Shown here in pieces: positions 1 to 44,107 of a stretch of 44,107 bases of DNA; the first letter of the stretch is position 1, and each line of letters begins with the position of its first letter. The notes beneath the pieces were generated by a model. That model saw nothing but the letters and a program-made list of their open reading frames with translations. It did not search any database and had not been told where the DNA came from. The DNA is taken from NCBI GenBank assembly GCA_017935485.1, contig JAGBHO010000049.1, forward strand, positions 1-44,107, in the 5' to 3' direction. The position numbers and the translations under genes were made by a program. Source of the DNA: Alphaproteobacteria bacterium. GTDB lineage: Bacteria > Pseudomonadota > Alphaproteobacteria > RF32 > CAG-239.

Positions 1-178
1 GAGATTGTGCTTTGAAGCATTTGTCATTCTGCGGCTTTCTTCTACTGTCATTCTCGGGCTCGACCCGAGAATCCATAAAGAAACAGGCAGGGTGCTGATT
101 GTGAGATGGATTGCCGGATCGAAGTCCGGCAATGACAATAAAAAAGAGCTCGGGGATAATAAAAGCAATGGTAAAGAA
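1..178. repeat. 3' tail of composite repeat with cloverleaf-like dyad
   Basis: The first 17 bases are identical to 18842-18858, inside the composite repeat at 18276-18951, so the window opens within another copy. From 46 to 137 there is a dyad: outer arms TGTCATT and AATGACA plus ATCCAT/ATGGAT, each side carrying its own inner hairpin (CTCGGG..CCCGAG and GCCGG..CCGGC). It could fold as a cruciform. It ends in AATAAAAAAG followed by AGCTCGGG, and a near-identical junction follows the repeat at 18951. No coding signal is seen. Confidence 0.75.
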
Positions 179-205
179 GAAAAAAGCGGGATTTTTTCCC
201 GCTTT
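179..205 (-). terminator. Intrinsic terminator of the small HTH gene
   Basis: Stem AAAGCGGGA (183-191) pairs with TCCCGCTTT (197-205). On the minus strand it is followed by a run of T. It lies 4 bases past the stop of the gene at 210-551. The terminator after the second HTH gene (19088-19116) has the same GCGGGA stem. Confidence 0.8.
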
Positions 206-209
206 GTAT

Positions 210-551
210 TTAACCCTCTATCTCTTCCTCCAAAGCTTCAAAGCTGCCTTCAGGGGCTTCATTGAATTCTTCCGGTTCGGCGTTATCCGGTTCATTCGGA
301 TCCGGCGCAACTAGGCGCAGCTCTATTCTTCTGTTATAATACTTCAGCATCTTTTTAAGTACGTTTAATTTCAAAACTCCGCGCCCGAGTTCGATATCGT
401 CAAGTTCCCGTTCCGTTATTTTTAATTTTTTACACACCTGCCATACGCGAAGCTGCCGTTCATGGCGTTCAAAGAACAAAGCAAACCCTAATGTCTTGTT
501 GAAATTTCTTAAATGATCTGGCGCCGTCGTATGATAATAAAATTTTCCCAT
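210..551 (-). CDS. Small helix-turn-helix-like protein, module copy A
   Basis: A 113-residue protein of unknown function. Residues of about 15-80 are helical, with a segment (WQVCKKLKITERELDDIE) that reads like the turn of an XRE-type DNA-binding domain. The last 35 residues are very acidic, rich in Glu and Pro. The start ATG has AGGAG 10 bases upstream. The gene at 19118-19378 has the same leader, terminator and overall helix pattern, but its sequence is almost unrecognisable, so the two look like diverged members of one family. It sits directly downstream of a structured RNA with a terminator. The DNA-binding role is inferred; an RNA-linked regulator or antitoxin-like protein is also possible. 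Confidence 0.6.
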   Translation of the reverse strand: MGKFYYHTTAPDHLRNFNKTLGFALFFERHERQLRVWQVCKKLKITERELDDIELGRGVLKLNVLKKMLKYYNRRIELRLVAPDPNEPDNAEPEEFNEAPEGSFEALEEEIEG

Positions 552-568
552 TTCTTTTTAGCTCCTTA

Positions 569-586
569 GTTTTGTTAAAACAAAAC
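569..586 (-). promoter_or_regulatory. Perfect dyad between leader terminator and RBS (copy A)
   Basis: GTTTTGTT and AACAAAAC are 8-base arms around a 2-base centre. The dyad overlaps the T tract of the leader terminator and precedes AGGAG (562-566). The same dyad with 7-base arms occurs at 19394-19409, before the second HTH gene. It could be an operator for the encoded HTH protein or a second small hairpin in the transcript. Confidence 0.45.
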
Positions 587-736
587 CACCTTAAAAATTA
601 AGGTGGCGGAGCTCAAAAACTGCGATAAACCAGTCACCGTTATTCGCCCGCAAAGCGGCTTATTTCCGGCACTCCGCCCGAGCGGATATTTTATCGAGAT
701 GTTTTTGAGACACCGCAGTCCGTCTCCGGACTGCGG
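577..736 (-). ncRNA. Structured leader RNA / candidate ncRNA, copy A
   Basis: About 160 nt read on the minus strand, matching 19401-19558. The order is P1 hairpin (713-736, 10 bp with a GAGA tetraloop); long-range P2 (701-709 with 612-620, continued by 691-696 with 623-628) enclosing P3 (674-677/682-685) and P4 (648-651/655-658); then a terminator hairpin P5 (586-594/598-606) with a T-rich tail. Between copies P4, P5 and the outer part of P2 change on both sides of the stem. P1 differences become G-U pairs only in minus-strand RNA, so this is the sense strand. It ends just before the RBS of the HTH gene. It could be an attenuating leader or a separate small RNA. Confidence 0.7.
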
Positions 737-741
737 ATATT

Positions 742-769
742 ATATTAAACGAATCCACCGTCAATGCAA
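742..769 (-). promoter_or_regulatory. Sigma-70-like promoter of leader RNA, copy A
   Basis: On the minus strand TTGCAT (769-764), a 16-base spacer and TAATAT (747-742); a perfect TATAAT overlaps at 744-739. The expected start falls at the 5' side of hairpin P1. Copy B has TTGCAA, 16 bases and TATGAT at the equivalent place, which supports the call. Confidence 0.55.
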
Positions 770-796
770 GCGGATTTTTACGGTTTTAAGAAAGGG

Positions 797-1765
797 CTAA
801 AAGATCTTTTTAATTTCGGCGGCAATAATATCTGCCGGATTATAACGTTCAAAATCGCCGTCATAATCGTATTCGTCTTCCAGAGGAAAAGCGTAACCGT
901 TATTAAAAAGTGATGCAATGAAGCGTTTGTGTTTCGGGGTCAGCCAGTTTTTTCCCTGAAAGACCAAAACTTTTTTGCCGGTACCGCAAGCCTCGCAGCA
1001 CATGCTGACGGAATCGCCGGTTACGATGATATCATCGGCGCAGGCCAGATAGCCGCCGTAAGGATTATCCCCTTTGTCAACGCCCCAGAGATAAGTATAA
1101 GCCGGAAAATCTTTCAGTTCCCGCATGATTTTTTCCTGCGCGGCCAGACCGGTACGGCGCGACGTGGTAATCAGGATTGAACCGCCGTATTTTTGTTTGT
1201 AGCTTTTAATTTTTTCTGCCAGCGCTAAAGCATTTTCCATGCTGAAAGGCGAAGATTTTATAGCGCCGCCGACAATAACCGCGGTTCGGGGCTGCGGCAA
1301 AGCGGCAAAAGCCTGCTGCCATTTTTCTTTAGCATCAGCCAAAAAATCCGGTGTGATTTTATGGGCACAGCCAATGACTTTTTGCACGTTTTTGCCCATT
1401 TTTTTGCCCTGATCATGTTCCGGAATAAACACGCGGTCAAATTCCGCCAAACCGGCGTTTCCGGGGTGCATCAGCTGGACGATTTTGGTTTTGCCGGCCG
1501 ATTTTCTTTTTATCCAGCGGGCGACGGACGCCGTGCGGCGGCTGGCGGAGATGACCAAATCAGGATAAGGCTGTTGCAGGTTTTGGCGGGATTCCGCTTT
1601 GACGCCGACAAGCGTTGCCCCTTTTAAAAAGTTCGGAAGTTTGGCCCAGCCGTTATAAACAATTTGTTTTTCTTCCGCCGGCCAGCCCAGAATTTTGGCA
1701 ACCCCGCGCGCCTGACTGTTGCTGCCGGCACGGTCATCAATCAATACCCAAACTTTTTTTTCCAT
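797..1765 (-). CDS. ELM1-family (mitochondrial fission ELM1-like) protein
   Basis: A 322-residue protein beginning with VWVLIDDRAGSNSQARGVA, the typical opening of the ELM1/DUF1022 family, and keeping the family's NALALAEKI and DDIIVTGDSVSM blocks. The fold resembles a glycosyltransferase. Plant ELM1 acts in mitochondrial fission, but the bacterial role is not settled and a sugar-transfer activity is only inferred. The start at 1765 is chosen because GAGG stands 8 bases before it; an in-frame upstream Met at 1804 lacks an RBS and would add 13 residues unlike the family. The family is common in alphaproteobacteria. It ends shortly before the promoter of the leader RNA and is divergent from the exported protein at 1843. 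Confidence 0.8.
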   Translation of the reverse strand: MEKKVWVLIDDRAGSNSQARGVAKILGWPAEEKQIVYNGWAKLPNFLKGATLVGVKAESRQNLQQPYPDLVISASRRTASVARWIKRKSAGKTKIVQLMHPGNAGLAEFDRVFIPEHDQGKKMGKNVQKVIGCAHKITPDFLADAKEKWQQAFAALPQPRTAVIVGGAIKSSPFSMENALALAEKIKSYKQKYGGSILITTSRRTGLAAQEKIMRELKDFPAYTYLWGVDKGDNPYGGYLACADDIIVTGDSVSMCCEACGTGKKVLVFQGKNWLTPKHKRFIASLFNNGYAFPLEDEYDYDGDFERYNPADIIAAEIKKIF

Positions 1766-1842
1766 TATTTTATTTACCTCTGGCAAAAATGAAATTACCC
1801 GCATATTATATTATAAAATGCAACAAGACAAGGGAAAGAAAA

Positions 1843-2193
1843 ATGAAAGTGTATTTTAGCGCGGCTTTGATGTTTTTGTTGTCGGCAGTTTTTTATCCGG
1901 CGCAGGCGCAGAAAGCCAATTCCGAATTTATCCGGACTTCTTCCATGACGGCTTTCAGCTCGCAAAAAGACGCCATGTATCTGGCAACGCTCAAGGCTGT
2001 CGTCAACTATAAAATCGATGACGAAGAAACGCTGGCCGATATGCAGAGCCTGCGGCAGAACGAGCGTTTTGTACAACAATTGCAGGGAATGCTGAACAAG
2101 CTTTCCAACACGCGCAGCAAAAACAGCAAGAACAAACAAGTGCTGCGGGTTTTGGAAAGAGCCGGAAAAGACATTTATGACATTTTGAAATAA
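1843..2193 (+). CDS. Small exported protein of unknown function
   Basis: 116 residues, start ATG with AGGG about 8 bases upstream. Residues 1-22 (ending YPAQA) are a clear signal peptide. The mature part is polar and probably helical, with a basic stretch near the end (NTRSKNSKNKQ). No family is recognised. It is divergent from the ELM1-like gene with 77 bases between the starts. Confidence 0.7.
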   Translation: MKVYFSAALMFLLSAVFYPAQAQKANSEFIRTSSMTAFSSQKDAMYLATLKAVVNYKIDDEETLADMQSLRQNERFVQQLQGMLNKLSNTRSKNSKNKQVLRVLERAGKDIYDILK

Positions 2194-2302
2194 TGTCGCA
2201 AAATCAGATTCTTCGCACAAAAATTCTTGACTTTAAACTTTGTTTAAGAGAAAGTTGCTATCCTGATTGCAGTCAGTTTTATTAATTTTGCGGAGAGAAT
2301 CT

Positions 2303-2455
2303 GTGAGCAGCCTTAAGATTTTGGAAAAACAAATTGCCGCCCTGAAAAACAAGGTGATTGCCCTGAAGGGGGAATCGGTTCTGGCAGAGAACGGCAAAAA
2401 TGATTTATTGATACAGGCCGTCAGCCTGCAAAAAGGGATTAAACATGAAAATTAA
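2303..2455 (+). CDS. Small coiled-coil protein, unknown
   Basis: 50 residues, starting at GTG with GGAGAG 5 bases upstream. The first half has a heptad-like pattern of Leu/Ile (LKILEKQIAALKNKVIALK) typical of a short coiled coil; no signal peptide or membrane segment. Its last 11 bases overlap the start of the following lipoprotein gene, so translation is probably coupled. No family is recognised; a partner of the lipoprotein is only a guess from the overlap. Confidence 0.55.
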   Translation: MSSLKILEKQIAALKNKVIALKGESVLAENGKNDLLIQAVSLQKGIKHEN

Positions 2456-2759
2456 TTTTCCGAAAGCGCTGTGTTTGTTTTGCTGTCTGGGGCTGGCAGC
2501 CTGCCAGACGGGCAGCGAATCCGTTCAGCCGTTGTCCGAAGCCGAAGTTTTGAGTTTTGCCCGATTTGACGGCAAGGTCAAAATCATGGTTCGGAGCGAA
2601 AATTCCGTTACCTATGAATATTCGGACGTGCGGATTGACCAGGTTTCGGTTCTGGCTGCCCAGTATTGTCAGGAAATATCGGGGCAAAAAGCCTTTCTGG
2701 ACAAGGTTATCCTTTACAAAAACAACGCCCGCCGCGCAAAATTTAATTGCTATAAATAA
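2445..2759 (+). CDS. Putative lipoprotein
   Basis: 104 residues with a lipoprotein signal peptide: basic start, hydrophobic core and lipobox LAAC, giving a lipidated Cys at residue 20. The mature part has two more Cys (YCQE and FNCYK) that could form a disulfide. AAAGGG lies 7 bases before the ATG, inside the overlapping upstream gene. It should sit in the inner or outer membrane facing the periplasm. Function is unknown. Confidence 0.7.
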   Translation: MKINFPKALCLFCCLGLAACQTGSESVQPLSEAEVLSFARFDGKVKIMVRSENSVTYEYSDVRIDQVSVLAAQYCQEISGQKAFLDKVILYKNNARRAKFNCYK

Positions 2760-2761
2760 AC

Positions 2762-2790
2762 TTGCAATAAACCGGCCTGCTTCCTATATT
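2762..2790 (+). promoter_or_regulatory. Sigma-70-like promoter for the DnaJ-type gene
   Basis: TTGCAA (2762-2767), a 17-base spacer and TATATT (2785-2790), about 35 bases before the ATG at 2826. It begins 2 bases after the stop of the lipoprotein gene. Confidence 0.6.
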
Positions 2791-2825
2791 ATGATATAAA
2801 AGAGAAAAAAGGCAGGTTGAGATTA

Positions 2826-3755
2826 ATGAAAGACTTATATCAGGTTTTAGGCGTTACAAAAACGGCTTCGGATTCCGAAATAAAATCGGCTTTCCGGAAA
2901 CTGGCACGCAAATATCATCCCGATTTGAACAAAGACAACAAAGAAGCGGCCGAAAAGTTTAAAGAAGTCAACGCCGCCTATGAAGTGCTCGGCGATAAGG
3001 ACAAGAGAAAAAAATACGACAATAACGAGATTGACGCCGAGGGCAAGCCGACCGGTTTCGGTGCAGGCGGTTACGGGGCATATTCCGGCGCAGGCGCTTC
3101 GGGGAATCCGTTTGGCGGCGGTTTTGCCGGCGGTACCGGAAATTTTGATTTTTCCTCCATTTTCGGGGAAGATATTTTTTCCCAATTCGGCGGCAGAGGC
3201 GCCGGCGGTTTTCAGGGATTTTCCCAAGCTTCGCGCCGGCCGCGCAAAGGTGAAGACATTTCTTACACCATGCGGATTGACTTTTTGTCGGCCGCACTCG
3301 GCGCAGAAAAATCCGTTTCTCTGCAAGGCAAGAACATTAATGTCAAAATTCCGGCCGGAACAACCGACGGGCAGACTTTGCGGCTGAAAGGCCTCGGCAT
3401 GGCCAGCCCCAACGGCGGTGCAAACGGCGATGTGCTGATTACGCTGAATGTCAGCAAGCATCCTTATTTTGAAGCCGACGGGCTGAATGTGCTGATTGAA
3501 GTTCCCGTCAGCATTAAAGAGGCTGTTTTGGGCGGCAAGATTACCGTTCCGACAATTTCAGGCAAAGTTGCCGTAACCATTCCGCCCTATTCTTCCAGTG
3601 GCGAAAAGCTGCGGTTGAAGGGCAAAGGCATTAAGGGCCGTTCCGGTCAGGGCGATGAGATTGTCACACTGCGAATCGTAGCGCCCAAAACGCCGAATCC
3701 GGAGCTGGAAAAAGCTTTGGCCGACATGCCGGAAAGCATTGTCAGAAACTTTTGA
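2826..3755 (+). CDS. cbpA: J-domain protein, CbpA/DnaJ class II type
   Basis: 309 residues. J domain at 1-65 with the HPD motif at 31-33 that stimulates DnaK ATPase; then a Gly/Phe-rich linker (about 75-135) and a DnaJ C-terminal substrate-binding double domain. The CxxCxGxG zinc finger of true DnaJ is absent, so this is a class II co-chaperone like CbpA. The ATG at 2826 gives the usual [10 protein letters not shown] start; an in-frame TTG at 2817 is unlikely. It has its own promoter and a terminator right after the stop, so it is probably monocistronic. The name cbpA rests on architecture, not on orthology. Confidence 0.88.
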
Positions 3756-3784
3756 AAAAAGGAGGCTTCAAACCTCCTTTTTTA
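3755..3784. terminator. Bidirectional intrinsic terminator
   Basis: AAAAAAGGAGG, a short loop and CCTCCTTTTTT begin at the last base of the J-protein stop. The A/T symmetry allows it to serve both that gene and the minus-strand gpt gene ending at 3804. Confidence 0.85.
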
Positions 3785-3803
3785 TTTTCAATCAAGAAAC
3801 TTA

Positions 3804-4238
3804 TTAATCCACGTCCCACGGGAAAACAATCCATTTTTCCGGCAGTTCTCTGGCAAAAAGATCAACTTCTTCCTTGCCTTTTTCTTTGGCATAAACCGTG
3901 ACATATCTGCCCTGCGGGAACTGGCGGCGCATCACTCTGAAAGTCTGGCCGCTGTCAGCCAGATCATCAATAATCAGCGTTTTTTCATCAACTTTGCCAA
4001 CGTGTTCCGGACAATCCACTTCGTCAAGTTTGAGATGGGAAGAGCCGACATAAGTGGCAATGTTAATGACGGAAGAATTGCGGATATTCAGTTCATAGGC
4101 GATAATGCCGGCCGGAATCAGACCGCCGCGGCTGATGGCGACCAGTTTGTCATATTCTCCGCTTTGTCTGATTTTGGCACACAGATCTTTTACGTCCCGA
4201 TAGAACTCTTCCCAGTTGAGATAAATTTTGTCAGTCAT
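3804..4238 (-). CDS. gpt: Xanthine(-guanine) phosphoribosyltransferase
   Basis: 144 residues matching the Gpt family over its length (E. coli Gpt has 152). The loop SRGGLIPAG and the PRPP-binding motif LIIDDLADSGQT are intact, as is the family's PWD near the C-terminus. It transfers phosphoribose from PRPP to xanthine or guanine in purine salvage, in the cytoplasm or at the inner membrane face. It starts 11 bases after the stop of the TlpA-like gene, so the two are probably co-transcribed. Base preference (xanthine versus guanine) cannot be read from the sequence. Confidence 0.88.
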   Translation of the reverse strand: MTDKIYLNWEEFYRDVKDLCAKIRQSGEYDKLVAISRGGLIPAGIIAYELNIRNSSVINIATYVGSSHLKLDEVDCPEHVGKVDEKTLIIDDLADSGQTFRVMRRQFPQGRYVTVYAKEKGKEEVDLFARELPEKWIVFPWDVD

Positions 4239-4249
4239 ATATTTTCTCT

Positions 4250-4783
4250 TTAGTTGTTTTCTGCTTTAAGTTTGTAAATATATTCAATCACGCGCGGATC
4301 ATTCCATTCGGCAGAACCGCGAATCCGGCCGATTTCCTGTCCGTTCTTATTGAACAGCACGGTATGGGGCGACGTGAAAACCCCAAACGCCGCCGCCAGT
4401 TTGCCGTCTTTATCGGTGTAAAAAGGCAGATCCGGCGCATCATATTCTTTAAGAAAGCGGCGCTGCTCGGCGGTGTTTTTCCACTCCCGAGACGGCGAAA
4501 GCATCAGCAGCGTTATGCCGTTGTCTTTGGTTTGTTTGTAAAATTCGTTCAGGCCTTCAAGCTCATTGACGCAGGGGCCGCAATCCCGCGACCAGTTCAT
4601 CAGCAGCACAAAGTTTCCTTTAAAATCATCCATAACGACAGCCCGACCGTCAGACGCGTAAAAAGGAACCTGCGGCGTCTCGCGCGGATGGTCATATATA
4701 TTTACGTTTCCGTCTTTTTTTGCAAAAGCCGAAAAAGCAAAACACAGACTGAAAATAAATGTAAGAGCCGTTCTTTTTATCAT
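4250..4783 (-). CDS. tlpA: TlpA-like periplasmic thioredoxin-fold protein
   Basis: 177 residues with a signal peptide (1-21, ending SAFA) and a thioredoxin/AhpC-TSA fold. The redox motif CGPC is at residues 68-71, preceded by W. The later SPHTVLFNKNGQ carries the cis-Pro region. It probably reduces disulfides in the periplasm, for example during cytochrome maturation; the exact partner is unknown. In many alphaproteobacteria tlpA is divergent from argH, a small lipoprotein gene and lysA. Here the divergent neighbour is the small lipoprotein itself, with argH and lysA missing. Confidence 0.85.
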   Translation of the reverse strand: MIKRTALTFIFSLCFAFSAFAKKDGNVNIYDHPRETPQVPFYASDGRAVVMDDFKGNFVLLMNWSRDCGPCVNELEGLNEFYKQTKDNGITLLMLSPSREWKNTAEQRRFLKEYDAPDLPFYTDKDGKLAAAFGVFTSPHTVLFNKNGQEIGRIRGSAEWNDPRVIEYIYKLKAENN

Positions 4784-4876
4784 CGCTTAATAACTTAATT
4801 TTTACTTTTAATCTTTACTGTGTTTGTAGTATATAATTATTCTCAATTTAAGTAAACAAGCAAAAGGTTTATAGTC

Positions 4877-5008
4877 ATGAAAAATATATGCCGGCTCACA
4901 ATTCTGGTTGCTTTGGCGGCAACATTTATGCTTAGTGCCTGTGGAAAGATGGCGTCTCCCTCTCCGATTGAGGGAAGCGGGTATCCGCACACCTATCCGA
5001 AAAGATAG
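4877..5008 (+). CDS. Small lipoprotein, LptM/YifL-like
   Basis: 43 residues: signal peptide, lipobox LSAC with Cys at residue 22, then CGKMASPSPIEGSGYPHTYP. The Cys-Gly-Lys opening, Pro-rich stretch and YPxxYP ending resemble the small lipoproteins found between argH and lysA in alphaproteobacteria, related to LptM (YifL), which helps LPS transporter assembly in E. coli. The RBS (AAAGG, 8 bases upstream) is modest. The gene lies 26 bases before the vWA gene and may share its transcript. The LptM link is from motif and position only. Confidence 0.7.
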   Translation: MKNICRLTILVALAATFMLSACGKMASPSPIEGSGYPHTYPKR

Positions 5009-5034
5009 ACAAGTTTTAATCAGGAGCTTTTAAA

Positions 5035-5721
5035 ATGATTGCCGAAGACGATTTTACCGAAGATATGATTCCGTATGTGGAATTTGCCGACAACGCCAAT
5101 GAGCGGACACCCTGCGTTCTGGTGCTGGACTGTTCCGGCTCAATGCGCGGCGAGCCGATCAAGCAGCTTAATGCCGGACTGAAAGCTCTGGAACGAGAGC
5201 TGAAAGACGACATTGACGCCAGTTCCCGCGTGCAGCTGCTGATTATCAAAGCCTTTGGCAAAGACGAAGCCGTTATTTCTTCCGACTGGACGGACGCCAT
5301 GAACTTTGAGGCTCCGACAATGGAGGCCGGAGGCCTTACGCCGCTCGGAAAAGCCATGGATCTGGCGCTGAAAAAAATTGAGGAGCAAAAATGTCTGTAT
5401 GACAGCTGCGGCATTACGTCCAAACGGCCGTGGATTTTCTTAATCAGCGACGGCGAACCGACCGATTATGACTGGGAACAGGCCGCCGAGCGCTGCCGTT
5501 ATGCCCAGCAGAACAAAAAGGTGGTGATTCACGCCGTGGGAACACAGGAAGCCAATCTTGAAAAACTGGCAAAATTTTCAATCAACTCTCCAAAGCGTCT
5601 GACCGGCTTGAAGTTTACGGAATTCTTCCTCTGGCTCAGCCGCAGTGTTTCCTGTATTTCAAAGGCGGCGCCCAATATTCCCGATCAGCTTGAAGATACC
5701 GGCGACTGGGATGAAGAATAG
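5035..5721 (+). CDS. vWA-domain protein of TerY-P triad (TerY/YegL-like)
   Basis: 228 residues, nearly all one von Willebrand factor A domain. The metal site is complete: DxSxS at 32-36 (DCSGSM), Thr102 in GGLTPLG and Asp139 in LISDGEP. No signal peptide, so cytoplasmic. GGAG is 7 bases before the ATG. It is the first gene of a vWA / PP2C / kinase set, overlapping the phosphatase by 11 bases. This order matches TerY-P triads and E. coli yegL-yegK-yegI. vWA proteins of this group are thought to be assembly or substrate partners of the kinase/phosphatase pair; the target here is unknown. Confidence 0.85.
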   Translation: MIAEDDFTEDMIPYVEFADNANERTPCVLVLDCSGSMRGEPIKQLNAGLKALERELKDDIDASSRVQLLIIKAFGKDEAVISSDWTDAMNFEAPTMEAGGLTPLGKAMDLALKKIEEQKCLYDSCGITSKRPWIFLISDGEPTDYDWEQAAERCRYAQQNKKVVIHAVGTQEANLEKLAKFSINSPKRLTGLKFTEFFLWLSRSVSCISKAAPNIPDQLEDTGDWDEE

Positions 5722-6454
5722 AAGAATCAAAGTTGTGGCCGCCAGCGTGAAAGGCCCGATGCATCATCACAAAAATCTGCCCTGTCAGGATTTTTTCAAA
5801 TTCTGCCGCAAAGGCAAAAATTTTGTGGCGGTGGTTTCTGACGGCGCAGGTTCTGCCAAATATGGCAAAATCGGCGCAAAAACCGTGTGCGAAACCCTGA
5901 TTGACCATTTGAAAAACGCACCGGCCGAAACTTTGAGAGAAACTGTTAAAAAAGCCATTGAAATTTCCCGCAGCAAAGTTTGCAGGCATCGGCTCAACCA
6001 GTCAAAAAGCCCGGAGCACATTAATGATTTTGCCGCAACGGTGGTCGGCGTGGTGCATGACGGCGAAAAGGGCAGTTTTTTTCATATCGGTGACGGAGCG
6101 GCTCTGGCCTTTAAAGACGGTATGCCGCAACAGTTTGTTGCATCTCCGCCCGAAAACGGCAGCTTTTCCTGCGAGACTTTTTTCTTTACGCAGAAAAACT
6201 GGAAAGCAAATCTGCGCTTTACCGAGTTTTCCGGCATGGATACAATCTTTTTGATGAGCGACGGCTTGACAAACTTTGCTTTTTCAAAAGATTTTGACCG
6301 GATTGAAAGCGGTTTCATTTTGCCGATACATGACTTTTTGCTGACGGAAAAACCGGAGAAAAAAGCCAGCCGCGCTTTGGCAAACACCCTGAACAACGCT
6401 CAGGCCCGCAAACTCAATCAGGACGACAAAACCCTGCTATGGGCAAAACTGTGA
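5711..6454 (+). CDS. PP2C-type Ser/Thr phosphatase of TerY-P triad (YegK-like)
   Basis: 247 residues, start ATG inside the end of the vWA gene (overlap 11 bases, coupled translation). PP2C metal-binding motifs are present: Asp27 in CQDFF, SDGAG at 43-47, GDGA at 127-130, SDG at 183-185 and DD at 238-239. It should remove phosphate from Ser/Thr with two Mn or Mg ions and oppose the kinase that starts 8 bases downstream. Cytoplasmic, no membrane segment. It belongs to the divergent PP2C_2-like group found in these triads. Confidence 0.85.
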   Translation: MKNRRIKVVAASVKGPMHHHKNLPCQDFFKFCRKGKNFVAVVSDGAGSAKYGKIGAKTVCETLIDHLKNAPAETLRETVKKAIEISRSKVCRHRLNQSKSPEHINDFAATVVGVVHDGEKGSFFHIGDGAALAFKDGMPQQFVASPPENGSFSCETFFFTQKNWKANLRFTEFSGMDTIFLMSDGLTNFAFSKDFDRIESGFILPIHDFLLTEKPEKKASRALANTLNNAQARKLNQDDKTLLWAKL

Positions 6455-6461
6455 GGCAAAA

Positions 6462-7922
6462 ATGGAAAATACGGAAGACAAAAAAGAATTTAATGCCTTA
6501 TACAGCGACGGAAGGTTTGAGCAAATCCGCCTGAAAGAGATGATTAACCGCGGCGGGGCGGCCGGAAAAATATTCAGTGTCGAGAACAAGCCCCAAACCG
6601 TGGCAAAGATTTTTCATAAAAAACAAAAAAGCGATACCAACCGGCAAAAACTTATTGCCATGCTGCAGAACAATCCAAATATCAAACCGGTGGAAAAAAA
6701 CGGCGTGCAATATGTGCAGATTGCCTGGCCGGAAGCTGTTTTGGAAGACGAAAAAGGATTTTGCGTCGGGTATCTGATGCCGCTTATCAACATGAGCGAA
6801 GCCGTTTCTCTTGACCATCTGATGCAAAAGGCCATCCGGCGGAAGCTGCATTTGCCGGAAAAGTACGCGTACCGGATTTTTGCGGCTTATAATGTCGCGT
6901 CAATGGTAAATTCGCTGCATAAATGCGGGCATTATATCGTTGATCTCAAGCCGTCAAACGTTTCGGTTTACAAAGACACTATGATGGTCGCCATGGTAGA
7001 CTGCGACGGCTTTTCGATTAAAGGCGAAAAAAACCGTTATCCGGCGGAATTTGTAAGCGAGGAATATATTTATCCGGAAGGCATGGCCCTTTCCTGCGAA
7101 GAAATGGGCGAAGAACAGGACAAGTTTGCTCTGGCCGTGATGATTTTTAAGCTTTTAAACAACGGTATTCACCCTTACTCCGGTATTCCGAAAAAAAATG
7201 ACGGAGAAACGTTAACCATTCAGAACCGGATTGAAAATTATCATTATGCTTACGGACTGTGGCCGGACAGTTATCAGAATCCGCACCCTTACAGTATTCA
7301 CGAGTATTTTGACAAGAAAACGCTTGAGCTTTTTGAACGGGCTTTTACCAAAGGCGGCGTACGTCCCAGCGCCTATGAATGGCAGGAACATCTCTGGAAG
7401 CTGATGCACAATCTGAAAACCTGCAAAAAAGACCACAATCACGTCTATTTTACCTCAAAAGGCTGCGGGTTGTGTATGGTGGAAGAAAAATTTTCCGTTG
7501 ACATGAAAGACATAAAAAAACAAAAAGCGACGCCGCAAAAAATCAGAGGAATGGCGATTTCGGAATTGTCGGTCGAAAAGCTAAAGCAAAACAAAGCGGA
7601 AAAAATCATTGAAGATACCAAAATCCAGCGCTTTACGATTGCCGGCATTGTTTTATACATGTTGTTTTTTACTTTTCTTTCGCAGATTTTAAAACCGGCG
7701 GCAGCGGCCATCGTTGATCTCGGACTGGGGCTGCAGGCCATTGTCACTACTTTTGTAATGATGGGGATTAACGCTTTTTACCGCCATTACCGCGAAAAAT
7801 TGCCGCTGCTTAAAAATCGGGCGCTGACCCAGATGCTGCAGGCTTATGCCCTGCTTTGCATTGTTATTGCGCTGGTTTCCATCAATAATCTGCCTATCGG
7901 GCTGCTGGAGCTGGCACCGTAA
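6462..7922 (+). CDS. Membrane-bound Ser/Thr kinase of TerY-P triad (YegI-like)
   Basis: 486 residues. Kinase domain at about 20-310: Gly-rich loop GGAAGK (31-36), ATP lysine 49, catalytic loop VDLKPSN (Asp161, Lys163, Asn166) and DCDGF (180-184) for DFG. The usual HRD is IVD, as in the atypical kinases of this family. A zinc-ribbon-like cluster follows: Cys321, His325, Cys335, Cys338. After a basic linker come about three hydrophobic segments (387-410, 420-440, 460-482), so the kinase is probably anchored in the inner membrane with the catalytic domain inside. It closes the vWA-PP2C-kinase operon. The stimulus and substrates are unknown. Confidence 0.85.
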   Translation: MENTEDKKEFNALYSDGRFEQIRLKEMINRGGAAGKIFSVENKPQTVAKIFHKKQKSDTNRQKLIAMLQNNPNIKPVEKNGVQYVQIAWPEAVLEDEKGFCVGYLMPLINMSEAVSLDHLMQKAIRRKLHLPEKYAYRIFAAYNVASMVNSLHKCGHYIVDLKPSNVSVYKDTMMVAMVDCDGFSIKGEKNRYPAEFVSEEYIYPEGMALSCEEMGEEQDKFALAVMIFKLLNNGIHPYSGIPKKNDGETLTIQNRIENYHYAYGLWPDSYQNPHPYSIHEYFDKKTLELFERAFTKGGVRPSAYEWQEHLWKLMHNLKTCKKDHNHVYFTSKGCGLCMVEEKFSVDMKDIKKQKATPQKIRGMAISELSVEKLKQNKAEKIIEDTKIQRFTIAGIVLYMLFFTFLSQILKPAAAAIVDLGLGLQAIVTTFVMMGINAFYRHYREKLPLLKNRALTQMLQAYALLCIVIALVSINNLPIGLLELAP

Positions 7923-7976
7923 AATTTTTATAGCCGATCGTTGTATAAAAAAAATTCAGAAATATTTTATTTTTTG

Positions 7977-8005
7977 CTCTACAAATTAAATTTTTTGTTG
8001 TAGAG
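7977..8005 (+). promoter_or_regulatory. Dyad upstream of the nitronate monooxygenase-like gene
   Basis: CTCTACAA (7977-7984) and TTGTAGAG (7998-8005) form 8-base arms around an AT-rich centre, 35 bases before the TTG start. It could be an operator or a weak terminator of the kinase operon; no clear T run follows. Confidence 0.4.
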
Positions 8006-8040
8006 TGGTAAAGTATTAGAATCTAGATAAGGATACGAAT

Positions 8041-9429
8041 TTGATTAAGCTTAACCCTATTATGCTTTCAGGCAAAGAGGTTTTACCTTTGATTGAGGGC
8101 GGAAAAGGAATTAATGCCAGCGACGGACGCAGTTCCGGCGCTTGGGCGCACGAAAACTGCGTGGGAACATTTTCCGGCGTCAGCCCTGATTTTTATGACA
8201 GCATGGGCAACGTCATTATTGAAAAATTTTTTAAGAAGAAAAGAGCCGAACGCCACGAAGAAATGGTGGAATATGCAATTAAAGGCGGCGTCGCTCAGGC
8301 TCAGGTTGCCCACGAGATTTCCAAGGGCAACGGAAGAATCCATATGAATATGCTCTGGGAACTGGCGGATTCAGAAAGAATCCTCACCGGTGTTCTGGAA
8401 AGGGCCAAAGGCCTGATTAACGGCGTGACTTGCGGTGCGGGCCTGCCTTACCGTCTGGGTGAGCTGGCTTCCCGTTTCGGCGTTTATTATTATCCGATTG
8501 TCTCTTCGGCACGCGCTTTTCAGGTTTTGTGGAAACGCGCCTATAACCGTTTTGTGGAATATCTCGGCGGCGTGGTTTATGAGGATCCGTGGCTGGCCGG
8601 CGGCCACAACGGCCTTTCCAACGCCGAAGATCCCAACAAACCGGAAAGCCCGTACAACCGTTTGGTTGAATTGCGGCGCGTGTTGAACAGTCTCGGTTTG
8701 CAGGATAAACCGATTATTCTGGCCGGCGGCGTCTGGTCTCTCAGTGACTGGAAAGATTACATCGATAATCCGGACATCGGCAAAATTGCCTTTCAGTTCG
8801 GCACGCGGCCGATGATTACCAAAGAAAGCCCGGTATCGGACGCTTGGAAAAAAGTGATGCTGCAGGTTAAGAAAGGCGACGTGATTTTGCAAAAATTCAG
8901 TCCGACCGGTTTCTTTTCTTCCGCAATCAAAAACACATTTTTAGAAAAACTGATTGAACGCAAAAAAGGCGAAATTGCTTTTTCTGACGAGGCAACGGAA
9001 GAGTTCTCTCATCCGCTGAACGTAAGCGCCAGCAAGATGGTTTTCATCCGGCCGGAAGACGCCGAAAAAGCGATGAACCAGATTAATGCCGGTTTGACCG
9101 AGATTAAAGAGACACCGGATAAGACTGTGGTCTTTATGACTCCGGAAGACTGGAAACAGATGAAGCAGGACCGCGCCAATTGTGTGGGCTGCCTTTCACA
9201 ATGCCAGTTTTCAACTTGGTCACAAGCTACGGGCACGACCGGACGGCTGCCGGATCCGCGCTCTTATTGTATTCATAAGACATTGTATGAAGTCGGGCAC
9301 GGCGGCAGCGTTAAAGACCATTTGCTGTTTGCCGGACATCAGGTTTACCGTTTTGCAACCGATCCGTTATACCGCAACGGGATTCCGTCAGTCAAAGAGC
9401 TGATTGAAAAGATTAAAAACGGCGAATAA
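8041..9429 (+). CDS. Nitronate monooxygenase (2-nitropropane dioxygenase) family flavoprotein
   Basis: 462 residues of the NPD-like FMN TIM-barrel family. Typical blocks are GLPYRLGELA, a glycine pair and His in LAGGHNGLS, LAGGV, and FGTRP near the phosphate site. The family oxidises alkyl nitronates; relatives act as enoyl-ACP reductases (FabK), so the substrate is open. Residues 381-388 hold CVGCLSQC, and a further Cys follows near 407, which could bind metal or Fe-S and is not part of core NPD. The start is TTG, chosen because AAGGA sits 7 bases upstream; an ATG at 8062 lacks an RBS. A terminator follows. Confidence 0.75.
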   Translation: MIKLNPIMLSGKEVLPLIEGGKGINASDGRSSGAWAHENCVGTFSGVSPDFYDSMGNVIIEKFFKKKRAERHEEMVEYAIKGGVAQAQVAHEISKGNGRIHMNMLWELADSERILTGVLERAKGLINGVTCGAGLPYRLGELASRFGVYYYPIVSSARAFQVLWKRAYNRFVEYLGGVVYEDPWLAGGHNGLSNAEDPNKPESPYNRLVELRRVLNSLGLQDKPIILAGGVWSLSDWKDYIDNPDIGKIAFQFGTRPMITKESPVSDAWKKVMLQVKKGDVILQKFSPTGFFSSAIKNTFLEKLIERKKGEIAFSDEATEEFSHPLNVSASKMVFIRPEDAEKAMNQINAGLTEIKETPDKTVVFMTPEDWKQMKQDRANCVGCLSQCQFSTWSQATGTTGRLPDPRSYCIHKTLYEVGHGGSVKDHLLFAGHQVYRFATDPLYRNGIPSVKELIEKIKNGE

Positions 9430-9436
9430 CTTTTAT

Positions 9437-9468
9437 AAAAAGGGGAAGAATTTTATCTTCCCTTTTTT
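9437..9468. terminator. Intrinsic terminator, probably bidirectional
   Basis: GGGAAGA and TCTTCCC, flanked by A and T runs, 8 bases after the NPD-like gene and directly before the stop of nadE on the other strand. Confidence 0.85.
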
Positions 9469-9469
9469 G

Positions 9470-10261
9470 TCAGCCGATATTCTTTATTTCAATAGCCGGA
9501 GGCATTTGCCGGCGTTTGAAATTTTGCTGTTTATAGCGTTTAATTACCCATTCCGTCATTTTATCATCAAAGCCGGCGGCGATAATGTCTTTTTGAGATT
9601 TCTGTCCGTCAATATACATCTTCAAAATTTTATCCAAAATAGCATACGGCGGCAACATGTCTTCGTCTTTCTGGTTTTCAGCCAGCTCGGCGCTGGGAGC
9701 CCGCTCAATAACTTCTTTCGGAAGGGCGGCGGAAATTTTGTTGCGCCATTTGGCCAGTTCAAAAATCTGGCTTTTATACAGGTCGCCAATCGGCATCAGA
9801 CCGCCGCAGGTATCGCCATACAGCGTGCAATATCCCATAGCGGCTTCCGACTTGTTGCCGCAGGCCAAAACAAGATAATTATATTGGTTGGCATAAGCCA
9901 TGAGAATTTTGCCGCGTTCGCGCGCCTGCAGGTTTTCCATCACCAAAGCATTCGGCTGCGTGCCAAAGGCCTCGGTCAAAAACTTTTCCTGATTGTCAAC
10001 AAGTTTTTGAATCTTCAGAACTTTATAATCTATGGCATTATATTTTGCTATTTTTTTGGCAATCAACAAACTGAGCTTGGAGGTATATTTGGTGCGCATC
10101 ATCACGACATGAACATGTTCCGGTCCCAGCGCGTCTGCAGCCAGAACAGCGGTAACGGCCGAATCCAATCCGCCGGAAAGTCCGAGGATAACATCGCTAA
10201 AGCCATTCTGCCGGCAGTAGTTTTTTAATTCGCGGCAAAGCTGCTCCCAAATTTCCTTCAT
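9470..10261 (-). CDS. nadE: NAD+ synthase, ammonia-type length
   Basis: 263 residues of the N-type ATP pyrophosphatase fold. The P-loop SGGLDS is at 29-34, and GNKSE plus TLYGDTCGG form the deamido-NAD site. It makes NAD+ from deamido-NAD and ATP. The sequence style, with YKRR-like KQQNFKRRQMPPA at the end, resembles the synthetase half of glutamine-dependent NadE, but the N-terminal glutaminase domain (about 270 residues) is absent and the region upstream holds only a promoter. It may use free ammonia or a separate amidotransferase. Convergent with the NPD-like gene. Confidence 0.9.
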   Translation of the reverse strand: MKEIWEQLCRELKNYCRQNGFSDVILGLSGGLDSAVTAVLAADALGPEHVHVVMMRTKYTSKLSLLIAKKIAKYNAIDYKVLKIQKLVDNQEKFLTEAFGTQPNALVMENLQARERGKILMAYANQYNYLVLACGNKSEAAMGYCTLYGDTCGGLMPIGDLYKSQIFELAKWRNKISAALPKEVIERAPSAELAENQKDEDMLPPYAILDKILKMYIDGQKSQKDIIAAGFDDKMTEWVIKRYKQQNFKRRQMPPAIEIKNIG

Positions 10262-10319
10262 TTCTGTTCTCCCTTTATTTCTTTTTTATATAAAATCTCT
10301 TTCAATTTTTATCAAGAAT

Positions 10320-10385
10320 ATAGTTTAAAGATTTATTTCATACCTTATATTTAAGTTGACTAAACTATTGTTGCGGACTTAAAAT
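10320..10385 (+). promoter_or_regulatory. Porin promoter with overlapping dyad
   Basis: TTGACT (10356-10361), 18 bases and TAAAAT (10380-10385), about 30 bases before the porin ATG. ATAGTTTA (10320-10327) and TAAACTAT (10361-10368) are inverted repeats; the second overlaps the -35 edge, so a repressor or activator could bind here. The downstream response regulator is one candidate. Confidence 0.5.
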
Positions 10386-10415
10386 CAGATTGTTTATAAC
10401 TTGGGATAATACATT

Positions 10416-11537
10416 ATGAAAACATTTTTATCCGCTTTGACCGGCATCGGTCTTTTTGCTTTTCCGGCTCAGGCTGAATTTTCTTTTAACACTTACGGGC
10501 GGGCAACCGGATTGTACGGATACACCGATGCCGAAAAGCGTTTTGAAGATGTTGATTCCAAGCAAAATGCCACCGGAGATTTTGAAGCGGGATTTGAAGC
10601 GCGATATGATTTTGACGATGATTATGCCGTCAGCCTGAATCTTGACCTTATGGGCGGAATTGACCATGAACTGAAAAATTATAACCAAGGGGCGTGGGGT
10701 GAGGAAGCTTACGGTATTTTTGACAGCCCGTACGGCCGTTTGATGGGCGGACAAACGTTTAACGTTGCCAAGCAGTTTCATGTCGGAGCTCCGTCTTACG
10801 GCCCGTTAAAAGTGAATGACAGTGATATTGTTGACTTCATCCGCAATCCCAACTGGAAAAGAACATCCAAAGAGGCTTATTTTGCCACCTTGAACTCTAC
10901 AGACATCAATACCGACGGCGTGGCGCCGAAAATCAGCTACATTACGCCGGAATTTTATAATACCCTGCTTGGTTTTTCTTATATTCCGGATACTTATAAC
11001 CGGCGCGGACTGGTTAACAAAGACGCGCGTTATGCCAAGAAAGACGGCTATGCCGCAGCGGCTTATAACAGTTTGGATTTAGGTTTTGCCGACATAACTT
11101 CGTCTGCCGGATATGCCGAATTTCATGACAATGACAAAGAATTTTCATTCGGGCTGAATCTGGCACGCGGCAACTGGAATATCGGCGGAAGCTGGCGCAA
11201 GACTTATATTGACGGTGACGATACCCCGTTATCGGCAAGACGCCGGAAAAAAGACCTGCCGGCATTGTTTGACAATTATCGCGAAGGACGGGCCTGGGAT
11301 GTGGGAATCGGTTATGAATTCGGACCCTACCGTGGCAGCTTATCCTACCTGAACTCAAAAGCCGAGAACACCCGTAATTATGACCAGATTGTCATCCTGT
11401 CCAACAGTTATCAGGTAAACAAATATCTTGACCTTTACGCTATTGGTTCTTTTGCCAAATTTCGGGGAGAGGATCGGGATATTGAACACAATAATCAGGG
11501 TTATGCTTTTGTGACTGGCGCAAGCCTAAGCTTTTAA
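10416..11537 (+). CDS. Outer-membrane porin
   Basis: 373 residues with a 20-residue signal peptide (ending FPAQA) and alternating polar/aromatic beta strands throughout. It opens with the porin-like FNTYGRATGLYGY, has GRLMGGQTF, the loop region expected of Gram-negative general porins, and ends in a beta strand with C-terminal Phe (ASLSF), the signal for outer-membrane assembly by BAM. Length fits a 16-strand trimeric porin. The response regulator gene starts 9 bases after its stop, so they share a transcript. The solute preference cannot be told. Confidence 0.85.
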   Translation: MKTFLSALTGIGLFAFPAQAEFSFNTYGRATGLYGYTDAEKRFEDVDSKQNATGDFEAGFEARYDFDDDYAVSLNLDLMGGIDHELKNYNQGAWGEEAYGIFDSPYGRLMGGQTFNVAKQFHVGAPSYGPLKVNDSDIVDFIRNPNWKRTSKEAYFATLNSTDINTDGVAPKISYITPEFYNTLLGFSYIPDTYNRRGLVNKDARYAKKDGYAAAAYNSLDLGFADITSSAGYAEFHDNDKEFSFGLNLARGNWNIGGSWRKTYIDGDDTPLSARRRKKDLPALFDNYREGRAWDVGIGYEFGPYRGSLSYLNSKAENTRNYDQIVILSNSYQVNKYLDLYAIGSFAKFRGEDRDIEHNNQGYAFVTGASLSF

Positions 11538-11546
11538 GGAGAAAAA

Positions 11547-12173
11547 ATGCCTAATATTCTGCTGATTTCCGACAATGAGAAATTTTTTGAAGACCTGAGT
11601 AATCAGATTTCATATCATCTTCCGGATTTTACGGTTGTGACCCAAGAAGAAGCCGGCATTATTCCGGACATGATCATTGTGGACGAGGATACGGATAAAC
11701 TGCGGGAACTGCATAAGCAACAGTTGCAGGTACCGACGATTTTGCTGCTTTCCTCCGGTGCGGACGCCGGCGGTGCCGAGGCCAGCAACATTGTTTATAA
11801 GCCGTTGGTTCTCAATAACTTTTTCAATTTGTTGCAAGCAGGAATCAACATTTATGAAAACAGCAGCGACGGTTATTTGAACTTTAACCAATATGAATTG
11901 CGGCCGTCCAAAAAAGAAATTTTGAATCTGCGCAACAATGAAATTATAAAACTGACCGAGAAAGAAGTGGCAATTATTAAATATCTTTATAAAGCCAAAG
12001 ATAAAATCGTTTCCAAAAACGAGCTGTTGCAAGAGGTTTGGGGCTACAGTCCCGAGGTGACGACCCACACGATAGAAACCCATATTTACCGGCTGCGGCA
12101 AAAGGTGGAGCATGAAGATGCGGCGGCGCAGATTATTTTAACCTCGGACGGCGGTTACCAACTAAAATTATAA
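11547..12173 (+). CDS. OmpR-family response regulator, degenerate receiver
   Basis: 208 residues. Receiver-like domain at 1-105 and a winged-helix DNA-binding domain at about 112-208 (ELLQEVWGYS, TIETHIYRLRQKVE). In the receiver Asp9, Asp46 and Lys85 fill the usual sites, but the second acidic residue of the metal pocket is Asn and the domain is about 15 residues shorter than usual. Phosphorylation is therefore uncertain. No histidine kinase lies nearby. Being 9 bases behind the porin, it may control porin expression; that is inference. GGAG precedes the ATG by 6 bases. Confidence 0.85.
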   Translation: MPNILLISDNEKFFEDLSNQISYHLPDFTVVTQEEAGIIPDMIIVDEDTDKLRELHKQQLQVPTILLLSSGADAGGAEASNIVYKPLVLNNFFNLLQAGINIYENSSDGYLNFNQYELRPSKKEILNLRNNEIIKLTEKEVAIIKYLYKAKDKIVSKNELLQEVWGYSPEVTTHTIETHIYRLRQKVEHEDAAAQIILTSDGGYQLKL

Positions 12174-12177
12174 AAGC

Positions 12178-12204
12178 AAAAGCCTGAAATCATCAGGCTT
12201 TTTT
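12178..12204. terminator. Intrinsic terminator shared by regulator and xthA
   Basis: AAAAGCCTGA, a 5-base loop and TCAGGCTTTTTT. It follows the response regulator stop; the xthA stop codon (12193-12195) lies inside the right arm. Confidence 0.85.
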
Positions 12205-13002
12205 CATTTCCAAAATAACCGGTACATGGTCAGACGGCCTTTCCCAGCGGCGGGCGTCTTTAATAATGCGTGCCGTGACAATCCGGTCTTTTAAATTCGG
12301 GCTGACCCAGATGTGATCAAGCCGCCGGCCTTTGTTATTGGTTTCCCAGTTCGGATTACGGTAGCTCCACCAGGAATAAATCTTTTCCGGTTCGGGATGA
12401 ATTTCCCGCAAAACATCAACAAAATCCAAAGAATTAAGCAGGCGGTTCAGGCGTTCGACTTCCACCGGCGTATGGGAGACGATTTTGAGCATTTGTTTAT
12501 GGCTCCAGACGTCATTTTCACGCGGGGCAACGTTAAAATCGCCGCACAGAATCATTTTACGCTGCGAGAGCTCGTCTTTATGATGCTCGTACCATTCGGA
12601 AATGTCATCCATAAAAGTCAGTTTATGGGCAAAAGAAAGATTGAGAACAGGATCGGGAATATCTCCGCCGGCCGGAATATAAATATCATTGATTTCAATA
12701 TCGTCAAATACGGTCGCTTTGATATGACGGGCATCGGTTTTGCCGACCCAGTCCTGCTTTTCCACGTTGTTCAAAACAGTTTTTGACAAGATTGCCACGC
12801 CGTTATAGCCGGCCATTCCGTAAAGGGCAATATGCGGATAGCCCAGCGCGCGGACGGCGTCAAAAGGAAAGTCTTCTTCTTTGGCTTTGACTTCCTGCAG
12901 ACAGATAATGTCCGGCTGTTCGAGTTCTGTCAGTTTTTTCAACAAATCCAGTCTGATTCTGATGGAATTGACATTCCAGGTTGCCAGTTTGAAAAAGTTC
13001 AT
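12193..13002 (-). CDS. xthA: Exodeoxyribonuclease III
   Basis: 269 residues of the Mg-dependent endonuclease/exonuclease/phosphatase fold. Motifs: LATWNVNSIR at the start, LQEVK with catalytic Glu37, GDFNVAP, and SDHVPV at the end. It cuts at abasic sites and removes 3' blocks in base excision repair. It begins 7 bases after the lolA stop; lolA-xthA is a common alphaproteobacterial pair and the two are likely one operon. Confidence 0.92.
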   Translation of the reverse strand: MNFFKLATWNVNSIRIRLDLLKKLTELEQPDIICLQEVKAKEEDFPFDAVRALGYPHIALYGMAGYNGVAILSKTVLNNVEKQDWVGKTDARHIKATVFDDIEINDIYIPAGGDIPDPVLNLSFAHKLTFMDDISEWYEHHKDELSQRKMILCGDFNVAPRENDVWSHKQMLKIVSHTPVEVERLNRLLNSLDFVDVLREIHPEPEKIYSWWSYRNPNWETNNKGRRLDHIWVSPNLKDRIVTARIIKDARRWERPSDHVPVILEMKKA

Positions 13003-13009
13003 AATCGTC

Positions 13010-13630
13010 CTATTTTTTGTTTTTGTAATTCAGAGGGTTTGATTTGTTTTTCTTAAACTTAAACAGAGAAGAATCCAAGTCTGTGTCTTTTTGCGTACCA
13101 TAAAGGGAAACGGCAACTTCCACGCTCTGCGGATCAACAATCTTCCATTGTTTCAGCTCAAACGGATCTGTCGAAAAAATCAGCGTAATCGGCCCGAGGT
13201 CGCCTTTTTCTTTATAATCCAACGTAACGGACGTTTGGCCGGGATCCTTATAAAAATCGGTAATTTTAATTTTTTTGCCGTCAATTTTAATATCGTTGGC
13301 CAGAATCAGGCTGGCGGGAATATCGTCATAGTCAATATGGGTAACCTGATCCAGATCCTTGTCATTATAGACGATATAGTCGCCGTCGCCAACGATCAGC
13401 ACCGAAGTCGGATCGGCGTATTCCATGCGGATTTTATTGGGTTTGGCAATATATAATTTACCTTCGGCGGTTCCGCCGTTGCTTGAGACCTGAACAAAAT
13501 CGGCTTTCATGGTTTTGATATTATTCAGATAATCTTCAATTTGTTTCACATCGGCGGCGGTTTGAGCCCGTACCGGTGAAGCAATGCCCATAAATCCCAG
13601 CAAAACGGCAAAAATTGCAATATTTTTCAT
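13010..13630 (-). CDS. lolA: Outer-membrane lipoprotein carrier LolA family
   Basis: 206 residues with a signal peptide (MKNIAIFAVLLG..., ending SPVRA) followed by a LolA-type sheet: NIKTMKADFVQVS, a GKLYIAKPNKIRMEY strand pair and FKFKKN near the end. LolA shuttles lipoproteins from the LolCDE transporter across the periplasm. The start at 13630 has AAGGG 8 bases upstream; an in-frame Met 15 codons earlier would spoil the signal peptide. It sits upstream of xthA on the same strand. Confidence 0.85.
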   Translation of the reverse strand: MKNIAIFAVLLGFMGIASPVRAQTAADVKQIEDYLNNIKTMKADFVQVSSNGGTAEGKLYIAKPNKIRMEYADPTSVLIVGDGDYIVYNDKDLDQVTHIDYDDIPASLILANDIKIDGKKIKITDFYKDPGQTSVTLDYKEKGDLGPITLIFSTDPFELKQWKIVDPQSVEVAVSLYGTQKDTDLDSSLFKFKKNKSNPLNYKNKK

Positions 13631-13694
13631 CTTTATTACCCTTATTATAAAATTGACCTTTATTAATATAGTCAAAGAATCTCAATAGTACAAT

Positions 13695-13734
13695 AAAAAA
13701 TCCCCTTACGCATAAAAACACATAAGAGGATTTT
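13695..13734 (-). terminator. Intrinsic terminator of the 43-residue peptide gene
   Basis: AAAATCC pairs with GGATTTT and CTTA with TAAG (one mismatch between) around a 14-base loop. On the minus strand it is followed by a T-rich tail. Confidence 0.65.
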
Positions 13735-13778
13735 CAAGAATTTCCAAGATATGTAATCGATAGCAGCAATTATTTTAT

Positions 13779-13910
13779 TTACTCGGCACAGCCGCAACCG
13801 GAAGATTTTGCAGATTTAGAACTTTTTTCACTGCTGTTTTTTTCCGAAGAAGCAGATTTTTCTTCGTTGTTTTTACCGGTCATTTTCATGTCTTCTTTCT
13901 TGTTCATCAT
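13779..13910 (-). CDS. 43-residue Lys/Ser-rich peptide with CGC tail
   Basis: A small gene with AGGAG 7 bases before tandem ATG codons. The peptide is highly polar (Lys, Ser, Glu, Asn) and disordered-looking, ending SSGCGCAE. The paired Cys at the tail could bind metal or form a disulfide. No signal peptide. The leader shares TTTTTTAACAAAACAAGGAG with the leaders of the two HTH genes, and a terminator-like hairpin stands just before the RBS. It has its own downstream terminator. No family is recognised; the clean RBS and terminator are the evidence that it is real. Confidence 0.6.
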   Translation of the reverse strand: MMNKKEDMKMTGKNNEEKSASSEKNSSEKSSKSAKSSGCGCAE

Positions 13911-13931
13911 TGTAAATCTCCTTGTTTTGTT

Positions 13932-13960
13932 AAAAAAAACCGCTGTTCATCACAGCAAAA
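13932..13960 (-). terminator. Terminator-like hairpin before the 43-residue peptide gene
   Basis: On the minus strand GCTGT, a 5-base loop, ACAGC, GG and eight T. It follows the HExxH protein gene (stop at 14006) by about 45 bases and ends 22 bases before the peptide start, so it can end the upstream transcript or attenuate the peptide. Confidence 0.7.
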
Positions 13961-14005
13961 GAGATTTAATAACGGAAAAAAGACTTTTCTATATCGACAA
14001 TCAGA

Positions 14006-15334
14006 TTATCGACTATCGGATATATCGCGTTTTTGCGCGTAAACAGATAAATTTTCAGCTGCCGCGGCAGAAATCTGCCGTGCCGGAATCCGCCCGCGTT
14101 TAGCCTGTATCTGCAAGGCCAGCGCTTTTTTTCTTTTGGCGGCTGATTTTATCTTGCCGTATCCCAGTCCGTGCGAACGCTGCTTCATCATTTCGGAAAG
14201 TTTTTGCGAAACCGTATCTGAAACCGCCGGAGCTTCGGTGCGGTAGTCATATAAATCAACTTTGCGGCCGTTAAATTCAAAGGTCAGAGCGCTTCTTTCG
14301 CGGCGTTCCAATTCTTTCCCATCCGGCTGAATGGTACTCAGCGGATTTTTCATCATGCGGCCGGCCAAATCCATAATTTGTTCCTGATAAAAATCTTGAT
14401 ACTCGGTCAGCCAGTTTTGCTGCGTTTGATTCATAATGAAAGAGAGTTCCCGTTCTTCCAGTTCTTTCACTCTGCTGCCGGGGACGATTTGTTTTTGCTC
14501 AACAGCCTTTTTATAATATTCAAACTCATCGGAAAAACAATTAATATTGCCGGTTTTAAGATATTCACGGCGCTGGTCAAGAAGTACGGCAATATTGGCT
14601 GATATTTCGTCCGTTTGCACCAATTGGGCATATTGCCGCGGGCTGATGCCGGCAAGATTGCTGCCGCTGCGGTCGTTTTTCAGGTGTTTTTCTTCATGTG
14701 TCCGCGTATTTTTTATTCGTCTTTCGGCATTAAATTCCTCAAGAAGCTTTTGTTCCAGCGGACCTTTGAGTTCGGCAGCGACAGCATTAATATCCCGACC
14801 CTGTTCGATGATATAATAATCAAATAGATTATCATTGTTCACAATGATTTTTCTGATGAATTTTTCCAAAAATTCCGGATCAAAAGCAAAAGTATTGACC
14901 TTGACCGATTTTTTCTCGCTGTCAAAACATCCTGATTCCGGTTCGTTCAGTTTTTGAGCGGAATCAAAGACAAAAGTACCGGTCTGCAAAAGCTCATTGT
15001 CGGCCTCAGCCTGAGCATAAGCCGCATACAGGCTCTGTTTTTGACGTTTGATAAAGTTTTTCGGATTTTGAGTTTCGTACGTTACGGACAGGGTATCGGT
15101 GCCGGAAACGTGTTTGAGGCCTTCTTCATCATAAATAAAATGTCCTTCCGCACGATAGGCTTTGTTATTTTCAGTCTTAGCTTCGGGTGCGGGCATTTCT
15201 ATTTTATGCGTTTTTTCATCAGGAAAAGCTGCTTCCTTTTCAGCAGCGGGAAGCGTTGCCGGCGCAACGGCCAAAGCAGCGGCCGGAATGCCCAAACGCA
15301 GGTTTTTGATTATTTTTGCTTCCTTTTTTCCCAT
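14006..15334 (-). CDS. Exported protein with HExxH motif, putative metallopeptidase
   Basis: 442 residues, family not recognised. A basic start and an Ala-rich hydrophobic stretch (11-30, LGIPAAALAVAPATLPA) look like a signal peptide. Residues 213-217 read HEEKH, an HExxH zinc-peptidase signature, inside a helical region; Glu243 in TDEISANIA, 26 residues on, could be the third ligand of a gluzincin. The rest is charged and helical, with a very basic C-terminal 60 residues. Only two Cys. GGAAG lies 8 bases before the ATG. The peptidase call is inference from the motif; a structural, non-enzymatic protein is possible. Confidence 0.55.
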   Translation of the reverse strand: MGKKEAKIIKNLRLGIPAAALAVAPATLPAAEKEAAFPDEKTHKIEMPAPEAKTENNKAYRAEGHFIYDEEGLKHVSGTDTLSVTYETQNPKNFIKRQKQSLYAAYAQAEADNELLQTGTFVFDSAQKLNEPESGCFDSEKKSVKVNTFAFDPEFLEKFIRKIIVNNDNLFDYYIIEQGRDINAVAAELKGPLEQKLLEEFNAERRIKNTRTHEEKHLKNDRSGSNLAGISPRQYAQLVQTDEISANIAVLLDQRREYLKTGNINCFSDEFEYYKKAVEQKQIVPGSRVKELEERELSFIMNQTQQNWLTEYQDFYQEQIMDLAGRMMKNPLSTIQPDGKELERRERSALTFEFNGRKVDLYDYRTEAPAVSDTVSQKLSEMMKQRSHGLGYGKIKSAAKRKKALALQIQAKRGRIPARQISAAAAENLSVYAQKRDISDSR

Positions 15335-15403
15335 AACAAATTCTTCCGCTTTTACAGGTTCCGTAACAATTATAGCATTATCCGGTGCGGAATGCCAGAA
15401 ATT

Positions 15404-16111
15404 TTATGCGGCAGAAGACGCGGAATCGTTTTGTTTTTTCAGATATTCCGTCAGATAGTCATTCCAGCCGGAAAGATTTTGTTCGGCAAAGAATTCTCTC
15501 AAAAAACCGACCATATAGTCATGGCGTTTTTGCGCTTCGGCTTTGGCGGCTTCCGTCTTTACGGCATTTTTCAATTTTAACAGCTTGTCAAAAAAGTGGT
15601 TGATTGAATTGTTTTCTTTGCGGTTGAGGTTTTTATATTCTTCTTTGCTCAGATTTTCTTTGGGAAAAACCGCCTCGTCAAACATTTCTCCGCCGCGGGC
15701 AGCACCAAAAACCAGCGTCCGGCAAATTCCGATTGCCCCCATGGCGTCCAATTTGTCGGCGTCAGAAACCAAAGCCTGTTCAATTGAGGCAAAGTCGGGA
15801 GAACTCCCACTCTCGGAAAAGCCGACAGATTTGATAACGGCCAGAATTTTGTTCATTTTATCAACGGGAAGATTCAGGCTTTGCAAAAAATTTTGCGCCT
15901 GCTGGCCGTCGCCGCCCAGTTTATGGTCGTCAACATCGTGCAATAAAGCGGCAGCCTTAACAATAAAAGCATCGGCACCTTTTTCTTTTTCAAGCAGAGC
16001 ACAGGCGTTTTCGTATACACGACGGATATGGTCAAAGCCATGGCCGGACTTGTCTTTGGAATGATAATCTCGCGCAAAGGCATAAATTGCGGAAAGCATG
16101 GAATCGGCCAT
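15404..16111 (-). CDS. HD-domain phosphohydrolase, YedJ-like
   Basis: 235 residues of the HD superfamily. His28 (GFDHIRR), the HD pair at 58-59 (LLHDV) and Asp in VSDADKLDAMGAIG supply the metal site. The DADKLDAMGAIG block and the C-terminal helix are close to E. coli YedJ. It probably hydrolyses a phosphate ester or nucleotide; the substrate is unknown. The ATG at 16111 has AAGG 6 bases upstream; an ATG two codons earlier touches that AAGG. It lies 8 bases downstream of the methyltransferase gene, so likely co-transcribed. Confidence 0.8.
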   Translation of the reverse strand: MADSMLSAIYAFARDYHSKDKSGHGFDHIRRVYENACALLEKEKGADAFIVKAAALLHDVDDHKLGGDGQQAQNFLQSLNLPVDKMNKILAVIKSVGFSESGSSPDFASIEQALVSDADKLDAMGAIGICRTLVFGAARGGEMFDEAVFPKENLSKEEYKNLNRKENNSINHFFDKLLKLKNAVKTEAAKAEAQKRHDYMVGFLREFFAEQNLSGWNDYLTEYLKKQNDSASSAA

Positions 16112-16119
16112 TGTCATCC

Positions 16120-17040
16120 TTATTGGTTGCGGGCTTTAAAAATACCGTCTTCAAAGCCCTGAATTGAGGGGTTGTCATCTGCCATTTCCAGACGTTTTTC
16201 GGCAATGGCGGCATAAGCTTTTTCCCGTTCAATACCGATATATTGCCGCCCGAGTTTTTTGGCGGTTACTGAGGTTGTACCGGAACCGAGAAACGGATCA
16301 AAGACCACATCGCCGGGGTTGCTGGATGCCAAAATCAATTTGGCAATCAGTTTTTCGGGCTTTTGGGTCGGGTGCGGCGTATTTTCGGGCATTGACCAGA
16401 AAGGAATGGAAATGTCCGTCCAGATATTTGACGGATGGGTCAGGCGGTATTTTTTCTTCCCGTTGTCCACCCAGTCTTTGGGACAGCCGTTTTTGTCACG
16501 ATACGGCGCAATCACTTCTTTCTGCATTTTTACGGCGTCAATATTAAACAGATATTTGGCGGAAAGCGTGAAAAACCAGATGTCTTCCAAGCAGTTTTTC
16601 CAGTTGTTTTGCGCACCGCGGCCTTTTTCCCGCTCCCAGGATATACGGTTTTGCAAAACAAAATATTTGCCGGCAATTTCAGGAATGGCAATAGAGGTTT
16701 TCCAGTCGGAACAGATATAAACGGAGGCATTGTCCTTCAAAAGGCGAACGGTTTTTTTAAGCCATTTGTCCAGCCATTTTTTATAGGTTTTGACGTCTGT
16801 TTCCTTAAAAGTACTGGATGCAAAGTTTTTGGTCAGGTTATACGGCGGATCGACCACCATCAGATCAACGCATTTGTCCGGCAGAAAATCCATGGCTTTT
16901 AACGAATCCTGACAAATTGTTTTGTTCAGGACATCCGGCAAAGCGGCAGGCCGTGTCAGTTTGATGCTGCGGGCGGCGTAAAATTTCTCTTCTTTGGCAG
17001 AGAGTTCTATGGTTTTATTACGCGGCGCCTTGTCTTTCAT
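16120..17040 (-). CDS. Orphan beta-class adenine (N6) DNA methyltransferase
   Basis: 306 residues. Motif IV DPPY (64-67) precedes motif I FLGSGTT (250-256), the order of beta-class amino-methyltransferases, with HPTQKP (223-228) before motif I. DPPY favours N6-adenine, though N4-cytosine is not excluded. It transfers methyl from SAM to DNA. The central target-recognition region (about 130-215) does not resemble CcrM, and I cannot give a recognition site. No restriction gene is adjacent: neighbours are HPr and an HD hydrolase. It may be a regulatory or housekeeping methylase. Confidence 0.82.
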   Translation of the reverse strand: MKDKAPRNKTIELSAKEEKFYAARSIKLTRPAALPDVLNKTICQDSLKAMDFLPDKCVDLMVVDPPYNLTKNFASSTFKETDVKTYKKWLDKWLKKTVRLLKDNASVYICSDWKTSIAIPEIAGKYFVLQNRISWEREKGRGAQNNWKNCLEDIWFFTLSAKYLFNIDAVKMQKEVIAPYRDKNGCPKDWVDNGKKKYRLTHPSNIWTDISIPFWSMPENTPHPTQKPEKLIAKLILASSNPGDVVFDPFLGSGTTSVTAKKLGRQYIGIEREKAYAAIAEKRLEMADDNPSIQGFEDGIFKARNQ

Positions 17041-17045
17041 CGGGG

Positions 17046-17327
17046 CTATTCTTCGCCGAATTTGTTGTCAATCAGTTCCGTTAAGGCGGTCAGGACTTCC
17101 TGAGCCTGAGCACCGGAGGCCTTGACCAGAATTGTCGTGCCTTTGGCTGCCGCCAGCATCATCAGTCCCATAATCGAGCAGCCGCTGACGCATTGGCCAA
17201 TCCGTTCAACTTCGACTTCAGCATCAAAATTCTCGACAGTTTTTACAAAAGCGGCGGCAGCTCTGGCATGCAGCCCTTTACGGTTTTTAATTTCCAATTC
17301 GGCGGAAAGCGTTTTATCCTCACTCAT
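17046..17327 (-). CDS. ptsH: Phosphocarrier protein HPr
   Basis: 93 residues. The phosphorylated His is His20 in GLHARAA and the Ser46 equivalent is Ser51 in GCSIMGLMML. It relays phosphate from enzyme I to EIIA. It starts 2 bases after the EIIA stop. In alphaproteobacteria this HPr/EIIA pair is usually regulatory rather than for sugar uptake, and no sugar permease gene lies here. Presence of the Ser suggests control by HPr kinase, but no hprK is in the window. Confidence 0.92.
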   Translation of the reverse strand: MSEDKTLSAELEIKNRKGLHARAAAAFVKTVENFDAEVEVERIGQCVSGCSIMGLMMLAAAKGTTILVKASGAQAQEVLTALTELIDNKFGEE

Positions 17328-17329
17328 GG

Positions 17330-17755
17330 CTACATTCCCAAAATCTGCGAAGCGACGTTAATATATTTTTTTCCGGCTTCCTGCGCGCCGGAAACGGTTT
17401 CTTTGAGACTTTTTTCTTTGCGCAGGGAGGCGATTTTTATCAGCATCGGCAGATTAACGCCGGCAATAATCTCGACATTAGCGCGATCCATAATGGAAAT
17501 GGCCAGATTTGACGGCGTGCCGCCGAACATGTCGGTCAAAACCACAACCCCGCTGCCGCTGTCTGCCGATTCAACTTTTTTTAAAATCTCGGAACGGCGC
17601 ATTTCCATATCGTCTTCCGGCCCGATGCAGACAGCTTCGACTTTTTCCTGTCTGCCGACAACGTGCTGCATTGCCGAAATAAATTCCTGAGCCAAATTGC
17701 CGTGCGTTACCAGCACAAGACCGATAATTTTATTGCCTGAATTATTTTCTGTCAT
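17330..17755 (-). CDS. PTS EIIA component, mannose family
   Basis: 141 residues of the EIIA-Man fold with the active His18 in VTHGNLA and the family's LTDMFGGTPSN block. It takes phosphate from HPr. No EIIB, EIIC or EIID genes follow, so a signalling role is likely, as for the alphaproteobacterial EIIA-Man proteins beside hprK. Its ATG overlaps the stop of the upstream gene (TAATG), so the two are translationally coupled. Confidence 0.88.
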   Translation of the reverse strand: MTENNSGNKIIGLVLVTHGNLAQEFISAMQHVVGRQEKVEAVCIGPEDDMEMRRSEILKKVESADSGSGVVVLTDMFGGTPSNLAISIMDRANVEIIAGVNLPMLIKIASLRKEKSLKETVSGAQEAGKKYINVASQILGM

Positions 17756-18174
17756 TATTTGTTACTTCCGCTTGTCCAAGTTTTTACCGCACCGAAAGAA
17801 CGCAGAATGTCATCTTTGCTTTTGGCTTTAACCAGTTCGTCCGCACGGGTCTGGCGGCCTTCAAAAACAATGTCTTCAACGTTTTCAACCGGAACGGCAT
17901 AAGTTCTTTCAACCATTTTGCCCTTGAGTTCCACAATCATCACAACTTCGGCTTCCGCCAGCGTGTCACGCGTGTCTTCATGAACATTGTCCAGACGGAC
18001 GGCAAGGCGTTCGTCTCTTTTCAGAAGGGCTGTTTTTTTACCGTCAAATTCCAAAACAGGGTTGACCGGCGAACCATCGCGCGCGTCAATAAAAATGGCG
18101 AGTTCTCCGTATTTGTTTTCAATAATTTCATAAAAATCCTGCTTTTCAATCAGCGTGTAATATTGTGTTTCCAT
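17755..18174 (-). CDS. Unknown protein coupled to PTS EIIA
   Basis: 139 residues, cytoplasmic, no recognised family. The N-terminal 100 residues look like a beta-rich fold (FIDARDGSPVNPVLEFDGKK, EVVMIVELKGKMVERTYAVP); the tail is charged. It is first in a tight operon: TAATG overlap with EIIA, then HPr. In many alphaproteobacteria this place is held by HPr kinase (hprK), but there is no P-loop or kinase motif here, so it is not a shortened HprK by eye. A regulator of the phosphorelay is a guess from position. Confidence 0.6.
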   Translation of the reverse strand: METQYYTLIEKQDFYEIIENKYGELAIFIDARDGSPVNPVLEFDGKKTALLKRDERLAVRLDNVHEDTRDTLAEAEVVMIVELKGKMVERTYAVPVENVEDIVFEGRQTRADELVKAKSKDDILRSFGAVKTWTSGSNK

Positions 18175-18275
18175 CGTATTTTCCAGTATGTTAACTTATT
18201 TGTATGATGATACTATAATAAGCTTAAACTGTCAATTTTATGTTAATAAAATAGAGGCTGCAAAAAATTCTTTTT

Positions 18276-18951
18276 CCCTCCCTCTGATGCACTCTTTTTA
18301 TTTTCTCATCAGGGGATGTTTAGTCCTTCCCTCTCCTTCCATCCCCATTTTCTCTCCTCTCTCTTTCCGCACTTTCACTCCCCGTTTATTTTACGTTTCC
18401 CGTTCCGTTCCCTTTTCTCACTTCCTTATCCCGTTTTCTTTCCGCTCTCTTTCTTTTCCACTCACCCTCCCTGCTATTTTCTTTTTCCCGTCCCACTTTC
18501 TCCTTTCTCACCCCCTTGTCCCTTTTGCCGTGGCCTTTCCTTTTTTTTATTTTCGGATTTTGGTTTCTTTATAGAGTTGGTTATTCTTGTTTCTTACTTT
18601 TGCTTGATCAAAAGTAAGCAAAAATCAAGCCCAACCTCATTTTCTAAGCTTTCAGCCCAAAGTTAAGGTCGCTATGCTCCATTGCCTGGTGCTTCACTAT
18701 TATCTCTTTGGGCCAAAAGCTAAGAAATCATTCGGTAATCGGGCTAGTCTAACTCCCCCTAACCCCCTCTTAGCAAAGAGGGGGAGTAAAGGTGCTTCAT
18801 TTGGGGTTGTCGCAAAGGGCACCCCAAACTGTGTTGAACGAGAGATTGTGCTTTGAAGAAGATATACTGTCATTCTGAACGGAGTGAAGAATCCAGTTGG
18901 TTAATAATGCTATATGATTTGACTGGATCCTTCGCTTTGCTCAGGATGACA
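18276..18951. repeat. Composite multi-hairpin interspersed repeat, full copy
   Basis: About 680 bases, no gene; it fills most of the 943-base gap 18175-19117. Order: hairpin CTGATG/CATCAG (18284-18312); pyrimidine-rich tract to about 18550; hairpin I (18593-18602/18609-18618); hairpin II (18647-18662/18706-18721) with a 43-base loop; hairpin III (18751-18787, CCCCTCTT/AAGAGGGG); hairpin IV (TTTGGGGT/ACCCCAAA, about 18800-18828); and a TGTCATTC..GGATGACA dyad (18868-18951). The same order recurs at 43545-44107. Stems I and II differ in sequence between copies but stay paired. The rest of the gap (18952-19087) shows nothing I can name. Confidence 0.85.
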
Positions 18952-19087
18952 ATAAAAAAGGGCTCAGGATGACCGGTACGACCGGCGGCGCACCCGGCAG
19001 GTGAGGCGTCAGTTTATATGGTGCCACGAGACCCGCGATGCTATGGCGGGAAGTAGGACAAAGTTTCTGCCTTGAACAGAGAAAATG

Positions 19088-19116
19088 AAAAAAGCGGGAG
19101 AGAATCCCGCTTTTTT
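19088..19116 (-). terminator. Intrinsic terminator of second HTH gene
   Basis: AAAAAAGCGGGA (19088-19099), 5-base loop and TCCCGCTTTTTT (19105-19116), 1 base past the stop of the HTH gene. Same stem core as 179-205. Confidence 0.85.
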
Positions 19117-19117
19117 C

Positions 19118-19378
19118 TTATTGCCACGAAGAGGTTTGGGCATCAGATAATTTGATATCAAACACCTTATCGAAGAAGGAGAACAAGTAGGCGTATTCAT
19201 CCATACGCAAGCCGTCCGTATTTCTTCTCAGCTTTTCTATTCTCCCCTCCAGAAAGTCTATATGATTCGAAAGTTCGGCGCTTGTCAAACCCCGCTCCGT
19301 CATTATCCGGTTTAATTCCTGATTGCAATAAGTTCGAAAGTTTTTACGCCAGTGTTTTCTATATTTTCTTGATAACAT
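19118..19378 (-). CDS. Small helix-turn-helix-like protein, module copy B
   Basis: 86 residues of unknown function. After a basic N-terminus, residues 22-60 (IMTERGLTSAELSNHIDFLE and on) read like an XRE-type helix-turn-helix, followed by an amphipathic helix with FSFFDKVFDIKL, comparable to KMLKYYNRRIELRL in the protein at 210-551. Little residue identity with that protein, yet its leader, promoter and terminator are nearly the same. AGGAG stands 7 bases before the ATG. It lacks the acidic tail of copy A. A DNA-binding or RNA-linked regulator is inferred. Confidence 0.6.
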   Translation of the reverse strand: MLSRKYRKHWRKNFRTYCNQELNRIMTERGLTSAELSNHIDFLEGRIEKLRRNTDGLRMDEYAYLFSFFDKVFDIKLSDAQTSSWQ

Positions 19379-19393
19379 TTTTTAGCTCCTCTA

Positions 19394-19409
19394 TTTTGTT
19401 AAAACAAAA
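19394..19409 (-). promoter_or_regulatory. Dyad between leader terminator and RBS (copy B)
   Basis: TTTTGTT and AACAAAA around a 2-base centre, just before the AGGAG (19386-19390) of the HTH gene. Equivalent of 569-586. Confidence 0.45.
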
Positions 19410-19558
19410 CCACCTTAGAAACTAAGGTGGCGGAGCCGAAAAACTGCGATAAATCAGTTACACTTATTCGCCGTGCAAGCACGCTTATATCATGTACTCC
19501 GCCCAAAGCGGATATTATCGAGATGTTTTCGACACCACAGCCCGTCTCCGGACTGCGG
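19401..19558 (-). ncRNA. Structured leader RNA / candidate ncRNA, copy B
   Basis: Minus-strand counterpart of 577-736. P1 at 19535-19558 keeps a GAGA tetraloop, with two pairs that are C-A on the plus strand but G-U in minus-strand RNA. P2 joins 19525-19531 with 19437-19444 (one bulge) and 19515-19520 with 19447-19452. P3 is 19499-19502/19508-19511. P4 is CGTGC/GCACG at 19472-19476/19479-19483, replacing CCGC/GCGG of copy A. P5 terminator is 19410-19418/19422-19430, with the loop-closing pair changed from A-T to G-C. It lies between rlmN and the HTH gene. Confidence 0.7.
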
Positions 19559-19563
19559 GTATT

Positions 19564-19591
19564 ATCATAAAGTATTGCAAAGATTTTGCAA
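19564..19591 (-). promoter_or_regulatory. Sigma-70-like promoter of leader RNA, copy B
   Basis: On the minus strand TTGCAA (19591-19586), 16 bases and TATGAT (19569-19564), ending 5 bases before hairpin P1. Same spacing as copy A although the intervening bases differ. Confidence 0.5.
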
Positions 19592-19601
19592 GGCGAAAGT
19601 T

Positions 19602-20681
19602 TTATTTCTTTTTATCTTCTTCGTCTTTTTTGGATTTCAACTGTCCGCAGGCAGCCAAAATATCCTGACCGCGGGCAACGCGTACCGGCGCGGCGTATCC
19701 GCCTTTTTCCAGTTCTCTCGAAAAAGCCATGACCCGATTGCGGGAGCTGGGCTGATATGCGCAGCCCGGCCACGGATTAAACGGTATCAGGTTAAACTTG
19801 GCGCCGATTTTATATTTTTTCATCAAGGCAACCAACTGATGGGCGCAATCAAGCGAATCGTTTATGCCGTCAAGCATCAGGTATTCAAAAGTGATAAAAC
19901 GGCTGGTAACGATTTTCTGGTATTCCTGACAAGCCTGCATGACTTCTTCCAGCGGATATTTATTGTTAATCGGCATAATTTTTGAGCGCAATTCATTATT
20001 GGGCGCATGCAGGCTTACGGCCAATTTGACACCGAGTTCCTGCGCCACACGCGTCATTTTGGGCGCAATACCGGAAGTTGAAAGGGTTATGCGGCGTTTG
20101 GACACGGCCAGTCCGTCGCCGTCCGAGATAATCTTCAAAGCCGTAATTACATTATCCAAATTATGCAGCGGTTCGCCCATGCCCATGACCACGACATTTG
20201 ACAGGAATCGGGTTTCATTCGCCGGTGTCGGCCATTCATTATACGCATCGCGCGCGACCAAAAACTGCCCGACGATTTCTCCGGCGGTCAGATTGCGGGT
20301 AATGCGCTGGCTGCCGGTATGGCAAAAAGTGCAGCCGACGGCACAGCCGACTTGTGTGGAGATGCAAACGGCGCCGCGGTCTTCTTCCGGAATGTAAACC
20401 ATTTCAACTCTCTGACCGTCAGCAAACTCAAGCAGCCATTTGCTGGTTTTATCCGATGAAATCTGTCTGGCAACAACCTTGGGGCGCGAGATTGAATAGC
20501 TGTTGTCCAGTTTTTCGCGCAGGTCTTTAGACAGATTGGTCATGGCGGCAAAATCAGTCACGCCCTGATTATACAGCCAGTGCCAGATTTGTTTGGCGCG
20601 AAAAGGCTTTTCACCCAATTTGGCAAGTTCTGCGGCCAGTTCATCGCGACTCAGGCCGATTAGTTCCGTTTTTTCACTCAT
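19602..20681 (-). CDS. rlmN: 23S rRNA (adenine2503-C2)/tRNA (A37) methyltransferase
   Basis: 359 residues of the radical SAM RlmN family. The Fe-S cluster motif CxxxCxxC is Cys113, Cys117 and Cys120 (GCAVGCTFC), and the C-terminal methyl-carrying Cys is Cys345 (ILAACGQ). GMGEPLHN is the SAM-binding GGE-type motif. It methylates A2503 of 23S rRNA and A37 of some tRNAs. The ATG abuts the stop of ialB (TAAATG), so expression is coupled; this ialB-rlmN pair is frequent in alphaproteobacteria. The C-terminus is Lys/Asp/Glu-rich. Confidence 0.95.
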   Translation of the reverse strand: MSEKTELIGLSRDELAAELAKLGEKPFRAKQIWHWLYNQGVTDFAAMTNLSKDLREKLDNSYSISRPKVVARQISSDKTSKWLLEFADGQRVEMVYIPEEDRGAVCISTQVGCAVGCTFCHTGSQRITRNLTAGEIVGQFLVARDAYNEWPTPANETRFLSNVVVMGMGEPLHNLDNVITALKIISDGDGLAVSKRRITLSTSGIAPKMTRVAQELGVKLAVSLHAPNNELRSKIMPINNKYPLEEVMQACQEYQKIVTSRFITFEYLMLDGINDSLDCAHQLVALMKKYKIGAKFNLIPFNPWPGCAYQPSSRNRVMAFSRELEKGGYAAPVRVARGQDILAACGQLKSKKDEEDKKK

Positions 20682-21197
20682 TTAATTCTTCTTATTACAT
20701 TTTTTGCTGATGGCCATATAGGCTTTGTTAAACCCTTTCAAAGAATAGGTATCTTTGGTCTGGGTTCCTCTTGACGAGGTTCCGGTTACAATCATCCGGC
20801 TGCCGCGCTTCATTTCTTTTATCAGTTCGGCATCGACTTGTCCGTTAATCGTCCAGGCCATCGTACCGTCGGTAAAGAGTTTGTCAATGGTTTTATTGCC
20901 GATTTGAATTTTGACGCGGCTTTTGTCCTTATAGGTATAACCGGCATTGATATTGACGACGTCAAAGCTTTTTTCCTGCGGGCGGTGGGTTACAACCATA
21001 TAAATATCGCCGCGTTTGGTATATTTGCCCTCGTCTTTGACCGGCGCCGAGGCCATGTAGCAGACCGTATTTCTGCCGTCTTTATAGTAAAAAGCCGTCC
21101 AGTCGCCGTATTCGCCGATAGACTGCGGAACCGCTGCCGAAGCTGCTGACGAAGCGGCAAAACAAAACAAACTTAAAAGGCTAAAAAATTTATTCAT
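20682..21197 (-). CDS. Invasion-associated locus B (IalB) family protein
   Basis: 171 residues with a signal peptide (ending SSAASA) and the IalB-like core: GDWTAFYYKDGRNTVCYMAS, VVTHRP and a C-terminal Cys (KKCNKKN) that can pair with Cys46. Periplasmic. The family is named for a Bartonella invasion locus but is widespread in free-living alphaproteobacteria, so a virulence role should not be read into it. It is directly upstream of rlmN. Confidence 0.82.
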   Translation of the reverse strand: MNKFFSLLSLFCFAASSAASAAVPQSIGEYGDWTAFYYKDGRNTVCYMASAPVKDEGKYTKRGDIYMVVTHRPQEKSFDVVNINAGYTYKDKSRVKIQIGNKTIDKLFTDGTMAWTINGQVDAELIKEMKRGSRMIVTGTSSRGTQTKDTYSLKGFNKAYMAISKKCNKKN

Positions 21198-21294
21198 TCC
21201 CAGATACTCACAATATTGTTATTTTGCGATAATAATATTTGAAATTTATATAAAAAATGTTAACTTCGGAGCAAAAAGCAAGGCTGAAAATAAA

Positions 21295-22515
21295 ATGTTA
21301 AGAGATAAATACCTCGATATGAGCAAAATTATCCGAGACAAGAAAATTTTGGATTTGTTTCGGATTGTTGAAAACCACGGCGGCGTTTTGCGTTTTGTCG
21401 GCGGCGCGGTCAGAGACGCTTTGTCCGGCCTTGACGGATTTGACCTTGACCTTGCCACAGACCTGAGCCCTGACGAACTGGTTGAAATTTGCGAAGAAAA
21501 TAATATTAAAACCGTTCCTATCGGCATCAAATTCGGCACAGTCGGGGTTCTTATCAACGGAAAAGTTCTGGAAATCACTTCCCTCAGAAAAGACGTGAAA
21601 ACCGACGGACGCCATGCCGAAGTCGAATTTACCGGTGATTGGGAAATTGACGCCTCACGCCGAGACCTGACAATCAATGCGGTTTATGCCGACGAAAAAG
21701 GCAATGTTTTTGATTATTATAACGGTATTGAGGACTTGGAAAACGGAAAAATCAAATTTATAGGCAGTCCGGCCGTCCGGATCAAAGAAGATTATTTGCG
21801 AATCCTGCGTTTTTTCCGCTTTTATTCAATTTTCGGCAAAGGCGAAATTGACCAAAAGTCTTTGCAGGCCTGCGTTAACAACAAAGACGGCCTGAAGCAG
21901 CTTTCTCTGGAGAGAATCCGCGACGAATTGTTCAAAATTCTGATGACGCCGAATGTGGTCAAGGTTTTGCAGATTATGAAAGAGAACGAAATTTTGTCTT
22001 CCATTCTGCCGGACCCGAAAAATTTGGACAAGCTGAAATTTTTGGCGGCTCTGATTGAGAAATACGGTTTGCAGCCTTGTGCCCTGCGGCGGTTGTTTGT
22101 GATTTTTGAACCCGATGAAATGCTGGCAGAAAATTTGGCAAACCGCCTTAAACTCAGCAAAAAAGAAAAACAGCTTTTTTTAAGCTGGACGGAATATACT
22201 CCAAAGCTGCAGGATTTTAGCAATGATGCCGACCGCAACAAAATGATTTATCACTACGGAAAAGACTTTTGCCGAAACAAGCTATTATTACAGCTGGCTT
22301 TTGAGAAAAAAGAAATTGCAAATCTCAATGAGCTGTTAAATAAGATCGACACGTATGAGATTCCGGTTTTTCCGTTGCGGGGCAGAGACGTTATCAGTGC
22401 CGGCATTGCCGAAAGCACGCAGATCGGCGGCATACTTAAAAGTCTTGAAAAGCAATGGGTTGACAGTAACTTCACACTTTCTGCAACACAGTTGCTGCAA
22501 AAAATTGTCAAATAA
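21295..22515 (+). CDS. cca: tRNA nucleotidyltransferase (CCA-adding) / poly(A) polymerase family
   Basis: 406 residues. Class II nucleotidyltransferase head: FVGGAVRD at 34-41 and the metal-binding pair Asp50/Asp52 (DLDLATD), followed by ASRRDLTINA and RRFF-like ILRFFRFYS helices. Alphaproteobacteria carry one such enzyme adding CCA to tRNA 3' ends; a poly(A) polymerase activity cannot be ruled out by sequence alone. No HD domain is seen at the C-terminus. AAGG lies about 11 bases before the ATG; a second Met at residue 9 has no RBS. Confidence 0.9.
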   Translation: MLRDKYLDMSKIIRDKKILDLFRIVENHGGVLRFVGGAVRDALSGLDGFDLDLATDLSPDELVEICEENNIKTVPIGIKFGTVGVLINGKVLEITSLRKDVKTDGRHAEVEFTGDWEIDASRRDLTINAVYADEKGNVFDYYNGIEDLENGKIKFIGSPAVRIKEDYLRILRFFRFYSIFGKGEIDQKSLQACVNNKDGLKQLSLERIRDELFKILMTPNVVKVLQIMKENEILSSILPDPKNLDKLKFLAALIEKYGLQPCALRRLFVIFEPDEMLAENLANRLKLSKKEKQLFLSWTEYTPKLQDFSNDADRNKMIYHYGKDFCRNKLLLQLAFEKKEIANLNELLNKIDTYEIPVFPLRGRDVISAGIAESTQIGGILKSLEKQWVDSNFTLSATQLLQKIVK

Positions 22516-22519
22516 ACGG

Positions 22520-22548
22520 TTGTTTTGTTAACCATTTAAAGGTATACT
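22520..22548 (+). promoter_or_regulatory. Sigma-70-like promoter of small secreted peptide gene
   Basis: TTGTTT (22520-22525), 17 bases and TATACT (22543-22548), with the ATG at 22582. It begins 5 bases after the cca stop. Confidence 0.55.
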
Positions 22549-22581
22549 TACAGACAGTGATAACCTTTACGGAGAAGAATC

Positions 22582-22731
22582 ATGAAAAAATCTTTGCTTT
22601 ATGTTTTAACTTTGCTGGCTGCCGTGACGTTCGGTTTTCAGGCCTTTGCCGGTACGACTTTTCTGCCTGACGCCGAAGAAGGCGGAGATTCTTCCAATTA
22701 TACTTTTCGGATGACAGAAAATCTGAATTAA
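22582..22731 (+). CDS. 49-residue secreted peptide, unknown
   Basis: GGAGAA lies 5 bases before the ATG. Residues 1-23 (MKKSLLYVLTLLA..., ending AFA) are a textbook signal peptide, leaving a mature peptide of about 26 residues that is acidic (DAEEGGDSSN) and without Cys. It has its own promoter and shares a strong terminator with gyrB, so it is an independent transcription unit. No family is recognised. A periplasmic or surface peptide is the limit of what can be said. Confidence 0.65.
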   Translation: MKKSLLYVLTLLAAVTFGFQAFAGTTFLPDAEEGGDSSNYTFRMTENLN

Positions 22732-22777
22732 GAAAAGTTTATTATGGCGTACACCGCCTTTATAATTAGACAAATAA

Positions 22778-22809
22778 AAACCCTCTGAAAATATATTTTC
22801 AGAGGGTTT
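22778..22809. terminator. Perfect 32-base palindromic terminator
   Basis: Sixteen-base arms (AAACCCTCTGAAAATA and its complement) meet without a spacer and are flanked by T-rich sequence on each strand. It serves the small peptide gene and gyrB (stop at 22828). Confidence 0.9.
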
Positions 22810-22827
22810 CTTTTTATCCGATAACAG

Positions 22828-25419
<2,592 letters not shown>

Positions 25420-25431
25420 TTATCAAAAACA

Positions 25432-25460
25432 TTGACGGCTTGGACAAAACACACTATATT
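25432..25460 (+). promoter_or_regulatory. Strong sigma-70-like promoter
   Basis: TTGACG (25432-25437), a 17-base spacer and TATATT (25455-25460). Transcription should start near 25467, only about 5 bases before the first ATG of the downstream gene, so the mRNA is nearly leaderless or starts translation at the ATG at 25484. Confidence 0.7.
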
Positions 25461-25471
25461 ATCAGCCTAAA

Positions 25472-26089
25472 ATGATTATAATTATGAAAGCGAATATTAT
25501 TGTAGAGATTGCAAAATGGTTTAATTCAGGCGTTAAAATTCTGGGAATTGCGCTGGCGACTTTTATTTTTTGTCTGCATATCCATGTGGTACGGAATGTG
25601 GTTCAGGTTAAAGGCGGCGTAACTGTTATTGATTATCAGGAGCAGAAAGGAAAGAACTTTTACTTGGTCGAATATCCCGACAAAAAACTTTATGCGGCAA
25701 TTTACGACCCCAAAGTTCCACTGAGAACCGTTGACGGCCAAAAGATAAAACCGGGAAAGATTAAGATTCTTAAGCAGATCAAGCCGTATATGTACAAAGG
25801 CATAACCCTGGTCGACACCGGCGACTGCCCTGCCATTTTCGGCACTAAAGGCTGGAGCCTGCTTTATCAGAACAGAATTGACAAGAAAAAGCAGACAATT
25901 GCCGGATTGGCTAAAGAACTGTTTGTTCTGACACTGATTTTGAGCCTGCTCATCAAGGCCGGTGAATTTCTTGTCGGCAGGATATATTTCCTAAATCAAC
26001 AAATTTTGGCATCGACTGCCAATTATTTGATTCTTGATGTGATTTTATTTATGATTGCCGCTTTTTTGGTGGCCGTCATTGTATACTAA
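25472..26089 (+). CDS. Membrane protein of unknown function
   Basis: 205 residues. A hydrophobic segment near 21-40, a soluble part of about 100 residues (beta-rich, with KNFYLVEYPDKKLYAAIYDP), then two more membrane segments at about 146-166 and 184-204. The middle part probably faces the periplasm. No family is recognised. No RBS precedes either ATG (25472 or 25484), and the promoter is very close, so a near-leaderless message is likely. A terminator follows at once. Confidence 0.65.
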   Translation: MIIIMKANIIVEIAKWFNSGVKILGIALATFIFCLHIHVVRNVVQVKGGVTVIDYQEQKGKNFYLVEYPDKKLYAAIYDPKVPLRTVDGQKIKPGKIKILKQIKPYMYKGITLVDTGDCPAIFGTKGWSLLYQNRIDKKKQTIAGLAKELFVLTLILSLLIKAGEFLVGRIYFLNQQILASTANYLILDVILFMIAAFLVAVIVY

Positions 26090-26092
26090 GTT

Positions 26093-26122
26093 AAACCGCT
26101 GCTTTTCATGCAGCGGTTTTTT
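26093..26122 (+). terminator. Intrinsic terminator
   Basis: AAACCGCTGC, a 7-base loop and GCAGCGGTTTTTT, 3 bases after the stop of the membrane protein gene. Confidence 0.9.
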
Positions 26123-26145
26123 ATTAACCTTAAATTAAATAAATA

Positions 26146-26174
26146 TTGATATTAATTAAAAAGTGGAGTATAAT
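26146..26174 (+). promoter_or_regulatory. Strong sigma-70-like promoter of the VirB2-like gene
   Basis: TTGATA (26146-26151), exactly 17 bases and a perfect TATAAT (26169-26174), with GGAG 7 bases before the ATG at 26201. Confidence 0.75.
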
Positions 26175-26200
26175 TTATGTCATAAACAAGGAGAAAAATA

Positions 26201-26590
26201 ATGAATTTCCTCAGAAAAAACATTTGGACAATCTGCCTGATTCTGGCCTTTGTCCTCATTTCGGGAACAGCTATGGCGGCCAACACCGGCGAAGGCAGCC
26301 AAGGAAGTTTGATGAGTATAGCAAAAGCTAAGGCTTTTACCACTTTCAACAACGTAAAAAGCATTATCTTTATCGTCGGTGGTTTCGGTCTGGTCTTGCT
26401 GGCGTTCGGTGCCATCTTCGGCAAAATCAAATGGTCCGCATTTGCATCTTTGGCCGTTGGTTTGGCGATTTTAGCGGCTGCCGGCGCTATCGTTCGTTAT
26501 GCAACCGGTGAAACCCAGCTCAGCGCGACAGGTACAACCTCTACCGGCTTTGGCGATACTTTCCAAAAATCCGCCGCAGACACTTACTAA
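26201..26590 (+). CDS. VirB2/TrbC-family pilin-like protein, orphan
   Basis: 129 residues. Signal peptide 1-26 (ending GTAMA), short polar stretch, then two membrane helices (about 53-72 and 78-100) split by the short basic loop GKIKW, the layout of VirB2/TrbC type IV secretion pilins. The C-terminal tail is Thr/Ser-rich. Pilins of this kind form the T4SS pilus, but no virB3, virB4 or other secretion gene is in the window. It has its own strong promoter and hairpins after it, so it is a single-gene unit. A different two-helix membrane protein is possible. Confidence 0.7.
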   Translation: MNFLRKNIWTICLILAFVLISGTAMAANTGEGSQGSLMSIAKAKAFTTFNNVKSIIFIVGGFGLVLLAFGAIFGKIKWSAFASLAVGLAILAAAGAIVRYATGETQLSATGTTSTGFGDTFQKSAADTY

Positions 26591-26594
26591 AACA

Positions 26595-26688
26595 AAGGCG
26601 TTGCCTGAACAACGCCTTACTCCTCGGAGAGAAATCCTGCAAGTAAACCCAATTTACGAGATTAATTTTCTCATCGGATTTCTCTCCG
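26595..26688 (+). terminator. Two hairpins after the pilin gene
   Basis: AAGGCGTTG/CAACGCCTT (26595-26618), with no T run, then 13-base perfect arms at 26625-26637 and 26676-26688 (CGGAGAGAAATCC and its complement) around a 38-base loop, followed by a T-rich tract. The second structure can end plus-strand transcription; both may also stabilise the pilin mRNA end. Confidence 0.6.
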
Positions 26689-26702
26689 CCTCTTTTTATT
26701 TT

Positions 26703-29456
26703 TTAATGCGCCTGAGTCCAATTGTCGCCGACACCGATTTCGGCAATGAACGGAACCGAAAAATCGACAACGCCCTCCATTATCGCTTTTATGATTTTTG
26801 AAGCCTCTTCAACCTCGTTTTCGGGCGCCTCAAATACCAGTTCGTCATGCACCTGCAACAGCATCTTTGTCTTGAGCCCGTGTTTTTGCAATTCGTCCGG
26901 TATCCGGTTCATTGCCAATTTGATAATATCGGCCGCACCGCCCTGAATCGGGGCGTTAATCGCGGCACGCTCGGCGTTGGCGGCAAGACGTTTGTTTTTA
27001 TCGTTAATTCCCATAATCGAGCAACGGCGGCCAAAAGGCGTCAGAACATAGTCATTGGCACGGGCAAAGGCTATCGTATCGTCCATGTATTTTTTTATTT
27101 CCGGCATTTCACGGAAATAGGCCTCAATATAAGCTTTGGCATCTTCCGGAGCCACGCCGATTTGTTTGGCAAGTCCATAAGCGGAAATGCCGTATACGAT
27201 CCCAAAATTGATTGCTTTGGCATGGCGGCGGGTATTGGCATCAACCTTGTCGTAAGGAATGCCGAAAACGTGTGACGCCGTGGCGGCATGAATATCAACA
27301 CCGTCGGCAAAAGCCTTTTTCAGCGCCTTAACATCTGCCACCGCCGCCAAAAGCCGCAGTTCCACCTGAGAATAGTCCGAGGCAATAATCTTATGCCCCG
27401 CTTTGGCAATAAAACATTCGCGGATTTTTTTGCCTTCTTCCGTCCTTATCGGAATATTTTGCAAGTTGGGGTTACTTGATGCCAGACGGCCGGTATTGGC
27501 CACGACCTGACTGAATGTGGTATGAACCCGCGAGCTTTTATCCAACAATTCCAACAAGGCATCACTGTAGGTTGACTTAAGTTTGGCAACGGCGCGCCAA
27601 TCAAGAATTTTTTGTGCCAAACCGCAGCCGTCTTCCGCCAGCTGTTCAAGCACGTCGGCACCGGTCTGCCATGCGCCGCTCGGGGTTTTCTTGCCTTTCA
27701 GCCCTAATTTGCCAAACAAAATTTCTCCGATTTGTTTGGGAGAAGAAAGATTAAACTCCTCACCGGCAAGCTGATAAATTTCAGCTTCAAAGGCGCGCAT
27801 TCTGCCCTCAAAATCCGTACTCAGACGGCGCAAAGCCTGCGCATCAACCATAATTCCCTGTTTTTCCATGTCTTTAAGAACGGGAATCAGCGGACGGTCA
27901 AAGTTTTCATACACCGTCAAAAGCTTTTCGGCAAACAGGCGGGGCTTTAAGACATTATAAAGCCGCAGCGTAATATCGGCGTCTTCGGCGGCATAGTCCA
28001 GCGCTTTATTCAAATCCACCTTGTCAAAGGTTATTTTATCGCGGCCGCTGCCGCAGACTTCCTCATATTTTACCGTCCGGTAATTTAAAAAGATTTCAGC
28101 CAGTTCATCCATGCCGTGTCCGTGGGTCGAACTGTCCAGATCATAAGAAATGACGGCCGTATCTTCAACCGGTGCAAAAACGGCGTCTTCGCCGATAACC
28201 TGAGCAAAAAAGTGCATATCAAACTTAATATTATGGCCGATTTTTAAAATGGCATTGTCTGCAAACAACGGTGCCAGATGTTTTTTGACCGTTGCAAAAT
28301 CCAATTGCCGGACGGGCGCATCGGCAGGCGCGGAAAACAAATCCGTTTTCAGGCTGCTGACATGAGCCAGCGGAACATAACAGGCCACGCCTTCTTCCAC
28401 AGCCATGGAAAAGCCGACAATCTTGTCAAAAACCGGATTAAAACCGGTGGTTTCGGTATCAAAGGCAAACAAGCGCTTTTGTTTTATCATCTCCGCCCAT
28501 TTTTGCAGTTGTTCTTCCGTTTGCACCAGTTCATAATGTTTTTCAACTTTTTTAAATACAGTGTCTTTTTTATCTTCCGACAAAGATGAACAGCGTTCAT
28601 CCGCCCATTTTTCTATCCGGTTTTTCAGACTGCGAAAACCGTAGTCATCAATAAACTTATGCAAAACGTCCAAATGCGGCGCACGGCAGGAAAATTCCGT
28701 TATGTCTTTTTCAACCGGAACATCGTTCTTCAACGTGACGAGCTGCAATGAAATACGGGCATTGTCAATATTGGCGAGCAAGGTTTCGCGGCGTTTGTTC
28801 TGTTTGATTTCGGACGCACGGTTCAGGACTTCTTCCAACGAGCCAAAGTCATTTATCAGCTGCGCCGCCGTTTTCAACCCGATACCGGGAACGCCGGGGA
28901 CATTGTCAATCGAATCGCCGGCCAGAGCCTGTACGTCAACAACACGCTCCGGATAGACGCCGAATTTTTCTTTAACGTCTTCCGGCCCGTAAAATTTGTC
29001 TTTCATCGGGTCATAATATTCCACGCCGTTCCGAATCAGCTGCATCAGGTCTTTGTCGGCGGAAACAACAACAACTTCCATGCCTTTATCCGTTGCCTGA
29101 CGGGCGTAAGTCGCAATCAAATCATCGGCTTCGTAGCCTTCCATCTCAAGATAATTCAGATTTAATGCATTTGTGGCCTCGCGGATGATTGAAAACTGCG
29201 GGATCAATTCTTCGGGAATTTCGGCGCGCGTGCCTTTATAATCCGGAAAAATTTCGTTGCGGTAATTTTGGCGTTTGGCGTCAAAAAGCACCAGACAATA
29301 ATCGCATTTGATATTTTGGGTCAGACGCAGAAACATATTGGTGTAGCCAAAGACTGCATTAACCGGCACACCGGACGGACTGGTCATCATCGGAAGGCCG
29401 TAAAAAGCACGGAAGATATAACCGGAACCGTCAATAAGACATACTTTTTCAGTCAT
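26703..29456 (-). CDS. polA: DNA polymerase I
   Basis: 917 residues. 5'-3' exonuclease domain at 1-290 (LFDAKRQNYR, EGYEADDLIAT, SADKDLMQL), 3'-5' proofreading domain with DTETTG at 333-338, and family A polymerase with DYSQVELR, RRHAKAINFGIVYG and LQVHDELVFE. All three activities should be present, including proofreading, which some bacterial Pol I have lost. It fills gaps in repair and replaces RNA primers. It starts 54 bases after the RHH gene on the same strand. Confidence 0.97.
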   Translation of the reverse strand: MTEKVCLIDGSGYIFRAFYGLPMMTSPSGVPVNAVFGYTNMFLRLTQNIKCDYCLVLFDAKRQNYRNEIFPDYKGTRAEIPEELIPQFSIIREATNALNLNYLEMEGYEADDLIATYARQATDKGMEVVVVSADKDLMQLIRNGVEYYDPMKDKFYGPEDVKEKFGVYPERVVDVQALAGDSIDNVPGVPGIGLKTAAQLINDFGSLEEVLNRASEIKQNKRRETLLANIDNARISLQLVTLKNDVPVEKDITEFSCRAPHLDVLHKFIDDYGFRSLKNRIEKWADERCSSLSEDKKDTVFKKVEKHYELVQTEEQLQKWAEMIKQKRLFAFDTETTGFNPVFDKIVGFSMAVEEGVACYVPLAHVSSLKTDLFSAPADAPVRQLDFATVKKHLAPLFADNAILKIGHNIKFDMHFFAQVIGEDAVFAPVEDTAVISYDLDSSTHGHGMDELAEIFLNYRTVKYEEVCGSGRDKITFDKVDLNKALDYAAEDADITLRLYNVLKPRLFAEKLLTVYENFDRPLIPVLKDMEKQGIMVDAQALRRLSTDFEGRMRAFEAEIYQLAGEEFNLSSPKQIGEILFGKLGLKGKKTPSGAWQTGADVLEQLAEDGCGLAQKILDWRAVAKLKSTYSDALLELLDKSSRVHTTFSQVVANTGRLASSNPNLQNIPIRTEEGKKIRECFIAKAGHKIIASDYSQVELRLLAAVADVKALKKAFADGVDIHAATASHVFGIPYDKVDANTRRHAKAINFGIVYGISAYGLAKQIGVAPEDAKAYIEAYFREMPEIKKYMDDTIAFARANDYVLTPFGRRCSIMGINDKNKRLAANAERAAINAPIQGGAADIIKLAMNRIPDELQKHGLKTKMLLQVHDELVFEAPENEVEEASKIIKAIMEGVVDFSVPFIAEIGVGDNWTQAH

Positions 29457-29510
29457 TATTTTTCACTTTGCGGAAGGTTGGTTGATAATGACAATATAGA
29501 TGATAAAAAC

Positions 29511-29711
29511 CTATTCGCCAATAGATAAAAAGAAAGAACGTTCAAGCTTGTCGACCGCACAGATGTCGGAACCATAAAAACTTTCGTAATTATCAGCATA
29601 TTCACGCAACGCCAAGGCAACGCAATCATCAAACGTCTGACCGCTTTTCTGAGCAATTTTGCGGATTTTATTCTGCAAATCCGTACTTAATGAAACAGAA
29701 ACATTACTCAT
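29511..29711 (-). CDS. Small ribbon-helix-helix-like protein
   Basis: 66 residues. The start SNVSVSLSTDLQNKIRKIAQ and the following DDCVALALREY match the strand-helix-helix pattern of RHH (CopG/RelB/ParD type) DNA-binding proteins. GGGA stands 7 bases before the ATG. Such proteins are often antitoxins, but no toxin gene is beside it: polA follows after 54 bases and a divergent PBP gene precedes. It could be a lone repressor, perhaps of its own transcript with polA. Confidence 0.65.
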   Translation of the reverse strand: MSNVSVSLSTDLQNKIRKIAQKSGQTFDDCVALALREYADNYESFYGSDICAVDKLERSFFLSIGE

Positions 29712-29800
29712 AAATTTTCCCTTAACCTATTTGTGTTATGTATGCATATATTTTTAAAGTATTTATCGAGTCGTGGCAAGGAAATATTGAGGTTTTAAAC

Positions 29801-31582
29801 ATGGCAAAGCGTAAAAAAGCAACAAAAAAAAGCAAAAAAAGAGTCGCAAAACAACGGTTTACGTTTTTTAAACCAATACTATATTTTGCTGCCGCGCTGG
29901 TGATAACTTCAGGCGTTTATATCGGGTATTGTTTTCTGACGCTGCCGGACATTGAAGAAGCCGTCATGCGCACGCGACAGCCGTCAACAACGATTATTGC
30001 CGAAAACGGCAACGAGATTCAGACTTTCGGACAAGTATACTCCGAGGTTATCCGTTCCGAAGAGCTGCCGCAATATGTGATTGACGCCATTATTTCTACC
30101 GAAGACCGCCGATTTTATTCCCACTTCGGCTTTGACGCCATTTCTTTTTCGCGCGCAATGATCACCAACATTTTTCTCGGGCGTTATGCTCAGGGCGGCA
30201 GTACAATTACACAACAAGTGGCTAAAAACCTGTTTTTAACGCCAAACAAGACGATAAAAAGAAAAATTCAGGAATTGCTTTTGGCTTTTTGGCTGGAAAG
30301 CAAATTTACAAAAGAGCAAATTCTGACACTCTATCTGAACCGCGTTTATCTCGGCACCGGCACTTACGGCATTGAGGCGGCCTCGCAAAAATATTTTCAG
30401 AAGACATCGCGGGATTTGAATATGAAAGAAGCCGCAATTATTGCCGGAATGCTGAAAGCGCCGTCACGCTACAATCCGATTGCCTCAACGGAAAGAGCCG
30501 TAAACAGGGCAAAAGTGGTTTTGCAAAACATGGTCAACAACCGCACCATTACAGAGGAAGAACGCGATGCCGCGCTCAAAATGCGGGTCGGGCCGGAAAA
30601 ATCGTATAAAGTTGAAGGCGCAAAATATTTTGCCGACTGGGTTTATAACGAGACCAACGATTATATCGGCGAACGCGAAAATGACGTTTATGTTTATACG
30701 ACCCTGAATCAAGACCTGCAGCAAAAAGCCGAAAAAGCCCTGCAGCGCAATATTGCTGCCAACGCAAACAAAAACGTAACGCAGGGAGCCGTGGTTATTC
30801 TGGATAAAAAAGGCGCCGTTCTGGCCATGGCCGGCGGCGTGAATTATGAAAAAAGCCAATATAACCGCGCTACGCAGGCCTGGCGGCAGCCGGGGTCGGC
30901 TTTCAAACCCTTTATTTATCTGGAAGCCTTGCAGGAAGGTTGGGAACCGGAAGACAAACTGCAGGACAAACCCGTCAGTATCCGCGGCTGGAAACCGGAA
31001 AACATTTCAAAAAAACATTACGGCGAAGTAACGTTCAGAGAAGCTCTCGTCCGCTCGCTTAATCTGGCAACCATTGACCTGACCCGTCAGATTTCCATTC
31101 CCAAAACCATTAAACTGGCACGAAAAATGGGCATTACGACCCCTCTGGAAAATTCCGCCGCTTTGGCTCTGGGCGTTTCCGAGGTCAAGGTATTGGACAT
31201 GGCGGCCGCTTATGCCAGCATTGCCAACGGCGGATATGCCGTCTGGCCTTATGCCATCAAAGAAATTTACACCCGCGACGGGTATCAGATTTTTGTGCGC
31301 AGCAACGAAGAGCCGGACAGAATCATTAAAGAAAAATATATTGAGCAGCTGACACCGATTTTGCAAAAAGTGATTGAAAAAGGTACGGGGAAAGCAGCCA
31401 GAATCGGGCGCTTTGCCGCAGGTAAAACCGGAACGTCGCAAGACTACCGCGACGCCTGGTTTGCCGGTTTTACCGATGACCTTATCGGCGTGGTCTGGGT
31501 CGGCAATGACGACAGTTCTCCAATGAAAGGCATTTCCGGCGGCAACCTGCCGGCGAAGATATGGAAAGAAATTATGCAATAA
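29801..31582 (+). CDS. Class A penicillin-binding protein (PBP1 family)
   Basis: 593 residues. Lys/Arg-rich cytoplasmic start, one membrane anchor (about 22-46), GT51 transglycosylase with catalytic Glu101 in EDRRFYSHFG and the GGSTITQQ block, then a transpeptidase with SxxK Ser366-Lys369, SLN 419-421 and KTG 542-544. It polymerises and crosslinks peptidoglycan. It is shorter than E. coli PBP1a (no large inserted OB domain, short C-terminus). GAGG is 8 bases before the chosen ATG; an in-frame upstream reading from 29738 lacks an RBS. The window also encodes an LpoA-like lipoprotein that could activate such a protein. Confidence 0.92.
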   Translation: MAKRKKATKKSKKRVAKQRFTFFKPILYFAAALVITSGVYIGYCFLTLPDIEEAVMRTRQPSTTIIAENGNEIQTFGQVYSEVIRSEELPQYVIDAIISTEDRRFYSHFGFDAISFSRAMITNIFLGRYAQGGSTITQQVAKNLFLTPNKTIKRKIQELLLAFWLESKFTKEQILTLYLNRVYLGTGTYGIEAASQKYFQKTSRDLNMKEAAIIAGMLKAPSRYNPIASTERAVNRAKVVLQNMVNNRTITEEERDAALKMRVGPEKSYKVEGAKYFADWVYNETNDYIGERENDVYVYTTLNQDLQQKAEKALQRNIAANANKNVTQGAVVILDKKGAVLAMAGGVNYEKSQYNRATQAWRQPGSAFKPFIYLEALQEGWEPEDKLQDKPVSIRGWKPENISKKHYGEVTFREALVRSLNLATIDLTRQISIPKTIKLARKMGITTPLENSAALALGVSEVKVLDMAAAYASIANGGYAVWPYAIKEIYTRDGYQIFVRSNEEPDRIIKEKYIEQLTPILQKVIEKGTGKAARIGRFAAGKTGTSQDYRDAWFAGFTDDLIGVVWVGNDDSSPMKGISGGNLPAKIWKEIMQ

Positions 31583-31673
31583 AATGCTAAAATCTGATAA
31601 AAAATAGTGCTTTTATGTTTGGAATTATTATATATAATGAGAAAAGTTTTTAAAAGATGATAAGGAAAAAAAG

Positions 31674-33209
31674 ATGAGACAGAAACCTGTTATGCTGTTA
31701 ATTCTTGACGGTTGGGGATACCGCAAGGAAATTACCAAAGACAATGCCATTGAACAAGGGCATACCCCGAATTGGCACAGAATGCTGGAAGAGAATCCGC
31801 ATTGCCTGATTGAAACCTCCGGACTGGACGTCGGCCTGCCGAACGGACAAATGGGAAATTCGGAAGTCGGCCACATGAATCTGGGCGCCGGCCGTGTGGT
31901 TATGCAGGATTTGCCCAAAATCGACCTTGCCATCAAAGACGGTTCCATTGCAAAGAATCCGGTTGTTGTCGAGTTGATTGACACGCTCAAAAAGAACGGC
32001 AAGGCTTGTCATGTTATGGGACTGATGTCGCCGGGCGGCGTACATTCTCATCAGGATCACATTATTGCCATGTGCAAAATCCTTTCCGAGAACGGTATTA
32101 AAGTCTGGGTTCATGCCTTTTTGGACGGCCGTGACACGCCGCCGACTTCGGCTAAGGAATTTGTGGCAGAATTTGAAAAAGCCGTCAGCAGCCTGAAAGA
32201 CGTGAAGATTGCAACGGTCGAAGGCCGCTTTTATGCCATGGACCGTGACAAACGCTGGGATCGCGTTGAGCTGGCTTACAATACCATCGCGCTGGGCGAA
32301 GGCAAACGTTATGCCACAGCGGAAGAAGCCATTGCCGAATCTTACAAAGAAGGTGTTAACGACGAGTTTGTCGTTCCGTGCGTTATCGGCGATTATCAGG
32401 GAATCGAAGACGGCGATGCTATTTTGATGTGCAACTTCCGCGCCGACCGCGCCCGTGAAATTTTGTACGCACTGGCTGACAAAGATTTTAACGGCTTTGC
32501 CCGTAAAAAGACCGTTTCCACTTCCATTAACGTCGGCATGGCCGAGTATTCGGTTGACCACCGCCGTTTTATGAAGACGATTTTCGGACCGGAAGCCCTG
32601 ACCAACATTTTCGGCGAAGTTGTTGCCAAGCACGGCCTGACACAATTGCGTATTGCCGAAACCGAAAAATATGCTCATGTCACTTTCTTCTTTAACGGTG
32701 GCGAAGAACGCGAATTTGAAGGAGAATCGCGTATTTTGGTTCCGAGCCCGAAAGTCGCCACTTATGACCTCAAGCCGGAAATGAGCGTATATGAAGTGAC
32801 GGACAATCTGGTTGACGCTATTGAAAATCAGCGTTTTGACGTGATTATCTGCAATTTTGCCAACGGCGACATGGTCGGGCATACCGGAATTATGGAAGCC
32901 GCACTCAAAGCCGTGGCCGCGGTTGACGAATGTCTGGGACGCGTTGAAAAGGCTATCAAAGATGCAGGCGGCGTCCTTTTGGTTACGGCAGACCATGGTA
33001 ATGCAGAGAAAATGGTTGACGAGAAAACCGGAGAACCTTATACCGCTCACACCGTCGGCAAAGTGCGTGCCGTTCTGGTTAATGACAAGCAGCCGGTTAA
33101 AAGACTGAAAGACGGTCGTCTGGCTGATATTTCTCCGACGCTGCTCGATTTGCTCGGCATTGAAAAACCTGCCGAGATGACCGGTTCTTCTCTGATTGAA
33201 AAGGCTTAG
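31674..33209 (+). CDS. gpmI: 2,3-bisphosphoglycerate-independent phosphoglycerate mutase
   Basis: 511 residues of the alkaline-phosphatase superfamily. LLILDGWG (metal Asp12) and catalytic Ser63 in NSEVGHMN, DGRDTPP and TADHGNAEKM complete the two-Mn site. It interconverts 3- and 2-phosphoglycerate in glycolysis and gluconeogenesis. AAGGA precedes the ATG. It leads a run gpmI-envC-ctpA-yibQ-rppH, with only 6 bases to envC, an order also seen around gpmM-envC-yibQ in E. coli. Confidence 0.96.
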   Translation: MRQKPVMLLILDGWGYRKEITKDNAIEQGHTPNWHRMLEENPHCLIETSGLDVGLPNGQMGNSEVGHMNLGAGRVVMQDLPKIDLAIKDGSIAKNPVVVELIDTLKKNGKACHVMGLMSPGGVHSHQDHIIAMCKILSENGIKVWVHAFLDGRDTPPTSAKEFVAEFEKAVSSLKDVKIATVEGRFYAMDRDKRWDRVELAYNTIALGEGKRYATAEEAIAESYKEGVNDEFVVPCVIGDYQGIEDGDAILMCNFRADRAREILYALADKDFNGFARKKTVSTSINVGMAEYSVDHRRFMKTIFGPEALTNIFGEVVAKHGLTQLRIAETEKYAHVTFFFNGGEEREFEGESRILVPSPKVATYDLKPEMSVYEVTDNLVDAIENQRFDVIICNFANGDMVGHTGIMEAALKAVAAVDECLGRVEKAIKDAGGVLLVTADHGNAEKMVDEKTGEPYTAHTVGKVRAVLVNDKQPVKRLKDGRLADISPTLLDLLGIEKPAEMTGSSLIEKA

Positions 33210-33215
33210 TCTTTT

Positions 33216-34469
33216 ATGAAACCGTCTGCCGTCTGCAAAGCCTTATTTTGTGGTTTCTGTTGTCTGGGACTTTTGTTCCGGACAACCGGTGCGGCGGCGG
33301 TTTCCAAAAAAGATCTTGAGCTGATGGAAAAAAAGGTTCAGGAACAGAATATTGAGCACCGCAAGCTGCAGGCTCAGGCGAATCAGATTAATATCGAGCT
33401 GGCATCCGTCAGTCAGGACATGATTGCAACGGCAAAAAAAATCCAAAACAGCGAAGAAAAGCTTTCGGCAATGGAAGATCAACTGGCAAAACTGCAGGAC
33501 AGCCTGAAAAAAACCGAAGAAAGCTTTTCGCAGGAAGACCAAAATCTTATCAGAACGTTATCGGCTCTGCAAAATCTGGCCCTGAAACCGACAGAGGCTT
33601 TGTTTGTGCAACCGTTGACGCCGGTGGAGATTATCCGCAGCGCCATGCTTTTGCGCGAAACCGTGCCTTATCTGGAAGAAAATGCCGAGAGAATCCGTCT
33701 TGAGCTTGAGCAGATTTCTCATAAAAAAGAACTGGTGGAAAAACAGGTTCGGCAAATCAGCAATCAGAAAAAAATCATGGAAAAGGATCATGAGCGGATG
33801 AAGCTTTTGGTTCAGAAAAAGTCCAGAATAAGAAATGCCGTTGAAATTGAAAGCGTGAAAGCCCAGCGCAATATTCAAAAATTGGCTTCTCAGGCCAAGG
33901 ATTTGAGAGGGCTTTTGGACAAGCTGGAAAAAGAGCGGAAGCAAAAAGCCGAGGCTGAACGGAAAAGGCAGGAGGAACTGCGCCGGATTGAAGAAGAAAG
34001 ACGGGCAAAGTCAAAAAAAGAAGAGGAAACTCAAAGAGCTGACTTGATTAAATATAATCAAGAGGTTATAAGTGAAGTAGGAAAAGGTTTTGCCAAGGCC
34101 AAAGGAAAATTGTCCATGCCGGCCAAAGGTACGGTCGTGACGGCTTACGGCGAGCAAAAAGTCAAAGGCGTAACGTCCAAGGGCATTATGATAAAAACCA
34201 GAAACGAGGCTCAGGTTATTGCCCCTTATGACGGTACCGTCGCTTTTGCCGGACCGTTCAGAGGGTACGGAAACCTGATTATTATTGAGCACGGCGACGG
34301 ATATTTATCGCTTTTGGCCGGACTGGGAAGTCTGGACTGTGAAGTCGGGCAGCTTTTGCTGGCCGGCGAACCGGTCGGACAAATGCCGGACAGCAAGGAT
34401 TCCAAGCTTTATGTGGAAATGCGCCGCAATAACAATCCGATTAACCCGCTTAAATGGATGAGAAATTAA
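33216..34469 (+). CDS. envC: EnvC-like murein hydrolase activator
   Basis: 417 residues: signal peptide (about 1-28), two long coiled-coil stretches (30-110 and 150-285), and a C-terminal M23/LytM domain (about 300-417). The metal-binding His and Asp of active LytM enzymes are missing: the HxxxD place reads TSKGIMI and the HxH place reads LLAGLGS. That is typical of EnvC, which activates amidases during septum splitting instead of cutting itself. It lies between gpmI and ctpA in a likely operon. Confidence 0.88.
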   Translation: MKPSAVCKALFCGFCCLGLLFRTTGAAAVSKKDLELMEKKVQEQNIEHRKLQAQANQINIELASVSQDMIATAKKIQNSEEKLSAMEDQLAKLQDSLKKTEESFSQEDQNLIRTLSALQNLALKPTEALFVQPLTPVEIIRSAMLLRETVPYLEENAERIRLELEQISHKKELVEKQVRQISNQKKIMEKDHERMKLLVQKKSRIRNAVEIESVKAQRNIQKLASQAKDLRGLLDKLEKERKQKAEAERKRQEELRRIEEERRAKSKKEEETQRADLIKYNQEVISEVGKGFAKAKGKLSMPAKGTVVTAYGEQKVKGVTSKGIMIKTRNEAQVIAPYDGTVAFAGPFRGYGNLIIIEHGDGYLSLLAGLGSLDCEVGQLLLAGEPVGQMPDSKDSKLYVEMRRNNNPINPLKWMRN

Positions 34470-34496
34470 AATTTGAGAAAAAACAGGAAGAGTAAT

Positions 34497-35792
34497 ATGT
34501 TAAAAAAATCATCAGTTTGTACATTAGTATTTTTGGGAATTTTAACGGCAGCAACTTTTGCAAATGCAAAAGAATCCAAAAAATCCCAACAGGAAGATGC
34601 TGCCGACACTTATGAAATGCTCAACCTGTTCGGAGAAGTTCTGGAACGCACCAAACTTTCTTATGTTGAAGACGTCAGCGACAAAAAGCTTATCGAATCC
34701 GCCATTAACGGCATGTTGGTTTCACTTGACCCGCATTCCAGTTTTTTGGATGCACAGAGTTTTAAATATATGAACGAGCAGACCAAAGGAAAATTCGGCG
34801 GGCTGGGAATTGAGGTTACAATGGAGCAGGGCGTGGTCAAAGTGGTTTCTCCGATTGACGATACGCCGGCTTCTCAGGCCGGAATCAAACCGGGGGATTA
34901 TATCACCCATATTGACGGGCGGCAGGTCATGGGGCTCAGCCTTAATGACGCGGTTGACAAAATGCGCGGCAAAGTCGGCACAAAAGTCCGGCTGACAATT
35001 GTCCGCGCCAATGAAAAACCTTTTGACGTGGTGGTAAAACGCGAGGAAATTAAAATCCAGTCGGTGAAAAATGACATTAAGGCCGATGACGTGGCTTATA
35101 TCCGAATCACGTCTTTCAGCGAAGATGTTGACAAGATGACTGAAAAAGCCGTTGCAAAAGCCAAGAAAGACAATAAAAACCTGAAAGGCATTGTCCTTGA
35201 TGTCCGCAACAATCCGGGGGGACTGCTAGATCAGGCCGTTAACGTCACCGATTTGTTTCTTGACAAAGGCGAAATTGTTTCCACCCGTTCCCGCAATGCC
35301 GAAGATACCGTCAGATATTCAGCCCAGAAAGGCGACATTGCCAAAGGCTTGCCGATTGTGGTTTTAATCAACAGCGGCTCGGCTTCGGCTTCCGAAATTG
35401 TAGCAGGCGCATTGCAGGATCATAAACGTGCGGTTATTCTGGGTGAAAAATCTTTCGGCAAAGGTTCCGTTCAGACGGTTATTCCGCTGGATAAATACGG
35501 CGCAATGCGTTTGACGACAGCCAGATATTATACGCCTTCCGGACGGTCAATCCAGGCTGAGGGCATTACGCCGGACATTGTCGTTCACCCGGCAAAGGTT
35601 GAAGTTATTGATCCGGTCTTTAATATGAGTGAGGCCGAATTTGACAATGCTTTGAAGAATGACACAAAGAAAGCGGCAACAAAGAAAGCCGGCAGCGACA
35701 GTAAAGACGAAGAAATGGATAAAGACTATCAGCTGTCACGTGCCGTCGATATGGTTAAAGCTTTGGCTATTTACAGCCAAAACAGCAAATAA
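34497..35792 (+). CDS. ctpA: Carboxy-terminal processing protease, S41 family
   Basis: 431 residues with a signal peptide (ending FANA), a PDZ domain (about 98-175) and a tail-specific protease domain. The Ser/Lys dyad is Ser297 in GSASASE and Lys322 in FGKGSVQ, 25 residues apart as in Prc. It trims or degrades periplasmic proteins and in this setting may regulate murein hydrolases. GGAAG precedes the ATG at 34497; a TTG at 34473 is less likely. The tail is Lys/Asp-rich. Confidence 0.93.
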   Translation: MLKKSSVCTLVFLGILTAATFANAKESKKSQQEDAADTYEMLNLFGEVLERTKLSYVEDVSDKKLIESAINGMLVSLDPHSSFLDAQSFKYMNEQTKGKFGGLGIEVTMEQGVVKVVSPIDDTPASQAGIKPGDYITHIDGRQVMGLSLNDAVDKMRGKVGTKVRLTIVRANEKPFDVVVKREEIKIQSVKNDIKADDVAYIRITSFSEDVDKMTEKAVAKAKKDNKNLKGIVLDVRNNPGGLLDQAVNVTDLFLDKGEIVSTRSRNAEDTVRYSAQKGDIAKGLPIVVLINSGSASASEIVAGALQDHKRAVILGEKSFGKGSVQTVIPLDKYGAMRLTTARYYTPSGRSIQAEGITPDIVVHPAKVEVIDPVFNMSEAEFDNALKNDTKKAATKKAGSDSKDEEMDKDYQLSRAVDMVKALAIYSQNSK

Positions 35793-35801
35793 GGAACAGA
35801 C

Positions 35802-36950
35802 ATGCTGAAAAATGTCCGGACAGTTTTGATTGTTTTGCTTATTCTTTCCGCGGTAGCGGCAACAGGATACTTTTTTGCAAAAAAGAAAAGCGAACCGGTT
35901 TATCTGTCTAAAATAGACCGCGTTATGTTTGAGCGAAAAAACAAGACACCGGGATTTATTATGCAGCTGCCGGACAAGGAAGACATATCCAAACATTCTC
36001 AGCAAGAGGAAAAAGAAGAGCCCGTTAAAGAAACGCATCCGCAGGCCATTGAAGCCAATGAGCTTCTGGATAAAATACCGCTGGTGGCAAAACTGCCCAA
36101 AAACAGCGTGCAGGAACCGTTGGAGCATATCAATGCCGACAGAAACCTGATTGAAGAAAAAGACGGCTTTTATCTTCCCAAGATCGGAAAAAACGGTGAA
36201 AAAGCATGGATTGAATACGGCAAGACGGAAGAAGTCCAACCAAATTTTTATAAGGTTTCCGTCATCATCAACGGCCTCGGACTTGATTCCACGGTAACAA
36301 CCGCCGCTGTTGAGAGCCTGCCGGCGAATGTATCTTTATCATTTTCACCTTATGCCATTGATCTGGACAAGCAAATCAAAACCGCCCGCAGTATGGGACA
36401 CGAAACTTATGTGGACTTGCTTCTATCCTCAAAAGATTTCTTAAAGTCCGATACGGGGCCGTTGGCGATGAGCATAACCGCCGGATTTGAAGAAAACCTG
36501 CGCCGGATGAAAAAATCCCTGAATATCAATGCGCCGGTCGGCGGTTTGGTTTTTCAGCGCGGCATTGTTGATTTTGACAATCCGCAAAGAACAAAAGAAC
36601 TTTTTAAAGAAATCGGCAATATGGGGCTTTTGGCCGTTGATGCAACCGGCGAAAATTATTTGGAAAAAATCGACAGTACCGGTTTGCCCCGCAAAAAAGC
36701 CGAAATCGTTATTGACAGCTATTTTGAGCGTGAAGAAATTGACAAACGGCTGGCCGCGGCGGAAGAACTGGCTCAAAAAAACGGCAGCGTTTTGGTGGTT
36801 GTCAATCCCAAGCCGGTTGCCTTGCATGCCGTCAATGACTGGATTGCCTCTTTTTCTCCGCAAATTTCAGACTACAAAGAGCTTAAAAACACGGTAATTG
36901 AAAAACCGCTGGCATTGGTTCCGGTTTCTAACGTGGTGGTGGAAGAATGA
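35802..36950 (+). CDS. Divergent polysaccharide deacetylase family protein (YibQ-like)
   Basis: 382 residues. One N-terminal membrane anchor (about 7-27), a charged linker, then the DUF610/YibQ fold from about 145: VSVIINGLGLD, LPANVSLSFSPY and the VPVSNV end. The classical NodB-type metal triad is not evident (GHETYVDLLLSS stands where family members have GHE). Place after envC and ctpA matches E. coli envC-yibQ, which suggests a role in envelope or murein metabolism; enzyme activity is not established. Confidence 0.85.
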   Translation: MLKNVRTVLIVLLILSAVAATGYFFAKKKSEPVYLSKIDRVMFERKNKTPGFIMQLPDKEDISKHSQQEEKEEPVKETHPQAIEANELLDKIPLVAKLPKNSVQEPLEHINADRNLIEEKDGFYLPKIGKNGEKAWIEYGKTEEVQPNFYKVSVIINGLGLDSTVTTAAVESLPANVSLSFSPYAIDLDKQIKTARSMGHETYVDLLLSSKDFLKSDTGPLAMSITAGFEENLRRMKKSLNINAPVGGLVFQRGIVDFDNPQRTKELFKEIGNMGLLAVDATGENYLEKIDSTGLPRKKAEIVIDSYFEREEIDKRLAAAEELAQKNGSVLVVVNPKPVALHAVNDWIASFSPQISDYKELKNTVIEKPLALVPVSNVVVEE

Positions 36951-37438
36951 CCGGATTGTACCGCCCGAATGCCGGTATTGTATTGTTTAACCGAGAAGGA
37001 AAAGTTTTGGTTTGCGCCCGTGCGGACAAGCCGGATATGCAATGGCAGTTTCCGCAAGGCGGCATAGATGACGGAGAAACGCCGGCTCAGGCCGCCGAAA
37101 GGGAACTGGGAGAAGAAACGGGAATTGCGACGGCAAGAATGGTTTATGCCGCTCCGCAAGCAATCAAATACGATTACCCTCCCGCCGTCTTTGATAAATT
37201 TCAAAAAATGGGGCGTCCGCATATCGGACAAGAGCAGTATTGGTTTTTGTTTTTCTTTCCCGAAAACGAAAAAATAGATTTTGCAACCCATCCGGAAGAA
37301 ATTGAATTCAAGGCTTATGAGTGGGTTGATTTTGATGAAGCCGTACGGAGAATTGTGGGCTTTAAGAAAAAAAGCTATCATTATGCGGCAGAAGTTTTTA
37401 CTCCCGTAATCCGCGATTATCTTGCCGCAATAAAATAA
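36947..37438 (+). CDS. rppH: RNA pyrophosphohydrolase
   Basis: 163 residues. Nudix box complete at 38-60 (G38, E44, R52-E53-L54, E56-E57, G59), preceded by WQFPQGG as in RppH. It removes pyrophosphate from the 5' end of triphosphorylated RNA and so starts mRNA decay; related alphaproteobacterial enzymes also hydrolyse Ap4A. ATGA overlap with the yibQ-like gene shows coupling. It converges on yraN with 2 bases between stops. Confidence 0.92.
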   Translation: MTGLYRPNAGIVLFNREGKVLVCARADKPDMQWQFPQGGIDDGETPAQAAERELGEETGIATARMVYAAPQAIKYDYPPAVFDKFQKMGRPHIGQEQYWFLFFFPENEKIDFATHPEEIEFKAYEWVDFDEAVRRIVGFKKKSYHYAAEVFTPVIRDYLAAIK

Positions 37439-37440
37439 AT

Positions 37441-37806
37441 TCAGCTTAACCAAGCGTTTTCAATATGTTTTATCCGCAAAGGAAAGGCAACCAGAATGGC
37501 GTCAAAACGGCAGTCATATCCGGCGTATTGCGGATTTTTCTGCAAAAAAGCCTCAGCACCGCGGATAATCCGCTGCTGCTGGCGCGGACTGACGGCATAG
37601 GCGGCTTTATTCAAATCAGAGCGTTTTTTGACCTCAACAAAAACCAGCAGATTTGCCTGAGCGGCGACAATGTCAACTTCTCCGGCATTGGTTCCGCGGC
37701 CGGTGACATAATTGCCGGCAACAATCCGAAAACCTTTCAGGCGCAGATAGTTTCGGGCAAGAAACTCCGCCGTTTTGCCGGCGGTATAAGAATTTTTATT
37801 TTTCAT
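37441..37806 (-). CDS. yraN: YraN/UPF0102 family nuclease-like protein
   Basis: 121 residues of the UPF0102 family: GKTAEFLARNYLRLKG, GEVDIVA and VFVEVKKR form the PD-(D/E)xK-like core. The family is thought to be nuclease-related but the substrate is unknown. It overlaps the end of rsmI by 11 bases, and the lpoA-rsmI-yraN grouping matches other proteobacteria. Confidence 0.92.
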   Translation of the reverse strand: MKNKNSYTAGKTAEFLARNYLRLKGFRIVAGNYVTGRGTNAGEVDIVAAQANLLVFVEVKKRSDLNKAAYAVSPRQQQRIIRGAEAFLQKNPQYAGYDCRFDAILVAFPLRIKHIENAWLS

Positions 37807-38632
37807 TTTTTATCTTTAACGCCAGTTCATAAACGTCGTTTTTGTTCAGATTATAATCGCCTGCCAGCGCTTTAACCGCTGATTTCAGACTCATCTGCAA
37901 CAATTTTTCTCTCAGCAATTCTTCAATCTCCATCGGCGTTCGGGATTTTTCTTCCGCCGGCGCAACCATAAAAACAAACTCGCCTTTAGGCTCTTTTTCC
38001 GAAAAATGAGCCATTAGGTCTTCTGCCGTTCCGTTCAGGCATTCTTCATAAATCTTACTGATTTCACGAACAACCGCGAGCTCCCTGCCGCCGAAGACTT
38101 CTTTTGCCGCCGCCAGCGTTTTAAGAATGCGCGGTGCGGTTTCATAATAGACAACCGTTGCATCCAGTGCGGCATAGGACTTGAACAATTCAATCCGCGC
38201 CTTATCTTTATTGGGAATAAAACCGGCAAACATAAACTTGTTGGTCGGCAGTCCTGATAACTGAAGCGCGCAAATCAACGCACAGGCGCCGGGCAAAACG
38301 GTAATATATACTCCCTGCTCCCGACAGCGGCGAATCAGCTTGTAGCCGGGATCGGATATCAGCGGCGAACCGGCATCGCTGACCAGTGCGACGGCCTGTT
38401 GCTCATTTTGAACGGCGTCAATCAGTTTTTGCGCCTGTTCATCTTCGTTATGATCATGCAGCGTGATGAACGTTTTTTTCAGGCTGATGCCAAGCAGGGA
38501 AAACAGTTTTTTGGTAACGCGCGTGTCTTCGCAGGCAATAACCGGCGCCTCTTTTAAGGTCTCGACCGCACGGGCGGAAATATCTCCGAGATTGCCTATC
38601 GGCGTGGCAATGATGTATAATCCGTTTTTCAT
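37796..38632 (-). CDS. rsmI: 16S rRNA (cytidine1402-2'-O)-methyltransferase
   Basis: 278 residues of the tetrapyrrole-methylase superfamily. Family marks: LYIIATPIGNLGDIS at the start, CEDTRVT, VSDAGSPLISDPG and LPGACA. It methylates the ribose of C1402 in the 16S decoding centre. It overlaps yraN downstream and is divergent from the LpoA-like gene, with 80 bases between. Confidence 0.95.
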   Translation of the reverse strand: MKNGLYIIATPIGNLGDISARAVETLKEAPVIACEDTRVTKKLFSLLGISLKKTFITLHDHNEDEQAQKLIDAVQNEQQAVALVSDAGSPLISDPGYKLIRRCREQGVYITVLPGACALICALQLSGLPTNKFMFAGFIPNKDKARIELFKSYAALDATVVYYETAPRILKTLAAAKEVFGGRELAVVREISKIYEECLNGTAEDLMAHFSEKEPKGEFVFMVAPAEEKSRTPMEIEELLREKLLQMSLKSAVKALAGDYNLNKNDVYELALKIKNEK

Positions 38633-38712
38633 ATTTTCTCTTCTTTACAACAGCTTATTTTTACTTTAAACATTATGCAGATGATTGTTTTATATTTTGG
38701 GAAAAAAAGCAA

Positions 38713-40098
38713 GTGTTAAAAAAATTTAGTTTAACGATGTTGTGTCTGGTTTTGGCGGGCTGCGGCACATCGCGAATCAGTACCTCCGGAGGAACCCGCG
38801 ACATTAACACCGATATCAGCGAGGTAACACTGACAACAGACAGTTATCAGAACAAGAATCTGTTTCGGGTCGGAATGCTGCTGCCCCTGACCGGCAATGC
38901 GTCTAAAGTCGGCAAGGGAATGAAAAACTCGGCGCTTTTGGCACTTGACGATGTTCAAAATCCTAATTTGGTTCTGCAATTTTATGATACGCAGAGTTCC
39001 CAAAGCGGAGCCAGAATTGCCATTGAAAATGCGGTATCACAGCAGTCTGACCTGATTATCGGCCCGCTGATGAGCACCGAAGTTCAGGCATCTTCCGGAC
39101 GGGCGGTTGCCGACAATATTCCGATGATTGCTTTTTCAACGTCACAAGACGTATTGCAGCCCGGCGTTTATACACTGGGACTTTTGGTTGACGAACAGGT
39201 TAAGAGAATTATGAATTATGCCGCGGCGGAAGGGCGCCGGCGTTTTGCCCTGCTGGTTCCGGACAATAATCTCGGACTTTCGGTTGCCCGCGCGGCGGTT
39301 CGTACGGCTCAAAAAAACGGCACCACCGTTGTAAAAATTGCCTTTTATCCGCCCAACACTTCCAATTTTGCAGAAATCTTAAAAAAACTGACGAACTATT
39401 CCGCCCGGCATGCCGAAATGCAACGCAAAAAAGCGGCCTTAAAAGCCCGTGCCGATGCCGGTGACGCCAAAGCCAAACGAGAACTGGCACGGATTAAGAC
39501 AACAGACTCTTCCGACGACGTGGATTTTGACGCCGTTTTGATTCCGGAATCAGGCACCAAACTGAAGTCGGTTATTTCAATGTTCGGCTATTATGACATT
39601 TATGCCCCGAAAGTAAAATTTCTCGGAACGTCTATTTGGGAAAATACTCCGATGAACAAAGAATCTCTGGCGCTTAACAGTTGGTATCCGAGGCTTTCGC
39701 GTTATCAGAGCAGCTATTTTGCCGATAAATATTATAACTTTTATAATGAAAAACCGCGCAGCCTTTATTCTTTTGCTTATGACGCGGTTGCGCTGGCTTC
39801 CGCCCTTTCAAAGCATCAGGGCGGCGATTTGAATGCGGCCATTACCAGTCCGGAAGGATTTATGGGAATTAACGGCGCTTTCCGCTTCTTTGAAGACGGC
39901 AGCAACCAGCACAGTCTGGACATTATGGAGATTAAACGGCAGGGCGATGCGGTTGTTGACGCGGCGCCAAAGAAATTTGACGTTTTTGATTACGGCATCT
40001 CTTATCATCAGGACATTTATGACTTTGCAGCGGAACAGGCGCCTCTCATTATCGGAAAAGATGCAGCCCTTGCCCGTTCGCAAATTTATGCCCGTTAG
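38713..40098 (+). CDS. LpoA-like penicillin-binding protein activator lipoprotein
   Basis: 461 residues, GTG start. Lipoprotein signal with lipobox LAGC (Cys17), then a periplasmic-binding-protein fold: VGMLLPLTGNASKVGKGMKN, LIIGPLMSTEVQ and a second lobe to the end. This matches the C-terminal domain of LpoA, which activates PBP1A from the outer membrane; the N-terminal TPR-like domain of E. coli LpoA is missing, as usual in alphaproteobacteria. Position opposite rsmI supports it. A downstream ATG at codon 9 would break the signal peptide. Confidence 0.85.
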   Translation: MLKKFSLTMLCLVLAGCGTSRISTSGGTRDINTDISEVTLTTDSYQNKNLFRVGMLLPLTGNASKVGKGMKNSALLALDDVQNPNLVLQFYDTQSSQSGARIAIENAVSQQSDLIIGPLMSTEVQASSGRAVADNIPMIAFSTSQDVLQPGVYTLGLLVDEQVKRIMNYAAAEGRRRFALLVPDNNLGLSVARAAVRTAQKNGTTVVKIAFYPPNTSNFAEILKKLTNYSARHAEMQRKKAALKARADAGDAKAKRELARIKTTDSSDDVDFDAVLIPESGTKLKSVISMFGYYDIYAPKVKFLGTSIWENTPMNKESLALNSWYPRLSRYQSSYFADKYYNFYNEKPRSLYSFAYDAVALASALSKHQGGDLNAAITSPEGFMGINGAFRFFEDGSNQHSLDIMEIKRQGDAVVDAAPKKFDVFDYGISYHQDIYDFAAEQAPLIIGKDAALARSQIYAR

Positions 40099-40127
40099 AT
40101 TTTAGTATATGATAACTCAGATTTTGC

Positions 40128-40156
40128 TTGAAAAGTAATGCAAAACAGACAATATT
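40128..40156 (+). promoter_or_regulatory. Sigma-70-like promoter of SRP RNA
   Basis: TTGAAA (40128-40133), 17 bases and AATATT (40151-40156). The start expected about 6 bases later falls at the 5' end of the SRP RNA stem. Confidence 0.7.
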
Positions 40157-40160
40157 AGGA

Positions 40161-40262
40161 GGAGGAGAACGCCGGACCGGCTGCCCGCCAATCTGGTCAG
40201 GTTCGAGAGGAAGCAGCCATAACGGGATGTGACGGGGTCGGTCGTTCTCCACCAGTTTTTTT
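40161..40262 (+). ncRNA. ffs: Signal recognition particle RNA, small bacterial type
   Basis: About 95-100 nt. The conserved SRP domain is plain: GGTCAGGTTCGAGAGGAAGC followed by AGCC, with the apical tetraloop and the symmetric/asymmetric loop that bind Ffh. The ends pair as GGAGAACG with CGTTCTCC, and a run of eight T at 40255-40262 ends it. It acts with Ffh and FtsY in membrane protein targeting. It stands right before dnaX, a usual place. Confidence 0.95.
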
Positions 40263-40275
40263 AAGTAATGTGACG

Positions 40276-42018
40276 ATGGCAGAAGAAAATAAAGACCAAT
40301 ATGTTGTTTTAGCACGGAAATACCGCCCGCAGAGTTTTGACGACCTGCTCGGGCAGGATGCGTTGGTGCAAACCTTGACCAATGCTATTCAAAACAACCG
40401 TTTGCATCATGCCTATATGCTGACCGGCATTCGCGGCGTGGGAAAAACCACAACGGCGAGAATCATTGCCAAAGCTTTGAATTGTACAGGTCCGGACGGT
40501 AACGGCGGCCCGACGGTTCATCCCTGCGGCGTGTGCGAAAACTGCAAAGCCATTGCCGCTGACCGGCATATTGACGTTATGGAGCTTGACGCGGCTTCAC
40601 GCACCGGTGTGGACGACATTCGCGAAATTCTTGACGGCGTCCGCTACAAGCCGACCAATGCCCGCTACAAAATATATATCATCGACGAAGTTCATATGCT
40701 CTCCAAAAATGCTTTCAACGCCTTGTTGAAGACTTTGGAAGAGCCGCCGGCGCATGTTAAGTTTATTTTTGCCACGACCGAAATCAGAAAAGTTCCGGTG
40801 ACCGTGCTTTCCCGCTGCCAGCGCTTTGATTTGCAGCGCTTGACGATTGATACGTTATTTAACCACTTTAAAAACATCATCAACAAAGAAGGTTTGCAGG
40901 CGGAAGACGAAGCCCTGAAAATCATTGCCAAGGCAGCCGACGGTTCCTGCCGCGACGGGCTGTCACTGCTTGATCAGGCGATTTCACTCAGTGCCGGCGG
41001 TATAGTCAAGACCGATATTGTCAAAAACATGATCGGTTTGGCTGACAGAAATCAGACTTTTGAGCTTTTTGAACATTTGGCCGAAGGCAAAACCGAAGAT
41101 ATGCTCGCCAATTTGCAGGAACAATACCGCAACGGCGCCAATCCGGTTACAATTTTGCAGGATTTGGTCAACATTACCCATATGATTGCCAAAACAAAGA
41201 TTATTCCGGCGTCATTAAACGGTTCAGACCTTTCAGAAAGCGAAAAAGGCCTTTGCACCAAGCTGGGTCCGAAAATTCCGATTGCCGTATTGTCAAAAAT
41301 CTGGCAAATGCTGCTGAAAGGCATTGCCGAGCTGGCGGTCGCACCGGTACAAATTGACGCCGTGGAAATGATCTTAATCAGAATTGCCTATGCCGCGGCT
41401 TTGCCGACGCCGTACGAGCTTTTGAACGACGTAAAAAAAAACTCTAGCCTAGCCGCACCGCTTATCATACCGGAAAAAAAAAGTGCTGACGACATCTTAA
41501 AGGCCGTCGGCAGCGGAAAAAAAATAAGCCCTTTGCAAAATGAAGCCCAGTCCGCCGAAACCAGCGGAAATTTTCTGACGTTCAACACGCCGGAAAGTCT
41601 GGTCGATTATCTGGAAAACAACAAAAAAATGCTGCTTTCCTACAGTCTGAAAAATGACGTTTCCATCAGCGAATTCCGCGACGGTTACATCAAAATGATT
41701 CTGGACAAGAAAGCCGACACCGACTTTATTATGGCTTTGCATAAAACGCTGCTGGAAATTACCGGCAAGCAATGGAAAATTGATTCCCAGCACGGAGAGT
41801 TGGGAATGACTTTGGCTGCAAAGGAACGCGCCAAGGACGAAGAAGCCAAAAAAGACATTATGGAATATCCTCTGGTCAAGGCAATTATGGCGGAATTTAA
41901 AGGCGCCAGAATTGAAACGATGACCAGAAACATTATAGAAGAAGAACAAAATTCGCTGCTGAACAGTTTTGACGACGAGTTTGGCGAAAGTGAAATTTAT
42001 ACCACAGACGAGGAGTAA
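40276..42018 (+). CDS. dnaX: DNA polymerase III subunits tau/gamma
   Basis: 580 residues. AAA+ clamp-loader ATPase: Walker A GIRGVGKT (51-58), zinc Cys70, 84, 87 and 90, DEVH (137-140) and SRC (179-181). The clamp loader opens the beta clamp and ties the polymerases together. The ATG at 40276 (or GTG at 40270) has no visible RBS and follows the SRP terminator by 13 bases. At the domain III/IV border (residues 386-416) three A8-A9 runs could make a shorter gamma form. ybaB follows after 8 bases. Confidence 0.95.
   Translation: MAEENKDQYVVLARKYRPQSFDDLLGQDALVQTLTNAIQNNRLHHAYMLTGIRGVGKTTTARIIAKALNCTGPDGNGGPTVHPCGVCENCKAIAADRHIDVMELDAASRTGVDDIREILDGVRYKPTNARYKIYIIDEVHMLSKNAFNALLKTLEEPPAHVKFIFATTEIRKVPVTVLSRCQRFDLQRLTIDTLFNHFKNIINKEGLQAEDEALKIIAKAADGSCRDGLSLLDQAISLSAGGIVKTDIVKNMIGLADRNQTFELFEHLAEGKTEDMLANLQEQYRNGANPVTILQDLVNITHMIAKTKIIPASLNGSDLSESEKGLCTKLGPKIPIAVLSKIWQMLLKGIAELAVAPVQIDAVEMILIRIAYAAALPTPYELLNDVKKNSSLAAPLIIPEKKSADDILKAVGSGKKISPLQNEAQSAETSGNFLTFNTPESLVDYLENNKKMLLSYSLKNDVSISEFRDGYIKMILDKKADTDFIMALHKTLLEITGKQWKIDSQHGELGMTLAAKERAKDEEAKKDIMEYPLVKAIMAEFKGARIETMTRNIIEEEQNSLLNSFDDEFGESEIYTTDEE
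41433..41524 (+). other. Cluster of three poly-A slippage sites in dnaX
   Basis: A9 at 41433-41441, A9 at 41474-41482 and A8 at 41517-41524. At the first, the -1 frame stops at 41445 (TAG) and the +1 frame at 41450 (TAG). At the second, the -1 frame stops with TGA two codons on. At the third, the +1 frame stops at 41525 (TAA). Slippage at the first would give a protein of about 390 residues, similar to gamma. Confidence 0.55.
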
Positions 42019-42026
42019 CAAAAACA

Positions 42027-42347
42027 ATGATGAATATTCAGGGAATCATGAAACAGGCGCAGGCCATGCAGAAAAAAATGGAAGAGATGCAGGAAAAACT
42101 GGCGCAGGAAGAATGTGAAGGCACAGCTGGCGGCGGTATGGTCAAAATTACGCTGAACGGCAAGTTTGACATGAAGAAAATCATTATTGACAAATCTCTG
42201 GTTAATCCGGAAGAAACAGACATTTTGGAAGATTTGATTACGGCGGCTTACAACGATGCCAAAAACAAAGTTGACGCCAATATGCAAAAAGGCGTTTCCG
42301 ACGTGACCGGAGGCCTGAATCTCGGCGGACTGAAGCTGCCGTTCTAG
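42027..42347 (+). CDS. ybaB: YbaB/EbfC family nucleoid-associated protein
   Basis: 106 residues: helical start MNIQGIMKQAQAMQKKMEEM, then a GGGMVKITLNGKFDMKKI strand pair and the closing GGLNLGGLKLPF, all family marks. It binds DNA as a dimer. GAGG precedes tandem ATG codons; either may be used. It sits between dnaX and recR as in most bacteria. Confidence 0.94.
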   Translation: MMNIQGIMKQAQAMQKKMEEMQEKLAQEECEGTAGGGMVKITLNGKFDMKKIIIDKSLVNPEETDILEDLITAAYNDAKNKVDANMQKGVSDVTGGLNLGGLKLPF

Positions 42348-42357
42348 GAGAGTTTTT

Positions 42358-42954
42358 GTGGCCGGACAAGATATTGAAAAACTGGTAAAACTGGTTTCAA
42401 AGCTGCCGTCTTTGGGGACACGTTCCGCCCGACGGATTGTTTTGCAGCTGCTCAAAAAGAAAGAAACGCTGTTTCTGCCGCTGATTGAGGCAATGCAGCA
42501 GGTGGCGGAAAATATCAAAACCTGCGAAATCTGCGGCAATTACGATACCACCTCGCCCTGCTCCGTTTGTGCCTCGCAGGTACGGGAAAATCATATTTTG
42601 TGCGTGGTACAGGATGTGGCCGATTTATGGGCGATGGAGAGGGTTTCCTTTTTCAAAGGCAAGTACCATGTTTTGGGCGGCATTCTTTCGGCTATCGACG
42701 GCATAACGCCCGAGGATCTGAATATTGAGCCGATGCTTAAGCGAATTGACGACGAGGGTATCAGAGAAATTATTTTAGCGCTGCCGGCAACGGTTGACGG
42801 GCAGATTACCGCAAATTACATTAATTCCCGTCTGAAAAACCGTGAAGACATTAAGGTTTCAACGCTGGCACAGGGAATTCCGATGGGCGCCGAGCTTGAT
42901 TATATGGATGAGGGAACAATTCAGCTGGCGCTTAATGCCCGCAAACTTTTGTAA
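42358..42954 (+). CDS. recR: Recombination protein RecR
   Basis: 198 residues, GTG start with AGGAG 7 bases upstream. Helix-hairpin-helix (LPSLGTRSARRIV), C4 zinc finger (CEICG..CSVCAS, starting near residue 59) and a Toprim domain (VVQDVADLWAMER). RecR works with RecO (and RecF) to load RecA at gaps. Last of the dnaX-ybaB-recR group. Confidence 0.96.
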   Translation: MAGQDIEKLVKLVSKLPSLGTRSARRIVLQLLKKKETLFLPLIEAMQQVAENIKTCEICGNYDTTSPCSVCASQVRENHILCVVQDVADLWAMERVSFFKGKYHVLGGILSAIDGITPEDLNIEPMLKRIDDEGIREIILALPATVDGQITANYINSRLKNREDIKVSTLAQGIPMGAELDYMDEGTIQLALNARKLL

Positions 42955-42963
42955 AAGGATTTT

Positions 42964-43452
42964 ATGATGAAAAACAAATTCGGTTATGTTCTGGCTTCTT
43001 ATTTCGGTGTGGGATTTTTTCCGTTTGCTTCCGGTACGGCCGGTTCTCTGATGACGCTGCCGCTGGTTATGCTGGCCGGATATTACGGCGGAACGGCCGG
43101 AATTCTGACTGCGGCAGTATTAGTTTTCGGTATTGGCGTCTGGGCAACAAACGAGGTTTTGAAGACTTCAGAAAACAAAGATCCGTCACTGGTGGTTATT
43201 GACGAGACAGCCGGTCAGCTCATGACTTTTGCTTTGGTCGGAAATCTGCTTTATCAGAGTTTTGACAAGTGGTATTTGTATATTATCGGTTTTGTCGCTT
43301 TTCGTTTTTTCGACATTATCAAAATGGGGCCGGTCAGATGGGCGGATTCCAAGCTGCATAATGCCTGGGGCGTTATGCTTGATGATGTTTTCGCCGGAAT
43401 ATTCGCGGCAGTCCTGTTGTTGGGAATCGAGAAATATTTTATGGCATTTTAA
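42964..43452 (+). CDS. pgpA: Phosphatidylglycerophosphatase A
   Basis: 162 residues of the PgpA family with FPFASGTAGSL near the N-terminus, VIDETAGQ and LDDVFAGIFAA; four hydrophobic segments place it in the inner membrane. It removes phosphate from phosphatidylglycerol phosphate to give phosphatidylglycerol. AAAGGA precedes tandem ATG codons. A terminator follows. Confidence 0.92.
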   Translation: MMKNKFGYVLASYFGVGFFPFASGTAGSLMTLPLVMLAGYYGGTAGILTAAVLVFGIGVWATNEVLKTSENKDPSLVVIDETAGQLMTFALVGNLLYQSFDKWYLYIIGFVAFRFFDIIKMGPVRWADSKLHNAWGVMLDDVFAGIFAAVLLLGIEKYFMAF

Positions 43453-43461
43453 TGAGAGAAT

Positions 43462-43487
43462 AAGGGGAATTCGTTTTCCCCTTTTTT
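43462..43487 (+). terminator. Intrinsic terminator after pgpA
   Basis: AAGGGGAA, 6-base loop, TTCCCCTT plus T run, ending the dnaX-ybaB-recR-pgpA unit. Confidence 0.9.
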
Positions 43488-43544
43488 ATTCCCCTAATTT
43501 TTGTTTTTCTTTTTCTCCTTATTCATATTTTTTTATTTAACTTT

Positions 43545-44107
43545 CTCTCCCTCTGATGCACTCTTTTTATTTTCTCATCAGGGGATGTTTAGTCCTTCCC
43601 TCTCCTTCCCTCTTTCCGTCCCTGTTTATTTTCCGCTCCCTTTCTTTTCCACTCACGCTCTCCCTCCGCCACTCGCTCTCTTTTTCCGGCGTTTTTCTTT
43701 TTTAATTTTCAGGTTTTGGTTTCTTCATAGAGTTGGTATTTTCTTTTCGCTACTTTTGTCATGCTACAAAAGTAGCACAAAAAAGCTAGCCCACTCTCGC
43801 TTTCTAGGCTTTCAAGAAAAAGTTAAGGTCGCTACGCTCTACTGCATTGTACTTCAATTTTACCTCTTTTTCTTAAAAGCCAAGAAGTTGCTCGCGAAGG
43901 ACATTTCAACTCTCCCCGACCCCCTCTTATCAAAGAGGGGGAGTAAAGGTGCTTCATTTGGGGTTGTCGCAAAGGGCACCCCAAACCGTGCCGGACGAGG
44001 GAGAGGGCTTTGAAGAAGATATACTGTCATTCTGAACGGAGTGAAGAATCCAGTTGGTTAATAATGCTATATGATTTGACTGGATCCTTCGCTTTGCTCA
44101 GGATGAC
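43545..44107. repeat. Composite multi-hairpin interspersed repeat, second full copy
   Basis: About 560 bases matching 18276-18951 in element order, with a shorter pyrimidine tract. Hairpin CTGATG/CATCAG (43553-43581); hairpin I (43749-43759/43766-43776); hairpin II (43807-43822/43866-43881); hairpin III around 43913-43942; hairpin IV (TTTGGGGT/ACCCCAAA, about 43959-43986); dyad from 44025, missing only its last base at the window end. No gene is seen from 43453 to the end. Confidence 0.85.

Follow-up and report, generated by a model that had tools for sequence, protein, structure and literature searches.

The antisense RNA C4 of phages P1 and P7 (RF01695, clan CL00128, with c4-a1b1, RF03163) is composed, from 5' to 3', of a1, b1, the 5' strand of an outer helix, a hairpin, b', a' and the 3' strand of the outer helix, followed by the ribosome site. 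The record of phage P1 gives the order a1, b1, c4, a2, b2, icd. Cleavage of C4 by RNase P is described in a passage of PMC5320573, which also reports 21 similar C4-related Group 1 sRNAs with a variable a' loop from one genome of Acinetobacter baumannii; according to that passage, these sRNAs match the C4 motif and their RNA-seq data are consistent with RNase P-like processing. For a second RNA, sRNA-Xcc1 (RF02221), an excerpt of PMC2996969 gives a length of 88 nt, as mapped in Xanthomonas campestris. The RNA is termed a trans-acting sRNA tied to virulence in an excerpt of PMC6557892, and its position before symE is called a 'divergent regulatory mechanism' in one of PMC12444791. Both RNAs are named, as separate entries, in a passage of PMC12189769, and no statement that sRNA-Xcc1 is a C4-type RNA was found in excerpts from the open-access literature.

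The window analysed here, a stretch of 44,107 nucleotides, carries on its minus strand two copies of one structured RNA, copy A (577–735) and copy B (19401–19557), as judged from the sequence and a covariance-model search. Our preferred reading, to which we give a probability of about 0.72, is that this RNA is a C4-type antisense leader related to sRNA-Xcc1 and is predicted to keep the translation of the following HTH gene off. A fold shared by both places had been proposed in a first-pass annotation, and the covariance model R1, built from 18 copies of the same genome, returned both with 178 bits (A) and 161 bits (B). The 23 other strong copies, the pseudoknot, the alternative hairpin, the complementarity to the Shine-Dalgarno sequence and the relation to Rfam were absent from that annotation. 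The features of both copies are as follows.

742–769, minus strand: promoter-like site of copy A (−35 TTGCAT 764–769, 16-nt spacer, −10 TAATAT 742–747), from the sequence
713–736, minus strand: P1 hairpin of copy A with GAGA loop, 100% of cells paired
701–709, minus strand: S1 5' arm (a1) of copy A, CTCAAAAAC, pairing with 612–620 (covariation)
690–696, minus strand: S2 5' arm (b1) of copy A, CGATAAA, hypervariable among copies, pairing with 623–629
682–686, minus strand: C5 strand of copy A, TCCGC, of the alternative hairpin P3alt (copy counts, permutation, predicted folds)
672–678, minus strand: G strand of copy A, GGCGGAG, 5' arm of the pseudoknot helix S3, 100% paired
636–670, minus strand: P4/P5 domain of copy A with internal loop AAATAAG / GCGAATAA (covariation of helix 5)
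623–629, minus strand: S2' (b') of copy A, TTTATCG (covariation, S2 pairing count)
612–620, minus strand: S1' (a') of copy A, GTTTTTGAG (covariation)
605–613, minus strand: C3 strand of copy A, AGCTCCGCC, with the 3' arm of S3 at 605–611 and AGCTCC, antisense to the Shine-Dalgarno sequence, at 608–613
577–606, minus strand: intrinsic terminator hairpin of copy A, CCACCTTAA/TTAAGGTGG, with T-run (sequence, covariation)
560–565, minus strand: Shine-Dalgarno sequence GGAGCT of copy A, predicted target of 608–613 (diagnostic-base count, pairing predictions)
210–551, minus strand: small Xre-like HTH gene A, 113 aa (best Pfam match below cut-off)
19401–19557, minus strand: RNA of copy B (161 bits with R1, sequence, predicted fold)
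19525–19532/19436–19444 and 19514–19520/19447–19453, minus strand: S1 and S2 of copy B
19508–19512, 19497–19503 and 19429–19435, minus strand: C5, G strand and C3 of copy B
19432–19437 and 19401–19430, minus strand: anti-Shine-Dalgarno GGCTCC and terminator of copy B
19384–19389, minus strand: Shine-Dalgarno sequence GGAGCT of copy B, predicted to be paired with GGCUCC (fold prediction)
19118–19378, minus strand: small HTH gene B, 86 aa (best Pfam match below cut-off)

From 5' to 3', the element consists of P1, the S1 arm (a1), the S2 arm (b1), the C-rich strand C5, the G strand, the P4/P5 domain, S2' (b'), S1' (a'), the second C-rich strand C3 and the terminator. In the alignment of the 18 own-genome copies, 97.0% of the cells hold standard pairs, compared to 35.6–51.6% when the partners are slid by 1–3 columns, and 21 of 41 pairs are changed on both sides. 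The covariation score was reached by 0 of 500 shuffles and the weakest measure, further pair types, by 19 of 500. The larger alignment thus contains the covarying pairs on which the first-pass annotation had staked its fold. P1 carries the expected GNRA loop (GAGA), and the G-U pairs that it has in several copies are compatible with minus-strand RNA only. The claimed long-range helix holding two hairpins is likewise evident in the sequence. P5 was correctly described as differing between copies A and B. Helix 5 of the P4/P5 domain shows two-sided changes in 4 of 4 pairs and is 94.4% paired in the 18 copies, in which the internal-loop letters ATAAG and CGAAT are invariant. The terminator hairpin placed before the gene is also present, with its two helices (6 and 7) 96.3% and 86.0% paired among the 18 copies, and a T-run closes the 3' end in 106 of 110 matches of the R set (110 unique sequences from the loci retrieved, which are part of all R1 matches). 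Folds of leader plus gene start beat chance with z values of −4.85 (A) and −5.74 (B).

Between the end of the match and the ATG lie 25 nt in copy A, one less than annotated, and 22 nt in copy B, as annotated. Both copies have the promoter-like site TTGCAW-16-TAWKAT described before, in copy B as TTGCAA and TATGAT with a 16-nt spacer. A looser form (TTGNNN-15..19-TWNNNT) directly precedes 68 of 105 copies (spacer 16 in 36 of these), compared to 5 of 70 in the control; all counts over 105 copies (P3alt, S3, S2, Shine-Dalgarno sequence, its pairing, ORF and promoter) are without the loci L013, L016, L100 and L101. An ORF of at least 30 aa with ATG and Shine-Dalgarno sequence starts no more than 130 nt downstream in 81 of 105 copies, compared to 11 of 98 in the divergent direction. 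These values and the strong covariation support the earlier view that the leader is structured, has a promoter-like site and a terminator of its own, and probably controls the HTH gene.

The pseudoknot helix S3, formed in copy A by 678–672 with 611–605, spans S1 and S2 and is 100% paired in the 18 copies. Its G strand is common to S3 (with C3) and to the hairpin P3alt (with C5). At least 5 bp of P3alt, counting G-U pairs, can form in 103 of 105 copies, and at least 6 bp of S3 in 102 of 105. In permutation tests on the 95 of 105 copies that were usable, each of the two helices matched its own copy better than the others (0 of 10000 in both cases; Watson-Crick pairs only for P3alt). P3alt is also formed in the predicted folds of both window copies. 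As judged by eye, S3 and the terminator overlap by 2–3 nt only, and a full antiterminator competing with the terminator was not seen.

One G strand with two partners, the invariant loop letters and a terminator directly before the gene would also suit a riboswitch-like attenuator, in which a ligand or protein (possibly the HTH protein itself) binds in a pocket built from the S1-S2-S3 pseudoknot and the conserved P4 internal loop, and thereby selects P3alt or S3 and leaves the gene blocked or open. We regard this explanation as unlikely, given that the downstream genes are unrelated in kind (Xre-like HTH genes, genes for BspA-type surface proteins), that the nearest Rfam relative is an sRNA and that the copy number reaches at least 60 in one genome. 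Such a number would be unusual for a riboswitch.

The preferred reading as an antisense leader draws on the a'/C3 junction AGCUCC (GGCUCC in copy B), which is antisense to the Shine-Dalgarno sequence GGAGCU of the next HTH gene. A diagnostic-base count, which like the pairing-probability control below was chosen after the longest-run result was known, showed that the HTH-type leaders without exception (63 of 63) have a base following GGAG that pairs, G-U included, with the RNA base preceding CTCC. At the next position, a pair is present in 44 of 63. These counts are not independent, since many downstream genes are paralogues. RNAs with AA-CTCC have GGAGTT (5 of 5), and those with AG- or GG-CTCC have GGAGC or GGAGT. 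At 52 other GGAG sites, taken as background, the next base is A in 30, G in 8, T in 7 and C in 7 cases. The extended match is gone in two related genomes (G032 and G070). Of 16 BspA-type leaders, 1 has a pair at the first base beyond GGAG; one more leader is without GGAG.

With an energy model without pseudoknots, pairing of the Shine-Dalgarno sequence with C3 at a probability above 0.5 is predicted for 52 of 63 HTH-type and 4 of 16 BspA-type leaders; in 11 of the 63 HTH-type leaders the site is not predicted to be hidden. HTH RNAs given the ribosome-site tail of BspA-type leaders exceed 0.5 in 12 of 63 cases. Both window copies fold unprompted with the Shine-Dalgarno sequence paired to C3. 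The energy of the duplex between a'/C3 and its own ribosome site is −11.18 in the HTH set, compared to −10.57 for others (2 of 20000 permutations, n = 61), and the same test on all 79 leaders gave 9 of 20000. The longest run of complementarity was not significant (13801 of 20000 for all 79; 2155 of 20000 for the HTH set), probably because Shine-Dalgarno and anti-Shine-Dalgarno sequences are common to the HTH copies. For the BspA set, the longest run was worse than random (19682 of 20000) and the energy test gave 8907 of 20000. At 570–585 of the window, the T-run of the terminator is able to pair with AACAAAA before the Shine-Dalgarno sequence, which would form an extra hairpin inside the helix with C3.

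The proteins encoded downstream were scanned with one representative per look-alike group of the R set (22 HTH and 19 long proteins, 16 of the latter from G032 and G070). HTH families lead among the 22 HTH relatives, which are small, Xre-like and of many sequence types; they could be repressors or antirepressor-like regulators. In type III toxin-antitoxin systems (ToxIN and the like), a pseudoknotted RNA and a terminator precede a small gene. The window locus shares this arrangement, and the first-pass annotation had considered a similar type of locus. Unlike in these systems, no tandem-repeat RNA was seen by eye and no ToxN-like RNase is encoded; the two HTH proteins of the window matched no RNase toxin family at E ≤ 1, with HTH families as best matches below cut-off. 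This part of the annotation is not supported.

Its statement that no RNA family with this layout was known to it is not supported either: C4 antisense RNA has the same layout, and a sub-threshold relative is sRNA-Xcc1. The RF02221 model scores 30.8 bits on copy A, below the gathering cut-off of 53. The same model finds 17 matches in the own genome at E ≤ 10, of which 13 have E < 0.01, all covering model positions 1–87 and recovering the consensus structure in register, repeatedly. Among 14 control genomes, weak matches below the cut-off occur in 2 at E ≤ 10 and in 0 at E ≤ 0.01, compared to 28 of 57 genomes, the own included, with a match at E ≤ 0.01. Copies A and B are hence a sub-threshold relative of sRNA-Xcc1. 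The match to an existing family was named in advance as removing the novelty; with 0 of 17 own-genome matches reaching the gathering score, the novelty is reduced, not removed.

The Rfam match in copy A starts with the G strand (672–678). sRNA-Xcc1 loci and the window RNA have the same a1/b1 5' extension outside the Rfam model, which starts at the outer helix and has 87 positions; the nearly equal length of the mapped Xcc1 RNA would fit a C4-like maturation by RNase P. The window RNA differs from sRNA-Xcc1 by the addition of P1, P3alt and the terminator. Two RNAs of the own genome (L013 and L016, G000:C46 and C45) are nearer to canonical sRNA-Xcc1 and intermediate in sequence, as judged by eye. 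L016 precedes a gene for a secreted, autotransporter-like protein, whose Shine-Dalgarno sequence GGATG matches the RNA strand ACATCC.

The element order of C4 is also found in copies A and B, based on the structure alignment of the own-genome copies and, for P1, on the phage record and sequence. RF01695 did not match 500–850 at E ≤ 10, with a P1 control score of 68.8 bits, nor the RNAs of 12 Xcc1 loci in a scan against all of Rfam (E up to 1), and the sRNA-Xcc1 model did not match the c4 region of P1. In contrast to C4, the window RNA is separated from its gene by an intrinsic terminator (none is annotated in the P1 layout), its target is complementary to the a'/C3 junction rather than to separate a' and b' sites, its G strand is common to P3alt and S3, and it is present in 25 copies in one genome. 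Compared to the 21 Group 1 sRNAs of A. baumannii, reported to match the C4 motif in the passage cited (PMC5320573), the window RNA is of the sRNA-Xcc1 type, and most of its 25 copies (a relative has at least 60) come with a gene and a terminator. One Xcc1-bearing locus (L119), in which the sRNA-Xcc1 RNA precedes an antirepressor-like gene, also shows a sub-threshold match to c4-2 RNA at 2890–2958 (34.8 bits, cut-off 41).

sRNA-Xcc1 itself was found above cut-off in 39 of 398 Pseudomonadota genomes. For comparison, 50 of the 97 listed matches (30 picked by program, 20 by hand; 47 above cut-off) were used, of which 38, 44 or 45 were kept in the individual tests after removal of near-identical RNAs or short targets. 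At these loci, b'-a' is complementary to a1-b1 upstream in most cases and to a2-b2 around the Shine-Dalgarno sequence of the next gene in many. An upstream a1b1 match of at least 13 nt was observed in 36 of 44 non-redundant loci, compared to 8.8% of mismatched pairs (0 of 20000 permutations). A downstream two-part a2-b2 match of at least 12 nt was observed in 21 of 44, compared to 1.4% (0 of 20000 permutations). A simpler longest-run test gave at least 7 nt in 15 of 38 loci versus 8.6%. While a' and b' both address the next ribosome site in many of these relatives, only a'/C3 does so in the window's branch, where no match of b' (S2') to the own gene was detectable (permutations 1566/3000, 883/3000 and 2786/3000). 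Whole-duplex energies were not used for the Xcc1 loci; they gave 0 of 20000 permutations, yet the own target was best in 1 of 45 and the measure is confounded by G+C content.

Among 43 proteins of at least 55 aa encoded after Xcc1 RNAs, Pfam domains included SymE toxin (6), Bro-N (3), Rha (3), P22_AR_N (1) and KilA-N (1), where one protein may count twice, and at least 29 of the 43 match neither SymE nor antirepressor-type domains. As with C4-regulated genes, the genes downstream of the Xcc1 relatives thus include antirepressors and SymE toxins (Pfam, PHROGs). An RCC triplet lies at most 1 nt after S3 in 0 of 25 copies of the BspA group and in 65 of the 80 others, which is weak evidence for maturation by RNase P as the triplet overlaps the terminator stem. 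isrK was discarded as a candidate: an Rfam scan of one Xcc1 leader returned sRNA-Xcc1 only, although 18 of 50 Xcc1 RNAs lie downstream of a GCGG..TTTT..G motif resembling that of the P1 leader (0 and 2 in the controls). A phage collection gave no match to 570–790, and four matches of viral contigs to GGTGTCTNAAAAACATCT, none recovered by R1 (E up to 0.1), are probably due to chance.

The genome of the Alphaproteobacteria bacterium, 1.77 Mb in size, contains 25 strong copies in the R1 search, 24 of them with at least 149 bits and one, apparently interrupted by an insertion, with 100 bits. R1 matches were obtained in 38 of 49 genomes of the same family, the own included, based on the best 60 scored candidates per genome. 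The 1.5-Mb genome G032 has at least 60 and genome G070 has 32. In the class-wide search, limited to the best 15 scored candidates per genome, 7 of 190 genomes had matches at E ≤ 1e-4; two of the seven, including the own, belong to the same genus. An element with inverted repeats GGCATAAAATATCCCCTCT...AGAGGGGATATTTTATGCC appears to have inserted into one RNA copy of the own genome (L100, G000:C6, 608–1038) and split it; the gene 3' of this copy is open. Dispersed-repeat-like sequences (e.g. GTCATCCTGAGCAAAGCGAAGGATCCAG) follow both HTH genes at 1–200 and 18400–19060 of the window, and a bacterial small SRP RNA lies at 40161–40256 (49.3 bits).

Tandem arrays of four (L090, G060:C7:26397–27306) and three copies (L086) were also observed. 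In L090, each copy has a promoter-like site, and an ORF with ATG and Shine-Dalgarno sequence follows the last copy only. Tandem copies without an intervening gene (L090, L091, L092) argue against a purely cis-acting role. In three tandem copies from genome G060, 118–120 of 120–122 positions agree outside S2 and the linker, 18–22 of 24–27 linker positions agree, and S2 agrees in 0–8 of 14; both arms of S2 therefore vary against an almost constant background. In the 18 copies, 7 of 7 S2 pairs are changed on both sides. The 105 copies feature 75 distinct S2 arms and 88 fully paired copies, with 674 of 685 pairs kept in those with arms of equal length.

Trans-acting sibling sRNAs, whose terminated RNAs act on other mRNAs via the variable b' with the neighbouring gene being incidental, could account for the own promoter-like site and terminator, the gene-free tandem copies, the many S2 arms and the divergence of S2 among the G060 copies. 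This explanation is improbable in our view. S2' is matched by its own S2 arm in nearly all pairs and is thus not free in the full-length RNA, an ORF follows far more often than on the divergent side, and its Shine-Dalgarno sequence matches the RNA.

The site after rlmN is occupied by the RNA in the own genome and in three relatives with RlmN 96–97% identical. S2 and gene type differ in two of these and the third has a degenerate RNA (76 bits); the gene is truncated in two relatives and not recognised in the third. In three more distant congeners, whose RlmN is 77% identical, no RNA match was found at this site. A selfish or decaying mobile unit, with the RNA serving mainly the element's own copy-number control, would fit this site, the 25 dispersed copies, 14 of them no more than 700 nt from a contig end on the 3' side (perhaps because of dispersed repeats near the unit), and the distinct S1 x S2 pairs of all 24 own-genome copies examined, but is very improbable, as neither terminal repeats nor a target-site duplication nor a transposase was shown as part of the unit, the S1 x S2 uniqueness does not exceed that of shuffles (4070 of 20000) and the strong covariation points to the RNA being used.

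For the C4-type antisense leader, we propose the following mechanism. The RNA would be transcribed from its own predicted promoter, and most transcripts would end at the built-in terminator, with limited read-through. In the read-through RNA, the 3' strand b'-a'-C3 would choose between two sets of partners. With the gene OFF, the G strand would be tied up in the local hairpin P3alt, leaving C3 to cover the Shine-Dalgarno sequence. In the ON state, the G strand would take C3 in the pseudoknot S3 and the Shine-Dalgarno sequence would be freed. Maturation by RNase P, as for C4, and action in trans between copies may occur in addition.

Such an RNA is not categorically new, as C4 and sRNA-Xcc1 are already known. 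New is that it is amplified, has its own terminator, is pseudoknotted and probably bistable, and links two Rfam entries that do not share a clan. The data here point to sRNA-Xcc1 as an antisense lock of the next gene with the layout of C4, whose 5' half is missing from the Rfam model, and the phage antirepressor and SymE loci thereby gain a testable regulator. In the window's branch, the antisense lock appears to have been multiplied to dozens of chromosomal copies with a hypervariable, nearly always paired stem, and to have been reused before surface-protein genes. In G032 and G070, genes for secreted proteins lie downstream of the RNA (e.g. at L107, L109, L144, L145, L147, L148, L150, L156, L158–L161), and 10 of 19 long proteins scanned match BspA-type LRR. 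A more speculative and rather unlikely extension is that the copies are self-addressed RNA locks, in which each S1 x S2 pair is a per-copy address with both arms renewed together; a phage-immunity lineage (C4, sRNA-Xcc1) would have become a cell-wide network of dozens of leaders, taken over in the genus g14 to govern BspA-type surface proteins. If this is true, the addresses could decide which BspA-type surface protein is made.
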